Source of the DNA: Ignavibacteria bacterium
Lineage (GTDB): Bacteria > Bacteroidota > Ignavibacteria > Ignavibacteriales > Ignavibacteriaceae
Direction of reading: 5' to 3'
Length of the DNA: 54,482 nucleotides
NCBI GenBank assembly: GCA_030684555.1
Contig: JAUXVN010000106.1
Coordinates: forward strand, 1 to 54,482
The position numbers and the translations under genes are program-made. Below are positions 1 to 54,482 of this stretch, piece by piece (position 1 is the first letter of the stretch; the number at the start of each line of letters is the position of its first letter). The notes beneath the pieces were generated by a model. The model was not told the DNA's origin, did not search any database, and saw nothing but the letters and a program-made list of their open reading frames with translations.

Positions 1-160
1 GGGCAAACTCCCGGAAATAAGTAACCTGTCATAACAGGAAAGCGTTAAGCTTATTTTTTCTTTGTAGGTTTCCGTTAATATTTTCATATCCCAAATTTAC
101 TGATTTTTTCCTTTTTGGTTCTGGCTTGTCCAGGTTAGGTACATAGTTCTTTGCAAAGGT

Positions 161-3100
161 GTGCCATTTAAGATTCAAGCTACTGGTGATTGGAGTGACT
201 CCCCGGGTAATTTAACGGTTGATGGATTACTTTGTATTTTAAATACTGCTGATTATGAGAATAAAATTCTCAATACAATCTATCCTAAAGGTATGATTAA
301 TAATAAAAACCTTTACCTTAATGCTGATCCAACCTTCACTATGGATTATCGTTTTTTACCTGATCACTTTACTGCCGGAAATTACAAACTATCTTATCTG
401 GTCTCTCATTTAGATGGTATAAATTATCAAATTGTAAAGAGTATAATAGATAAATCTAAAGATGCTGATATATCAGGGACTGGAACATGGGTTTTGGATG
501 ATGATCCCACATGGGGCAGCGATGCTCTTTTTTTAAACACTAAGAATGTACTTGAGTTATTGGGTTGTAATGTAGAATATAATAAGAGCGATGTATGGCT
601 AACTGGAGATAACGTAACAAGTCCTGTTATAGGATATTCATCTTGGGGCACGCACGCCGAAGACGGTAATTGCGAGTTTACCGATTCGAACTACATTCAA
701 AACAGACTGAACTTTCAATATCTGAACGGCTCAATATTTAATACTATTGAAAGTTTTAATGGAAATAGCTTAGGAACGTTAAAATGGCGGCATGTTGCAC
801 CAAATACTAAATGTACACATACACAAGGCATTGCGACACAATTTACAATTATAGGCGGAACTTCATTAATGGCGCATGCATGGGAACCCCAGCTAAATGG
901 TGTAGTTCAAAACTATTATTCATTTCCAGCTTATTCTGTGGGTTATAACCTATTGGATGCTATTTATCAGGGCATGCCATATTTAGCTTGGCAGAACGTA
1001 GTAGTCGGAGACCCATTAACCCGAATTTATAATTATCAAATACAAGAATTAAACGGAAATAACACATTACAAGCCGGTACATATAAACATCGAATAGTTG
1101 TGCCTGAAGGGAGTACTTTAACAATTCCTTCAAATGCGGAAGTTACTTTTGAAAGAAACGGACAGTTGATAGTTAACGGAGAATTGGTTATTGGTGATAG
1201 GGCAAAGCTTAATTTTACTTCTTACTCACTTATGAAGGTGAATAATTTCGTCACAGGTAATCAAGCCGAAATTATAGCCGATAAATATTCACGGATTAAG
1301 GTACTTAATAATTTTTATGCGGGGACAAATTTTACGATAATACTCAGCGATAATTCGAATGGTGAGTTTAGGAATTTTTCAACCGGTAATGGCGGACAGA
1401 TTTTGCTCATGGATAATTCAAAATTAATTATTAACGAAACTTATGAAGTTGCGGCAAACAATTCCCTTATTCTTAATGCAAATACTCAAATAACCGGAAA
1501 TACATTTAAAGTGTTACCAAACGGCAGTGTAACACTTAACGGAACGGCTAGAATCAGCTTTGCAAATATTATTATCAAAGAGGGAGCGTCCGTTAATCTG
1601 AATGCCGGTGCTCAGTTTGGCTGCAGCAATCTGCTGGAAATAACAGGAAACGAAAACTCTCCTGTTTTATTTAATGGAAGCATAGGGAAATTTCTAACCT
1701 TCAACGGGGCGGGAGGAGCTGTAGTATCTTATGCCAATTTCAATGGTGTTGGTTTATCATTAAGTGATGAGTCCTTTCGGAGTGGAAATACGATCTTCTC
1801 AGTAAATAATGTCAACTTTACAACTTCAGGTACAGCATTGAGTATCAAAGGCAATAAAGAGTCGTGGGCAGAATTTTATGTTTCAAATACTACATTCAAC
1901 AATACTTTGGGAATAGGTCTTAGTGTAGATGATCAGGCTAAAGTTACGATATCCGATTGTAATTTTAACGGGGGAATAGGTAATTTAACCGCGATAGAAA
2001 CTGGCTCTGCCACCAAAGTTTATATTGAGAACACAAATATATCTAACTATCGAACGGGTATAGTAATTAATCCTAAAAACAAATTGTCGGATTTTACCTC
2101 GTCCAATTTGACTCTCGATTTTTCACTTAATAACGTTGATATTTCAGATTGTGAGTATGGCATCATCTCCAGAAATGGATCGATAAGTAACTTTAATATA
2201 AATCAGCTTAACATCGAAAATTGTTCCGGTACGGGAATCAGCATTTCCAATGGCGGTAATACTCCCACACTTATTAGGGATTTTACAATTTCGGCATTAC
2301 ACAAAGGGATATCTGTAGATAATACAGCTTTCATATCTATTGCATGGGGTAAAATATTTACCAACTATTATGGAATAGTATTAAATAATGTGCAAAACTC
2401 ATACGTAAATAACAATGAGCTGACGGGCAGCGGCGTATCGGTAGAAAGCGGCATTTTGTTATCGTCTTCGGTAGGGGACTTTAGAGGGAATTTAATTTCA
2501 GGTTTCAATTATGGAATCGAAGCTGGAAACTCTGCTTTCTCACTTGGTGGAAATACACTGTTAAATAATAATCTTAACGGTCTATATTTAGCCCCCGGCG
2601 CAGTTGCAAATATGAGTGAAGACTTCATACTTCGCGAGAATGTTTATTTACGCTCTAACATAACGGGCTATAATATTTTTCAGGATAACGGATTTGAAGG
2701 ATACGAACCCGAAGAGTCAGCCGAAATATTTATTAATGGTGGGTTAGTTTATATGTCGGGCGGTTTCAACACAATTCAGGATGATCGTAACCAGTTTTTA
2801 GATACGGACAAACATAAGCAGTTAATGTTTGGAGAAAATTTAAAAGACGTCATAAAGGCTGACGGTAATTATTGGGGAAATCACCCTCTGTTTGGAAACA
2901 ATCCGGCGGGTAGATTCTGGAATGATGATCAGGAAATCTATTATGAACCTTATCTAACCGAGCAGCCATTCATGCCGAAAAATTTAGCATCATCGTTTTA
3001 TTATCTTACTTTTGACGGAAATGTATTGGATACTATAGCAATGGAACCAGTTTCAGCTGATATATTAAATACTAAGGCACAGTTGACAGCCTCTGCTGAC

Positions 3101-3841
3101 GGCTATTTTTATCAACATGATTATGACAATGCAAGGGCAGCTTATATTCAGTTAATTGAGTTTTATCCCGATGATCTCATCTATTATGGTAAGCTCTTTC
3201 AGATTGAGAGAATTACAAAAAACTCAGCGGACGATTTTTTGTTATTACGTCAGTTATTCGAAACAAAACTGAATTTAATACATGATTCTTTTACATACGA
3301 TTTTGTCGATCATTTAATCTCCTTATGTTATATACTTGAGACTAATTTTCATTATGCAATTGACCAGTTTACAGAAATTATGAGTAATAACTCTGGCTCT
3401 GAAGAAGCATTTTATGCTGAACTGGATTTATTGGCAACGCAGCTATTAATTGAAAATGAGGGATTGGAAAAATCCGGCAAGCACACCGGAATTGATATAT
3501 ATCAATATCATAACAGACTCGGAGAGTTACTGAAAAATAGGAAGCGGAATGAAAGCTTAATGATTACCACTATTCCTTTGGAGTTTGCACTATTTCAAAA
3601 CTATCCAAATCCATTTAATCCGGTAACAAATATTAATTTCAATTTACCGGACAAGAATTTAGTTGAGTTAGCGGTGTATAATGTACTCGGTCAAAAAATA
3701 GCAACCTTAACAAACGAAATTCTTGAGGCTGGAGTTTATTCGATTCCTTTTGATGCCACGTTGCTGCCGAGCGGGGTATACATATATAATCTTCGTTCCG
3801 GCTCGTTCAACAAAAGTGCGAAGATGCTTCTGCTGAAATAA
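161..3841 (+). CDS. T9SS-exported TIGR03790-like / beta-helix surface protein, 5' end damaged
   Basis: Large exported protein of unknown biochemical role. Residues 1-288 resemble the TIGR03790 family; the features I recognise are KGVPFKI just at the start, SHLDG, and a closing block ending PYLAWQNVVVGDPL. About 320-950 is rich in short N/G-turn repeats typical of a right-handed parallel beta-helix. About 967-1127 is helical and TPR-like. From about 1142 comes a T9SS type A sorting domain (FQNYPNPFNP, VYNVLG, LPSGVYIYNL). The GTG at 161 is only the first usable start codon: the same frame is open back to 104 and reads VRYIVLCKGVP, so family-like sequence begins before it. A stop at 101-103 follows, and no signal peptide is visible in any frame. 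The true N-terminus therefore looks lost through a frameshift or rearrangement, or lies in poor sequence at the window edge. Confidence 0.75.
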   Translation: MPFKIQATGDWSDSPGNLTVDGLLCILNTADYENKILNTIYPKGMINNKNLYLNADPTFTMDYRFLPDHFTAGNYKLSYLVSHLDGINYQIVKSIIDKSKDADISGTGTWVLDDDPTWGSDALFLNTKNVLELLGCNVEYNKSDVWLTGDNVTSPVIGYSSWGTHAEDGNCEFTDSNYIQNRLNFQYLNGSIFNTIESFNGNSLGTLKWRHVAPNTKCTHTQGIATQFTIIGGTSLMAHAWEPQLNGVVQNYYSFPAYSVGYNLLDAIYQGMPYLAWQNVVVGDPLTRIYNYQIQELNGNNTLQAGTYKHRIVVPEGSTLTIPSNAEVTFERNGQLIVNGELVIGDRAKLNFTSYSLMKVNNFVTGNQAEIIADKYSRIKVLNNFYAGTNFTIILSDNSNGEFRNFSTGNGGQILLMDNSKLIINETYEVAANNSLILNANTQITGNTFKVLPNGSVTLNGTARISFANIIIKEGASVNLNAGAQFGCSNLLEITGNENSPVLFNGSIGKFLTFNGAGGAVVSYANFNGVGLSLSDESFRSGNTIFSVNNVNFTTSGTALSIKGNKESWAEFYVSNTTFNNTLGIGLSVDDQAKVTISDCNFNGGIGNLTAIETGSATKVYIENTNISNYRTGIVINPKNKLSDFTSSNLTLDFSLNNVDISDCEYGIISRNGSISNFNINQLNIENCSGTGISISNGGNTPTLIRDFTISALHKGISVDNTAFISIAWGKIFTNYYGIVLNNVQNSYVNNNELTGSGVSVESGILLSSSVGDFRGNLISGFNYGIEAGNSAFSLGGNTLLNNNLNGLYLAPGAVANMSEDFILRENVYLRSNITGYNIFQDNGFEGYEPEESAEIFINGGLVYMSGGFNTIQDDRNQFLDTDKHKQLMFGENLKDVIKADGNYWGNHPLFGNNPAGRFWNDDQEIYYEPYLTEQPFMPKNLASSFYYLTFDGNVLDTIAMEPVSADILNTKAQLTASADGYFYQHDYDNARAAYIQLIEFYPDDLIYYGKLFQIERITKNSADDFLLLRQLFETKLNLIHDSFTYDFVDHLISLCYILETNFHYAIDQFTEIMSNNSGSEEAFYAELDLLATQLLIENEGLEKSGKHTGIDIYQYHNRLGELLKNRKRNESLMITTIPLEFALFQNYPNPFNPVTNINFNLPDKNLVELAVYNVLGQKIATLTNEILEAGVYSIPFDATLLPSGVYIYNLRSGSFNKSAKMLLLK

Positions 3842-3900
3842 AATATTAACGCAAATGACAATTCAAGAACAAATCCTTATATAGAATCAGTTGGTAAAGA

Positions 3901-3928
3901 GTAGAGACGGAGCGTGCCCCGTCTCTAC
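3901..3928. repeat. 28-nt palindrome GTAGAGACGG-N8-CCGTCTCTAC, also terminator-like
   Basis: A perfect 10-bp stem with an 8-nt loop lies between the end of the beta-helix gene and the convergent end of the DUF4097 gene, so it could terminate either transcript. Four other stretches here match the same palindrome (20328-20355, 25901-25928, 53271-53298 and, weaker, 22516-22534). It is therefore more than a one-off terminator and behaves like a dispersed REP-type element. Confidence 0.75.
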
Positions 3929-3936
3929 AAAATTAT

Positions 3937-4857
3937 TTATCTCTTCTTAACTTTAATATCGCCGCCTGAAGTTTTACAGATCAGAGCATTTCCGCCGTTA
4001 TTTAAGTCCGCTTCATATTTTGAAGAGGTAATTTTTACAACATTATTAGTCGGTAAATTACATGAGATATCGCCGCCGGATGTTTTCAAATCAGCTTTAG
4101 CATTGAAATCTGACGGAACATAAACATCAATATCACCACCGGAAGTAGATAATTGAATTCCAAGATTTTCACCTGTGTATTCAAGTGTAATATCTCCTCC
4201 GGATGTAGAGGCATTTATTTTTGAATAGCTGCTTTTTAAATCAATATCGCCTCCCGAAGTAGAGGCTTGGAACTGTCCCTCAAATTTAGCGGCTTTTATA
4301 TCACCGCCGGAAGTATTTAGCTGAAACTTTCCCTTTACAGTATTAAAAGTAATATCGCCGCCTGAAGTAGTAACGTTCATATTTCCATCAGATTCTTTAA
4401 CATTAATATCACCACCTGAAGTTGATAATTTAATATCACCCATAATTTTGGATAAATACATGTCCCCGCCGGATGTTTTCATTTTTATATTAAATTGAGT
4501 CGGGACAAATATTTCCAATTTCAGTCTGATATTACCTGAAAACCAGCCCCAAAAACCGCCTTCTCTTTTTCCGTAGATGTTTACACTTTCTTCATCACTA
4601 CTGAATGAAAAATTTACTTTCTCTTCAGCACGTTTGTTCCCGGATATTTTTACGTAAACTTCATCTTTATCCCATGAAGTAACTTTAATATCTCCGGTTG
4701 AAACATCAACCTTAAGTATTTTACCTTTATGAATAGGGAAAGTTTTTTCATGCAATACTTTTAAGTCGTCTGCAAATGTTTTAGAGCTTAACAATAATCC
4801 GACACTGATAATTATCAGTACTGAACCTGCTTTAAATCTGTTAATTATACTTTTCAT
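3937..4857 (-). CDS. DUF4097-family exported protein with nine TSGGD repeats
   Basis: Secreted beta-strand-repeat protein of unknown function. A hydrophobic signal segment occupies residues 10-26. Residues 31-125 form a less repetitive region with one degenerate STGDI unit. From residue 128 to the end the motif TSGGD(I/M) occurs nine times, spaced mostly 18-20 residues apart, as expected for a beta-solenoid of DUF4097 type with one rung per repeat. The gene copies are visibly similar at DNA level (gatatcgccgcc-type units), which should allow repeat-number slippage. AGGAG stands about 8 nt before the ATG, supporting the start. It is monocistronic and faces away from the small membrane gene next to it. 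Confidence 0.85.
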   Translation of the reverse strand: MKSIINRFKAGSVLIIISVGLLLSSKTFADDLKVLHEKTFPIHKGKILKVDVSTGDIKVTSWDKDEVYVKISGNKRAEEKVNFSFSSDEESVNIYGKREGGFWGWFSGNIRLKLEIFVPTQFNIKMKTSGGDMYLSKIMGDIKLSTSGGDINVKESDGNMNVTTSGGDITFNTVKGKFQLNTSGGDIKAAKFEGQFQASTSGGDIDLKSSYSKINASTSGGDITLEYTGENLGIQLSTSGGDIDVYVPSDFNAKADLKTSGGDISCNLPTNNVVKITSSKYEADLNNGGNALICKTSGGDIKVKKR

Positions 4858-4964
4858 TATTTTTACTCCTCAAAGAATTAATATTTTAACATCTATTTAT
4901 CAATTGATAATCTCGTAATGAACAGGTAATTTTAACCACTCACAAATGATTAAAGGGTGATACT

Positions 4965-5360
4965 ATGTTACTCTCATTATTAGCTGTAACTTTTGTAATT
5001 GCGTTCTCTACATCATTAATTATTACAATTGTATTCAAGAAATCTCTTCATGCAATCTTGAAAAGAATAATTAGTGATGAAATATATTCAGCCTGGGCTA
5101 ATTACATTATTTTTGCAATCTTTGTTGTCGGTATTTCAGGCGGTGTTAGAATTTGGGAATTAGAAAAATATATTACTCCCTCCAACAAAGATGCTTCTGT
5201 TCTTGTATTGAATCAAGAACGCTGGGTACTTGAAATTTACCGGACAATAATAGAATCAATGCAAAGTATCGCCTGGATGCTTCTTCTCTTTTTTGCGTTT
5301 GCCTTAATTGCGTTTGTGATTGTTAAGTCAAACGAATCGAAGAAACAAAAACAAGAATAA
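4965..5360 (+). CDS. small membrane protein, about three TM segments
   Basis: Not recognised as a named family. The 131 residues show hydrophobic segments near 3-25, 45-62 and 98-122. A polar stretch of about 35 residues lies between the second and third, and the C-terminal tail is very basic and polar (KSNESKKQKQE). A purine-rich AAGGGTGAT precedes the ATG. It sits about 150 nt before the copper genes on the same strand, but a palindrome and possible promoter lie between them, so co-regulation is only a possibility. Confidence 0.7.
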   Translation: MLLSLLAVTFVIAFSTSLIITIVFKKSLHAILKRIISDEIYSAWANYIIFAIFVVGISGGVRIWELEKYITPSNKDASVLVLNQERWVLEIYRTIIESMQSIAWMLLLFFAFALIAFVIVKSNESKKQKQE

Positions 5361-5407
5361 AGAACAAAAATTACACTGATATTGTAACTATATTAAATCA
5401 ATTACTC

Positions 5408-5471
5408 AAACCGTCGGTTTACGGAATCTTCCTTTCAAAACAAATTTGATTTTTTTGAGTCAAAAGGAAGA
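5408..5471 (+). promoter_or_regulatory. inverted repeats upstream of copZ-copA, possible operator region
   Basis: Two dyads lie in the 148-nt gap before copZ: AAACCG-T-CGGTTT at 5408-5420, and TCTTCCTTT (5427-5435) paired with AAAGGAAGA (5463-5471). Either could bind a copper-responsive repressor, or the longer one could form an mRNA hairpin. No regulator gene is adjacent, so the role is inferred from position only. Confidence 0.3.
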
Positions 5472-5508
5472 CGAGTAATAGTAGCATTTTTTTAAGGAAA
5501 GGATAAAA

Positions 5509-5718
5509 ATGAAAAAAAAAGAAATCTTAATAGAAGGAATGAGCTGCGGTCATTGTGTTATGGCTGTTAAAAAAGAACTAAGCAAAGTCGAAAATCTTAT
5601 TGTTGAAGATGTTCAAATTGGAAAAGCGATTGTAACTTTTGATGAATCAAAAATAAATGAAAATACAATCATTGCAGCAATTGATGAAGCTGGCTTCAGC
5701 GTCAAACAAATTATTTAA
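5509..5718 (+). CDS. copZ: copper chaperone CopZ (heavy-metal-associated domain)
   Basis: A 69-residue single HMA domain, the usual size for a CopZ. The metal site is GMSCGHC with Cys13 and Cys16, followed by the expected amphipathic helix (MAVKKELSKVE) and a second beta-alpha-beta half. It should carry Cu(I) in the cytoplasm and hand it to the ATPase encoded directly downstream. A good AAGGAAAGGA precedes the ATG. Its stop codon is in the same reading frame as copA and only three sense codons before the copA start, so the two are certainly co-transcribed and probably translationally coupled. Confidence 0.9.
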   Translation: MKKKEILIEGMSCGHCVMAVKKELSKVENLIVEDVQIGKAIVTFDESKINENTIIAAIDEAGFSVKQII

Positions 5719-5727
5719 GTTACTGTT

Positions 5728-7968
5728 TTGCAAAAAGATAAACTCATAAACATTACACTCCCCGTTGAGGGAATGACATGCGCAAGTTGCGTAACGCGAG
5801 TCGAGAAAACTTTAAAGAAAGTTGATGGGGTTGAATCCGTTTCGGTTAATCTTGCAACCGAAAAAGTAACCCTCTCGTTTGTTCCCGATAAAACCAATCT
5901 TAATCAGCTTGTTTCTGTTGTTGAAGATGCAGGCTATATTCTTCATCTACCCAAGCAAAATGCTGCCGAAAAGGTTGATGTTGGAACGCCAACACCTCAA
6001 CAGAAATATTATTCGGAATTAAAGAAGGAATTTACATTCAGTCTGATTTTAGCTTTGCCGATTATGGTTATAAGCATGATTAGCATGACTGAATGGTTTA
6101 TGAAAATATCTCCTTTTACTATGGATGAGATTAACAAACTTTTGTTGATCGCTACATCTATAATAATGTTCACATCGGGAAAAAGATTTTTCAAAGTCGC
6201 ATTCAAATTAGTAAAAAACTTCACCGCTGATATGAATACACTTGTTGCAGTCGGGACGGGAACTGCCTATTTGTACAGCCTTATCGTTGTTCTGTTTCCC
6301 GATTGGCTTCCGATAACTGATGCTTCACAACATATTTATTTTGATACAGCAGCAACAATAATCACCTTAATTTTAATGGGTAGAATGTTTGAAGCAAAAG
6401 CCAAAAGCCGTACAGGTGATGCAATTAAAAAACTTATTGGACTTCAGCCTAAAACTGCACGGGTAAAGCGTGACGGTGTTGAAAGTGATATTCCGATTTC
6501 TGATGTAATTCTCGGAGAACAGATTGTTGTTCGTCCCGGTGAAAAAATCCCTGTTGATGGAATTATTTCTAAGGGTTCAAGCAGCATTGATGAATCGATG
6601 ATTACAGGGGAAAGTCTTCCTGTTGATAAAAAGCAAAACGATAAAGTTATCGGCGGAACAATTAACAAAACCGGTAGTTTCGATTTTACGGCAACTGCGG
6701 TGGGAAAAGATACGGTAATAAGTCAAATCATAAAGTTAGTTGAAGAGGCTCAGGGTTCAAAAGCAGCTATACAAAATCTTGCTGATAAAATTGCTTCTGT
6801 GTTTGTGCCGATTGTAATATCAATAGCGATTATAACTTTTATTTTATGGATAGTTATCGGAAACGCTTCTTTCTCTTCAGCTATGATTAACTTCATTGCG
6901 GTATTAATTATTGCATGCCCGTGTGCACTCGGACTCGCAACACCAACGGCAATAATGGTCGGGACCGGGTTAGGTGCTTCCAATGGAATTTTAATTAAAA
7001 ACGCCGACAGTCTTGAAAAGATGCGATCAATTGATACAATTGTTTTTGATAAAACCGGAACTATCACAAAAGGAGAGCCGTCTGTTCAAAAAATTTATTG
7101 CAAATATCCATTTGTGGAATCTGAAATTATTCAGACTGCTGCATCTATTGAAAATAAATCAGAGCATCCATTAGGAAAAGCAATTGTTGATTATGGATTA
7201 AAAAATAATCATCAACTCAGCGAGGTTTCATCGTTTACATCTTACACAGGAAAAGGAGTAAGCGCAGAGTTAGACGGAAATATTTATATCATCGGCAATG
7301 AAAGTTTGATGGGTGATTTTAATATTTCAATAAGTGATATGGAATTTGCAGTAAAAGAAACTGGTGAACTTGGACAAACGCCGGTTTTCTTTGTTCGCAA
7401 TGGGGAACTTATTTCTGTTATATCAATTGCAGATTCGATTAAACCGGAAGCAAAAGAATCGATTACCAAACTTAAGAATGAAGGTTTTAATTTATATCTA
7501 TTGAGCGGTGACAATGACCAAACAGCGCAAGCAATAGCAAAACAAGCAGGAATCGAGAACGTAATATCAAAAGTATTACCTAAACAAAAAGCTGAAAAAA
7601 TTAGAGAACTGCAACTTCAAGGAAAAAAAGTTGCAATGGTTGGTGATGGAATAAACGATGCTCCCGCTTTGGCAATGGCTGATGTGGGCATTGCAATGGG
7701 AACGGGAACTGATATTGCAGTTGAAACGGCTGATATTACTTTGATGAAGGGAAATTTGAATACTATTCATCAAGTTATTAAGCTGTCACAAAAAACTATC
7801 GGAACAATAAAACAAAATCTATTCTGGGCTTTTATTTACAATATAATCGGAATACCAATTGCCGCATTTGGACTGCTTAATCCAATGTTTGCCGCAGCGG
7901 CTATGGCATTCAGTTCGGTGAGTGTTGTAAGCAATTCATTAAGATTAAAAAAAACAAAGCTGAATTAA
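5728..7968 (+). CDS. copA: Cu(I)-exporting P1B-type ATPase CopA
   Basis: Exports Cu(I) across the inner membrane using ATP. The order is one N-terminal HMA domain (GMTCASC, Cys18 and Cys21), paired TM helices, actuator domain with TGES at 293-296, the membrane metal site CPC at 397-399, the phosphorylation motif DKTGT with Asp441, the SEHPLG nucleotide motif, GDGINDAP at about 639, and last TM helices carrying YN and SS..SNS, the pattern of Cu+ pumps rather than Zn/Cd pumps. The length of 746 is normal. The start is TTG, 9 nt after the copZ stop and in the same frame, with no clear Shine-Dalgarno sequence, suggesting re-initiation after copZ. Confidence 0.93.
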
Positions 7969-7991
7969 GAGAATACTATTTCGCTTGAAAA

Positions 7992-8459
7992 TTATTTGCT
8001 TAGTTTAATTATTTCATCAAACTCTTCTTTTGTAACAGGCATAACCGAAAGCCTGTTTCCACGTTGAATAAGTTTCATGTTTTGAAGTTTTGGATTTCTT
8101 CTAATAATTTCAAGAGTGACAGGCTTATTAAATTTATTAAGAAATTTAATGTCAACCATAAACCAGGCTGGATTATCAGATTTACTCTTTGGATCAAAAT
8201 GGTCATTATCAGGATCGAAAGCGGTAAAGTCAGGATAACCTTCTTTAACAACTTCGCAGACACCTACAATTGCGAGAGGTTCGGTATTGCTGTGATAAAA
8301 CAAGACCGCATCACCCTTTTTCATTTCATCGCGTAGAGTGTTACGCGCCTGATAATTTCTTACACCATCCCAATAAGTTGTCTGTTTTAAAGATTTTTGC
8401 AGATCATCAATTGAGAAGACATCGGGTTCGCTTTTAACAAGCCAATATTTTTTATTCAT
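7992..8459 (-). CDS. EVE domain protein (thymocyte nuclear protein 1-like)
   Basis: The whole 155-residue protein is one EVE domain, a PUA-like fold that known members use to bind modified bases in DNA or RNA. Recognisable parts are YWLVKSEPDVFSIDDL at the start, the WDGVRNYQARN block, GDAVLFYHSN, and PAWFMVDIKF. The length is typical of the stand-alone bacterial form. It converges with copA (23 nt between stops) and shares no operon. A CAAAGATA at 8497-8504 reads TATCTTTG on the coding strand and may be a Bacteroidota-type -7 element, although the matching -33 box is weak. The ligand cannot be told from sequence. Confidence 0.9.
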   Translation of the reverse strand: MNKKYWLVKSEPDVFSIDDLQKSLKQTTYWDGVRNYQARNTLRDEMKKGDAVLFYHSNTEPLAIVGVCEVVKEGYPDFTAFDPDNDHFDPKSKSDNPAWFMVDIKFLNKFNKPVTLEIIRRNPKLQNMKLIQRGNRLSVMPVTKEEFDEIIKLSK

Positions 8460-8619
8460 AAAACACCATAAGGTTAAAAGTAAAATTATTATTGTGCAAA
8501 GATATTAAAAAGTAAATGAGTGGAAAACAGCGATTGTATTAATTGAAATGTTGATAGAGTTACTTACCAGCAAAGTTTATTTATGACTGAGAAACCGTAA
8601 GAATAATTTCAGAAATAAT

Positions 8620-9624
8620 TTACATTAAATCCCAATTTTCAACTTCGCTTTTCATGGTTGGAGTATGATTTAATTCATTCCAGATTAAAGCGGCGGCTCC
8701 AAGAACGGCGGCATTTCCCTCTGTTAAGGTGGAAGGAATGACATTTACTTTATTCTTAAAAATATTTAGAATGTTTTCTTCCATATATTTTTTAACTGGT
8801 TCGAAAATGTATTCTCCGGCAGAGGCAAGTCCACCAAACAGAATAATGGCTTCCGGACTTGTATAATTAACAGCATTTGCCAAAGCTTTACCAAGAATTT
8901 TGCCGGTATAATCGAAAGCAGCTAATGCAATTGGATCACCTTCAACCGCAGCCTCATAAATAGATTTTGAAGTCAATTCATTGAAGGAAAAATTTCTTAA
9001 ACTACTTTGAGACGATTTATTTGCAAGAAGTTCGAAAACAGTTCGGCGAATTCCCGTTGCAGATGCATAAGTTTCAAGACAACCTTTTCTTCTGCAGCCG
9101 CATTCTCTTCCATCCGGAATTACGCAAACATGACCAATCTCGCCAGCAAAACCATCGTGACCATAAATTAATTTTCCGTTTGAAACTATTCCGCTGCCGA
9201 GACCTGTTCCGAGAGTAATAACAATAAAATCCTTCATCCCTTTTGCTGAACCGAACTGCATTTCGCCAATAGCGGCTGCATTTGCATCATTTGTTATTGC
9301 CACCGGAACTTGAAAATATTTCTTAACTATCTCGATGACATTAACCGTACCCCAATTTAAATTAGGTGGTTGTTCAACTGTTCCTTTATAATAATTAGCG
9401 TTGGGTGCGCCAATCCCGATACCCGCTATTTCTGAGAGTTCGGGATTATTTTTCATTATTTCTTTAACTTTATAAAAAAGCCGGTCAAATAGATTTTCAG
9501 CGGACTCGTTTGAATTTGTGGGAATCACGCCTTGATTAATACAATTTCCGTTTTTATCTACAAAACCAAAGACAGTGTTTGTCCCACCGATATCAATTCC
9601 AAGAACTACTTCTTCATTAAACAT
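8620..9624 (-). CDS. ROK-family sugar kinase (glucokinase-like)
   Basis: Phosphorylates a hexose with ATP in the cytoplasm. The phosphate-binding motif DIGGT is at 11-15, the catalytic Asp lies in TNDANAA (Asp113), and the ROK zinc signature is complete: GEIGH (His165) then CGCRRKGC (Cys175, 177, 182). I start at the ATG at 9624 because AAGGGG stands 6 nt before it. A ten-codon extension to 9654 would overlap poorly and adds no conserved residues. The start lies about 33 nt past the stop of the FucP-like transporter upstream, so uptake and phosphorylation are probably one operon. Glucose is the most common substrate, but N-acetylglucosamine, mannose or fructose are possible. Confidence 0.9.
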   Translation of the reverse strand: MFNEEVVLGIDIGGTNTVFGFVDKNGNCINQGVIPTNSNESAENLFDRLFYKVKEIMKNNPELSEIAGIGIGAPNANYYKGTVEQPPNLNWGTVNVIEIVKKYFQVPVAITNDANAAAIGEMQFGSAKGMKDFIVITLGTGLGSGIVSNGKLIYGHDGFAGEIGHVCVIPDGRECGCRRKGCLETYASATGIRRTVFELLANKSSQSSLRNFSFNELTSKSIYEAAVEGDPIALAAFDYTGKILGKALANAVNYTSPEAIILFGGLASAGEYIFEPVKKYMEENILNIFKNKVNVIPSTLTEGNAAVLGAAALIWNELNHTPTMKSEVENWDLM

Positions 9625-9657
9625 TCGATTCCCCTTAAACCATTCATAAAGCAATAT

Positions 9658-10971
9658 TTATTTCGCATAAGAAGGAACGTGTCCTTTGAATCCATAATAA
9701 GCAATATATAAATAACAGAGCACGGGAAGAATGAATGCGTGATGAATTCCTATTTGATCAGCAATAACCCCTTGCATTACAGGAACAATCGCTCCGCCTA
9801 CAATAGCCATGCAAAGAATTCCCGAACCCTGCCCCGTGTGTTTACCCAAGCCGTCAATTGCAAGAGTGAAAATTGTCGGGAACATAATCGAATTGAACAA
9901 ACCAACTGCAAGCACTGACCACATTGCAACGTTTCCATTTGTTAACATCGTAAGAACAACAAGTGCGGCAGCTACAAACGCATTAAATCCAAGAACTGTT
10001 CCGGGTTTAATTTTTCTTTGAACTGCTGAACCTATAAATCTACCCACCATTGCACCGCCCCAATAATAGGAAACATACTTTCCGGCTTCGGCTTCAGCTA
10101 AACCGGCAATATCAACTTGTCCCAGATAGTTTACCAAAAAACTACCTATCGAAACTTCAGCTCCAACATAAACAAAAATTCCAACCGCTCCCATTACAAG
10201 GTGTTTATAACCCCAGGCGCTTTTATGTTTATCATCATAACTTACACCATTTCCGTCTGATGAAGTTACCGATGCTGCTTCAATTTTAGGGAGTTTGATA
10301 AATGCGAATATTGCAGCGATAATAAATAAGACAGCCGCTAATCCAAGATATGGGGTTTGAACGGCTGCGGCTTCAGCTAATTTGTAAACTTCTACATCTG
10401 CCTGCGACATATTAGATAAATCTTCAGTGGTTTTTACTGCAACCGACAAAATCAGAAGTGACCCAAAATATGGAGCAATGGTTGTTCCGAGTGAATTAAA
10501 AGCCTGTGTTAAGTTCAACCTTGAAGAAGCTGTTTCGGATTTCCCCAAAATTGCCACATATGGATTTGCTGCAACTTGTAATAAAGTAATCCCGGCTGCT
10601 AACACAAATAGAGCCAATAAAAATATCGGATAAGAACGCATTCCTGCTGCTGGATAAAATATTAATGTTCCTATTCCGGCTGTAACTAAACCGACAACAA
10701 TTCCTCTTTGATAACCAATTTTTTCTACGATTTTTCCCGAAGGAAGAGAGACTATAAAATAAGCCGTAAAAAAGCTGAATTGAATTAACATCGCCTGTGT
10801 GTAATTCAAATCGAATACTGCTTTTAGATGAGGAATGAGAATATCATTCAAGCATGTTAAAAATCCCCAGATAAAAAATAAAGAGGTTAAAATAGTTAAC
10901 GGGAAATTGTAGTTTTGCGATCCGTTTCCGGATGTTGAACGGGATGATGTTACGGGTGCCGACGCAGCCAT
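9658..10971 (-). CDS. FucP/GluP-type sugar:H+ symporter (MFS)
   Basis: Inner-membrane sugar importer with about 12 hydrophobic segments over 437 residues. The N-terminal block [19 protein letters not shown] and the [20 protein letters not shown] loop are typical of the fucose/glucose/galactose permease family. AGGAG stands about 8 nt before the ATG. The first 20 residues are a polar Ser/Thr-rich tail. The downstream ROK kinase points to glucose or galactose rather than fucose, since no fucose isomerase or aldolase is nearby. It diverges from the sugar-sensing operon across a 395-nt gap, so that system is its likeliest regulator. Confidence 0.9.
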
Positions 10972-11366
10972 TAGTTTGCTCCTGAAATTAAATTCATCTT
11001 AAAATAGAATTTTGATAAAGTTTTCAATTACATAAAACGCTTATATAACGATTAACCAAAACAATAATTATGCCGTTCATTTTAATCTGATTAATCATTT
11101 AAATATTGAATAGAACAAACACTCAATGTCCTTAGCTTATTAAACTAATAAGAAAATATTATTAATTTGATAAGGAAACCTCAATCTTGTTCTATTCTGA
11201 AACGGTTTTGAATTTTTATAGAAGTTTTCTCAACCGAACATCTTATAAAATTAAGGCATTATAGTTGTTTTATAAATTTCCTTAATTCATTTTTAAAATG
11301 TAAAATGATAAAAATTAAATCAATTGAGTTAAACAGAAAAATTGGGGAAAACGGTTGGAAGAATAA
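10972..11366. promoter_or_regulatory. 395-nt divergent control region between transporter and sensor operons
   Basis: No gene is seen here. The stretch is very AT-rich and must hold the promoters for the leftward transporter-kinase pair and the rightward sensor operon. I find no perfect TAnnTTTG box in either direction. The best recognisable element is the sigma54-like site listed separately. The length leaves room for upstream enhancer sites for the response regulator. Confidence 0.5.
11255..11268 (+). promoter_or_regulatory. sigma54-like -24/-12 promoter candidate
   Basis: GGCATTATAGTTGT keeps GG, CA and TTG of the GGCAC-N5-TTGC sigma54 consensus, with the correct 10-nt spacing from GG. 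It has T where the invariant final C is expected. It lies about 100 nt before the binding-protein gene, whose operon encodes a sigma54 activator, so autoregulation is plausible. In AT-rich DNA a match of this quality can arise by chance. Confidence 0.25.
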
Positions 11367-12674
11367 ATGAAAATTGAAAAACTTTCATATATAATTATTG
11401 CTGCTTTGTTAACCACCGTATTTGTATTGGTAACTTATCTTTTTTCTCCTTTCAGTTGGGAAAGGGGGGAAATTGTTAAAGTTACAAAAATTTATTATGT
11501 AGATAACATCTCCGATTCACACAGAAAAGTTATAGCACTCTTCAACAAAAAGTATGAAGGGCATATTCAGGTTGAAGCAATAAACCTTCCATTTGAAAAG
11601 TTCAGCACAAATGAAAGAAAAGAATTACTCGCCCGTTTTTTAAGAACTAAAAGTGACCGAATAGACGTTTTTGCAGTTGATCAGATTTGGGTTCCGCGTT
11701 TTGCAAAATGGGCAGTTCCGGTTGATTATTATCTTCGTCCCAGCACAAAAAAAGATTTTCTCTCATATGCTGTTCAATCATGCAGGTTCGAAGATACATT
11801 AATGGCGGTTCCGTTTTATATTGACATCGCTTTAATGTATTACAGAAAAGATTTACTCAAACAGCATCCCGAATACTCTTCGCTTCAAAAGAAATTAAAA
11901 AAATCGATTGAGTGGAATGAATTTATAAAATTATGTCAAAGTTCAACTTTTAATAATCACCCTCCATTTATTTTTCAAGGGGCAGATTATGAGGGATTGA
12001 TCTGCATTTTTACCGAATTGCTTGACGGAATAAATTCATCTATAGTATCAGGTAATACAATCAAATTAAACACAAAGGAAGTCGCACAAACTATTCAGTT
12101 TATGATTGATTTGATTCACAAATATAAAATCTCTCCGGAAGCTGTACTTCGTTTTAAAGAGACACAAAGTTATAACTACTTCAATGAAAACAACGGATTG
12201 TTTTTGCGTGGATGGCCCGGAATGCAGAAAGATTTTAAAGACAATAAAAAATTAAGCAATCAAATTGAGGTTGTTCCGGTACCGCATTTTGCCGGCAGCA
12301 AACCGGCTTCGGTTTTTGGCGGCTGGAACTTAATGGTATCACGTTATTCTTCTCGTTTATCTGAATCATTTATGTTCGTCAATTTTCTTTTAACGGATGA
12401 GGTTCAAAAATTAATGTATGAAGAGGGGACTTACCTTCCGATAAACAGTTCTATTTATAATGATACTTCTTACACTAAAAAGCACCCCGAATTATTATTC
12501 TACAAATCATTATTAGAGCGTGGAATTCATCGTCCGTTTCTTACGAACTACACAACTGTTTCTGATATTTTTTCCTACTACATTAACCTTGCTTTAAGAA
12601 AAGAAATGAGTATAAAAGAAGCATTACGAAATGCTGACGAAAGCATTAACTCACAACAAATTTTGCTGAAGTGA
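11367..12674 (+). CDS. membrane-anchored sugar-binding protein (SBP family 1), likely sensor subunit
   Basis: A 435-residue ABC-type extracellular binding protein fold of family 1. One N-terminal hydrophobic segment (about 8-28) has no lipobox cysteine, so it is probably a membrane anchor. Family-like features are the RIDVFAVDQIWVPRFAKW block, AVPFYIDIALMYYRKDLL, FLRGWPGMQKDF, and FGGWNLMVSRYS followed by AFMFVNFLL-like helices. No permease or ATPase gene is present. The next genes, 13 nt and then 7 nt apart, are a histidine kinase and its regulator. I infer that it presents a bound sugar to the kinase rather than to a transporter. Confidence 0.85.
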   Translation: MKIEKLSYIIIAALLTTVFVLVTYLFSPFSWERGEIVKVTKIYYVDNISDSHRKVIALFNKKYEGHIQVEAINLPFEKFSTNERKELLARFLRTKSDRIDVFAVDQIWVPRFAKWAVPVDYYLRPSTKKDFLSYAVQSCRFEDTLMAVPFYIDIALMYYRKDLLKQHPEYSSLQKKLKKSIEWNEFIKLCQSSTFNNHPPFIFQGADYEGLICIFTELLDGINSSIVSGNTIKLNTKEVAQTIQFMIDLIHKYKISPEAVLRFKETQSYNYFNENNGLFLRGWPGMQKDFKDNKKLSNQIEVVPVPHFAGSKPASVFGGWNLMVSRYSSRLSESFMFVNFLLTDEVQKLMYEEGTYLPINSSIYNDTSYTKKHPELLFYKSLLERGIHRPFLTNYTTVSDIFSYYINLALRKEMSIKEALRNADESINSQQILLK

Positions 12675-12687
12675 GGATTGAAGATGT

Positions 12688-14166
12688 ATGAATAAAAAAT
12701 TCTCATTCGAAAATATTAAAGAATATCATTTTGAATTTAAACACTTAACTGTGTTGTTTGTTGTTCTGTTTGCTTTTCAATTGGTCTTGTCGTTTGTAAA
12801 TAAATCTTCAATCAGAAATTTTTTGGCTAATACACAAGAATGGTATCAAAAAGACTCTGCTGAACGTCTTGCAAATTTAACTACGACATCTTTAGAGTTA
12901 TTACTCGAAACCATTAATCCAAAGCGTAACCTTGATGATGAAGAAATTAGAAGAATAGTTCAATCTTTTGATATTATTTTGAATCAACACATTCTTCAAC
13001 ATAACATCGAAGACCTTTGTATTATTGTAAAGAAGGGGGATTCTGTTTACGCCATTGATGATGGAACAGTTCTCTTTTCTTATTTATTTAACGAAAATTA
13101 TTATCCGCCGTTAACTAAAATTTCACATACTGAAGCTGTTCGTTTATATAAAAATATTAAACATGAAATCGTCAACAAAGAACAGATTTATGGTTACTTA
13201 ACCGACCGACAGACATTCCACACGTTTGTCCCCTTTGTTTTACGCGGTGAATATATGGGAGCAGTTTATATGCGTAATACTCCCGACTTTACATTTATTA
13301 CCAATCAATTAATCTCGAGCTATGATGAAACCTCTATAATTTATGTTTCACTTATACTACTTGGATTATTGGCGATGTATTTCATTTCTTCTTATACAGT
13401 AAAAGAAAGAGACGAAGCTCAACAACGCTTGTTTGAAGAGCATGAAGAAAACTTGAAAAAGCAATTCAACTATGAAAAAGAACTTGTATTTACTAAACGG
13501 ATTTATCACACACATCACAAAGCAGAAAAGGTGATGGGATTTATAAAAGAGGATCTTCGGAATATATCGCATGACAACATAAACGAGATTAAATACCGGG
13601 TTACGAAATATTCCAACTTTGTATCCCGCGTAATTTATGATATGAAATGGTACGATCCGCCGCTTCAGACGATTAGAAATCCGATTTTCAAAACAAACAT
13701 AAATGAAGTAATAAAGTTCATGGTTGATAATATTTTTCTGCGCACCTCAAACCGCTCCATCTCATTTGATATTAGGCTTGAATTATCTGACAAACTCCCG
13801 ATTGTTCACGTAAACGAATTTGTTGTGTGGGAAATTATCGAACCCCTTATTCAGAACAGCATTGAACATGGCGGAGATGAGAAATTAATTGTTACAATTT
13901 CAACCGGCTTTAATGAAGAAATTAAACAGTCACGGGTAATTATTTCTGATAACGGAAAAGGAATACTCCCCGATTTATTAGAAGAGGATGAAACCGGATT
14001 GAAAAAAATATTTATGGAAAATATCACTTCCAAAGAAAGTCCGATTCAGAATGTCGGCTACGGCTGTTATATTGCTCATGAGATTTCCAAAAGATGCGGC
14101 TGGGATGTTGACGCAGAAAATCTCGCCGATAAAGGCTGCAAATTTACAATCACGATTAACCATTAG
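12688..14166 (+). CDS. membrane sensor histidine kinase
   Basis: TM helices at about 18-36 and 216-235 enclose a periplasmic sensor region of about 180 residues. A charged coiled-coil segment (238-268) leads to an unusual phospho-acceptor region with His274, His276 and His277 (IYHTHHKAEK) in place of a standard HE-P-R box. The ATP-binding domain is clear: N box with Asn390 (PLIQNSIEHG), G1 DNGKG at 421-425, and G2 NVGYG at 455-459. It should autophosphorylate in response to the preceding binding protein and pass the phosphate to the regulator downstream. The start at 12688 lies 13 nt after the preceding stop. Which His is used cannot be decided by eye. Confidence 0.88.
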   Translation: MNKKFSFENIKEYHFEFKHLTVLFVVLFAFQLVLSFVNKSSIRNFLANTQEWYQKDSAERLANLTTTSLELLLETINPKRNLDDEEIRRIVQSFDIILNQHILQHNIEDLCIIVKKGDSVYAIDDGTVLFSYLFNENYYPPLTKISHTEAVRLYKNIKHEIVNKEQIYGYLTDRQTFHTFVPFVLRGEYMGAVYMRNTPDFTFITNQLISSYDETSIIYVSLILLGLLAMYFISSYTVKERDEAQQRLFEEHEENLKKQFNYEKELVFTKRIYHTHHKAEKVMGFIKEDLRNISHDNINEIKYRVTKYSNFVSRVIYDMKWYDPPLQTIRNPIFKTNINEVIKFMVDNIFLRTSNRSISFDIRLELSDKLPIVHVNEFVVWEIIEPLIQNSIEHGGDEKLIVTISTGFNEEIKQSRVIISDNGKGILPDLLEEDETGLKKIFMENITSKESPIQNVGYGCYIAHEISKRCGWDVDAENLADKGCKFTITINH

Positions 14167-14173
14167 TGAGTTT

Positions 14174-15634
14174 ATGTTTACAAATGAAAAGATCAATCTG
14201 CTTTTAATTGAAGATGAAGCTTTTGACGTTAGACGGGTTATAAATTCTATTAAACCGTTTGAAGATCAGATAATTATTAAAAATATTGTTTCTGATGGTA
14301 AAGAGGCAATTCAAATTTTATCATCTGCAAAAGAAGACTTCCACCTTGTTATTATGGATTTTCAAATTGCCGGCGGACTGATGGGTGAATCTCTCATTCA
14401 TAAAATTAAAGAGATTGATTCTTCAATTCAAATAATCGTCATTACCAAAATGACAATAAACATTACCGACTTTAATTTTGCAAACCGTTTACTTAAAGCC
14501 GGAGCATTCTGGTATTGTACTAAATATCCCGGCGATATCGAAGATTACATCTATCAGCCAACCGACTTCATTATAAGCATATTTAATGCGTATGAAAAGT
14601 GTCTTCTCGAAAGAGAGCGTGCCCGCTCAAATCAAAAATTCATGAAAACCGCACAGGATATTCTTAATCAAAAAAGAATTGTCGGTGAACATGCTTCAAT
14701 GATTAAACTGAAAGAAGCTCTTCTTAAATATTCTGCTTCGAATGTTAATATGTTGATAAGAGGTGCATCAGGAACGGGTAAAGAGCTTGTTGCTTATAAT
14801 CTTCATTATAACAGTAACCGGAAATTCGAAAATTTTGTCCCCATTAACTGCGGCGGACTTCCCCATGATCTTGTTGAAAGTGAATTATTCGGTTATGAAA
14901 AGGGAGCTTTTACCGGTGCTGACAAAAAGAAACTCGGGCTTTTCGAGATTGCCCACAAAGGAACAATTTTTCTTGATGAAGTAACCGAACTTCCGCTAAA
15001 TGCGCAGGTCAAATTACTTCGTGTAATTCAAGAAGGCGAAATTGAAAAAATCGGCAGAACTGAAAAAATCAAAGTTGACGTAAGAATTATCGCTGCAACA
15101 AACAGAAATATTGAAGAAGAAGTTAAGGCAAAAAGATTCCGCGAAGATTTATATTACCGCTTAAATGTTGTTCCGATTCATGTTCCGGAATTGAAATTCA
15201 GACGCACCGATATTCCGATTTTAATGGAATATTTCATGAACTCACAACGCATTGACATGCGCAAAGACAAACCCGTTATTGATGAAGAAGCAATGCAAAT
15301 ATTTATTAATTACGATTGGCCCGGCAATGTTCGCGAGCTTAAGAATGTAACTCAACGTTTCTTCTTTTTTGATGATGAAAAAATCACCCCTCACGTTGCT
15401 AAATTGGCAATCGGCGCATTTGACATTTATGAAGATGATAAAGATGAATTTCAGGGAGTACGATTTAATCTTGATGATGAAGTAATGACTTTGAGAGATG
15501 TCGAAAAGATTGTCCGCGAAAAATATTTCAAGTTCATTAGAGATAACTCCACATCCGATTCTGATGCAGCTAAAAAACTCGGCTTAGCTCCTTCAAATTA
15601 TCATCGTATGGCGAAGGAACTGGGGATAAAGTAG
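14174..15634 (+). CDS. NtrC-family sigma54-dependent response regulator
   Basis: 486 residues from the ATG at 14174, which follows the kinase stop by 7 nt and has GTGAG upstream; a longer frame reaching back into the kinase gene is not real. The receiver domain (about 6-135) has acidic Glu13/Asp14, phospho-acceptor Asp62 and Lys117. The AAA+ domain has Walker A GASGTGKE (197-204), the sigma54-contact loop GAFTGA (244-249) and Walker B FLDE (266-269). The C-terminus is a Fis-type helix-turn-helix (about 460-482). It should activate sigma54 promoters, most likely those of the neighbouring sugar transporter or the exported glucanase genes. Confidence 0.93.
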   Translation: MFTNEKINLLLIEDEAFDVRRVINSIKPFEDQIIIKNIVSDGKEAIQILSSAKEDFHLVIMDFQIAGGLMGESLIHKIKEIDSSIQIIVITKMTINITDFNFANRLLKAGAFWYCTKYPGDIEDYIYQPTDFIISIFNAYEKCLLERERARSNQKFMKTAQDILNQKRIVGEHASMIKLKEALLKYSASNVNMLIRGASGTGKELVAYNLHYNSNRKFENFVPINCGGLPHDLVESELFGYEKGAFTGADKKKLGLFEIAHKGTIFLDEVTELPLNAQVKLLRVIQEGEIEKIGRTEKIKVDVRIIAATNRNIEEEVKAKRFREDLYYRLNVVPIHVPELKFRRTDIPILMEYFMNSQRIDMRKDKPVIDEEAMQIFINYDWPGNVRELKNVTQRFFFFDDEKITPHVAKLAIGAFDIYEDDKDEFQGVRFNLDDEVMTLRDVEKIVREKYFKFIRDNSTSDSDAAKKLGLAPSNYHRMAKELGIK

Positions 15635-15721
15635 GCTCTCATTTTCTTAATTTGATAAAAAATTTTTATTGAATTAATAAATTCGATAAAAACGTCAACC
15701 TTACTCCTTCAATTTCTTCTC

Positions 15722-15762
15722 AAAATCAACTTAAACCAGAAGATGGTTTCGGCTTGATTTTT
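15722..15762 (+). terminator. hairpin after the sensor operon
   Basis: AAAATCAA...AAACCA-gaaga-TGGTTT...TTGATTTTT forms a two-part stem ending in five T residues, about 90 nt after the regulator stop. The stem fits a rho-independent terminator separating the sensor operon from the CotH gene. Confidence 0.5.
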
Positions 15763-15803
15763 GAGCAAGAACTATTTTATTTAATCTTTATTATTTTAAA
15801 GTT

Positions 15804-18488
15804 ATGAACCGCTATTTGCCACATCACAAAAAGACATTTCTCCTAATTGTTTCTCTTGTATTTATTTCATTTACAACCACTTTTTCTCAGATAGTAATTA
15901 ATGAAATCATGTATAATCCCCCAGCATCAATGGGGGATGACGATTTTTTTGAATGGATTGAACTTTATAACAATTCTAATAATCCAATCGATTTATCCGG
16001 TTGGAAATTACTTGATGATGATAACACACATTCGCCATATCTAATTCCTTCTGGAACTATACTTCAAGCAAATTCATTTTTAGTGATTGCAAAAAATGTC
16101 GATTCTGTCGGTTCATTTTATGGATTAAGTGGTTTGGTCGGAGGTATTTCCTGGAATTTCGGAAATTCAACCGATCAGGTAAGATTATATAATCAATTTG
16201 GTGAAATTCAAGATTCTGTTTTATATCTCGACAACAGCCCATGGCCTTCAGCCGCAGACGGAAACGGTAAATCACTTGAACTGATAAATCCAAATCTTGA
16301 AAACTCTTCCCACTTCGGATGGCGGGCGAGTATACCAAACTTCGGAACGCCTGCATCACAAAACAGTGTTTTTGAAAATGTGAATTTACTCCCGCCCCCG
16401 TCAACTATTGAAGTAGTTGAGAGAACTACAACATCAATTAAAATACGATGGAGTAAAATTCCCGGGGTCATAAATTACAATGTTGAAAGACGTGATTGGC
16501 CGGATACTAATTTTATTCATACTTCCCTTAATGCTTCAGATACAACTATGTTGTTTTCTAATTTACAAACGGGTGGTCAAGTTTATCTCTTTAGAGTAAA
16601 AGGAATAGTTGACACTATTCAAGGTGTATTTAGTAAATATGTTTATGGTGTAACAAAGGGTGTTACAGCCCATCTTCCCCAATATCGGGTTATGGTTTCG
16701 CAACAAAGTATTGATTCGATGAATTCAAATATTGTAGCAGATATTATTGTCCCGACAACTTTAATTATAGGTGATTCAATTTCTGTTGACGGAAATATTC
16801 GTTACCGGGGAGAAACAGCACGCTACTGGCCAAAAAAATCTTTTCGTGTTACTCTTCCTTCGAGTTATTTAATAAACGGACATTATAAAGTTAATTTTAA
16901 TGCCGAGTATGTTGATGAATCGTTAATCAGAAGTAAACTCAGTTACGATTTATTTAATAGAATTAATCTTCCGTCAAGCAAAACCAGAATGGTACATTTA
17001 AGCATGAACGAAAGCTATTACGGTGTAATGGCGAATACAGAACCTGTTGATGAACCGCTTTTACAAAGATACGGCTATCACCTTAACGGAAGTTTATATA
17101 AAGGTAATTGTGAGTTAAAGTTGGGTCAAGCTCTCTTAAACGAAAAAAATATGGGAGACCCGAATGATTATTCGGATCTTGAAAATCTAATAAACTTTAT
17201 TCATATAAATCTTCCTGTAAACGCATGGCGCGACTCCGCTCTTAATCTTTTTGATGTAGAAAAGTTTTTCGATTGGTATGCTGTGAACATGCTTGTTAGT
17301 AACATGGATTTCCCAGCTAAAAATTATTATCTCTACAATCCATTACCGCAGAAAAAATGGTTATGGCTCCCCTGGGATTATGATCTCTCATTCGGAAGGC
17401 ATTGGTGGTACGATAACTTTTTCTACTACAACTTAAAAACTGATGACGCAATTGACGGCGGTTCTATTAATAATCCGAAGATTGATGATAAATACAATAT
17501 GCTTTTGAGCCGTTTATTAACCGTTCCTGAATTTGTTCAACAATACAAACAAAAACTTTATCATAATCTTCAAACAGTGTTTACTCAAGATGTAATGTAT
17601 AGTAACATCGACACAAATTTTCAATCGATTTACCAAGATGCTCTTCTTGATACTAAAAAATCGATAACTAATACAATTTTTATGAATCAAGATTTGCGAT
17701 TAAAAAGTTTTGTTTTGTTGAGAAGAGAATATGTAAATTCTGTTTTGTTAAATGTTCTCAATACCGATTTGTACAATGCTAAAATCCGCAAAACCTCCGC
17801 TGATACACTTGTGGGAGTTAATGGATTAAATAATCCGGTTATAAAAGTAGTTAATCATGCCTGTATGGACAGCGCAGATGTAGAGTTGATGCCCACTCCA
17901 TATTTCGAATTTGATTCAAAGGTTCTTGCGTATTTTACTATTAAGAAATATGGCGGAAACCAGTGTACCAATCTTCGTTTCGGACTTACTTATTTAAGAA
18001 GTGATTACTATTTCGGTAAATTTACTTCCACTTCTAATTTGAGAGTATATCAACAGATTAACGGTAACTGGCTTCAAGTTTCTAATTATTATTTTGATGC
18101 AGCAAAAAAAACTTTTTGGATAACCCCTCCTCTTCATGATTCTGTTTATGTTTTTGCAATTGCTAAATCAACACCGATTACGGATGTAGAAGATGAAAAT
18201 TTAACCGAAACAGTTTATGATTTTGGATTGGAACAGAATTATCCAAATCCATTTAATCCTTCTACAACAATAAATTATCAAATTCCTACAGAGGGGTTTG
18301 TAACTCTTAAAATTTATGATTTACTAGGACGAGAAGCTGTTGTTTTAATTAACGAAGAAAAAGAAGCCGGAAATTATAGTTTCCAAATGGATTTGAATAA
18401 TCATAATAGACTTACAAGTGGAGTATATTTTTATGAACTGGTAAGCGGTAATTATAGAGCAACGAAAAAATTCATCATACTCAAATAA
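15804..18488 (+). CDS. T9SS-exported lamin-tail / Fn3 / CotH-kinase protein
   Basis: Exported multidomain protein of 894 residues. A signal peptide covers about 10-29. A lamin-tail domain follows (INEIMYNPP..DDFFEWIELYN..DLSGWKL..), then an Fn3 domain at about 198-290 and a CotH kinase-like domain at about 305-660. Recognised CotH motifs are IRYRGETARYWPKKSFRV, the YGVMANTEPVDE block and LPWDYDLSFGRHW. A T9SS sorting domain starts near 808 (LEQNYPNPFNP). Known CotH proteins phosphorylate secreted proteins; whether this one is active is inferred. It is the first of three closely spaced rightward genes. A paralogue with a different domain order lies at 25731-28091. Confidence 0.88.
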   Translation: MNRYLPHHKKTFLLIVSLVFISFTTTFSQIVINEIMYNPPASMGDDDFFEWIELYNNSNNPIDLSGWKLLDDDNTHSPYLIPSGTILQANSFLVIAKNVDSVGSFYGLSGLVGGISWNFGNSTDQVRLYNQFGEIQDSVLYLDNSPWPSAADGNGKSLELINPNLENSSHFGWRASIPNFGTPASQNSVFENVNLLPPPSTIEVVERTTTSIKIRWSKIPGVINYNVERRDWPDTNFIHTSLNASDTTMLFSNLQTGGQVYLFRVKGIVDTIQGVFSKYVYGVTKGVTAHLPQYRVMVSQQSIDSMNSNIVADIIVPTTLIIGDSISVDGNIRYRGETARYWPKKSFRVTLPSSYLINGHYKVNFNAEYVDESLIRSKLSYDLFNRINLPSSKTRMVHLSMNESYYGVMANTEPVDEPLLQRYGYHLNGSLYKGNCELKLGQALLNEKNMGDPNDYSDLENLINFIHINLPVNAWRDSALNLFDVEKFFDWYAVNMLVSNMDFPAKNYYLYNPLPQKKWLWLPWDYDLSFGRHWWYDNFFYYNLKTDDAIDGGSINNPKIDDKYNMLLSRLLTVPEFVQQYKQKLYHNLQTVFTQDVMYSNIDTNFQSIYQDALLDTKKSITNTIFMNQDLRLKSFVLLRREYVNSVLLNVLNTDLYNAKIRKTSADTLVGVNGLNNPVIKVVNHACMDSADVELMPTPYFEFDSKVLAYFTIKKYGGNQCTNLRFGLTYLRSDYYFGKFTSTSNLRVYQQINGNWLQVSNYYFDAAKKTFWITPPLHDSVYVFAIAKSTPITDVEDENLTETVYDFGLEQNYPNPFNPSTTINYQIPTEGFVTLKIYDLLGREAVVLINEEKEAGNYSFQMDLNNHNRLTSGVYFYELVSGNYRATKKFIILK

Positions 18489-18518
18489 ATCAGTTTTAAT
18501 AAATGGGGAAAATTCTTA

Positions 18519-20525
18519 ATGGAAAAAGTTAAATTGGTATTAAAGAGAATGGTCATTATAATTTCTCTTTTATTGATTATAAGTCCAATAGCTAATGGTG
18601 AGGGCTTCTTAAAAACTTCAGGCAAAAAAATTGTTGATGCAACCGGAACAGAAATCTATTTAACCGGATTCGGGTTAGGCGGTTGGCTGGTACCTGAAGG
18701 ATATATGATCGGGACATCATCTTTTGCAAATCCAGCATGGCAATTCAGGAAAAAAATAGAAGAGCTTATCGGGACTTCGAGCACGGATCAATTCTTTCAA
18801 CTCTATAGAAAAAATTATGTTCAAAGAAAAGATATTCAGAAGCTAAAAGAATGGGGATTTAATTCTGTTCGTTTGCCGATGCATTATAATTTATTCACAC
18901 CAAAAGATCAACCCGGTGTTTGGATTGAAGAGGGTTTTGCAATAATTGATTCACTGCTTCAATGGTGCGAAGAAAATCAAATGTATGTTATACTTGATCT
19001 CCACGCTGCACCGGGGGGACAAAGCGATGAAGGGATAAGTGATTATAATCCTGCTGAACCATCTCTTTGGGAGAGTGAATTAAACAAACAGCGTACAATC
19101 GAGTTGTGGTCTCGTATAGCAGAACGCTACGCTAATGAAACCTGGATTGCGGGTTATGATCTCATTAATGAACCTAAATGGGATTTGGGTGCCAACAATG
19201 TTCCGTTACGTAATCTTTATATTGCAATAACTAATGCTATCAGACAACACGATACAAGTCATATTCTTTTTATTGAAGGGAATTGGTATGCTACTGATTT
19301 TAGCGGATTAACTCCTCCATGGGATAATAACATGGCTTATAGTTTTCATAAATATTGGAGTGGTGTAAATACAAGCTCGATAAATTATCTTTTAAATATT
19401 CGCAATACTTATAATGTTCCTTTGTGGATGGGGGAATCGGGTGAAAATTCAAATTCATGGTTTACTGATTTTATCGAACTTTTAAAAACACAAAATATCG
19501 GATGGGCTTGGTGGCCTCACAAAAAATTTGATTCTATTTCGGGAGCTTTTTCAGCTAAGAAAAATCCGGAGTACGAGTACCTTCTCCGATATTGGAGCGG
19601 ACAAGCTGCCAAACCAACAGTGGCTTATGCTGTTGATGCACTTACAAAAATGGCAAATAATCTTCATATTGATATCTGCACAATAAACTACGGAGTTATT
19701 GATGCTATGACAAGACAGCCGTTTAATGAATTTACTGTCCCGTTTCAAAATCATACTCTGCCCGGTTTAATTTATGCAGTTAATTACGATTATGGTAAAA
19801 ACAATTTCGCTTATAAAGATGTCGTTCATCAAAATCTCGGCAGCGGAACATATAACAATGGCTGGGCTTATCGCAATGAAGGCGTGGATATTGAATCTTG
19901 CAGCGATTTGCAGGGTATGGGTTATAATGTAGGATGGACTGAAACCGGTGAATTTTTAAAGTACACAGTCAATGTTTCTCAATCCGGTATTTATGCTGTA
20001 CATATAAGAATTGCATCGAATCAAGCAGGTGGAAAAATTATGCTAAAAATAGACAACATCACTCTCGGAGTTGTTGATGTTCCGGTAACCGGAGGTTGGC
20101 AAAATTGGGAAACCATTACACTTGATTCAGTTTTTATTCCATCCGGTTCACACGCTATAACGGTTACTTTCTTTTTTGGCGGATTTAATTTCAATTATCT
20201 TGCTTTCGAATTACTAACAACAGATATTAAAGATGAAGAAATTGTAATCAACGATTATCAATTATTTCAGAATTATCCGAATCCATTTAATCCGACAACA
20301 AAAATTAAGTTTACTTTACCGTCGTCAATAGAGACGGGGTTAACAACCTCTCTGCAAGTTTACGACATTTTAGGGAACACAATTTTTACACTCTTAAATG
20401 AACAAATGAAATCGGGAGTGTATGAAGTTGAATTTGATGGTTCCAAATTTCCAAGCGGTGTTTATTTTTATGAACTTAGAGTTGGGGATTTTGTTTTGGT
20501 AAAAAAGTTTATTTTAAGCAAATAA
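18519..20525 (+). CDS. T9SS-exported GH5 glucanase with CBM6-like module
   Basis: Secreted glycoside hydrolase. After a signal peptide (about 10-27) the GH5 barrel runs about 30-370. GFGLGGWLVPEG resembles the exo-1,3-glucanase branch of GH5. The acid/base is Glu218 in LINEP, the nucleophile is Glu306 in WMGESGE, and His277 lies in SFHKY. A CBM6-like beta-sandwich follows at about 430-565 (VGWTETGEFLKYTV), then the T9SS sorting domain from about 585. The sorting domain carries an in-frame decayed 28-nt palindrome (20328-20355) that supplies IETGLTTSL. It starts 30 nt after the CotH gene. The substrate is probably a beta-glucan; linkage is not determinable here. Confidence 0.9.
   Translation: MEKVKLVLKRMVIIISLLLIISPIANGEGFLKTSGKKIVDATGTEIYLTGFGLGGWLVPEGYMIGTSSFANPAWQFRKKIEELIGTSSTDQFFQLYRKNYVQRKDIQKLKEWGFNSVRLPMHYNLFTPKDQPGVWIEEGFAIIDSLLQWCEENQMYVILDLHAAPGGQSDEGISDYNPAEPSLWESELNKQRTIELWSRIAERYANETWIAGYDLINEPKWDLGANNVPLRNLYIAITNAIRQHDTSHILFIEGNWYATDFSGLTPPWDNNMAYSFHKYWSGVNTSSINYLLNIRNTYNVPLWMGESGENSNSWFTDFIELLKTQNIGWAWWPHKKFDSISGAFSAKKNPEYEYLLRYWSGQAAKPTVAYAVDALTKMANNLHIDICTINYGVIDAMTRQPFNEFTVPFQNHTLPGLIYAVNYDYGKNNFAYKDVVHQNLGSGTYNNGWAYRNEGVDIESCSDLQGMGYNVGWTETGEFLKYTVNVSQSGIYAVHIRIASNQAGGKIMLKIDNITLGVVDVPVTGGWQNWETITLDSVFIPSGSHAITVTFFFGGFNFNYLAFELLTTDIKDEEIVINDYQLFQNYPNPFNPTTKIKFTLPSSIETGLTTSLQVYDILGNTIFTLLNEQMKSGVYEVEFDGSKFPSGVYFYELRVGDFVLVKKFILSK
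20328..20355. repeat. decayed 28-nt GTAGAGAC palindrome inside GH5 sorting domain
   Basis: ATAGAGACGGGGTTAACAACCTCTCTGC matches the intact copy at 3901-3928 over both arms and has exactly the same 28-nt length. It is read in frame as IETGLTTSL between the LP and VYDILG blocks, about four residues longer than the same segment in neighbouring sorting domains. Confidence 0.7.
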
Positions 20526-20550
20526 TTTTTTAAGAACAAGTTTTGATTAA

Positions 20551-22371
20551 ATGATAACATTAAGAAATACAAAGATTCTCCTAATAATTCTTCTTCTATT
20601 GAGTCTTTCAATTAACGCACAAAAGGTGAATAAGAAAGTTGTTTCATTCGGTAATGAAATAATTACTCAAGAAGAATTCCGTTTTCGATTTGAATTGACA
20701 CCGAGACTCGGAGATTCTTCATTCGATATTGATTCTCTTAAAAAAGAATTTCTTGCTTCTCTTCTTGCAGAAAAACTATGGGCTAAAGAAGCCGAAGGAC
20801 TTGGATTCGATACACTTGAAGTGATCAAATATGCTCTTAAACCGATTGAAAAACTTTTTATAAAAGATGCTCTTTATAAAATTGAAATCTCTGATAAAAT
20901 AAAATTAAAAAATGAAGAAATAATCCGCGCTAATGCACGTAAAAGTATTACTCTAAAAGTACTTATTCTAAATTCGGTTGATTCAGTTGAAATATTTTCT
21001 CTTCATACTTCATTGTTAAAAGGAGCAAAATTTGATTCTCTTCTTTACGTAAGACCTGAATCAGAGAGCCAACAGCAACAGGTTGAAATTAAATTCGGGC
21101 AATTAGTTGAACAATATGTTGAAGATACACTTTACAATTTAAAACCCGGGAATTTTTCTACTCCACAAAAAACCGAAAACGGCTGGTTCATTTTTTATTT
21201 AACGGATAAAATTAAATCTACTGCCGATGACAAGACAAAAGTTGAAGACGTTCTTACAGAGCGAAAAGCAAGAATTATCGGTACGAAATATTTAAGAAAT
21301 TTTTTTAAGGGTGTAACTATTTATACTGATCGAGAATTATTTACACTGCTGTTGAAAAATGTTCAATCGGAAATAAAAAGAAAAAGTCGGATAAAAGAGA
21401 TTAAACAAAGTGGTGATATTTGTCTGGATGAATCAGATATTACCAAATTTGTTGCATTGTTCGGAAAAGAGAAACTGGATCTTCCGTTTGTAAAATTAAA
21501 TGATAGTCCGGTTTCCTTTCGTGAATTTATTTATACTCTTTCATTCGACGGTTTATGTGTCAAAGATACCTCGGATGAAGCTATATCTTATCGTCTCGAT
21601 CAGAATGTCCGAAAATTTATACAAACTGAACTTCTTGTTAGAGAAGGGATTAAGCGCGGACTGCGTAACTCCCCCGATGTAAAAAATAATATGGAAATGT
21701 GGAGAACAAATTATACATCTCAACTTTTAAGAAATCGTTATGCCGATTCTGTTATTATCTCTGAAGAAGAGTACGACACTGAAATTCGAAAAAAAAGCGG
21801 TAACCGCATTTTGATAAATCTTGCTTTATTGGAAACCGATAATTTAGAGTTGATTGATAAAACATTAAACGATATTCAAAAAGGAAAATCGCTTTCTTCA
21901 ATTGCATCAGAAAAATCAAATAATATAATTATTAGAAATAACAACGGGTTTACGGGATTTGTATCACCCGAGTCATTAGGTGAAATAGGGAAAATTGCAT
22001 TGACCCTTGAAAATGGACAGGTATACGGTCCCATAAAAACTAAAGAGGGATATTCCCTATTTGAACTAATTAATAAACTTGAAGAAAATGATTCGACTTT
22101 AAGAACAGCACCAATCAACATAGATGATATAAAAATATCACATTATCAAAAAAAACTTGAAGAAGTATTTCTGAAGAAAACTTATCAACTTGCCGACAAA
22201 TATAATTTTTCAATCGATCAGAAAATTCTTAAAGAAACTAAAGTTTCATCCATTCCAATGTTTACTCATAGAGTTATCGGTTTTGGCGGAAGAATCGCCG
22301 CTTATCCCTACACAACTCCTTGGTATAATTGGATTGATAAATATCTCAAAATGAAAAAAGAATTACCATAA
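20551..22371 (+). CDS. exported parvulin-type peptidyl-prolyl isomerase (SurA/PpiC-like)
   Basis: A 606-residue periplasmic folding factor. A signal peptide covers about 7-23. A SurA-like N-terminal helical region follows (ITQEEFRFRFELT..KKEFLASLLAEKLWAKEAE), then two parvulin-like domains. The first lies around 135-220 (TLKVLILNSVDSVE..GWFIFYLTDKI) and the second around 415-510 (RILINLALLETDN..LGEIGKIALTLENGQVYGPIKTKEGYSLFEL). The C-terminal 40 residues are aromatic and Gly-rich and unlike the family core. It begins 25 nt after the GH5 gene, so it probably shares that transcript and may help the exported proteins cross the periplasm before T9SS export. Confidence 0.82.
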   Translation: MITLRNTKILLIILLLLSLSINAQKVNKKVVSFGNEIITQEEFRFRFELTPRLGDSSFDIDSLKKEFLASLLAEKLWAKEAEGLGFDTLEVIKYALKPIEKLFIKDALYKIEISDKIKLKNEEIIRANARKSITLKVLILNSVDSVEIFSLHTSLLKGAKFDSLLYVRPESESQQQQVEIKFGQLVEQYVEDTLYNLKPGNFSTPQKTENGWFIFYLTDKIKSTADDKTKVEDVLTERKARIIGTKYLRNFFKGVTIYTDRELFTLLLKNVQSEIKRKSRIKEIKQSGDICLDESDITKFVALFGKEKLDLPFVKLNDSPVSFREFIYTLSFDGLCVKDTSDEAISYRLDQNVRKFIQTELLVREGIKRGLRNSPDVKNNMEMWRTNYTSQLLRNRYADSVIISEEEYDTEIRKKSGNRILINLALLETDNLELIDKTLNDIQKGKSLSSIASEKSNNIIIRNNNGFTGFVSPESLGEIGKIALTLENGQVYGPIKTKEGYSLFELINKLEENDSTLRTAPINIDDIKISHYQKKLEEVFLKKTYQLADKYNFSIDQKILKETKVSSIPMFTHRVIGFGGRIAAYPYTTPWYNWIDKYLKMKKELP

Positions 22372-22382
22372 TTCCAATCTTA

Positions 22383-22412
22383 GAAAGACAATTTTTTCCA
22401 AGTTTGTCTTTC
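22383..22412 (+). terminator. hairpin after the isomerase gene
   Basis: GAAAGACAA (22383-22391) pairs with TTGTCTTTC (22404-22412) eleven nt after the isomerase stop. There is a T run in the loop but only a weak one after the stem, so termination efficiency is uncertain. Confidence 0.45.
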
Positions 22413-22515
22413 GTCAGTCTTTACAACCATTCATCAACTCGAATTCTCTCCGTTTTCACATCACTCGTTATGTCAAATTTATTTCTTATCTTTCGCGCTA
22501 AACTTTAAATATTTT

Positions 22516-22534
22516 TAGAGACTCCGGTCTCCTA
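22516..22534. repeat. short TAGAGAC-tccg-GTCTCcTA dyad
   Basis: Lies in the gap before the endonuclease gene. The arms are those of the 28-nt palindrome family with the centre removed and a one-base bulge, so it may be a deleted remnant. It also overlaps where a promoter or leader would lie. Confidence 0.35.
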
Positions 22535-22572
22535 TTTAGCAAGAAGGAAAAGCCTTCAGATTGTTTATTTCT

Positions 22573-24819
22573 ATGTCGGAAGATGTTCGAAGTTTTTATA
22601 AACTTTTTATTTTAGTTTTACTCTTTCAAGTATTTGGTTATTCTCAACCGGGTGATTATTACAACACAATTAATGTTTCAAGTCCGACGTTTGTTGAAGA
22701 CCTAAAAACAAGAATAAGATCTCCATACACAAAAGTTACTTACGATAATTTTGATGAAACGAATATTGCTAATTATGCTTCCCGTGATACAACAGGGGGA
22801 CAAAAAGCAGTAACTTGTGTTTATTCCGGATTTATACAAGTTTATACTCCTCCTTTTGCCTGGACTCCGACCACCTCAATGAGTCGTGAACATACTTGGT
22901 GCCATAGCTGGATGCCGACTCATAGCAGCACTTCAGGAAATGAATATTCTGATCAACATCATCTTTTCCCCACGCATCAAAACAGTGCAAACGGAGTAAG
23001 GAGCAATCATCCGCTTGGAATTGTAGTTACCCCAACATCTACTTTTTTAGAAGGGAAGTATGGAAAGGATGCAAATAATAATAATGTTTATGAACCAAGA
23101 GATTCGCACAAGGGAGATGCTGCAAGAGCTATACTATATATGACTCTCAGATATGATGATGTTAACGGACACAATTGGGATTTTAATTGGCTTAACAACA
23201 CAAGACTTCCTTATCTAAATGAAGCCCCACAAGATTTAAACCTTCTGTTATCATGGCATCAAAATGATCCGCCGGATGTTTGGGAAATTGGACGGAATGA
23301 TTACATTCAAACAATTCAACAAAATCGAAATCCTTTTATCGATCATGCTGAGTATGTTGATTATATTGATTTTAATGATATGACATATAAATCGTCTTCA
23401 TCAAATACTTCCGTATCGTTCACTTCTGCCGGAGCAACGAAGAATGAAACTGTAGGAAGTTATTCCATTTCTATTTCTATATTAAACAGAAGTGTTACAA
23501 ATTCTACTTCGGTTGATGTAGTTTTAGTAAGCGGCAATGCTTCAGATATTGGTAATTATACTACTCAAACAGTCACATTTCCGGCAAATAGCAGCGCCAA
23601 CCAAACTGTCAATATTACCATTACCGATAATGATCTAGAAGAAGATGACAAAGAATTTACATTTGAATTACAAAACATAAGTGGCGGGGAGAATGCGGAA
23701 ATTGGCAATAATCCTACATTCCGGTTGACTATCGTTGATAACGAAAAACGATTACTTATAACCGAAATTAGTGATGCCGTCGGGACAGATAATTTTATAT
23801 ATGAATTTATTGAAATTTATAATGCTAAAATTCGAGATGTGGATGTTTCTGGTAATATGTTAAAGCAATTTAATAGTACACAATCATTTACTATACCGTC
23901 TGAAACAATTATTCCGGCTGGCGGATTTTTAGTAATTAGCCGAAATAGTTCACAATCGGCTTTTGAATCTTTTTGGAGTACAACATTAGATTCAGCCGTT
24001 GTTTTTATAAATTCAGCAAATAAAGTCCCACAAATAAATGGTGAAGAAAAATTTATGCTGAAAGATTTAGATGACATTAATATTGACCCGGCGATTAATA
24101 ACGATACAACTTTTTTAGCTCATGTGGCCAATCGTAGAATTATTAGATTAAACCATGGTAATGATATTAATTCGTGGCAATCCTTATTGCTTTCTTCTTC
24201 AAATGCAACTCCGGGTAGATTAGAGCCTGCTCAAGTTCTTCCTGTAGAACTTAATTCTTTTGATGTAAAAGTTTCAGGAAAAACTGTTCATATCTTCTGG
24301 TCAACCGCTACAGAAACCAACAACTACGGTTTTGAAATTGAACGTAAGATGCTGAAACAAGTTCAGCATGACAACAATGGTTGGGATGAGATTGGTTTTG
24401 TAGAAGGTAACGGTAACTCAAATTCTCCAATGGAATATTCATTTACAGATGATAATCTTGAAAGCGGTAAATATTCTTATCGGCTGAAGCAGATTGATAA
24501 TGACGGTAAATTTTCGTACAGCCAAATTATTAATATCGAAATTAAAAATATTCCGACAGAATATGCATTGTATCAGAATTATCCCAACCCATTTAATCCG
24601 ACTACAAAAATAAAGTATTCAATCTCCAGCCTTCAGCCCACAATATTAAATGTATATGATATTTTAGGAAATGAAGTTGTACTTCTTGTAAATGAAATCA
24701 AAGAATCCGGCGAATATGAGATTGAATGGAATGCATCTAAATTGTCTTCGGGAATATATTTTTATAAACTGCAAGCTGGTGAATTTATTTCAACAAAGAA
24801 ACTTGTTTTGATGAAGTAA
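22573..24819 (+). CDS. T9SS-exported endonuclease I with Calx-beta and lamin-tail modules
   Basis: Secreted nuclease. I use the ATG at 22573, which begins directly before a signal peptide (FYKLFILVLLFQVFGYS); a TTG four codons earlier is possible. The endonuclease I (EndA/NucM) domain spans about 20-270, with the catalytic-site motif REHTWCHSW and the DQHHLFP..NSANGVRSNHPLG block. A Calx-beta-like repeat follows at about 275-385, then a lamin-tail domain at about 390-545, a linker (WSTATETNNYGFEIER..), and a T9SS sorting domain from about 665. An in-frame palindrome (24348-24372) adds KMLKQVQHD to the linker. Likely job: degrade extracellular DNA for nutrients. Confidence 0.88.
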   Translation: MSEDVRSFYKLFILVLLFQVFGYSQPGDYYNTINVSSPTFVEDLKTRIRSPYTKVTYDNFDETNIANYASRDTTGGQKAVTCVYSGFIQVYTPPFAWTPTTSMSREHTWCHSWMPTHSSTSGNEYSDQHHLFPTHQNSANGVRSNHPLGIVVTPTSTFLEGKYGKDANNNNVYEPRDSHKGDAARAILYMTLRYDDVNGHNWDFNWLNNTRLPYLNEAPQDLNLLLSWHQNDPPDVWEIGRNDYIQTIQQNRNPFIDHAEYVDYIDFNDMTYKSSSSNTSVSFTSAGATKNETVGSYSISISILNRSVTNSTSVDVVLVSGNASDIGNYTTQTVTFPANSSANQTVNITITDNDLEEDDKEFTFELQNISGGENAEIGNNPTFRLTIVDNEKRLLITEISDAVGTDNFIYEFIEIYNAKIRDVDVSGNMLKQFNSTQSFTIPSETIIPAGGFLVISRNSSQSAFESFWSTTLDSAVVFINSANKVPQINGEEKFMLKDLDDINIDPAINNDTTFLAHVANRRIIRLNHGNDINSWQSLLLSSSNATPGRLEPAQVLPVELNSFDVKVSGKTVHIFWSTATETNNYGFEIERKMLKQVQHDNNGWDEIGFVEGNGNSNSPMEYSFTDDNLESGKYSYRLKQIDNDGKFSYSQIINIEIKNIPTEYALYQNYPNPFNPTTKIKYSISSLQPTILNVYDILGNEVVLLVNEIKESGEYEIEWNASKLSSGIYFYKLQAGEFISTKKLVLMK
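24348..24372. repeat. ATGCTGA palindrome inserted in frame in the endonuclease gene
   Basis: ATGCTGAA (24349-24356) and TTCAGCAT (24362-24369) form a perfect 8-bp stem with a 5-nt loop. The flanks GATGCTGA...CAGCATGAC match intergenic copies at 49892-50014. The element is translated as MLKQVQHD within an otherwise typical linker. Confidence 0.7.
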
Positions 24820-24843
24820 TTATATGGAGCATAGGAATTATAC

Positions 24844-25674
24844 TCAATACTTTTGTAATATTTCTAAATCAATTTTACTGACATGATTAATTTCGTAACC
24901 CATAAATAGTTCGGCAACTTCTTTAAATTTTGTGGGAACATCGCTTACATAAAATGAATGCTCTCCTTTATTTGATGAAGAATTTAGTAAATCCAATTTA
25001 CTAAGTTCTTCTTTAACAGCAACTGCCGTTGCAACACCCGAATCAATTAAGGTTACATTATTTCCAATTACGCTTTGTATCACTTCGCTCAAAATCGGAT
25101 AATGAGTACATCCAAGAACGAGCGTGTCAATATTCAATTCACGTAAATCTTTTAGATACTCTTCTGCAATTGAGTATGTGGCTTTATGATTTGTCCAACC
25201 CTCTTCAGCAAGAGGAACAAACAACGGGCATGCTGTTTCAAATATTTCAATTCCGCTGTTCATACTTTTGATTACTTCGGAATAAGCTTTATTTGTTATT
25301 GTTGCGCGGGTTCCGATTACTCCAATTCGATTATTTTTTGTAGCGTCTATTGCGCTTGCTGCTCCCGGAAAGATCACACCAATTACAGGTATATGTAATT
25401 TTTCTTTTAACGCCGGTATAGCAACCGAAGAGGCTGTATTACATGCCACGACAATTGCTTTAACATTTTTATCAATTAAAAATTTGGCGTTTTGTAACGA
25501 ATACTCTATCACGGTTGAATTCGATTTTGAACCATATGGAACTCTAGCGGTATCACCAAAATAAACAATGTTTTCATTCGGAAGTTCGCTAATAAGTTGT
25601 CTGACAACGGTTAGTCCGCCTATACCGGAATCAAAGACTCCTATTGGTCTTGCTTTATTTATCACGTTTAACAT
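24844..25674 (-). CDS. murI: glutamate racemase
   Basis: Makes D-glutamate for peptidoglycan. The 276 residues contain both halves of the family signature: PIGVFDSGIGGLTV at the N-terminus, YFGDTARVPYGSKS, VACNTASS with catalytic Cys78, and VLGCTHYPIL with Cys189. Length and motif spacing are normal for MurI. AAGAG directly precedes the ATG. It converges on the endonuclease gene with 24 nt between stops and runs codirectionally with the CotH paralogue upstream, 56 nt away, though no functional link to that exported protein is evident. Confidence 0.95.
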   Translation of the reverse strand: MLNVINKARPIGVFDSGIGGLTVVRQLISELPNENIVYFGDTARVPYGSKSNSTVIEYSLQNAKFLIDKNVKAIVVACNTASSVAIPALKEKLHIPVIGVIFPGAASAIDATKNNRIGVIGTRATITNKAYSEVIKSMNSGIEIFETACPLFVPLAEEGWTNHKATYSIAEEYLKDLRELNIDTLVLGCTHYPILSEVIQSVIGNNVTLIDSGVATAVAVKEELSKLDLLNSSSNKGEHSFYVSDVPTKFKEVAELFMGYEINHVSKIDLEILQKY

Positions 25675-25730
25675 CTCTTATTTTCTAAATACTTTAATTA
25701 TTTTTCTTCGGACAAAATTAGTAATAACTA

Positions 25731-28091
25731 CTATTTTAACATCAATATTTTATGAATGGTCATTAATGTACCATATCTCAACTCAACAAAATAAACACCA
25801 CTTGGAAACTTTGAACCGTCAAATTCTACTTCATGAATTCCGGGTTTCATTCTTTCATTAAAAAGTGAAACAACTGTATTTCCAAGAATGTTATAAACTC
25901 TTAGAGAGGTGTTATGTGCCGACTCTACCGATAAAGGCAAAGTGATTCTAATTTTTGTTACCGGATTAAATGGATTTGGATACGATGTTATTCCAAAACT
26001 TTTGGGCAATACATTTTCTTCCGTAACCGATGTTACCCAATTATCAGCGAGAGGTGTCGGTGGTGTAAATCTCCAATTATCACTTCCGCTTGGGCTTCTT
26101 GAGAAAGATATGTTTGAGGTTTGTGGTCCAAATGTAATTGAATCTAATACCGTTAAACCGTCTGTTGCAGAAAGACCAATAAATTCACCATCGGCACTTA
26201 ACTTGAAGTTGGAATGAAGCCCTATTTGAGTAGGCTGCTCATCACACCAAACAATTAAGTAACCTTTTGGTGTTATCTTTACTCCTTGAGGGAATCTCCA
26301 TTTATTAAGATTATCTTTTTTATCGGTCAAATACATTAAACTCATATCAACAGTATCGTTTGATGTATTATAGAATTCTATCCAATCATCATTTTCACCA
26401 TGCGGGTCAGGGTATATCCCATCATTCTTTGCTAAGAATTCATTTATAACAATTGGAGATTGGTTATTTCCCGTAACAGAAATATTTACTCTGCGGCTGC
26501 GCGGGTAATTTAATATTCCACCATTGTTGTCGGTGATAACAACCTCATAGCTGCCAAATCCGCCTTCGCCCAATGCGGGAAGAACACCTATCCATCTGTC
26601 GGTTTCTTCAACACTTCTTGAGTTGGCAATTGGAGAATATATCATCTGATAAATCTCGGTTCCGCCGCTGATTCCATTATAAAATTTTAATTGTATATTA
26701 GAAATTCCGACATTGGAGAATGCTGATAGATGCACCACTACAGAATCCGTCGAATTAATTGATTTCGGAAAGTGCTCTATGTTATAAGCTAACGGTTTTG
26801 AAGTTACATAATTCAGCATACCTGGGAGAGTTGCATTTTTTATGTTTACAAATTCCTTAATTCCTCTTTTTACATGAAATTTATTATAACCTATACCGGA
26901 GAACGAATTATAAAAATCAGTCATCGTAAAGCCGTAATCTAAAGTGCGGAATGAATCTGCCATCACATAATTAGTAATTTTGTTTTTCAGTGAATCCATT
27001 CTGCTTTCCCAAAGATACCCTGCAAAAACTTTCTCGCGGTAAAAAGATAAATAACGTGTCAGTAAATTTCTATATTCGGGGACACTCATCATCCTAGTGG
27101 ATAACGGTCGAACCGTGTTATCAATATTTGCATATGTGTAAGGATTAATCCTCGACCAATCAATATCAAACCAATCAATACCGAAAGTGTTATCATAGTC
27201 ATAAGGGATAAGATAAATTAAGTCTTTGTCGGGTTGATGATATAAATAATAATTGTTTTTCAAAAATCTATAATCATCCCATCCGCCGACTAAAACATTC
27301 ATCGCATAATATTTTAATATAGAAGCTACATCAATTACTTTTTCAAGTGAATCAGGTAAAACATTTATCGGGGTTTGATTTACTATTTTAATGAATCTTG
27401 CTAAAGCAGAATAATCATTCAATGTTTCATTTGTGTTAAGTTCATAAACGGGTCGACCGTTGGAAAGTAATTTGTAAAGATCGGGATTATCCCCGAGATA
27501 ATTTAAATCTGCAGGATATAAGCACTTCCATAAATTTCCTGAAGAGTTAAGAAAATTCTTTTTCAGAAATTCATCGTCGATGTGTTCAACGTTGATATAA
27601 AGACCATAATATTGTCCGTTAATATAAACAGCCGCATGAGCAGATCGACTTGCTATCATTTGTGCATCTTCAAACAAATCGAAACACAATTTACTCCTGA
27701 TAATTGATGGATCGTTATGCTCGCCGTTTAAATTAAGTTTATCCACACCGTAAAACTCTCGTCCCGGCACAAAAGTATTAAATGAAACTTTAAGTGATTT
27801 CTTTTTAGCATCACGCGAAGTATTTCCCCTAATCCTAATCGCAATTGATGAAATAGAGTCATCAATAAATTCATTTTTTAAACGCATCGATGCAAGATGC
27901 ATCGAGTCGCTGTGAGGATTGTTAAACATCCATGCTACCGCAGCAGGATCAGCCCAGATGTATATTTCTGCAACTTTAGAATCATCATACAATTTCCAAC
28001 TATCGCTGTAACTTTGAGCAAAATTAACTGAAGAGCAAAACAAGAGGAAAAATAAAAACTTCTTCAAATAAAAATCCCGTTTATACCGCAC
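25731..28091 (-). CDS. T9SS-exported CotH-kinase / lamin-tail protein
   Basis: Exported 786-residue paralogue of the 15.8-kb protein with the domains in the other order. A signal peptide covers about 10-25, and a CotH kinase-like domain about 30-420 (IRGNTSRDAKKKSLKVSF, YYGLYINVEHIDDEFL, IPYDYDNTFGIDW). A beta-sandwich linker follows, then a lamin-tail domain at about 545-660 (INEFLAKN..DDWIEFYN). The T9SS sorting domain starts near 703. The start is GTG at 28091 with GGAAG about 9 nt upstream; no ATG precedes the signal peptide. The sorting domain contains a decayed in-frame palindrome (25901-25928) at the same place as in the GH5 protein. Confidence 0.88.
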   Translation of the reverse strand: MRYKRDFYLKKFLFFLLFCSSVNFAQSYSDSWKLYDDSKVAEIYIWADPAAVAWMFNNPHSDSMHLASMRLKNEFIDDSISSIAIRIRGNTSRDAKKKSLKVSFNTFVPGREFYGVDKLNLNGEHNDPSIIRSKLCFDLFEDAQMIASRSAHAAVYINGQYYGLYINVEHIDDEFLKKNFLNSSGNLWKCLYPADLNYLGDNPDLYKLLSNGRPVYELNTNETLNDYSALARFIKIVNQTPINVLPDSLEKVIDVASILKYYAMNVLVGGWDDYRFLKNNYYLYHQPDKDLIYLIPYDYDNTFGIDWFDIDWSRINPYTYANIDNTVRPLSTRMMSVPEYRNLLTRYLSFYREKVFAGYLWESRMDSLKNKITNYVMADSFRTLDYGFTMTDFYNSFSGIGYNKFHVKRGIKEFVNIKNATLPGMLNYVTSKPLAYNIEHFPKSINSTDSVVVHLSAFSNVGISNIQLKFYNGISGGTEIYQMIYSPIANSRSVEETDRWIGVLPALGEGGFGSYEVVITDNNGGILNYPRSRRVNISVTGNNQSPIVINEFLAKNDGIYPDPHGENDDWIEFYNTSNDTVDMSLMYLTDKKDNLNKWRFPQGVKITPKGYLIVWCDEQPTQIGLHSNFKLSADGEFIGLSATDGLTVLDSITFGPQTSNISFSRSPSGSDNWRFTPPTPLADNWVTSVTEENVLPKSFGITSYPNPFNPVTKIRITLPLSVESAHNTSLRVYNILGNTVVSLFNERMKPGIHEVEFDGSKFPSGVYFVELRYGTLMTIHKILMLK
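25901..25928. repeat. decayed 28-nt GTAGAGAC palindrome inside CotH sorting domain
   Basis: On the coding strand it reads GTAGAGTCGGCACATAACACCTCTCTAA. That is 28 nt, with arms matching the intact 3901-3928 copy at most positions. It encodes VESAHNTSL just before RVYNILG. Confidence 0.65.
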
Positions 28092-28276
28092 GGTTTAACT
28101 TCCAAATGCGGTTTATGTTTACGAATTAACTCAAAACAAATTTACTCAATTTTTATAATAACTTTTAGTCCATTTGTTCCATCTAATGTGGATGCTTTTT
28201 CACTGACATTTTCTACTTGAATGAACTATATTTAACAATACGATTTGCATATAATATTCAATTAAGGTTAGACATA

Positions 28277-30292
28277 ATGAAAAAAATAATACTACTCCTC
28301 TTATTAATTCCAATACTACAATTAAAAGCACAATACTGGGAAAAAGTTGATTCGATTTTTAATCCTTCAGGTGTTAGGGTGAAAACTTTTTCTGCGCCGG
28401 CATTCGCAGATTTTAACGGTGACGGTCATCTAGACCTAATGCTCGGAAATTTATCATCCGAAGCCGAATTCTTTATTAACAAAGGAACAGGAGAATTTAC
28501 TTTCTACTTTGATACAACCGTTCTTTCTTCCATTTATGATGGTTCTCATATTGCTAATGGCACCTATCCTGCGTTTGTCGATTTGGACGGAGATAATAAA
28601 CTGGATATTGTTATTGGCGGCTACGGCGGCATTCTATACTATCAGAATAAAGGAACTGTAAGTAACCCTGTTTGGCTGAAGAATGATTCTGTTTTTGCAG
28701 ATGTCAATTCTCAAATAGGGACTGATGCAAAACCGGCTTTTGCCGATTTGGATGGAGACGGTGATCTTGATTTGTTAGTCGGAATTGGTGAATCGCTTTT
28801 CGGCGGACCAACTCCCGGTTTGACTTTAGGCTTTAGAAATATGGGGGATTCTACCTCTCCTAATTTTGTATTGGATAATTCACTTGTTGCCGGTATTCCC
28901 GACATTGGAAGAAATTCATACCCGACTTTTGCCGACCTTGATAATGACGGCGATTATGATCTTCTTCTCGGAAGAGATCTTCAAACTTTTTATTATTATG
29001 TTAATACGGGGACTCCGCAAGCTCCTACATGGACACGCAACACATCTTTATTCTCCGGTGTTGAAGCAACAACATATTGGAAAAATCCGGTCTTTGCAGA
29101 TATTGATGGAGATAATGACTTCGACCTAATTTACGGTACATCGGATGGTATTCTTTATGTCTACGAAAATAAAGGAACACCAACTTCACCTTCATTTCAA
29201 TATAACGGAAATTATTTTTCTGTAATAAAATTAGATGGAAGCGGAGCTTCTGTCTCTTTTGCAGATTATGATAATAACGGAACATTCGACATGTTAAGCG
29301 GAATATGGACCGGTAAAATGACATACTTCAAAAATGAAGGAACAAAAGATAATCCTAAATTAAAAAAAACGAATATGCCGTTTAGCGCAATGGGGGTTTC
29401 ATCTTACAGCTCTCCTATGTTTGTTGATTTAGATAATGATAACGATTACGACATTGTTACAGGTGCTCTTGCAGGGACACTTTCTTATTTTGTAAATACG
29501 AATGGTAATTTTGTTGCCAACAATTCCATTTTTGGTTCGATTGATGTTGGTTATTTCAGTTATCCGGCATTTGCCGATTTAAATGACGATGGAAATATTG
29601 ATATGCTTGTCGGCGCCGAAACAGCAGGTGATGTTAAATTCTTTTTGAATACGGGTGATAATAATTTTGTTGTCGATAATAGTTATATGCAGGGGGTTAC
29701 ATTCACATCAAACACACGTCCGGCTTTTGCCGATGTTGATAATGACGGCGATTATGATTTAGTTATCGGAAGAACTTTCGGAACGTTAAACTATTATGAA
29801 AACATTGGAACTCCTCAAACTCCTCAATGGCAGTTAAACACACAAACTTTTGCTGATGTAAAAGTTAATCAAAATGCTGCTCCCGGATTTGCTGATCTAA
29901 ACGGTGACACACGCCTTGATTTAGTAATCGGAGAATATAACGGTAACTTCACATACTTTAAAAATCTCTTTGCCCCCGTTTCGGTTAAGAATTCTCCGGA
30001 AGCAATTATTCCTTCTAAATTAAGTGTGAGCAATTATCCCAATCCTTTTAACGGACAAACGCGATTTCATTATTCACTCCCGACAGATGGTGAAGTAAGT
30101 TTAGTAATTTATTCGATTCTTGGTGAAAAGATTTACTCAACTACTTCGGAGATAAAAAAAGCAGGCGAGTATTCATTTATGTTTAATGGGGATAATCTTG
30201 CGAGCGGGATTTACTTCTACAAAATTTATTTAAAAGAAGGAGTATCAGGAAAAACGAATTTTGCCGGCGGCAAATTTGTTATGTTAAAGTAA
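28277..30292 (+). CDS. T9SS-exported FG-GAP/VCBS repeat protein
   Basis: Surface protein, probably a beta-propeller. I start at the ATG at 28277 because it opens a clean signal peptide (MKKIILLLLLIPILQLKAQ); twenty upstream codons in frame are not signal-like. About eight to nine blades carry the repeated pattern 'PAFADLDGDGDLDLLVG', with calcium-binding-loop-like DxDxDxDxD runs, spaced about 55-70 residues. A T9SS sorting domain starts near 601 (SNYPNPFNGQ). There is no catalytic domain; such proteins commonly act in adhesion or binding. It ends beside the cassette island, which is on the opposite strand. Confidence 0.87.
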   Translation: MKKIILLLLLIPILQLKAQYWEKVDSIFNPSGVRVKTFSAPAFADFNGDGHLDLMLGNLSSEAEFFINKGTGEFTFYFDTTVLSSIYDGSHIANGTYPAFVDLDGDNKLDIVIGGYGGILYYQNKGTVSNPVWLKNDSVFADVNSQIGTDAKPAFADLDGDGDLDLLVGIGESLFGGPTPGLTLGFRNMGDSTSPNFVLDNSLVAGIPDIGRNSYPTFADLDNDGDYDLLLGRDLQTFYYYVNTGTPQAPTWTRNTSLFSGVEATTYWKNPVFADIDGDNDFDLIYGTSDGILYVYENKGTPTSPSFQYNGNYFSVIKLDGSGASVSFADYDNNGTFDMLSGIWTGKMTYFKNEGTKDNPKLKKTNMPFSAMGVSSYSSPMFVDLDNDNDYDIVTGALAGTLSYFVNTNGNFVANNSIFGSIDVGYFSYPAFADLNDDGNIDMLVGAETAGDVKFFLNTGDNNFVVDNSYMQGVTFTSNTRPAFADVDNDGDYDLVIGRTFGTLNYYENIGTPQTPQWQLNTQTFADVKVNQNAAPGFADLNGDTRLDLVIGEYNGNFTYFKNLFAPVSVKNSPEAIIPSKLSVSNYPNPFNGQTRFHYSLPTDGEVSLVIYSILGEKIYSTTSEIKKAGEYSFMFNGDNLASGIYFYKIYLKEGVSGKTNFAGGKFVMLK

Positions 30293-30411
30293 GTTAAAAT
30301 TAAAAGAGGTTGTTTTAATGAATAAAGTTAAGTCAGCCTCTTTGTTCAACGGTAATAAGTGTAAAACAAAGTTTGTTTAAGATTGTCTGACTTAGTTCTG
30401 GTTAAATTATT

Positions 30412-30540
30412 GATAACGGTTGGCCAGTGGCAGAGTACGGGCTTCGTACCTATCCACCGTTACAAACCTAATGATGGGCAAAACATTTCAAAATACAACC
30501 GAACCCACCATTGGCTATTTTGTGCATTGGTTGTTCAGCT
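30412..30540 (-). repeat. attC-like palindrome D, after the toxin-antitoxin cassette
   Basis: Outer core GATAACGG at 30412-30419; inner arms GCCAGTGG (30423-30430) and CCATTGGC (30508-30515) pair with one mismatch. The central motif CTATCCACCGTTACAAACC is at 30450-30468. It begins about 5 nt after the antitoxin stop. The opposite outer core is poorly conserved. The 120 nt between this and the FG-GAP gene hold only a weak AAAGAGG/CCTCTTT hairpin. Confidence 0.55.
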
Positions 30541-30544
30541 TTTT

Positions 30545-30850
30545 TTATCCGATTAAGAGATTTACTCTTTTTCCGAGTCCGAATTCAAAGATTCTGTAAA
30601 GAGTTGATAGTTGTATGTCGCACTTCCCATTCTCAAGTCGAGAAATATAGCTTTTTTTTGTCCCGACTTTATCTGCAAGTTGTTCTTGTGTCATTTTTGC
30701 TTCTTTACGTGCTTCTTTCAACATTTCACAAATCACAAAATATTGAGCTTTTTCTTCAAAAACATTGCGTTTTTTAGTTCCGATTTTTCCGTATTTAATG
30801 TCTAATAACTCATCAAAGTTCTTAGCACTTTTAATCATTTCCTTGTCCAT
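30545..30850 (-). CDS. XRE-family antitoxin (HigA-like)
   Basis: A 101-residue DNA-binding protein. A helical N-terminal stretch (1-40) precedes a clear Cro/CI helix-turn-helix at about 43-97 (EARKEAKMTQEQLADKVGTKKSYISRLENG). Its ATG lies one base after the stop of the toxin gene, giving the toxin-first order typical of HigBA-type modules. It should bind the toxin and repress its own promoter. Stable TA pairs are common passengers of integron cassettes, which agrees with the flanking palindromes. Confidence 0.88.
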   Translation of the reverse strand: MDKEMIKSAKNFDELLDIKYGKIGTKKRNVFEEKAQYFVICEMLKEARKEAKMTQEQLADKVGTKKSYISRLENGKCDIQLSTLYRIFEFGLGKRVNLLIG

Positions 30851-30851
30851 T

Positions 30852-31196
30852 TTATTCCTTTTTCGATTTAAAATATTCGTCTTTAAGTCTCAACGCCAAA
30901 TCAATTTCTTTCTTAGGTGTTTTCTGCGTTTTTTTTTGAAATCCGTTTAAGAGTACAACCAAATTCCCTTTATCAAAACAGCAGAAAATGCGATATATAT
31001 TGCTTTCAAATTCTATGCGGATTTCATAAAGCCCATCAGTTCCAGTCAAGTGTTGAAGGAATTTTTTAGGAACACTCTGCACATTCCGAATGATTTTAAA
31101 AACAAATTCAATTTTCTCCTGAACTTTCTCCGGTTGTCTCAAATAAAAGTCTGTAAAATAGTTTCCGTGAAAAATAATTTGTCTTTGAGTTTCCAT
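30852..31196 (-). CDS. RelE/HigB-type toxin
   Basis: A 114-residue protein of the Gp49/HigB branch of the RelE superfamily, whose members cut mRNA on the ribosome. Recognisable parts are the central GTDGLYEIRIEFESNIYRIFCCFDKGNLVVLLNGFQKKTQKTP block (a strand-rich core with basic residues) and the C-terminal helix containing KKEIDLALRLKDEY. The start follows palindrome C by about 60 nt, which would hold the cassette promoter. Paired directly with the XRE antitoxin downstream. Confidence 0.88.
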   Translation of the reverse strand: METQRQIIFHGNYFTDFYLRQPEKVQEKIEFVFKIIRNVQSVPKKFLQHLTGTDGLYEIRIEFESNIYRIFCCFDKGNLVVLLNGFQKKTQKTPKKEIDLALRLKDEYFKSKKE

Positions 31197-31258
31197 TTGG
31201 CAAAGTTAACTTAAAAGTTATCTTTCTCCAAATGTTCGGTCTGTTTTTTCTGTTTTTG

Positions 31259-31368
31259 TGCCGTAAGGGATTGCGGGGTAGTCACCTGTCCACCGACACG
31301 AAAGTTTGAGCGGGCTACAATGCTCGAATACCCACTGAAACCCTTATGGCATATACACTTTGTTAGCG
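31259..31368 (-). repeat. attC-like palindrome C, between hydrolase and toxin cassettes
   Basis: Arms TGCCGTAAGGGATT (31259-31272) and AAACCCTTATGGCA (31338-31351) pair at 12 of 14 positions, with a second inner pair GGGTA/TACCC. The outer core GTTAGCG is present at 31362-31368, six bases from the hydrolase stop. The matching CGCTAAC on the other side is missing. The central motif CTGTCCACCGACACGAAAG starts at 31286 and is followed by TTTG. Confidence 0.65.
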
Positions 31369-31373
31369 TTTCG

Positions 31374-32684
31374 TTATTTTTCAATCTCACTTTTTATCCA
31401 TTTTTCAACATACTCAGAATATCCTTCTATTATTCTAGGCCAATCAAATTCAGTATCAATGGTCGGGTTAAATGATTTCTTTAAATTATGATTTGCATTC
31501 GGAAAAAGTTTTATTTCAAAATTCTCGTTATTAAGGCTTTTAAGGATTGAAATATTTTTTTCGGCATTCACAAAACTGTCTCTGTCGCCAAACAAAACAA
31601 GTGTTGGTATATTTATGCTTTCCCATAGAGAAATGAAGTGCTCTTTTCTGCCTTGCCAATAAAAACCATTGAATTCATTTTTATCAATGTTAATATTTCC
31701 ATATAAACCGGTTTGATTCATAAAATTATTCTGTTGAGCATTCTGTTGGATAAATGTTTCTACTTCGATAAAACTTTTGCCTTCAATAATCATTTTTTCA
31801 ACTATTCTATGACTTTCTGCAACAATTTGTCCATTTAATTCAGAACCACCAGAATTCAAAATGCGTAAACTATCAGAAAATGCGGCTGCATCCGTTACAC
31901 TAATTATTTCTGGTGATTTAGCAATAAGAAATTTGGGAATACTTGTTTTTGATACAATTTTTGGTAGCAACATTGCTCCTTGACTAAATCCCCAAAGTCC
32001 AATCTTGTATTTATTTACACTTTCTCTTTTATTCATTGTTTCCAGACAAACAATTGCATCCGTTATTAAATCATCATAACTTGATGCATAATAATTACCA
32101 GTTGATTTTCCATTCCCACGCTTATCAAAGATTAGCACCTCAAATCCGAGTTTAGCGAAAAAATCAGCGTCAAAAATGTAGTCGCTTTTAAGATTTGTTG
32201 ATGAACCGTGTAATAAAACTATAGCAGGATGCTGTCCTTTTGTATGTGGTGTATAGATTTCTGCTGATAGCGAAACATCATTACTTTTAATTGTAATACT
32301 TTCAACTGAATAAGGTTTAACAGGCTTTTCTGTTTGTTTTGTTACTGAAAAAATGATGTTCATATTAGGTGGGCCACCATTTATTGTTGCTGTTCCCGTA
32401 ATTTCCTTACCCGAAATTGTCCCATTAAAAACTACTTCAACATCAAGAATTATTGAAAAACTAATATTTCCGTTTTTGATTGTCAGATTTGAAATAGGTT
32501 GCTCTAATAGCATCAAGTCATAACTTGAAAAAAACTTATCTTTTGAGATTAAATCAATTGAAATATCAATGGTTTTACCATTCATCTCCATTGAACCCGA
32601 CCAAAATCCATTTATATTTTCTGAATTTGCACATCCATTTACAAAGATTAAAATGGATAAAATAATACTTAATTTAATTTTCAT
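31374..32684 (-). CDS. alpha/beta-hydrolase lipoprotein
   Basis: Exported 436-residue hydrolase. A lipoprotein signal ends at FVNGC (Cys18). Residues 20-130 form a beta-rich domain (SGSMEMNGKTIDISIDL). The alpha/beta-hydrolase domain follows with the oxyanion block IVLLHGSS, nucleophile elbow GFSQGA, FGDRDSF (acid) and ANHNL (His). Substrate unknown: bacterial proteins of this layout include esterases and peptidases. It is the middle cassette of the array, starts 44 nt after the GTTAGCG core of palindrome B and ends 5 nt before palindrome C. Its codon use is not visibly different from its neighbours. Confidence 0.85.
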   Translation of the reverse strand: MKIKLSIILSILIFVNGCANSENINGFWSGSMEMNGKTIDISIDLISKDKFFSSYDLMLLEQPISNLTIKNGNISFSIILDVEVVFNGTISGKEITGTATINGGPPNMNIIFSVTKQTEKPVKPYSVESITIKSNDVSLSAEIYTPHTKGQHPAIVLLHGSSTNLKSDYIFDADFFAKLGFEVLIFDKRGNGKSTGNYYASSYDDLITDAIVCLETMNKRESVNKYKIGLWGFSQGAMLLPKIVSKTSIPKFLIAKSPEIISVTDAAAFSDSLRILNSGGSELNGQIVAESHRIVEKMIIEGKSFIEVETFIQQNAQQNNFMNQTGLYGNINIDKNEFNGFYWQGRKEHFISLWESINIPTLVLFGDRDSFVNAEKNISILKSLNNENFEIKLFPNANHNLKKSFNPTIDTEFDWPRIIEGYSEYVEKWIKSEIEK

Positions 32685-32727
32685 ATATCTCTGCTTCCTT
32701 TTGGTTTCTAATGTCTTTTATAATGAA

Positions 32728-32859
32728 CGCTAACGCTTTGTGGGTTTAAGAAGTTGGCGATTTCGGAGCACAAAACTGTCACTCTGCACGAAAGTTTGAT
32801 TGAAAAACTGAACTTGCTTTAAGCACTGAACCGCCAATTTCTTAAACCCGCTGTTAGCG
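32728..32859 (-). repeat. attC-like palindrome B, best-preserved copy
   Basis: A 132-bp imperfect palindrome. Outer cores are CGCTAAC (32728-32734) and GTTAGCG (32853-32859), exact complements. Inner 18-nt arms at 32742-32759 and 32832-32849 (GGGTTTAAGAAxTTGGCG) differ at one position. The unpaired centre holds CTGTCACTCTGCACGAAAG from 32776, then TTTG. The R-L-L-R arrangement is that of attC sites, although the outer core is GTTAGCG rather than strict GTTRRRY. Confidence 0.7.
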
Positions 32860-32911
32860 GTTCGTTGTTCTCTTTCGTGTCTGCTTGTTGCTGTCACTAT
32901 TTGTTGAAGAG

Positions 32912-33460
32912 TCATATGCTTTTAACCACCATCAAATAAAAAATTATTGTTGGTGGTATCATTACAATTGTCCCTAAAATGCCCCAACGAATTAACAACT
33001 TATTAATTTTCGTATCATTGTCTGGCTCGTTGTCTATAGTGCTATACATTTTTTCTTGAAGATATATTAACGGAATAGATAAAGCCCACATTACAAAAAG
33101 TAAAATTATTGAATAGAAAAGCCAAGGCACAATTTTAGTCCCTCCAAAAACCGAGGCAAGAAACAGCCCATTAAGTACAGTAAGCGCTACGCCAGGAATA
33201 GTAAGATAAAGGTCTGTCAATTGTAATAGTCGGTTGGCAAATTTTAGAAGTGTCTTGTCTTTTGAATAATAAGCAAACAAAAACCAAAAAGGTCCTACAA
33301 TCATATTTCCCATAAATAGAATTATACCTAAAATATGAAGTATTTTATGCCATTGATAGGAAAACAGCAAGTTAAATTTTACAAAGCCCAAAAACTCGGA
33401 AAGGGTTAATAGAAGGAGAATAAGTCCGTTTAGAATTGAAATTTTAGTAATAGTTTTCAT
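32912..33460 (-). CDS. DUF2269-like integral membrane protein
   Basis: A 182-residue membrane protein with four to five hydrophobic segments (about 7-27, 39-64, 85-105, 112-132, 158-178). The HKILHILGIILFMGNMIVGPFW block and the P-G-V-A-L..NG segment resemble the DUF2269 family, whose function is unknown. It is the integrase-proximal cassette. A 52-nt spacer separates its stop from palindrome B, and about 75 nt separate its ATG from palindrome A. Confidence 0.75.
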   Translation of the reverse strand: MKTITKISILNGLILLLLTLSEFLGFVKFNLLFSYQWHKILHILGIILFMGNMIVGPFWFLFAYYSKDKTLLKFANRLLQLTDLYLTIPGVALTVLNGLFLASVFGGTKIVPWLFYSIILLFVMWALSIPLIYLQEKMYSTIDNEPDNDTKINKLLIRWGILGTIVMIPPTIIFYLMVVKSI

Positions 33461-33536
33461 AATCAGGTTTATTTAAATTTATCAATATATCAATCTTGTC
33501 GCAAAAATAGAATTTATTTGTTCCCGTGTCCACCAT

Positions 33537-33612
33537 TCATTGATGTTGCATTGCTTGTCTGTCCATACAAACTTGTCAAGTTGCACGCCCGCAAAATACA
33601 ATGACCGCTAAC
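33537..33612 (-). repeat. attC/attI-like palindrome A, integrase-proximal
   Basis: TCATTG (33537-33542) and CAATGA (33599-33604) bound an imperfect hairpin. CTGTCCATACAAACTTG at 33559-33575 is a diverged copy of the shared central motif. CGCTAAC at 33606-33612 (GTTAGCG on the minus strand) sits on the integrase side, the reverse of palindromes B and C. It therefore looks like the downstream half of a recombined site rather than a complete unit. Confidence 0.5.
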
Positions 33613-33674
33613 TTATTTATAGGTCTCATAATACCAGACTTATACAAACACAAATAGGAGTATAAGTCTCATAA
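33606..33674 (-). other. attI-like zone with direct repeats after the recombinase gene
   Basis: Between the recombinase stop and the GTTAGCG core are two 14-nt direct repeats, TATAGGTCTCATAA (33618-33631) and TATAAGTCTCATAA (33661-33674), one mismatch apart. An inverted partial copy, AGACTTATA, is at 33636-33644. Known attI sites carry directly repeated integrase-binding sites beside a simple core, so this is a candidate attI. The inverted pair could also act as the recombinase terminator. Confidence 0.45.
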
Positions 33675-33712
33675 ATGTGAGTTTTTATTTTCTCAAACAT
33701 AAGTAATTTTTT

Positions 33713-34750
33713 TTATAAATCATCAAATGGCGATTTAATATTTTGTAAACTTTTAGTTGACACATGCGTATAAATCTCAGTCGTTTTACTGCTCTTGTGT
33801 CCTAATAATTCCTGAATAAATCTAATATCTGTTCCTGCTTCCAGCAAGTGCGTGGCATAAGAGTGCCTTAACCAATGCAATGTAACCGGTTTTTTAATTT
33901 TAACTTTTTCTAAGGCTTGTTTAAGAACATTCTGTAAACTTTTTTCGCTGTATTGGTCTCCTGCGTTTTGTCCTTCAAACAACCAAACCTTTGGTTTGTA
34001 CATTTTATAATATTCACGCAGCATTGTAATGGTTTTTTCAGAAATCGGTGTTATTCTGTCTTTTCGTCCTTTTGCTTGTTTAATGATTAATAAACCTCTC
34101 TTACTGTCAACATCAAATGGTTTAAGGTTTAACAATTCACTTCTACGTAATCCGCAGCTATAAATTAAAGAAAGCATTGTTTTATGTTTAATATTATTAT
34201 GTGCATTTAAAATCAACTTTACTTCTTCTTTGCTTAAAACATTTGGTAACTTATTTGGCTTTTTAGGTCTATGTATTTTTTCAATCTCTATTATGATATT
34301 CTGCTGCGTATTAAAAAATAATTTAATCGCATTTACTATCTGATTTTGATAAGAAGCAGAAAGTTTATTTTTTAAAATATATTCATTGTTAAAATGTATA
34401 ACATCTTCATTAGTTATTTCACCAATGGTTTTATTATTAAAAAAAGTTAAAAATGATTTTATAGAATCAACATATGCTTTTACTGTGTTTTCGCTATATC
34501 GTTTTGAGCGAAGCCATTTTTTAAATAGCTCAATTTTTTGTAGCTGAATTTCATTCAATGTTTTGTTTTGAACAATAATAAATTTTTGTCTGTTCTCTTT
34601 TGTGTCCGGTAAATGCCATGCCTTAAGTGTATTGCTCCATCTGGCATCCGGCTGCTTTTTCATCCGGGTATTCCACTCTCTATTTTTTTCAAAATATACC
34701 GCAATGCGATTTTCATTTTTATATTTAATTAGCTCTGCTTTCCAATTCAT
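33713..34750 (-). CDS. tyrosine recombinase, integron-integrase-like
   Basis: A 345-residue site-specific recombinase. An extra N-terminal domain of about 60 residues (WNTRMKKQPDARWSNTLKAWH) precedes a SAM-like core-binding domain (about 70-155) and a complete catalytic domain: Arg202 (GLRRSE), Lys227, His292 and Arg295 (HWLRH), His318 (LLGHK), Tyr327 (IYTHV). The end, from HLLEAGTDIRFIQELLGHK to YTHV...KSPFD, closely resembles integron integrases, including an SPxD tail absent from XerC/D as I remember them. The IntI-specific insertion before the HxLRH box is missing: only YKPKVWLFEGQ..DQYSEKSL is there. It is probably the enzyme moving the adjacent cassettes. Confidence 0.9.
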   Translation of the reverse strand: MNWKAELIKYKNENRIAVYFEKNREWNTRMKKQPDARWSNTLKAWHLPDTKENRQKFIIVQNKTLNEIQLQKIELFKKWLRSKRYSENTVKAYVDSIKSFLTFFNNKTIGEITNEDVIHFNNEYILKNKLSASYQNQIVNAIKLFFNTQQNIIIEIEKIHRPKKPNKLPNVLSKEEVKLILNAHNNIKHKTMLSLIYSCGLRRSELLNLKPFDVDSKRGLLIIKQAKGRKDRITPISEKTITMLREYYKMYKPKVWLFEGQNAGDQYSEKSLQNVLKQALEKVKIKKPVTLHWLRHSYATHLLEAGTDIRFIQELLGHKSSKTTEIYTHVSTKSLQNIKSPFDDL

Positions 34751-34920
34751 AATAAATGCTTCGCCAGATAACTCACAACATCAGTAAATGTTATGGAAAT
34801 AAGTTTGTTAAATTAAAACTGCAGACCGCTTGAAGAGCCTGGTTTTATTATTTTGATTTCTGCCCCCAATAAAATTTTCAACACAAAAAAGTAATTAATT
34901 TAATTTTTTATAAGCAATTC

Positions 34921-34944
34921 AATCAACTCTGTTTTGAGTTGATT
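34921..34944 (-). terminator. hairpin at the end of the Glu/Pro-rich lipoprotein gene
   Basis: AATCAACTC (34921-34929) pairs perfectly with GAGTTGATT (34936-34944) around a 6-nt loop, overlapping the stop codon. On the transcribed strand it is followed by an AT-rich stretch with no long U run. Confidence 0.5.
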
Positions 34945-35641
34945 AATCTTTTTCCGGTTCTGTTTCAATCTCCGGCGGCTTGGTTACGGTTACACTATCG
35001 GGAATAGTTACGTTATCGTGCACGGTTACACTATCAGGAATAGATTGAATTTCCGGTTCAATAACGGTTTCGAGCGTATCGGAGATTGTAACTGTTTCGG
35101 GGATTACTTCGGGTTCGCTAACGGAATCGGATTCTGTTTCTGCTTCGGGTTCAAACACAACTTCTGGTTCCGGATCCGGTGTTGTTAGAATGTTCAACTC
35201 AGCCGCTTGTTGAAGTCTTATGTTCCCTTTTTTATCTACATCAAAAAAATCTATTCCGGGGACATCTTCAAGTAACGGTAGATTTTCAACGGGGAAGGCA
35301 ACGTATAATAAATTTTTAGTTCTTAGATTTATTTCAACGTTAATTCTGAAGAGATCAAATTCTTCAAGGTAATCTTCATCATATCTCAATGTACCATAAA
35401 CATATAACTTTGAATCTTTTAAGTAGAGTCCGAACTTTTCAATAAGCTCATCATTTAAGGAAAAAAAAGTTTTCAGCTTTTTAGCAGCCGCTCGACCGTT
35501 ATTCACTTCTTTGATTAAGATTTTGCCGTCCGGAGAATAGTATAATGGCGGGACAGTAGCACATGAAAATAACACCACGGCAATTGTTAATATTGCCGTG
35601 AATATTAATAATTTCATTCTTGTATGAAAAAGAGACTTCAC
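34943..35641 (-). CDS. lipoprotein with acidic, Pro/Thr/Val-rich C-terminal tail
   Basis: No family recognised. A lipoprotein signal ends at LFSC (Cys27 when started at GTG 35641, which has AGGA about 8 nt upstream; an ATG eight codons later also works). Residues 30-150 are a compact mixed domain (YYSPDGKILIKEVNNGRAAAKKLKTFF). From about 155 the sequence is low-complexity and highly acidic, with repeats of PDSVTV and EPE, as in a flexible surface spacer. It is separated from the YIP1 gene upstream by 65 nt on the same strand. Confidence 0.7.
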   Translation of the reverse strand: MKSLFHTRMKLLIFTAILTIAVVLFSCATVPPLYYSPDGKILIKEVNNGRAAAKKLKTFFSLNDELIEKFGLYLKDSKLYVYGTLRYDEDYLEEFDLFRINVEINLRTKNLLYVAFPVENLPLLEDVPGIDFFDVDKKGNIRLQQAAELNILTTPDPEPEVVFEPEAETESDSVSEPEVIPETVTISDTLETVIEPEIQSIPDSVTVHDNVTIPDSVTVTKPPEIETEPEKD

Positions 35642-35706
35642 GCTAAATCCTATAGATTTAAAATCGATATATCAAAACAAGCGATAACGCATTAATTCAA
35701 AAAATA

Positions 35707-36522
35707 TTATTGCAAGTTCTGCAAAAACGGGATGAACTTAGAAAGTATATAAACAATAATACTCCAGAAAAACCATACAGCAATAATTACAATAATATAT
35801 TTCTTTACATCGGTTGCTTTGAACATTTTGGCTAAACCGATTCCAAGAACTACGTACGACCATATTGAAATAGGATCAACTTTTGATAGAACAAATCCTA
35901 CGAGCTCTGTTTTATCATAATTTAAAAAAGTGGCGACGGATGTATCACGCATTAATCGATCAAATGCTAATGAAAGTATTGTTACGAGTATAACTTGAAT
36001 CATTCCGATATAACTAACCAAACCGTTTGCTACAAGTGCCGAGGAATAAGTGCCGTCTCCCCCCAGTGCAAATTTAACAATTAGGAAATAGACTAATACC
36101 ACAACGAAGAAAATGATAAATCCCATTACGAAAATGGAGATCGACTGAATTATCATTCCCATCGAGCCAGTCATTTGTTCCATCTGGCGGTCAATCATTT
36201 CCATTCTTTCTTCGGCTTGAGCTTTAGAAAGATTCCCTGCTTCAACTTCTTTTTCAAGATATTTTTCTTGTGCATCCCTCTGTGTTCTAATTGCATCAGA
36301 TTTAATAATGGGATTTGACATCATAATCCACTGTGAACCAATCACTAATAATAACAAAACCAGAAAGGGGAGAAACCAGTCCATGGTTTTAGGCGGGAAT
36401 TTTGCAACTTGCTCAAATGTGTTTGAAGGTTCTGTGAAAATGCCGGCGAGTTTATCGGTAAAATCTAACTCAACAGGTTCTTGATTTTCTTGATTCATTT
36501 GTCCATCAGTATAATCGTTCAT
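35707..36522 (-). CDS. YIP1-family membrane protein
   Basis: A 271-residue inner-membrane protein of the YIP1/DUF1282 type. The N-terminal FTDKLAGIFTEPSNTFEQV block is the usual bacterial YIP1 opening. A first TM segment lies at about 50-67. A long charged helix follows (YLEKEVEAGNLSKAQAEERMEMIDRQMEQM), then four TM segments between about 105 and 265. The charged loop makes it longer than minimal members. Function in bacteria is unknown. It may be co-transcribed with the lipoprotein gene downstream. Confidence 0.8.
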   Translation of the reverse strand: MNDYTDGQMNQENQEPVELDFTDKLAGIFTEPSNTFEQVAKFPPKTMDWFLPFLVLLLLVIGSQWIMMSNPIIKSDAIRTQRDAQEKYLEKEVEAGNLSKAQAEERMEMIDRQMEQMTGSMGMIIQSISIFVMGFIIFFVVVLVYFLIVKFALGGDGTYSSALVANGLVSYIGMIQVILVTILSLAFDRLMRDTSVATFLNYDKTELVGFVLSKVDPISIWSYVVLGIGLAKMFKATDVKKYIIVIIAVWFFWSIIVYILSKFIPFLQNLQ

Positions 36523-36611
36523 TATATAACCTTTCTAAAAAATGATACTAAACTTATTTATGATTTAACGAAAAGGCAATAGAGCTAACCTAATTAACAG
36601 AATTAAAAACC

Positions 36612-36648
36612 CCGGAAGTACTTATTATAAATTTATTTGCACTTCCGG
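36612..36648 (-). terminator. hairpin after the DPP-IV gene
   Basis: CCGGAAGT (36612-36619) pairs perfectly with ACTTCCGG (36641-36648) about 15 nt beyond the peptidase stop, with a 21-nt AT-rich loop. No strong U tract follows. Confidence 0.4.
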
Positions 36649-36662
36649 AAGTCAAAATATTT

Positions 36663-38849
36663 TTACAAATTATTCAACAAAAAGTTTGTCATCATGTTGT
36701 ATAAATGGAGTCTGGTTTTCCCGCCGTAAATACCATGATCTTTTTCAGGATAATACATCGTTTCAAACTGAATGTTTTCAGCGATTAATTTATTTACAAG
36801 AATTACCGCATTTTGAAAGTGAACATTATCATCAGCGGTACCATGAACAAGTAAAAGTTTTCCCTTTAGTTTGTCTGTGTATGTAAGTACGGCACTTGAT
36901 TCATACCCTTCAGGATTAAGTGACGGCAGAGACATAAACCTCTCAGTGTAAATGGTATCATAAAACTTCCAATGAGATACAAGGGCAACAGAGATTGCAG
37001 TTTTAAAATATTCAGCACCTTTCATTAGAGTTAATGCAGATATATAACCGCCATAACTCCATCCCCAAATTCCGATTCTTTCAGCGTCAACAAATGGAAG
37101 AGATGCTAAATACATTGCTCCTTCAATTTGATCATTAACTTCCCAATGTCCAAGATTTTTATAAACTATATTTTTAAACTCTTTCCCTCTGCCGCCTGTT
37201 CCTCTATTATCAAGCATAAAAACAAGATAACCCTTTTGAGCAAGAAGCATATGCCAAAGTAAGTTTGCCCCCTGCCATGAATCTTTTACAATCTGGGAAC
37301 CGGGTCCACTATAGTTATAAATTAATACCGGATATTTTTTATTTGGATCGAAGTCGGTTGGTTTAATCAGCATTCCATTTAACTCAATCCCATCAGTAGT
37401 TGTAAATGAGACAAACTCAGAGCTGCCTAAATCATATTCCTTAAATGCCGCCATCGAGGAGAGAGCAAGATCGCGGACTTTTTTCCCATCTTTATCATAA
37501 AGCAAACTTGAAGGAATAAGAGATATACTTGAATAGCGATCAATAAAATATTCACCGCCGGAGGAAAAATTTATCGAATGAGTTCCGGCATTTTCGGTTA
37601 ATCTTTTTTTACCTGTTCCATCAAATTTTATGAGATACAAATCACTATAAATCGTTCCCCGTTCGTTAGAGGAATAGTAGATTAATTTATTTTCTTCATC
37701 AACAAAATGAATTTTATCGGTTTCCCATTTCCCTTTTGTTATTTGATTAATCACCTTTCCGCTGTAATCTTTTAGATAAAAGTGGTTATAACCATCTTGT
37801 TCCGATTGCCAAATGAGATGTTTACCATCTTTTAAGAATTTTAGATTGTCGTTTATATCAATCCAGCATGAATCAGTTTCGGTAAAAACAGTTTTTGTTT
37901 TCCCGGTTGTAATATCTGCAAAAAGAAAATCTAATTTATTTTGAAGACGGTTAAGCTTTTGAATTGATAATATATTTGGATCGGAAGTAAATTTTATTCG
38001 GGGGATATAAATGTCTGTTTCAGAACCGGGATCAGCGAAAACATTTTTTCCGGTTTCAATTGAAACAATTCCGATTTTAACATCAGAGTTTTTTGCGCCG
38101 GCTTTAGGATAACGCATATCAATTGAATTAAGATAAAGTGAATCCCATTTCTGAATTTGAATTTGAGGAACTTCAGACTGATCTAACCGCCAGTAAGCAA
38201 TAGTTTTACTATCGGGTGACCACTCAAAACCTTTAATGATGCTGAACTCCTCTTCATAAACCCAATCAAAATGACCGTTAAGAATATTTTCATTTCCATC
38301 AAAAGTTAATTGTCTTTCTTCTTTGGTAAGAATGTCAACTATAAAAAGATTATCGCCTCTTACAAAACCGAGCTTATTTCCGTCAGGTGAAAATTGTGCA
38401 TTAATTTGTTCTTGTTCCGATTCCGCCAAAAGGAAAAATTTCTTATCAACAAAATCAAACAAATAAAATGTACCGCCGGTTTTTAAACTTCTTGCGGGAA
38501 GCATTCCGGTAAACAAAATAAATCTTCCATTTGGTGACCACTCATAATTTCTGATTATAAATGGGGCATCCTCTTCCTTAAGTTTTAATTCAGAACCCGT
38601 AACAATAACTTTTTCTTCCCCCGATTTAAGATCGTGTTTATAAAGATCCATCGATTTTGTTTCGGGATTCATTTTAAGAAATGAATAATAGTTACCGTTG
38701 TCAAACCATTGCAAACCCATAATGCTTTTGGGGGCAAAACTTCTGTTAGTAAAAACATCATCTATTGTGAGTTTTTTTAACTGCCCGTTGGTGACTTGAG
38801 TAACGAAGAGAAGAATTATAAAAAAAGAAAAGAGGTTTTTTGCTTTCAT
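36663..38849 (-). CDS. dipeptidyl peptidase IV (S9B family)
   Basis: Exported serine peptidase that removes X-Pro dipeptides. A signal peptide (about 6-22) precedes an eight-bladed propeller containing the Glu motif WVYEEEF, which binds the substrate N-terminus in DPP-IV. The C-terminal hydrolase domain has the triad Ser598 (GWSYGG), Asp673 (HGTADDNVHF) and His705 (KDHGIYG). Spacings of 75 and 32 residues match the family. The length of 728 is normal. Monocistronic, bounded by hairpins. In an amino-acid-consuming bacterium it would release dipeptides from proline-containing peptides. Confidence 0.93.
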   Translation of the reverse strand: MKAKNLFSFFIILLFVTQVTNGQLKKLTIDDVFTNRSFAPKSIMGLQWFDNGNYYSFLKMNPETKSMDLYKHDLKSGEEKVIVTGSELKLKEEDAPFIIRNYEWSPNGRFILFTGMLPARSLKTGGTFYLFDFVDKKFFLLAESEQEQINAQFSPDGNKLGFVRGDNLFIVDILTKEERQLTFDGNENILNGHFDWVYEEEFSIIKGFEWSPDSKTIAYWRLDQSEVPQIQIQKWDSLYLNSIDMRYPKAGAKNSDVKIGIVSIETGKNVFADPGSETDIYIPRIKFTSDPNILSIQKLNRLQNKLDFLFADITTGKTKTVFTETDSCWIDINDNLKFLKDGKHLIWQSEQDGYNHFYLKDYSGKVINQITKGKWETDKIHFVDEENKLIYYSSNERGTIYSDLYLIKFDGTGKKRLTENAGTHSINFSSGGEYFIDRYSSISLIPSSLLYDKDGKKVRDLALSSMAAFKEYDLGSSEFVSFTTTDGIELNGMLIKPTDFDPNKKYPVLIYNYSGPGSQIVKDSWQGANLLWHMLLAQKGYLVFMLDNRGTGGRGKEFKNIVYKNLGHWEVNDQIEGAMYLASLPFVDAERIGIWGWSYGGYISALTLMKGAEYFKTAISVALVSHWKFYDTIYTERFMSLPSLNPEGYESSAVLTYTDKLKGKLLLVHGTADDNVHFQNAVILVNKLIAENIQFETMYYPEKDHGIYGGKTRLHLYNMMTNFLLNNL

Positions 38850-39043
38850 TTTCTATCCGATTAATCTGTTATAAAATAATATTAAAATATACAAAAATTG
38901 TTTTGTAGTGCGAACTTTAGTTCTCAATTAATTCGATTGGCTAAATTAGAAGCGGGAGGAAAGTCAGAAAACAAAGAGGGGGTCTCATTTATTAAGACTT
39001 TTATGGCTGCAGCACAACCCTGTGTACAAAAGGAAAATCAAAA

Positions 39044-39075
39044 AAAAAGCTGCCTTTAAAGAAAGGCAGCTTTTT
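39044..39075 (-). terminator. strong rho-independent terminator after the PKD lipoprotein gene
   Basis: A 14-bp stem (39044-39057 with 39062-39075; core AAGCTGCCTTT) around a 4-nt loop. On the minus strand it is followed by a run of T residues. It lies 23 nt beyond the lipoprotein stop and is the clearest intrinsic terminator in the window. Confidence 0.9.
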
Positions 39076-39097
39076 GATTGCTATATATGCGGATACG

Positions 39098-40468
39098 TTA
39101 TCTAAAGTATTCTTTTCTTTTCAATGGAGCACTATTGTTTTCAGGAGATGTAGGAGTAATAAAATTACGATCTGTAATTACACCTGTTGGAGAAATATCA
39201 AAAACATACCACCAATCGCCCGTACCTGTTTGGGGAACAGTATAGGTCCTTAGTAATGTTGAACCGGAGTATAATTTAACATTTGCAAGAGATTGTTTAA
39301 TGTCAGGTGTTTCGGAATAGTTATGAACATAGAATTTACAACTGTCGCTGGAAAGGTTATAAATTGTAATTGTTTCCGGACCGTAACCGTCTGTTTCATC
39401 CACATCAAGAATTGTGAACGGAGCAGATGTTTCAGAACCTCTTGAACTATAATAAATATGATAGGTTCCTTTATATAAGTGAGCATCAAGATCTGTTGGA
39501 GTTTGTCCCCAGGTTAATACAATTCGATACTGAACATTTCCGCTTGATGGAGCCATGCTGAAGTTTTGTGTCATGGATTGACTGGCGCTTAAAGTAATTG
39601 CTCTGGTATCTGTAATAAAACCGGCACTTGAAACTTCCATTGTATAATTTCCGGCAGCTAAAGCGGTCATTGTATAGGTCCCGGTTGTTCCGGTTGTTTG
39701 TGTGTTGAGGGTTGTTGAACCCTGCATAAGTTTTACTGTTGCCCCGGAAATAGGATTATTATTAGTAGCATTAGAAATAATACCCGTAATAGATGCATTG
39801 CTAATACCACTGCTTGTTGTAAATCTCCAAATATCTCCCGTAGTAGTTCCCCCCTTACCATCTTTAGCAACTATCTTCCAGAAGTAAGTTGTGTTAGATG
39901 ATAATGATGCAGGGCTATACGTAGCAACTGTGCGACCGCTTACTTCCAAAGAAGGGTTAGTGCTTGTTCCAAAATAAATATCATAAGTAAGTGCGTCACC
40001 ATCTGCATCAGTTGAAACCCATGTTAAAATAACATTTGTTGCAATTCCTGTTTCATTATTAATCGGGAACGGATTTGCAGGGGCAGTTGGAGCTATGTTT
40101 GCAACTGTAACAGTAACAACCACCGTTGCTTTTGTTGTAGCTTTAGTGTCACTAACTGTTGCTGTAATTGTGTAACTGCCTGATTGAGCCGGCGCTTTCC
40201 ACTCTACGCTAACTCCGGTCGAACCGCTTGGAAAAGTACCCCCGTCAGCAGTCCAGGTAATTGTTAAATTGTCACCATCAGGATCTGTTGCGACACATGT
40301 TACCACGGTAACAGCATTCTGAGCTACCGATGTAGGATTAGCTGTAACACTTGTTATACTTGGGCTTTGGTTCTCCGGGTCAAGTAATTTATCGCAGGAT
40401 GCACTTGTAAGTGTAAGAAATAAAACTATTAGGAAAGGAAGCAGATAAAGTAGTTTTTTGGTTTTCAT
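39098..40468 (-). CDS. lipoprotein with PKD/Ig, Fn3, carboxypeptidase-regulatory and YfaP-like domains
   Basis: Cell-surface or periplasmic lipoprotein of 456 residues, with a signal ending at TSASC (Cys25). Domain order: PKD/Ig-like at about 35-122 (VATDPDGDNLTITWTADGG), Fn3-like at about 125-218 (ADGDALTYDIYFG..YFWKIVAKDGKGG), carboxypeptidase-regulatory-like at about 225-305 (SITGIISNATNNNPISGATVKL), then a YfaP/DUF2135-like domain at about 310-430 (RIVLTWGQTPTDLDAHLY..GYGPETITIY). No T9SS tail. Probably a binding or scaffolding protein. Own terminator downstream and a divergent gene upstream, so it stands alone. Confidence 0.83.
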   Translation of the reverse strand: MKTKKLLYLLPFLIVLFLTLTSASCDKLLDPENQSPSITSVTANPTSVAQNAVTVVTCVATDPDGDNLTITWTADGGTFPSGSTGVSVEWKAPAQSGSYTITATVSDTKATTKATVVVTVTVANIAPTAPANPFPINNETGIATNVILTWVSTDADGDALTYDIYFGTSTNPSLEVSGRTVATYSPASLSSNTTYFWKIVAKDGKGGTTTGDIWRFTTSSGISNASITGIISNATNNNPISGATVKLMQGSTTLNTQTTGTTGTYTMTALAAGNYTMEVSSAGFITDTRAITLSASQSMTQNFSMAPSSGNVQYRIVLTWGQTPTDLDAHLYKGTYHIYYSSRGSETSAPFTILDVDETDGYGPETITIYNLSSDSCKFYVHNYSETPDIKQSLANVKLYSGSTLLRTYTVPQTGTGDWWYVFDISPTGVITDRNFITPTSPENNSAPLKRKEYFR

Positions 40469-40636
40469 AAAAACCCCAGTTTATTTGTTAATAAGAAACT
40501 ATTTAAAACTCTTTACAAAATTGACGATTGCTTAAATTAATGTCAAACAAAATTTTTCCGGCTATTGGCATGATTATCCCTTGTAAATACAACAGTATTA
40601 AAGTATCTCATATTTTATCTTTCCTTTTTAAAAAAG

Positions 40637-40665
40637 TTGAATATTGGTATAATGAAATAATTTTG
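40637..40665 (+). promoter_or_regulatory. Bacteroidota-type promoter (TTG-N18-TAATTTTG)
   Basis: TAATTTTG at 40658-40665 matches the TAnnTTTG -7 box exactly, with TTG 18 nt upstream. It lies about 65 nt before the hydrolase-like gene at 40730, in a 261-nt divergent gap that otherwise shows no gene. It is the best match to this promoter class that I found in the window. Confidence 0.5.
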
Positions 40666-40729
40666 TTTGCATCTGATATTTATAGTTATAAGATTTCAAT
40701 GGTCATCGTTTAACATTTTGGATACAGCC

Positions 40730-41620
40730 ATGAAATATATTTTTCTTCCTTTCTTAGCTTTTTTATTCATCACTTCAATTTCATGCGGGCAGGATTTATC
40801 TCAAAAGTATTCTTCATTAGGTAAGCTGATTATGTATGAATTGGAACATTCAGCTTTCCCTGAACAACTTAGAGACACCGGACATGTCTACAAGTCAGTT
40901 CATTATTCAAAAGAAAAGCATTACAACAATAAGAGTGCGTTAATTTTTATACCCAAACATTTTAAGGAAACTGATTCAATTAATTTCGTTTATTATTTCC
41001 ATGGATGGGTGAATAACATTCAAAAAGCAATTGTAACTTATAACATCATCGAACAATTTGAAAAAAGCGGTGTGAATGCTATCCTCATCGCAGCGGAAAC
41101 AGCTTATGACGCCCCCGATTCGTACGGTGGAAATCTTGAAAAGGAAAATTTTTTCAATTCACAATTAAACGAGATAGCAAATAAACTCAAGAGTGACAGG
41201 CATCTTACAAAAACTAAAATTGGTAAAATTGTTTTAGCGGGACACAGCGGCGCATTCCGTGTAATGGCTTTCATGCTTGAATTCGGTGGATTAAGCAACA
41301 ACGTAAAAGAAGTTTATCTTTTTGATGCTTTATATTCTCAGACCGACAAATTTATCAACTGGATAGAATTATCCGATAACCGGTTTATTAATATTTATTG
41401 TGATGACGGCGGAACAAAAGAGAAAACTGAAGAAATGATGAAAATGTTAGAAGTTGATAACGTAAAATTCTATCAAGTAAAAGAAGTAAATCTATCTTCT
41501 GATATGTTAAAAGATAACAGAATAATTTTTATTCATTCCGATCTTCAACATAACGAAGTAATTTTTAAGCGGGAACAATTCTATAAATTTTTATCAACCG
41601 GCTTTTTAATTGAAAATTAG
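40730..41620 (+). CDS. putative exported alpha/beta-hydrolase-fold protein
   Basis: About 296 residues from the ATG at 40730, which directly opens a signal sequence ending SISCGQ, a possible lipobox with Cys at 19. A 21-codon upstream extension is unlikely. INFVYYFHGWVNN looks like the oxyanion strand-loop of an alpha/beta hydrolase, and IVLAGHSGAFR like the nucleophile elbow, although the last Gly of GxSxG is Ala. A late His (IFIHSDLQHNEV) could complete a triad. No specific family recognised. It converges with the PD-DxK protein gene, 8 nt between stops. Confidence 0.7.
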   Translation: MKYIFLPFLAFLFITSISCGQDLSQKYSSLGKLIMYELEHSAFPEQLRDTGHVYKSVHYSKEKHYNNKSALIFIPKHFKETDSINFVYYFHGWVNNIQKAIVTYNIIEQFEKSGVNAILIAAETAYDAPDSYGGNLEKENFFNSQLNEIANKLKSDRHLTKTKIGKIVLAGHSGAFRVMAFMLEFGGLSNNVKEVYLFDALYSQTDKFINWIELSDNRFINIYCDDGGTKEKTEEMMKMLEVDNVKFYQVKEVNLSSDMLKDNRIIFIHSDLQHNEVIFKREQFYKFLSTGFLIEN

Positions 41621-41628
41621 TTTTAATC

Positions 41629-42123
41629 TTACAAATCCAATAGTTTAAGCAGATTTGGTTTTGTAAATGGAATTGGTTCTTTAACTAACTCTACAACATC
41701 ATTTTTATCCCATGCCTTTACAGTATCGGTAGAAAATGATTCCTTTGAAATACGTAAACATCGGGATGTAATTAAAGTCATCTCTTCGCTGAAAATGAAA
41801 AAGGCAAGTATCACGGGAATATTTAATTTATTACTCCATCTTAAATAAGATTCTGCTGCACGTTTATTTAATATCCACTTTGAAGACCGCTTTCCTTTCC
41901 AATCAAGAAGAGCATCTTTTCCTTTATAAGAAATAATATTATCCGGTTTGTCTTCTCCCTTTTCCCAAACGGGTTGATATCTTCTATCTTCACCAAAAGC
42001 CTTAAAAGATATACCCCATTGAGTCAGCAGATTTTTCCCGAACTCTTCAGCCATATCGTGAAGTTTATAATTATTCCGAAAATCATCTTTCGATTTGTAG
42101 GGCTTAAAATCGAGTTTTTTCAT
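41629..42123 (-). CDS. small PD-(D/E)xK nuclease-like protein
   Basis: A 164-residue soluble protein with no family I can name. The pattern Glu26/Glu27 (DMAEEFGK), Pro60-Asp61 (KPDNIISY), then Asp74-x-Lys76 (LLDWKGKR), followed by a helix (NKRAAESYLRWS) and the strand IPVILAFFIFS, fits the PD-(D/E)xK phosphodiesterase core. It is an orphan: no methylase, helicase or phage gene is nearby. CAAAATTA at 42214-42221 reads TAATTTTG on its coding strand, but without a clear upstream box. Nuclease activity is inferred from the motif only. Confidence 0.65.
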   Translation of the reverse strand: MKKLDFKPYKSKDDFRNNYKLHDMAEEFGKNLLTQWGISFKAFGEDRRYQPVWEKGEDKPDNIISYKGKDALLDWKGKRSSKWILNKRAAESYLRWSNKLNIPVILAFFIFSEEMTLITSRCLRISKESFSTDTVKAWDKNDVVELVKEPIPFTKPNLLKLLDL

Positions 42124-42313
42124 AAGTGATTATAATAACTATTTTTCTTTTAACACATTCTACCTCAAATTTGCTTAAGTTCATCCAAAGAAGCAATCCG
42201 AACTTTGCAAAATCAAAATTAATTTGAATTAATGAAAGAAGATGTTTTCATAAAAATACATTTATCGTTAATTTGTAAACATATTTAGAAATCAGTCAGG
42301 ACTTAATAGTTTA

Positions 42314-43567
42314 ATGTTAGAAAGCACAAATTTTACTTATAAGAACAATAGACTTTATTGCGAGGATGTTTCTGTTGATGAAATCGTTCGTCAGGTGGGA
42401 ACACCGGTATATATCTACAGTAAATCATATTTCAAAGACCGTTATACCGAATTTACAAATGCATTTAACTCTATTAATCATACCATTTTTTATGCTGCAA
42501 AATCAAATTTTAATTTAAGCGTAATAAAAACATTTCTCGATTTGGGAAGCGGTGTTGATGTTAATTCCGAAGGCGAATTGATTCGTGCGCTAAAAGCCGG
42601 AGCAACTCCTGATAAAATAATTCTTACAGGTGTTGGTAAAACTGCCCGCGAGATAAAACTCGGTTTAGAACATGATGTGTTGATGATTAAAGCTGAATCG
42701 GAAGAAGAAGTTTATTTGATTAATGATATTGCAAGCCAAATTCATAAAATCGCTCGTGTTGCGTTAAGAGTTAATCCCGATGTTGATGCACAAACACATC
42801 CTTATATTTCAACAGGTTTAGCAGAAAATAAATTCGGCAAAAGTGTTGAAGATGCTCTTGAAGTTTATTCAAAAGAAAAGGAACTAAGTAATGTTCGTTT
42901 TACGGGAATTGATATGCATATCGGTTCGCAGATTGTAACTATTGATCCCTTCATTGAAGCGATTGAAAAATTAAAAGAGGTTCATAAAATTGTAACTTCG
43001 TTTGATGTTCATATTGAACATTTCGATATTGGCGGTGGAATCGGTGTTAAATATAAAGATGAAACTCCTTTCACTATTAAAGAATTTGCAAATGCAATCA
43101 TCCCAAAACTTTCAACTTGCGGCTGCGATATTCTTTTTGAACCGGGTAGATTTTTAACCGCAAATGCCGGAGCTTTAATCGTGGAAGTTCTTTATACTAA
43201 AAAGAACAGCTCTAAAAACTTTCTTGTTGTTGATGGTGCAATGACGGATTTGCTGCGACCAAGTATTTACGGAAGTTATCATCATGTAGTTCCGGTTACT
43301 GTTTATTCTAATAGGGAAAATAGAATTTATGATGTAGTTGGTCCCGTTTGTGAGAGTGGTGATTTTCTTGCAAAAAACAGAGAACTCCAGGAAGGAAGAC
43401 AAAACGATTATTACGCCGTAATGTCCGCCGGCGCTTACGCAATGGTAATGGCTTCAAACTATAATGCACGGCGTAGAGCACCGGAAGTGTTGGTTGATGG
43501 TTCAAGTTTCAAAGTTGTACGCAGCCGTGAGACTTTTGATTATTTGTTATATGATGAATCCGTATAA
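42314..43567 (+). CDS. lysA: diaminopimelate decarboxylase
   Basis: Last step of lysine synthesis: meso-diaminopimelate to L-lysine plus CO2, PLP-dependent. The PLP lysine is Lys63 in FYAAKSNFN. Other fold-III motifs are DVNSEGELIRALKAG, MHIGSQI, HFDIGGGIGV, FEPGRFLTANAG, CESGDFLAK (active-site Cys) and GAYAMVMASNYN. The length of 417 is typical. The LD-carboxypeptidase gene follows after 30 nt and a lipoprotein gene 12 nt later on the same strand. The shared theme of the first two is diaminopimelate and peptidoglycan turnover. Confidence 0.96.
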   Translation: MLESTNFTYKNNRLYCEDVSVDEIVRQVGTPVYIYSKSYFKDRYTEFTNAFNSINHTIFYAAKSNFNLSVIKTFLDLGSGVDVNSEGELIRALKAGATPDKIILTGVGKTAREIKLGLEHDVLMIKAESEEEVYLINDIASQIHKIARVALRVNPDVDAQTHPYISTGLAENKFGKSVEDALEVYSKEKELSNVRFTGIDMHIGSQIVTIDPFIEAIEKLKEVHKIVTSFDVHIEHFDIGGGIGVKYKDETPFTIKEFANAIIPKLSTCGCDILFEPGRFLTANAGALIVEVLYTKKNSSKNFLVVDGAMTDLLRPSIYGSYHHVVPVTVYSNRENRIYDVVGPVCESGDFLAKNRELQEGRQNDYYAVMSAGAYAMVMASNYNARRRAPEVLVDGSSFKVVRSRETFDYLLYDESV

Positions 43568-43597
43568 AATTATTTTAGTAAATTTTTAGTTATTTAA

Positions 43598-44641
43598 ATG
43601 AAAAGAAAAGATTTTATTTCCACCGCTGTGATGGCGGGGATTGCAACTGCTATTCCAATCAAAGCCGGAAACGCCTCAAAAATAATTGGAACGATTAAAC
43701 CCCCAAGATTAAAAAAGGGGGATACACTTGGTTTAATATCTCCTGCAGGATTTATAACCGAAAAAGAGTTAGCCGAATCTATAACCAACCTTGAAACTCT
43801 CGGATTCAAAGTAAAACCCGGGAAATATATTCTAAACAAACACGGTTATCTCGGTGGAACCGATGAAGAGCGAGCCGAAGATGTAAATCTTATGTTTGCA
43901 GATAAAAACATAAACGGAATAGTTTGTGCACGCGGCGGTTATGGTTGTATTAGAATGCTCGATTTGCTCGATTACAAAATGATAACAAAAAATCCGAAAG
44001 TGCTTATCGGTTATAGCGATATTACTTCACTACTTTATGGACTTTATCAAAAAGCCGGTTTAGTCGGATTTCACGGACCTGTTGGAATTTCGACATACAA
44101 TGAATTTAGTGTGCGAAACTTTACTAGCGTCTTGATGAATCCGGAACCTGAAGCCTCTTTCAGAAATGCTGAAGATGAGGATTTATCAAAACCTGAATTT
44201 AATTCCTACACGATTCGAAGCGGCAAAGCTACCGGGAAATTGGTCGGTGGTAATCTTTCAATTGTAGCATCACTTATTGGAACAGAATACGATGTTGATA
44301 CGGATGGCGCTATTATATTTCTTGAAGAAATCGGAGAAGAACCTTACAGAATCGACCGCATGTTAACACAAATGATTCAAGCAGGTAAATTCAAAAAAGC
44401 CAAAGGAGTGGTGCTTGGAGTTTTTTCAAGATGCGAAAGTAAACCGACACAGTCGGGAATTGCTAATTCATTTTCGTTAAAAGAAATTTTGTTAGATAGA
44501 CTTTTTGACCTTAACATCCCCGTGGTTTACGGAATGTCGTTTGGTCACATCACCAATAAAATAACAATACCATTCGGCATTAAAGCAGAACTTGATGTCG
44601 ATACTATGACATTAAAATATTTAGAACCTGCTGTAATTTAA
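43598..44641 (+). CDS. LD-carboxypeptidase (S66 family)
   Basis: Cleaves the terminal D-residue from murein tetrapeptides, or a related amide, outside the cytoplasm. The N-terminus MKRKDFISTAVMAGIATAIP looks like a Tat-type signal with KRK in place of the twin arginines. Conserved parts are LKKGDTLGLISPAG, GYLGGTDEERAEDVN, ARGGYG, nucleophile Ser140 in GYSDIT, and a late catalytic segment with LEEIGEEPYRIDRML and FGHITNK. The length of 347 is normal for a pre-protein. It lies in an apparent operon after lysA, which fits recycling of diaminopimelate-containing peptides. Confidence 0.92.
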   Translation: MKRKDFISTAVMAGIATAIPIKAGNASKIIGTIKPPRLKKGDTLGLISPAGFITEKELAESITNLETLGFKVKPGKYILNKHGYLGGTDEERAEDVNLMFADKNINGIVCARGGYGCIRMLDLLDYKMITKNPKVLIGYSDITSLLYGLYQKAGLVGFHGPVGISTYNEFSVRNFTSVLMNPEPEASFRNAEDEDLSKPEFNSYTIRSGKATGKLVGGNLSIVASLIGTEYDVDTDGAIIFLEEIGEEPYRIDRMLTQMIQAGKFKKAKGVVLGVFSRCESKPTQSGIANSFSLKEILLDRLFDLNIPVVYGMSFGHITNKITIPFGIKAELDVDTMTLKYLEPAVI

Positions 44642-44653
44642 TTAAAGGAAATT

Positions 44654-45193
44654 ATGAAGAAATTATTTTTATCATTGTTAACAATATCTTTTGTTATTCT
44701 TATTAACGGCTGCTTAGTTTTTAACAAAGTTACTTACACTATTCAACCTCATGCAAAAAAGGGGGGAACGGCAACTGTCGTTTTCCACGATATAAAGTCT
44801 GATGCAATCGGGAATAAAGAGTTTGATGAAGATAAAAACATCCTTTTCGATTTTATGCTTGAGAGTGATGACTTTGTTACCGATATGAAACAAGAAGGAA
44901 AGAAGATTAAATCCCGCGAACTTTTTGTTGAAGAAAATAAACTTAACGCAAAAGTAAGTTTTGCCTTCGATGAAATTTCAGTTGTTGAAGGAATGCAATA
45001 TCAAGATGGTTATTATTTTTTAACTATTCCGGTTAAGGATAGCATCTTAAGTACCAACGGAGTTGTGATTCCTTCAAAAGAACATAAAAGAATTATTTGG
45101 GATAAGAGTAGTAAAGAATTGAAATTCGAAATGTTGTCAGATGCTGCTACAACCGGTTTACGAGAGCTTGCTCCGCATTATAAGAAAAAGTAG
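44654..45193 (+). CDS. lipoprotein of unknown function
   Basis: 179 residues; the lipoprotein signal ends at INGC (Cys20). The mature part is mixed alpha/beta, starting YTIQPHAKKGGTATVVFHDIKSDA and containing an acidic middle and a basic end (HYKKK). No family recognised. AAGGAAAT precedes the ATG. It is third in the lysA-carboxypeptidase group with a 12-nt gap, and its stop is only 3 nt from the convergent DUF2520 gene. Confidence 0.75.
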   Translation: MKKLFLSLLTISFVILINGCLVFNKVTYTIQPHAKKGGTATVVFHDIKSDAIGNKEFDEDKNILFDFMLESDDFVTDMKQEGKKIKSRELFVEENKLNAKVSFAFDEISVVEGMQYQDGYYFLTIPVKDSILSTNGVVIPSKEHKRIIWDKSSKELKFEMLSDAATTGLRELAPHYKKK

Positions 45194-45196
45194 TTA

Positions 45197-46072
45197 TTAT
45201 TTTAGCATTCTTTCTATTTCTTTTTGCGATGCTGTTAACGAACCCTTTTCCGTTTTAATCATCGTTAAAAGTGATAAAGACAAAACTTTAAAAGCATTCA
45301 GTTCATTGGATGCTTTTTCTTTCTTAAGTCTCTTTATATGAAGTTCAATAGTTTTTACATCGCCTCGCTCGATTGGTCCCGATAATGCTTTTTCAATTCC
45401 AACCGAAAATATATTTTCCTGAGTAGCTTTAATAATCGGTTTCATCAATTCAAGAAAAGATATGTTTTTAATTCCGGTTTTTTTGAAAAGAGATTCTGCC
45501 AGATACATATTGGCAATCATGAAGTTGGAAACGAAAACTCCGGTCAAATGATATAAAGCTTTTTGTTCTGTTTTAATTTCAAAAGGATTTAGCTTGAGTG
45601 CAACCGCCAATTTGAAAAGTTTCTTTTTAAGGGAAAGATTATTTATTTCAATTGCTGCAAATGAATTTATAATTGGTACAACCTTTTCTGAAGGAAACGA
45701 CTGCATAATATGCATTGAGCCTGTTTTTGCCCCAAGTTTTTCAAGTATATCTAAAGCTTTAACAGTTATGCTTCCGGAAAAATGAACTACTGAAATATTC
45801 TTCCATTTTAATTTGAGTGAAGCGAGATTCTTTGCAATGTTTTCAATTTCACTATCAGGAACAGCCAGAAATATTAAGCCGTTAAAACCAACTAAAGCAG
45901 ATAGATCAGTCGAGAAATTAGCAACAGAAAACCGCTTTGAAAGAGATTTAACTTTATTAAGTTCTCTTCCTATAATAATAGAAATTGGGAGTTTAGCCTT
46001 ATTTAATGCGGCACAAAACGAATGCGCAATTTTTCCCGTCCCTACAATTGCGATATTATTTTGATCTTTCAT
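45197..46072 (-). CDS. Rossmann-like / DUF2520 oxidoreductase-like protein
   Basis: 291 residues. The N-terminal Rossmann fold has the dinucleotide motif IAIVGTGKIA (with Ala in place of the last Gly) and the strand GLIFLAVPDSEI. The C-terminal DUF2520 helical domain includes GSMHIMQSFPSE, KALYHLTGVFVSNF and ALSGPIERGDVKTIELH, which resemble 6-phosphogluconate dehydrogenase C-domain-like proteins. Substrate unknown. Its ATG overlaps the MEMO1 stop (ATGA), the tightest coupling in the operon, so the two products are probably needed together. Confidence 0.88.
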   Translation of the reverse strand: MKDQNNIAIVGTGKIAHSFCAALNKAKLPISIIIGRELNKVKSLSKRFSVANFSTDLSALVGFNGLIFLAVPDSEIENIAKNLASLKLKWKNISVVHFSGSITVKALDILEKLGAKTGSMHIMQSFPSEKVVPIINSFAAIEINNLSLKKKLFKLAVALKLNPFEIKTEQKALYHLTGVFVSNFMIANMYLAESLFKKTGIKNISFLELMKPIIKATQENIFSVGIEKALSGPIERGDVKTIELHIKRLKKEKASNELNAFKVLSLSLLTMIKTEKGSLTASQKEIERMLK

Positions 46073-46884
46073 TGATAAACTACAGCCGATAGGTAACCGA
46101 CAACTTCTCTAAAATCGCCCGTTATATCTCCGGAATCGGAGCGGTGTAAAACCTTTGATTTGTTCGAATTGAAACTTAAACATGCTTTCATCATCGCAAT
46201 AATCGGACCGCCACCACATGCTTCACACCTTTTATTGTCAAGGTCAAATTGAAGTCCATCTGTATCAAAAGCTGAAATTTTTTCTGCTGCGATTGAATCT
46301 AATTTATCTGCTACTTTTCTTGTGTAAAAATGAGAGAGATCTGAACTGGCAATAACTAATGTTTTTTCGTTCAGCATTGGTGCAAGTCTTTGCGATAATT
46401 CATCAACTAACTCTTTTCGTTGATCTCCCATAACAATCGGTACAATTTTCGGAAAACCGATCGCATCAATTAAAAATGGAAGTTCTACTTCAATGCCGTG
46501 TTCAGCACGATGCCCATTAATTCCTTCGAAAATATCATCGCTCTTTTCTGTAAGTTTTTTTCTGAAATCTTTATCCACTTCAAGTTCACCAAGGGGTGTA
46601 TCATAGGCATCACCATTATAAATTGAGATTCCCGGGAAATACTCTCTATGACTTGGTGATATGATTATAACTGTATCGTAATTTTTATTTTTAATTTGAA
46701 AAAAGGCGTGAGCAGCCGTTAAACCCGAATAGATATAACCTGCATGAGGAGCGACCATTCCCGTTATTCTGTTGAAATCCGGATCACCCATTCCGCTATA
46801 GAATGAGTTTATTAAATCACTTAATTCTTTTTTGTCCGATGGATAGAATAAACCTGCAACAGCAGTTTTTCTAATGTGCTTCAC
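46069..46884 (-). CDS. MEMO1-family protein (AmmeMemoRadiSam system protein B)
   Basis: MEMO1 proteins share a fold with extradiol dioxygenases; their bacterial role is unproven. Family motifs are RKTAVAGLFYPSD, MVAPHAGYIYSGLTAAHAF, the ISPSHREYFPGI block, GHRAEHGIEVELPFL and ASSDLSHF. I prefer the GTG at 46884: the family usually begins a few residues before the R..AVAG block, and TAGGA stands about 9 nt upstream. A TTG at 46914 would extend the overlap with the AMMECR1 gene to 44 nt. It overlaps that gene by 14 nt and DUF2520 by 4, so all three are one transcript. Confidence 0.9.
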   Translation of the reverse strand: MKHIRKTAVAGLFYPSDKKELSDLINSFYSGMGDPDFNRITGMVAPHAGYIYSGLTAAHAFFQIKNKNYDTVIIISPSHREYFPGISIYNGDAYDTPLGELEVDKDFRKKLTEKSDDIFEGINGHRAEHGIEVELPFLIDAIGFPKIVPIVMGDQRKELVDELSQRLAPMLNEKTLVIASSDLSHFYTRKVADKLDSIAAEKISAFDTDGLQFDLDNKRCEACGGGPIIAMMKACLSFNSNKSKVLHRSDSGDITGDFREVVGYLSAVVYQ

Positions 46885-47449
46885 CGGTAAGGTTCCTATG
46901 TTTTTCTTCAGCAAAAACTTGCGCTGTAAAAGTGCTAAGATTTAAGAATCGATACCTCCATGTATTCAGATCAAGTCCGGACTTTCGGCAAATACCCGAT
47001 AAAAAATCTTGAAGATCCCATTTCTGTTCAACTGCAACTTGGGGTAAAAGAATACCGCGACCGTCCTCTTCCTCTAGAATGATTCCGTGTACTCCGACTT
47101 CTATTTCATTATAATCTTTTACTTGTGTTGGTAAAGATAAAACCGAAATTTCAAGCATTATCTGAGAGAGTTCTTCTTCGTAAATCGGGGGAAATCTCGG
47201 GTCCTCGGTTGCGGCTAATTTTGCAGCTTGACAAACTGTTTCAAAAAGGGGTAAGTCTGAATAGATATATCCAATGCAGCCTCGCAAATGATTATCTTTT
47301 AGAAGTGTTACGAAAGCCCCATGGTTTTTGGATAGAGCCGGGTACATACTGTAATTTATTGATGGATACCTTACTTCATCGAATAAAGAATATATTGATT
47401 CTCTTGCTGATAGAAGCAAAATTCCCTTTTCACCTTGAGTCAATTTCAT
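46871..47449 (-). CDS. AMMECR1-domain protein (AmmeMemoRadiSam system protein A)
   Basis: A single AMMECR1 domain of 192 residues. Signature elements are GAFVTLLKDNHLRGCIGYI, AAKLAATEDPRFPPI, the LEISVLSLP strand and GRGILLPQVAVEQKWD. In many bacteria AMMECR1 and MEMO1 genes occur with a radical SAM enzyme; none lies in this window. The start at 47449 lies 20 nt after the DUF4905 stop. Biochemical function is unknown; a role in RNA or small-molecule modification has only been proposed from genomic context. Confidence 0.92.
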   Translation of the reverse strand: MKLTQGEKGILLLSARESIYSLFDEVRYPSINYSMYPALSKNHGAFVTLLKDNHLRGCIGYIYSDLPLFETVCQAAKLAATEDPRFPPIYEEELSQIMLEISVLSLPTQVKDYNEIEVGVHGIILEEEDGRGILLPQVAVEQKWDLQDFLSGICRKSGLDLNTWRYRFLNLSTFTAQVFAEEKHRNLTGEAH

Positions 47450-47469
47450 ATGTACCCCGTTTATATAAA

Positions 47470-48291
47470 TTATATTTCGATACGATAAATATTTACACCC
47501 GATTTTTCTATCAACAGAAAAAGAAAATCATCTTTAATAAAAAAGGAATCGACAAATATCGAATTAACTTTTTTATTTAATAATTCTTCAAATATGATTT
47601 TATTACTCCCCGTGTCCACTATTTGAAAATTATTGTTTAATGTTCCGTCTTTATTCTCCGTGTGGCAATTTACGAAAATATATCCTTTAAATTCAAGCGC
47701 ATCAAATGAGCCTTTGACTTTATATTTATTTGTTACTTTCTGAACAATATTAAAAGCATTTTCATTTCTAATCGGATGAAGTGATTCGGGAAAGATGTAA
47801 CCCGCAGATTGGTTTACTTCATCAATTTGATTTTTTATTTTATTTACTTTATTAAAATCGCTTCCAAGAATTTCCTTTATTTCACCCGACGCTAAATCAA
47901 TAATATAAAATTCTTTTGCCTCAAACTTTTGACTGAAACAGTAAATATCTTTCTCTTTGACGAACAAAAATTGAAGTCTCTCATTTTCCCATTTGACTTT
48001 TTTATCAATTAGAGAATACGCAATCATTCCTTTGTGAGTTGGCATATCCGGTTTTACAAACTTATGAAGCAGTAAAACATCATCGGTAAATGCTTCTATA
48101 CCAATCCAAAACTTCTCTTCAAATTGATGACTCTTAAGTAAATGTTTTTTTGAATTGAGATCAAGCAATGAATAAAAAACCGACTTAGTATTTATATCTC
48201 TTTCTTCAACAAGAAGTTGATTCTTTTGGTTAATAAGAAGCCGCCATATTTGCCGCCCTTCATCATGCTTTATGATTTTTTTTAACTTCAT
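47470..48291 (-). CDS. DUF4905-like protein
   Basis: 273 residues, no signal peptide, strand-rich with repeating blade-like units (IWRLLINQKNQLLVEERD, FWIGIEAFTDDVLLLHKFVKPDMPTHKGMIAYSLIDKKVKWEN, EFYIIDLASGEI). This suggests a cytoplasmic propeller-like fold and resembles the DUF4905 family of Bacteroidota; the family match is from memory. The start is 9 nt after tnaA and the stop 20 nt before the AMMECR1 gene, so it is part of the same operon. No catalytic residues stand out. Confidence 0.72.
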   Translation of the reverse strand: MKLKKIIKHDEGRQIWRLLINQKNQLLVEERDINTKSVFYSLLDLNSKKHLLKSHQFEEKFWIGIEAFTDDVLLLHKFVKPDMPTHKGMIAYSLIDKKVKWENERLQFLFVKEKDIYCFSQKFEAKEFYIIDLASGEIKEILGSDFNKVNKIKNQIDEVNQSAGYIFPESLHPIRNENAFNIVQKVTNKYKVKGSFDALEFKGYIFVNCHTENKDGTLNNNFQIVDTGSNKIIFEELLNKKVNSIFVDSFFIKDDFLFLLIEKSGVNIYRIEI

Positions 48292-48300
48292 TTAATGAAT

Positions 48301-49674
48301 TCAATCTAATGGTTTAAATTGAGCCGTAAAATGCCGAAGCATCGGTGCTTGATAAGTGATTTCGTAACCTTTTAATTTTTTTCTGTTATTATAAACTTCA
48401 ATGATAACCTCAGAGACAAAATCGATATGACTTTGAGTATAAACTCTTCTCGGAATTGCTAATCTTACAAGTTCCATTGGCGGAGGTGTTAATTTACCTG
48501 CTGCATCATACTTGCCGAACATTACGCTTCCGATTTCGCAACCGCGGATTCCTCCTTCAATATATAATTCGCATGTAACTGACTGACCCGGAAACTGTTC
48601 GGGCGGAACATCAGGTAAAAATCTTTTTGCATCGATATATATTGCATGTCCTCCCGGTGGCTCAATAATCGGGACTCCGGCATTTACAAGTTTTTCTCCG
48701 AGATATTCAACACTTCTAATTCTATATTGAAGATAATGTTCATCTACAACTTCCTCCAAGCCTTGCGCAACAGCTTCGAGGTCTCTTCCGGCTAATCCGC
48801 CGTAAGTCGGAAAACCCTCTGTTACGATAAGAAGATTTCTACATTTCATTGCCAGTTCTTCATCATTAAGAGCAAGAAAACCGCCGATATTTACAAGTGC
48901 ATCTTTCTTTGCGCTCATTGTAACACCATCGGCATAAGAGAATATTTCTTGTGAGATTTCGAGTACTGATTTATTCTCAAATCCTTTTTCACGCATCTTG
49001 ATGAAATAAGCATTTTCAGCAAAGCGGCATGCATCAATAAACAGAGGAAGATTATATTTCTTACAAACTTCTTTTACATCGCGGATGTTTTTCATTGAAA
49101 CAGGCTGTCCGCCGCCGGAGTTATTTGTAATGGTTATCATAACCATCGGAATATTTTCTTTTCCTTTTTCGATGATAAACTTTTCTAATTTTTCAACATC
49201 CATATCACCTTTAAAATCGGCACGGATTTCAGGGTGTTTACCAATTTCATTTAGAAAGTCATGAGCTTCGGCACCGGAAAACTCAATATTGGCGCGGGTT
49301 GTATCGAAGTGAGTATTATTAGGAAAAAATTTTCCTTCGCCTCCGGTAATAGAAAATATAATTTTTTCCGCTGCTCTCCCCTGGTGAGTAGGAATAATAT
49401 ATTTCAATCCGGTAATTTTTTTAATTGCGGCTTCAAAACGAAAAAAACTTCTTGAGCCGGCATACGATTCATCCCCCTGCATAATTCCCGCCCATTGTTG
49501 AGCACTCATGGCAGAGGTTCCGCTATCGGTTAAAAGATCAATTAATACATCATCGGCATGAATAAGAAACGGATTGTAACCGGCGGTTTTAATTATTTCG
49601 ATTCTTTCTACTTTTGTAGTAAAACGGATTGGTTCGACAGATTTTATTCTGAATGGTTCAATAATGGTTTTCAT
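48301..49674 (-). CDS. tnaA: tryptophanase (tryptophan indole-lyase)
   Basis: PLP enzyme splitting tryptophan into indole, pyruvate and ammonia. The length (457) and PLP lysine (Lys257 in MSAKKD) would also suit tyrosine phenol-lyase, and much of the sequence (FRIKSVE, LLTDSGTSAMS, NIGGFL, YGGLAGRD) is shared. Two specificity positions decide it: Asp124 in HFDTTR, where phenol-lyases have Thr, and IRGCEIGS, where phenol-lyases have the phenol-binding Arg (RSMERG). Both favour tryptophanase. It is the first gene of the five-gene leftward operon; its promoter must lie in the repeat-filled 438-nt gap upstream. Confidence 0.88.
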   Translation of the reverse strand: MKTIIEPFRIKSVEPIRFTTKVERIEIIKTAGYNPFLIHADDVLIDLLTDSGTSAMSAQQWAGIMQGDESYAGSRSFFRFEAAIKKITGLKYIIPTHQGRAAEKIIFSITGGEGKFFPNNTHFDTTRANIEFSGAEAHDFLNEIGKHPEIRADFKGDMDVEKLEKFIIEKGKENIPMVMITITNNSGGGQPVSMKNIRDVKEVCKKYNLPLFIDACRFAENAYFIKMREKGFENKSVLEISQEIFSYADGVTMSAKKDALVNIGGFLALNDEELAMKCRNLLIVTEGFPTYGGLAGRDLEAVAQGLEEVVDEHYLQYRIRSVEYLGEKLVNAGVPIIEPPGGHAIYIDAKRFLPDVPPEQFPGQSVTCELYIEGGIRGCEIGSVMFGKYDAAGKLTPPPMELVRLAIPRRVYTQSHIDFVSEVIIEVYNNRKKLKGYEITYQAPMLRHFTAQFKPLD

Positions 49675-50112
49675 TTTATTCTCTAAAAATTAAAAATGTA
49701 AAATAGTATGAATAAACTACTGAAAAAGGATTTTTGCCGCAAACAATGAAATTGAGTTTAGACGATGCTAAGTGGCGTTTTATAAGTATAACGGTTCCCT
49801 CTGCCAGTTTGGGTTTAATCTTTATTCGAAAGTGTCTATTCTTACAGCATCTTAGATTCTGACATCCGTCAGAATGACCGTATTTAATGTCATGCTGATG
49901 TTTCGCCGCGGCGAATCAGCATCTTTCCGCGAGAATGGAGATTCCAACCTTCGTCGGATGCCAGCAAGATTGGGCATGTGTCATGCTGTTCGCCGTGACG
50001 AATCGATTCAGCATCTTTCCAATTATTAGAAGACGCCGACCAGCCTGAGGCAGGCTGACCGAATGCATTTACGGCTTTTCGCAAAGAGCTAGACAAGCAA
50101 AGGAATTAAAAT
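49675..50112. repeat. 438-nt intergenic stretch filled with palindromes (ATGCTGA family)
   Basis: No credible gene. From right to left in plus coordinates: CAGCCTG-agg-CAGGCTG (50041-50057); ATGCTG...CAGCAT (49983-50014); ATGCTGA-tgt-TTCGCCGCGGCGAA-TCAGCAT (49892-49922); and ATTCTGAC-atcc-GTCAGAAT (49856-49875). The second and third belong to the family also found in the endonuclease gene. The first 150 nt (49675-49830), nearest tnaA, are AT-rich and should contain its promoter. GC content of the palindrome part is clearly above the surroundings. Confidence 0.75.
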
Positions 50113-51081
50113 TTAAGAAAAGAGATTCTTTACAAAATTGAATTCATCTTCTGTTAACGGTTTGTCCATTGCGCTTAAATTTACTCTAACTTGATTTAGA
50201 TTTCTAAAGCCTGGAATAACCGCACCGGTAACTTTATAATGAAGCAGATATTGTAAAGCTACTCTCGCAAGGGCTTCAACCGAATTGCCAAAGTGTTCTT
50301 TTAATTGATTTACTTTCCCTTCAAGGAAAGAAAGATTTTCATGTTTAAAACGAACCGAATTAGCTCTGTGATCCCCCGCTTCAAATTGGGGTGGATTACT
50401 TGCGCTATATTTACCAAGCATTATTCCTTGTTCAAGCGGACCAAAGGCGATGAACGACAGACTATATTCTTCCAACAGTTTTCTTGTTGGAGTTCCGTCT
50501 GCTACAAACTTATTATCTTTGGCGCTGCAGTAACTTTGAAGCGCATCAGGTTTTACACAGGGAACTAATTTTATAAAATCATCATGCGAGTAAGCCGATT
50601 GCCCAATAAATCTTATTTTCCCTTCAGCTTTTAACCGATTCATCATATCAACTGCATCATCAAGATATTCACCATTATCTCCAAAATATCCGTGATGGAA
50701 ATAATACAAATCAATAAAATCCCGTTTTAGATTTATTAATGATTGTTCGCATTGATGTCTGATATGCAACGGCTCATAAGCATTAGCGGCTGTACCGGGG
50801 AACCAACCAATTTTAGTTGCTATTATAACATCTTTAGATTTGTCACCAAGAATTTTAGACAGAAGTCTTTCTGCTTTTCCGTTACCGTAAACATCTGCAT
50901 TATCAAAGTGATTAACTCCGTTATCAATTGCGTAATGAATTGCTTCAGAAGCTTCATTTTCATCAACATTAGCCCATCCGTTTGGAACACCGTTAACCCA
51001 ATTAAGTCCACCAAGTGTCCAGCATCCTAAACTTATTTCAGAAATTTTAAGTCCTGTTTTACCGAGTTCTCTGTATTGCAT
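50113..51081 (-). CDS. aldo/keto reductase
   Basis: NAD(P)H-dependent carbonyl reductase of 322 residues on a (beta/alpha)8 barrel. The catalytic tetrad is visible: Asp60 and Tyr65 (NHFDNADVYG), Lys90 (IATKIGW) and a His at 129-130 (YYFHHG). The opening MQYRELGKTGLKISEISLGCW and the C-terminal VIPGFRNLNQVRVNL are typical of the YhdN/AKR-like group. Substrate unknown. Stands alone between a palindrome-rich gap and the frameshifted T9SS gene. Confidence 0.93.
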   Translation of the reverse strand: MQYRELGKTGLKISEISLGCWTLGGLNWVNGVPNGWANVDENEASEAIHYAIDNGVNHFDNADVYGNGKAERLLSKILGDKSKDVIIATKIGWFPGTAANAYEPLHIRHQCEQSLINLKRDFIDLYYFHHGYFGDNGEYLDDAVDMMNRLKAEGKIRFIGQSAYSHDDFIKLVPCVKPDALQSYCSAKDNKFVADGTPTRKLLEEYSLSFIAFGPLEQGIMLGKYSASNPPQFEAGDHRANSVRFKHENLSFLEGKVNQLKEHFGNSVEALARVALQYLLHYKVTGAVIPGFRNLNQVRVNLSAMDKPLTEDEFNFVKNLFS

Positions 51082-51166
51082 TAATTCCTCACTTTTTCTT
51101 TAACTAAAATATTTTTTACATTTCTAAAGGAATAAATATAAAAACTTTTTAATGAATTCTACTTCA

Positions 51167-52096
51167 TCAACAATAATTTCTTGGTTGATTTATACTCATT
51201 TGAACTAAGTTCATACAAATATACACCGCTTGATAATCCGCCATCGGCGCGGATGATGCGTTGAAGTCTATACTGTATTTACCGGCTTGTTTCTCTTCGT
51301 TTATGAGGGTGGTTACTTCCTTGCCGAGTATGTCATAGATTTTTAGCGTTACTAATCCTTCTTTCGGGATTTGGTATGTAATTGTTGTTACCGGATTGAA
51401 CGGATTGGGGTAATTTTGGTATAGCTGATAATTGTCGGGTACAGTTTTAGTTTCAACTACACTTGTTATAATTTTACTCCCATATTCTATTCCACTGATT
51501 TTTGCATAAACCAAAAATGTCCATCCACAACTAAATTCACAAGATGAACTTGAATAATAACCGAATCCTTTTGCTAATTTATACTCTTCCCCGGGCATAA
51601 AAGATTGGTCAAAATAAGTTTTTGTTTCTGTTTGAACTCCCAATACAGTGTCATTATCTATAGAATTACATATTGTTTGAAAATAACCGAAACTTGTATA
51701 TCCCGCTCTTGATGAATTAATAGTATCGCCAGGTTGTGCGAACAGGCTGTCTATTTTATTTTCGTAATTAGTTAAGGGGGCATCATTATTATATCTGAAA
51801 ACTGATCCGCTTAATGAATCAATTCGCTCAAAGTTATAATAGATATTATGATTCGGATAAATATCCTTGAATAATAATATTTTATAAATTCTGTTGTTCC
51901 CAAGTAAGGTATCTCCTTTTACTTCGACTGAATAAGCTGATGAATCAGGGGGATATGGAATTTGTTGAATTAGTCTCTTGTATTCCCAATAATTTTCTGA
52001 TTGTAAAGGATAATAGTTCAGCAAATCTCTAAGCGAGTCTATTTGTGAAAAAAGAGATGCAGGGAAAAAGATTAAAAGAAGTAGATATTTTGTCAT
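51167..52096 (-). CDS. T9SS-type exported protein with frameshifted sorting domain
   Basis: 309 residues as read. A signal peptide (TKYLLLLIFFPASLFS) precedes a secreted domain of about 200 residues with no family I recognise (NYYPLQSENYWEYKRLIQQ..). The sorting domain begins normally (YQNYPNPFNPVTTITYQIP..YDILGKEVTTL..FNASS), then drifts into the non-family ending APMADYQAVYICMNL. The correct ending, GLSSGVYLYELSSNEYKSTKK and so on to a stop at 51159-51161, lies in another frame from about 51239. A one-base loss near 51240, beside a small ATCCGC/GCGGAT dyad, would explain it. It is either a real decay or a sequencing error. Confidence 0.75.
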   Translation of the reverse strand: MTKYLLLLIFFPASLFSQIDSLRDLLNYYPLQSENYWEYKRLIQQIPYPPDSSAYSVEVKGDTLLGNNRIYKILLFKDIYPNHNIYYNFERIDSLSGSVFRYNNDAPLTNYENKIDSLFAQPGDTINSSRAGYTSFGYFQTICNSIDNDTVLGVQTETKTYFDQSFMPGEEYKLAKGFGYYSSSSCEFSCGWTFLVYAKISGIEYGSKIITSVVETKTVPDNYQLYQNYPNPFNPVTTITYQIPKEGLVTLKIYDILGKEVTTLINEEKQAGKYSIDFNASSAPMADYQAVYICMNLVQMSINQPRNYC

Positions 52097-52223
52097 TTAT
52101 TTTCCGTTGTTTTATATTAGAAAAAGCTTTTCTTTTTAAATTAAGTAATCGAAAAAAGTCAAAACCAAAACATTAACATTTAAAATTGACGAAATACCAA
52201 ACGTTAGAAGTGTAATCCACTCA

Positions 52224-53069
52224 TCATTTTTTTCCTTTCAATTTTTTTCGTTTTTGTTCTTCCGGTTGGGAAAGATAGTTTTCATTAGTTACTACATTGT
52301 TACCGGTTTCAAGTTCAAGAGCTTTTCGTGCATCACCGGCAACTTTACCCCCTTTTTTTGCTGTAGTTTTATTTTCTTCAAAACCTTGTGCGTTTTTCTT
52401 TTTTGCAATTTCAGTTGTCGAAGCTTCACCGAGCATTGTAAAGATAAGCTCAAGGTCGGTCATGTGGTCGCGTAAATTTTCATTTTTCTTTTTTAAACCT
52501 TTCAATTCTTTATATTCCTTTGGTGTTAAACCAAAGGTTGCTTTGCTAATTTCAGAAGTAAGGATTGCAAATTCTATGTTCTCTTTAATGCCACGGTTTT
52601 TCCATTCGTTAGTGAGTTCGTCTCTTACGGCAATGCCGCGTACACGCTTTTCGACCCATTCATCGCTATAACCTTTAGCTTTGTATATTTCTCTCATGCG
52701 TTTAGCCGCGAGTTCGGGGTTTTCAATTTCTTCAAGCCGTTCATAGCCAACACGCGCAAGCCATAACTTAAATGGCTCAGCTTTAGGGGAAGGAATGGAT
52801 TGGATGATTCTTAAAAGTCCTTCCACATTGGCGCAGTCTGTTAAATATTGCTTACCGTCAGAAGAGAGCAATTTCAGTTGTCGACAAAATGTCGACAACT
52901 CAATACCATTATCTTTTTCTCTCTTCTTTAGACGGTACCAATAGTCTCTTGGTTTATCGCTTTCAGTCAAAACTTCAATTACATCCACAACAGAAAAATA
53001 CCATTTCTGTTCTACTTCATTCCATTGTGAGCGAATTTTCTTTGATTCAAATAGTTTTATATTACTCAT
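52224..53069 (-). CDS. Bro-N domain protein, DinD-like
   Basis: A 281-residue soluble protein. The N-terminal Bro-N domain (about 1-115: WYFSVVDVIEVLTESDKPRDYWYRLKKRE) is shared with phage antirepressors. The C-terminal part, from ELTNEWKNRGIKENIEFAILTSEISKATFGLTPKEYKELKGLKK to TDLELIFTMLGEASTTEIA, resembles the DNA-damage-inducible DinD group. The extreme C-terminus is basic (QKRKKLKGKK). No phage genes are nearby, so it is a chromosomal member. Its molecular role is unproven; some DinD proteins inhibit RecA. Confidence 0.85.
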   Translation of the reverse strand: MSNIKLFESKKIRSQWNEVEQKWYFSVVDVIEVLTESDKPRDYWYRLKKREKDNGIELSTFCRQLKLLSSDGKQYLTDCANVEGLLRIIQSIPSPKAEPFKLWLARVGYERLEEIENPELAAKRMREIYKAKGYSDEWVEKRVRGIAVRDELTNEWKNRGIKENIEFAILTSEISKATFGLTPKEYKELKGLKKKNENLRDHMTDLELIFTMLGEASTTEIAKKKNAQGFEENKTTAKKGGKVAGDARKALELETGNNVVTNENYLSQPEEQKRKKLKGKK

Positions 53070-53365
53070 AAATCCTCTTTTTTGTTTATGATTACTGTTT
53101 CTTTTAACATTGAGAAAAATTGCTGATTATCAAAAATTATTTTTCAATTACAAAATGAAATAGCGTATAATATTGTTGTTGCAATAATAACAAAACCCAA
53201 ATAACTGTCAAGTGGGGATCATCACAAGCATTAAGTTTTTTTTATGTAAAAAAAGATGAATTCCCCCACTGTAGAGACTTGCCGCGGCAAATCTCTACGC
53301 ACACGACAAGTCTCTACGCAGCAAGTTCAAATATTGGCAAGTTCCTACATTAATCAATATTAAAC
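53070..53365. repeat. intergenic stretch with a cluster of GTAGAGAC palindromes
   Basis: No gene. GTAGAGACTTGCCGCGGCAA...TCTCTAC at 53271-53298 is a 28-nt palindrome with one internal mismatch. A second right arm, CAAGTCTCTAC (53307-53317), pairs perfectly with the first left arm, and a third degenerate arm (CAAGTTCCTAC) ends at about 53348. The cluster lies just past the end of the last gene and may serve as its terminator. The rest (53070-53260) is AT-rich and should contain the DinD-like gene promoter. Confidence 0.7.
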
Positions 53366-54482
53366 CTACCTCATCAAAATCATCTTCTTAGTCGCAATAA
53401 AATTACCAGATTGTAAACGATAAAAATATATTCCCGAGGATAAATTTGATGCATCAAATTTAACTTCGTGATTACCTGCTTGTTTCTCTTCGTTTAGAAG
53501 GGTTGTTACTTCTTTGCCGAGGATGTCATAGATTTTTAACGTTACTAATCCTTCTTTTGGGATTTGGTAGGTAATTGTTGTTACCGGGTTAAATGGGTTC
53601 GGGTAGTTTTGGAAAAGGGCATACTCGGTCGGTATTTGTTCACTAATGATTTGATTATTGCTTTTTCCGAATTTCTTCTCCAATAATTCCTTTCTTCTTG
53701 AAATATATTCTTCTCTATTGGACACCCCATAACTTGTCGATATTTTACCCAATCCGCTAATACCATTAAGCAGTGACAATGTCATAATGTTTAGTTCGCT
53801 GTTTAAGGATATATCGCTTTCGGGGTTTGTTTGTATGTTTTCTTCGTAATAACTGATAGCCTCTGTATAAGCTTCTATTTGCGTTAAACTTATCCCAAGA
53901 AGATTATTCATTGTCCATATTAACACTGAGTCATTTGTCAACGCTTTCTTGTTGTTGATCAATTCTCTAAAACTGTGAATACTTCCATTAGATTCTTGTT
54001 GCAGTTTATATAATCTCCAATACGCATTTATTGCATCTTTCTCTGTGCCGTAATTGTTTATTATCAAAGAATATTTTTCTTTTGCTGTTATCTGATCGTT
54101 TGTGTAGTATGCCTTACCTGCCTCCGAATATAATTGAGACTTTTCATCCATCATTGCTTCTGTGTTTAACGCATATAATGTGTCAAGAACTACCCCGTCT
54201 GCTGTATGCATTATAATTGGGCAATACTGCTCTAGTTCGGGAAGGGGACACGAATATAGATTAAATGGTTCATATTCGACCAACAGGTTACCGAATCTTG
54301 ATGATAATAACGAATTATTCTCTCCCCAATAATTACCTTCAGCATAAATAACAAATTCTTCACTTCCATAAGTACCATTCATTAAAAGCTCTGTGGGGTG
54401 CGTTTGTGTTTCTTTTCTGTCATCATAGATTTCATTGCACCCATAAGAGGCTTGAATGCTGCTATTATTTAGATATATCTCG
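53366..54482 (-). CDS. T9SS-exported beta-helix / TPR protein, 5' end beyond the window
   Basis: The frame is open to the last base, so the gene continues past the right edge; an internal ATG at 54382 is not the start. The visible N-terminal part is the last beta-helix rungs (EIYLNNSSIQ..YDDRKE..AEGNYWGE). A helical TPR-like region follows (LYSEAGKAYYTNDQITAKEKYSLIINNYG), then a complete T9SS sorting domain (FQNYPNPFNPVTTITYQIP to LSSGIYFYRLQSG). The order and motifs (GNYWG, VLDT, NTEAM) match the C-terminal half of the gene at 161-3841. The DNA of its sorting domain is close to that of the frameshifted gene at 51.2 kb. Confidence 0.85.
   Translation of the reverse strand, partial: EIYLNNSSIQASYGCNEIYDDRKETQTHPTELLMNGTYGSEEFVIYAEGNYWGENNSLLSSRFGNLLVEYEPFNLYSCPLPELEQYCPIIMHTADGVVLDTLYALNTEAMMDEKSQLYSEAGKAYYTNDQITAKEKYSLIINNYGTEKDAINAYWRLYKLQQESNGSIHSFRELINNKKALTNDSVLIWTMNNLLGISLTQIEAYTEAISYYEENIQTNPESDISLNSELNIMTLSLLNGISGLGKISTSYGVSNREEYISRRKELLEKKFGKSNNQIISEQIPTEYALFQNYPNPFNPVTTITYQIPKEGLVTLKIYDILGKEVTTLLNEEKQAGNHEVKFDASNLSSGIYFYRLQSGNFIATKKMILMR

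Follow-up and report, generated by a model that had tools for sequence, protein, structure and literature searches.

A REP-like palindrome read in frame in a length-tolerant loop of a predicted T9SS-exported nuclease, a probable sink for small genomic repeats

We describe a REP-like palindrome that is read in frame within the gene of a putative secreted nuclease. It lies in the window, by which we mean the whole stretch of 54,482 nucleotides of an Ignavibacteria bacterium analysed here (contig JAUXVN010000106.1, assembly GCA_030684555.1). The palindrome is probably a copy of a REP-like family that has come to sit in an exposed, length-tolerant loop of a domain of this T9SS-tailed nuclease. The loop is in turn a probable sink in which small repeats of the genome collect, since in paralogues outside the window the same loop holds repeat DNA of other classes.

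The element, GATGCTGAAACAAGTTCAGCATGAC (24348-24372), is a palindrome with an 8-bp stem and a 5-nt loop. It is oriented on the − strand, where its TGTC tag lies (24370-24373), and its + strand codes for MLKQVQHD within an open reading frame at 22561-24819 that opens at TTG and has its first ATG at 22573. The window copy folds with a DNA energy of −7.1 kcal/mol (z −4.1; 2 of 200 shuffles equally good), and sequence, fold and reading frame agree with the 8-bp hairpin and in-frame peptide described in the earlier note. The full repeat unit is likely the 27 nt at 24347-24373 (−), equal to nine codons (T + 25 + T); we placed its boundaries by the T that precedes GTC in 49 of 63 genomic copies and the T that follows ATC in 57 of 63. 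The gene (+ strand) combines endonuclease I, Calx-beta, lamin tail (LTD) and Fn3-like domains with a T9SS sorting tail. Its product is a putative endonuclease I, as judged by the family model PF04231 (E 2.1e-31; 110 bits, above the cut-off of 25), and a predicted T9SS cargo by virtue of a type A C-terminal sorting domain at 24580-24807 (+), which was matched by PF18962 (E 6.7e-11) and TIGR04183 (E 7.9e-11). The palindrome lies in the Fn3-like β-sandwich domain (24226-24549, +), a domain assigned from a model and tblastn that has about 80 paralogues in the same genome. Within it, the palindrome belongs to a hypervariable loop, KMLKQVQHDNNG (24346-24381, +), flanked by FEIER and WDEIGF, with the order FEIER-KMLKQVQHDNNG-WDEIGFV given by the reading frame.

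An AlphaFold2 model of the Fn3-like domain (five sequences; mean pLDDT 84) has the REP-coded loop bridging strands 34-43 and 54-61, and the block of residues 41-50 has a mean pLDDT of 68. The best match among solved structures was the Fn3 domain 2ic2 (E 4.7e-4, TM 0.68), one of only two matches that reached E ≤0.001. What the earlier note had called a linker that tolerates the peptide is, going by this model, better termed a β-hairpin loop of the Fn3-like domain. Tolerance itself is in keeping with the lower modelled confidence of the loop, with its length of 3-19 aa among 82 paralogous loops, and with the best same-genus match (L182, genome G001), in which the loop has 8 aa versus 12 in the window gene and the REP is absent.

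The palindrome is one of many in its genome, a 4.34-Mb draft of 152 contigs. In the window, GATGCTGAAACAAGTTCAGCATGAC had no second match even with as many as 3 mismatches allowed, and 100 shuffles gave an expectation of 0.00; across the genome, the pattern GTCATNCTGN{3,33}CAGNATC returned 69 matches versus none for its reversed control. On both counts we rejected a chance origin of the palindrome. That the whole observation stems from chance or from an assembly artefact, as the draft state of the genome might suggest, is a practically negligible explanation: besides these counts, four more REP loops in two other genomes contradict it by recurrence. Copy statistics, taken from 63 distinct copies with 12-nt flanks and with nested copies excluded, establish the family. 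Stem position 3 covaried (G-C in 43 copies, T-A in 18, C-G in one, G.T in one), and the tag was TGTC in 49, CGTC in seven, GGTC in five and AGTC in two, GTC being set by the pattern. The stem, of which AT was set by the pattern, was a perfect 8 bp in 44 copies, and 42 combined an 8-bp stem with a loop of 4-5 nt; the window element is among both. In the remaining 21 copies, 15-29 nt separate the paired parts, and several of these show a second palindrome by eye. The tail after the stem starts with CT in 57 copies and with CC in five. Neighbouring copies less than 200 nt apart formed only three pairs in the sample, and a single pair was head to head. A stricter REP pattern was found in 20 of 59 genomes, our own included. 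On a Candidatus Gastranaerophilales contig (L240), three REP matches close to the contig end recur every 54 nt, in the manner of a tandem array.

The genome has six Y1-transposase loci, and their fetched flanks, each about 4 kb or shorter where a contig ends, contained neither a REP nor a half site. We therefore rejected a link between the window's REP family and these transposases, and no mobilising enzyme for the family was found at these loci.

Placement of the copies was examined in 68 contexts, obtained from the 69 matches by merging copies with equal 20-nt flanks; contexts L057 and L201 overlap, as two readings of neighbouring copies. A context counted as genic if an open frame of 120 codons or more covered it, judged within the fetched DNA, where some frames are cut at contig ends. 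No such frame covered 62 of the 68 contexts. Three others share one 151-codon frame (L016), which is mostly REP sequence, and we rejected it as a gene since it is built largely from three REPs. Context L054, in a baeRF-type protein on contig C52, was rejected as a third genic insertion: eight plasmid records matched it, and the two that were aligned (Rubrobacter and Kovacikia), homologues from other phyla, cross the stretch without a gap, and we read it as ordinary coding sequence. This leaves two contexts that sit within real genes and look like inserts, the window copy and L085 (C105:10303-10339). They occupy paralogous domains at one and the same β-hairpin loop position, with orientation and frame in common, reading EIER-KMLKQVQHD in the window gene versus QVER-KILKQFASGEQND in L085, whose REP is of a different subtype and 37 nt long. 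Likewise, a 1.24-Mb sample (28% of the genome; a simple ORF rule marks 90% of the sample as coding) held 21 intergenic REPs and two coding ones, namely these two. We conclude that the window element belongs to a small, non-autonomous, otherwise intergenic family of REP-like palindromes.

Intergenic copies also occur in the window itself. The matching core that the earlier note had placed in the gap at 49892-50014 belongs to real copies, and their true ends are 49889-49923 (+, 35 nt, with a palindromic stretch in the loop) and 49980-50015 (+, 36 nt, with a long loop). A third copy beyond those claimed lies at 49855-49878 (−, 24 nt, with a T-A variant in the stem). Both larger copies contain the extra loop stretch TTCGCCG.., and the one at 49980-50015 folds weakly (z −1.3; 22 of 200 shuffles as good or better). 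Nested palindromes in REP loops take the form TTCGCCG..CGGCGAA at 49889-49923 and, among the matches listed, CCTGCC..GGCAGG in genomes G002, G005 and G015.

We then compared the loop across the paralogous domains. In the genome, tblastn matched the domain 89 times, with some domains split into half matches; 82 loops were measured, 50 with 3-8 aa and 32 with 9-19 aa. The long loops have a repeat-like make-up: 16 contain period-7 DNA, two a REP and two paired ACCTCCGAGGT palindromes, and 12 carry no signature. Period-7 DNA was called where self-similarity exceeded the 99th percentile of 160 control segments, which are mutually overlapping and come from these same domains; 14 of the 16 loops outscored all 160. 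The 1.24-Mb sample covers 21 of the 32 long loops; 13 of these exceeded the 95th percentile of 402 upstream segments of the same genes, at lag 7 in 12 cases (p 1.8e-8). An intergenic match with a score of at least 17 was found for six of these 21 loops (two REPs and four of the IKN type) versus none of 161 controls, and a rank test of the intergenic scores gave a modest p of 0.011. Intergenic matches alone were counted because paralogous coding matches had entered the controls; with these included, 14 of 161 controls scored at least 20, as did 4 of the 21 loops, and the rank test gave a p of 0.014. Most period-7 loops, the IKN type excepted, had no good intergenic match in the sampled 28% of the genome. 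This holds for the SVVSGQ and SEVRS types, with intergenic scores of 10-13, which may therefore have grown in place. The six IKN-type loops are close paralogues of one another, so the repeat events are fewer than the loop counts. The exact GTCAGNNGTCAGNNGTCAG pattern, a three-unit GTCAGNN, occurred at one place, a domain loop, and its reversed control had two matches. The ACCTC palindrome pair (ACCTCCGAGGT) occurred at 11 places, two in domain loops and six flanking a REP-transposase-like gene on both sides. That gene (L070:3764-4318, contig C114 of G000) codes for a 184-aa Y1 transposase-like protein that scores 56 bits against the NCBIfam model REP_Tyr_transpos, below its cut-off of 80, and is flanked by the six paired palindromes, two to one side and four to the opposite side. 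By eye, loops of relatives contain period-7-like DNA (L184 and L194) and palindromes other than the REP: L197 has a 28-nt near-perfect one, and the sequences CCCTTCC..GGAAGGG and GTAGAAACGATGCATGCATCGTCTCTAC, the last GTAG-tagged in look, were noted in L187 (G034) and L197 (G008).

These repeats could also reflect a hotspot at the DNA level, where slippage- or hairpin-prone loop DNA attracts or makes repeats irrespective of what the protein tolerates. Period-7 arrays that have no intergenic copies in the sample do suggest local slippage or expansion, and AA or CA precedes the REP in all six REP loops that we found. Yet the feature common to REP, palindrome and period-7 loops is a position in the protein, with no shared DNA motif noticed by eye, and the flanks of intergenic REPs are varied. 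We consider such a hotspot quite improbable.

Recurrence of REPs at this position extends to other genomes. A scan of contigs (genome_contigs) for REPs adjoining E-x-x-R codons gave 29 stretches. Four lie in open frames of the Fn3-like domain, in the same loop: three in Ignavibacteriales bacterium CG_4_9_14_3_um_filter_34_10, with the loop QILKQVQNDSN, and one in Bacteroidetes bacterium MM_PC_MetaG.mb.18, with QILNQVQNDKS. The other 25 met stop codons or belong to unrelated contexts. Across 391 genomes of the class, our own included, the REP was found at five places in three genomes, all five in the loop; the anchor of this survey requires E, and L085, which has Q, is outside its reach. Given identical coordinates, the four places outside the window are presumably the four loops of the scan, which would assign both carrier genomes to the order of the window. 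Among 18 stretches around related nuclease genes, 13 of which gave a distinct row of the domain alignment, none coded for a REP peptide in any frame. Retention of the peptide with unrelated codons, which the earlier note had named as evidence against its reading, was thus not seen there.

All six REP loops share orientation and frame, and the three PFVB01 loops contain identical 25-nt REPs. Both facts would be expected if few REP captures had been followed by gene duplication and gene conversion among the paralogous domains, with recurrence a matter of family history. To weigh this, we used a tree of 100 of the 105 aligned domain rows, with duplicates and rows of fewer than 70 residues removed. 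One row, L256_177_277, has X over the loop and was left unlabelled; in this second domain copy of its contig (residues 177-277), a run of N covers the loop and the preceding residues, as if assembly had been hindered or the stretch masked. L235 and L239 fall within one starred clade, as copying would predict. Against copying, the six REP loops map to six changes on the tree, of which starred branches force at least three, in a tree with few columns, many open forks and unsettled bootstrap. The two copies of our own genome are different REP subtypes, and L085 is the starred sister of L084 and L075, both without a REP (loop length 8 aa in L084 versus 15 aa in L085). The flanks of the PFVB01 loops agree at only 55-68 of 90 nt, a pattern that short-tract conversion could likewise produce. 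Some REP loops could owe their spread to gene conversion; as an account of the recurrence as a whole, copying is unlikely.

We favour, as the probable account, a filter set by the protein. In the nuclease, a copy of the REP-like family would have come to lie in the exposed β-hairpin loop of the Fn3-like domain, not far from the C-terminus. Insertion would be the route; insertions would occur broadly and survive where frame, stop codons and solubility permit. In paralogous secreted proteins, the same loop contains the second REP subtype, the ACCTCCGAGGT palindrome and period-7 arrays, the last having been taken up or having grown in place. Tolerance would be the reason for survival, with benefit to the host presumably absent: the 27-nt unit contributes nine codons, KMLKQVQHD is the only hydrophilic one of three open frames, and the loop accepts very different lengths and sequences. 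The unit TGTC..ATCT has 27 nt, or 39 nt in the L085 type, both divisible by three; the common 24-nt copies would add 26 nt. Of the six REP frames, those reading KMLKQVQHD, CHAELVSAS and VMLNLFQHL are open, with mean hydropathies of −1.29 versus 0.64 and 1.12 for the other two, and the KMLKQVQHD frame is the only one found in the loop by searches anchored in one orientation each. The opposite REP orientation was found in none of the 391 class genomes with one anchor. The data fit a survival filter that passes REPs where the protein tolerates them, in one hydrophilic open frame, and "selection for neutral landing sites", as the earlier note put it, is too strong.

The restriction to the hydrophilic frame and the lack of the opposite orientation could instead mean that the loop peptide is useful, for example as a binding loop, and kept by selection, with repeat DNA merely supplying new loop sequence. 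Stop codons and solubility would, however, suffice to produce the frame bias, which also comes from searches anchored per orientation. Moreover, the paralogous loops are very diverse in sequence, 50 of 82 span only 3-8 aa, and the G001 match does without the peptide. We regard a useful peptide as very unlikely.

Loop lengths do not bear out a simple insertion. No relative offered an empty site of exact unit size, and no target-site duplication was certain at the REP loops. L085 is 21 nt longer than its sisters, not 39, and the window gene 12 nt longer than the G001 match, not 27. These differences fit neither unit, and loops therefore also seem to be deleted, replaced or converted between paralogues. 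As a tentative and rather doubtful extension, a single loop in a large domain family of secreted proteins may be a standing capture site at which small repeats of several unrelated families, mobile or slippage-prone, are taken up in frame repeatedly; the exported proteins of this lineage would then owe most of their loop diversity to parasitic DNA. One loop with different repeat classes is a natural experiment on the insertions that proteins tolerate, and selfish or slippage-prone DNA could in this way feed protein diversity. The loop also offers a place to catch REP mobilisation in families without a known transposase, and loops of close strains could reveal insertions with and without empty sites.

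In-frame REPs have been described before, in assorted proteins, and what is new here is the loop position shared by repeats. Among the matches listed from open-licence literature, titles and abstract openings contained no report of repeats collecting in a loop of a T9SS cargo, and no paper containing LKQVQHD was found. The closest relatives are the CGTC-tagged REPs of Chlorobi and Bacteroidetes (Di Nocera et al. 2013, PMC3733652). According to that article, these have an unpaired CGTC, TGTC or CCTC tag at one end, a stem of 8-9 bp that starts with AT and a loop of 4-5 nt. They are mostly intergenic and sometimes within genes, where they are perhaps neutral in flexible linkers or loops; they lack a linked transposase, most of their tails fit CCA, and head-to-head dimers predominate. 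Our family resembles them in its TGTC variant of the tag, its 8-bp stem from AT, its loop of 4-5 nt, its mostly intergenic placement and the lack of transposase association at the six Y1 loci. It differs from them, so far as they are described there, in that the tail starts with CT, not CC(A), a third of the copies are long-looped, and both intragenic copies fall in the same loop of a single domain family.

Rickettsia palindromic elements (RPEs), two of which, RPE-4 and RPE-6, are equated with CGTC REPs in PMC3733652, are also palindromic repeats read in frame within genes. As outlined in a review (PMC10969869), they measure about 150 bp and lie in frame in unrelated genes, whereas our element is 25-37 nt long and recurs in one shared loop, both genic copies of our own genome being in paralogous domains. 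Heptanucleotide TAACTGA repeats (PMC4679880) share the period of seven. According to that study, they are mostly intergenic, some are read through at protein edges, and their tolerance is proposed to lie between subunits of modular proteins; unlike them, the exact three-unit GTCAGNN occurs here in one domain loop only, and the other period-7 loops have other units. Finally, the window's REP family has no REP-associated tyrosine transposase as neighbour in the fetched flanks, in contrast to RAYT-associated REPs (REPtrons), which the ACCTCCGAGGT pair of two loops resembles in that it also brackets a gene of this transposase-like kind.
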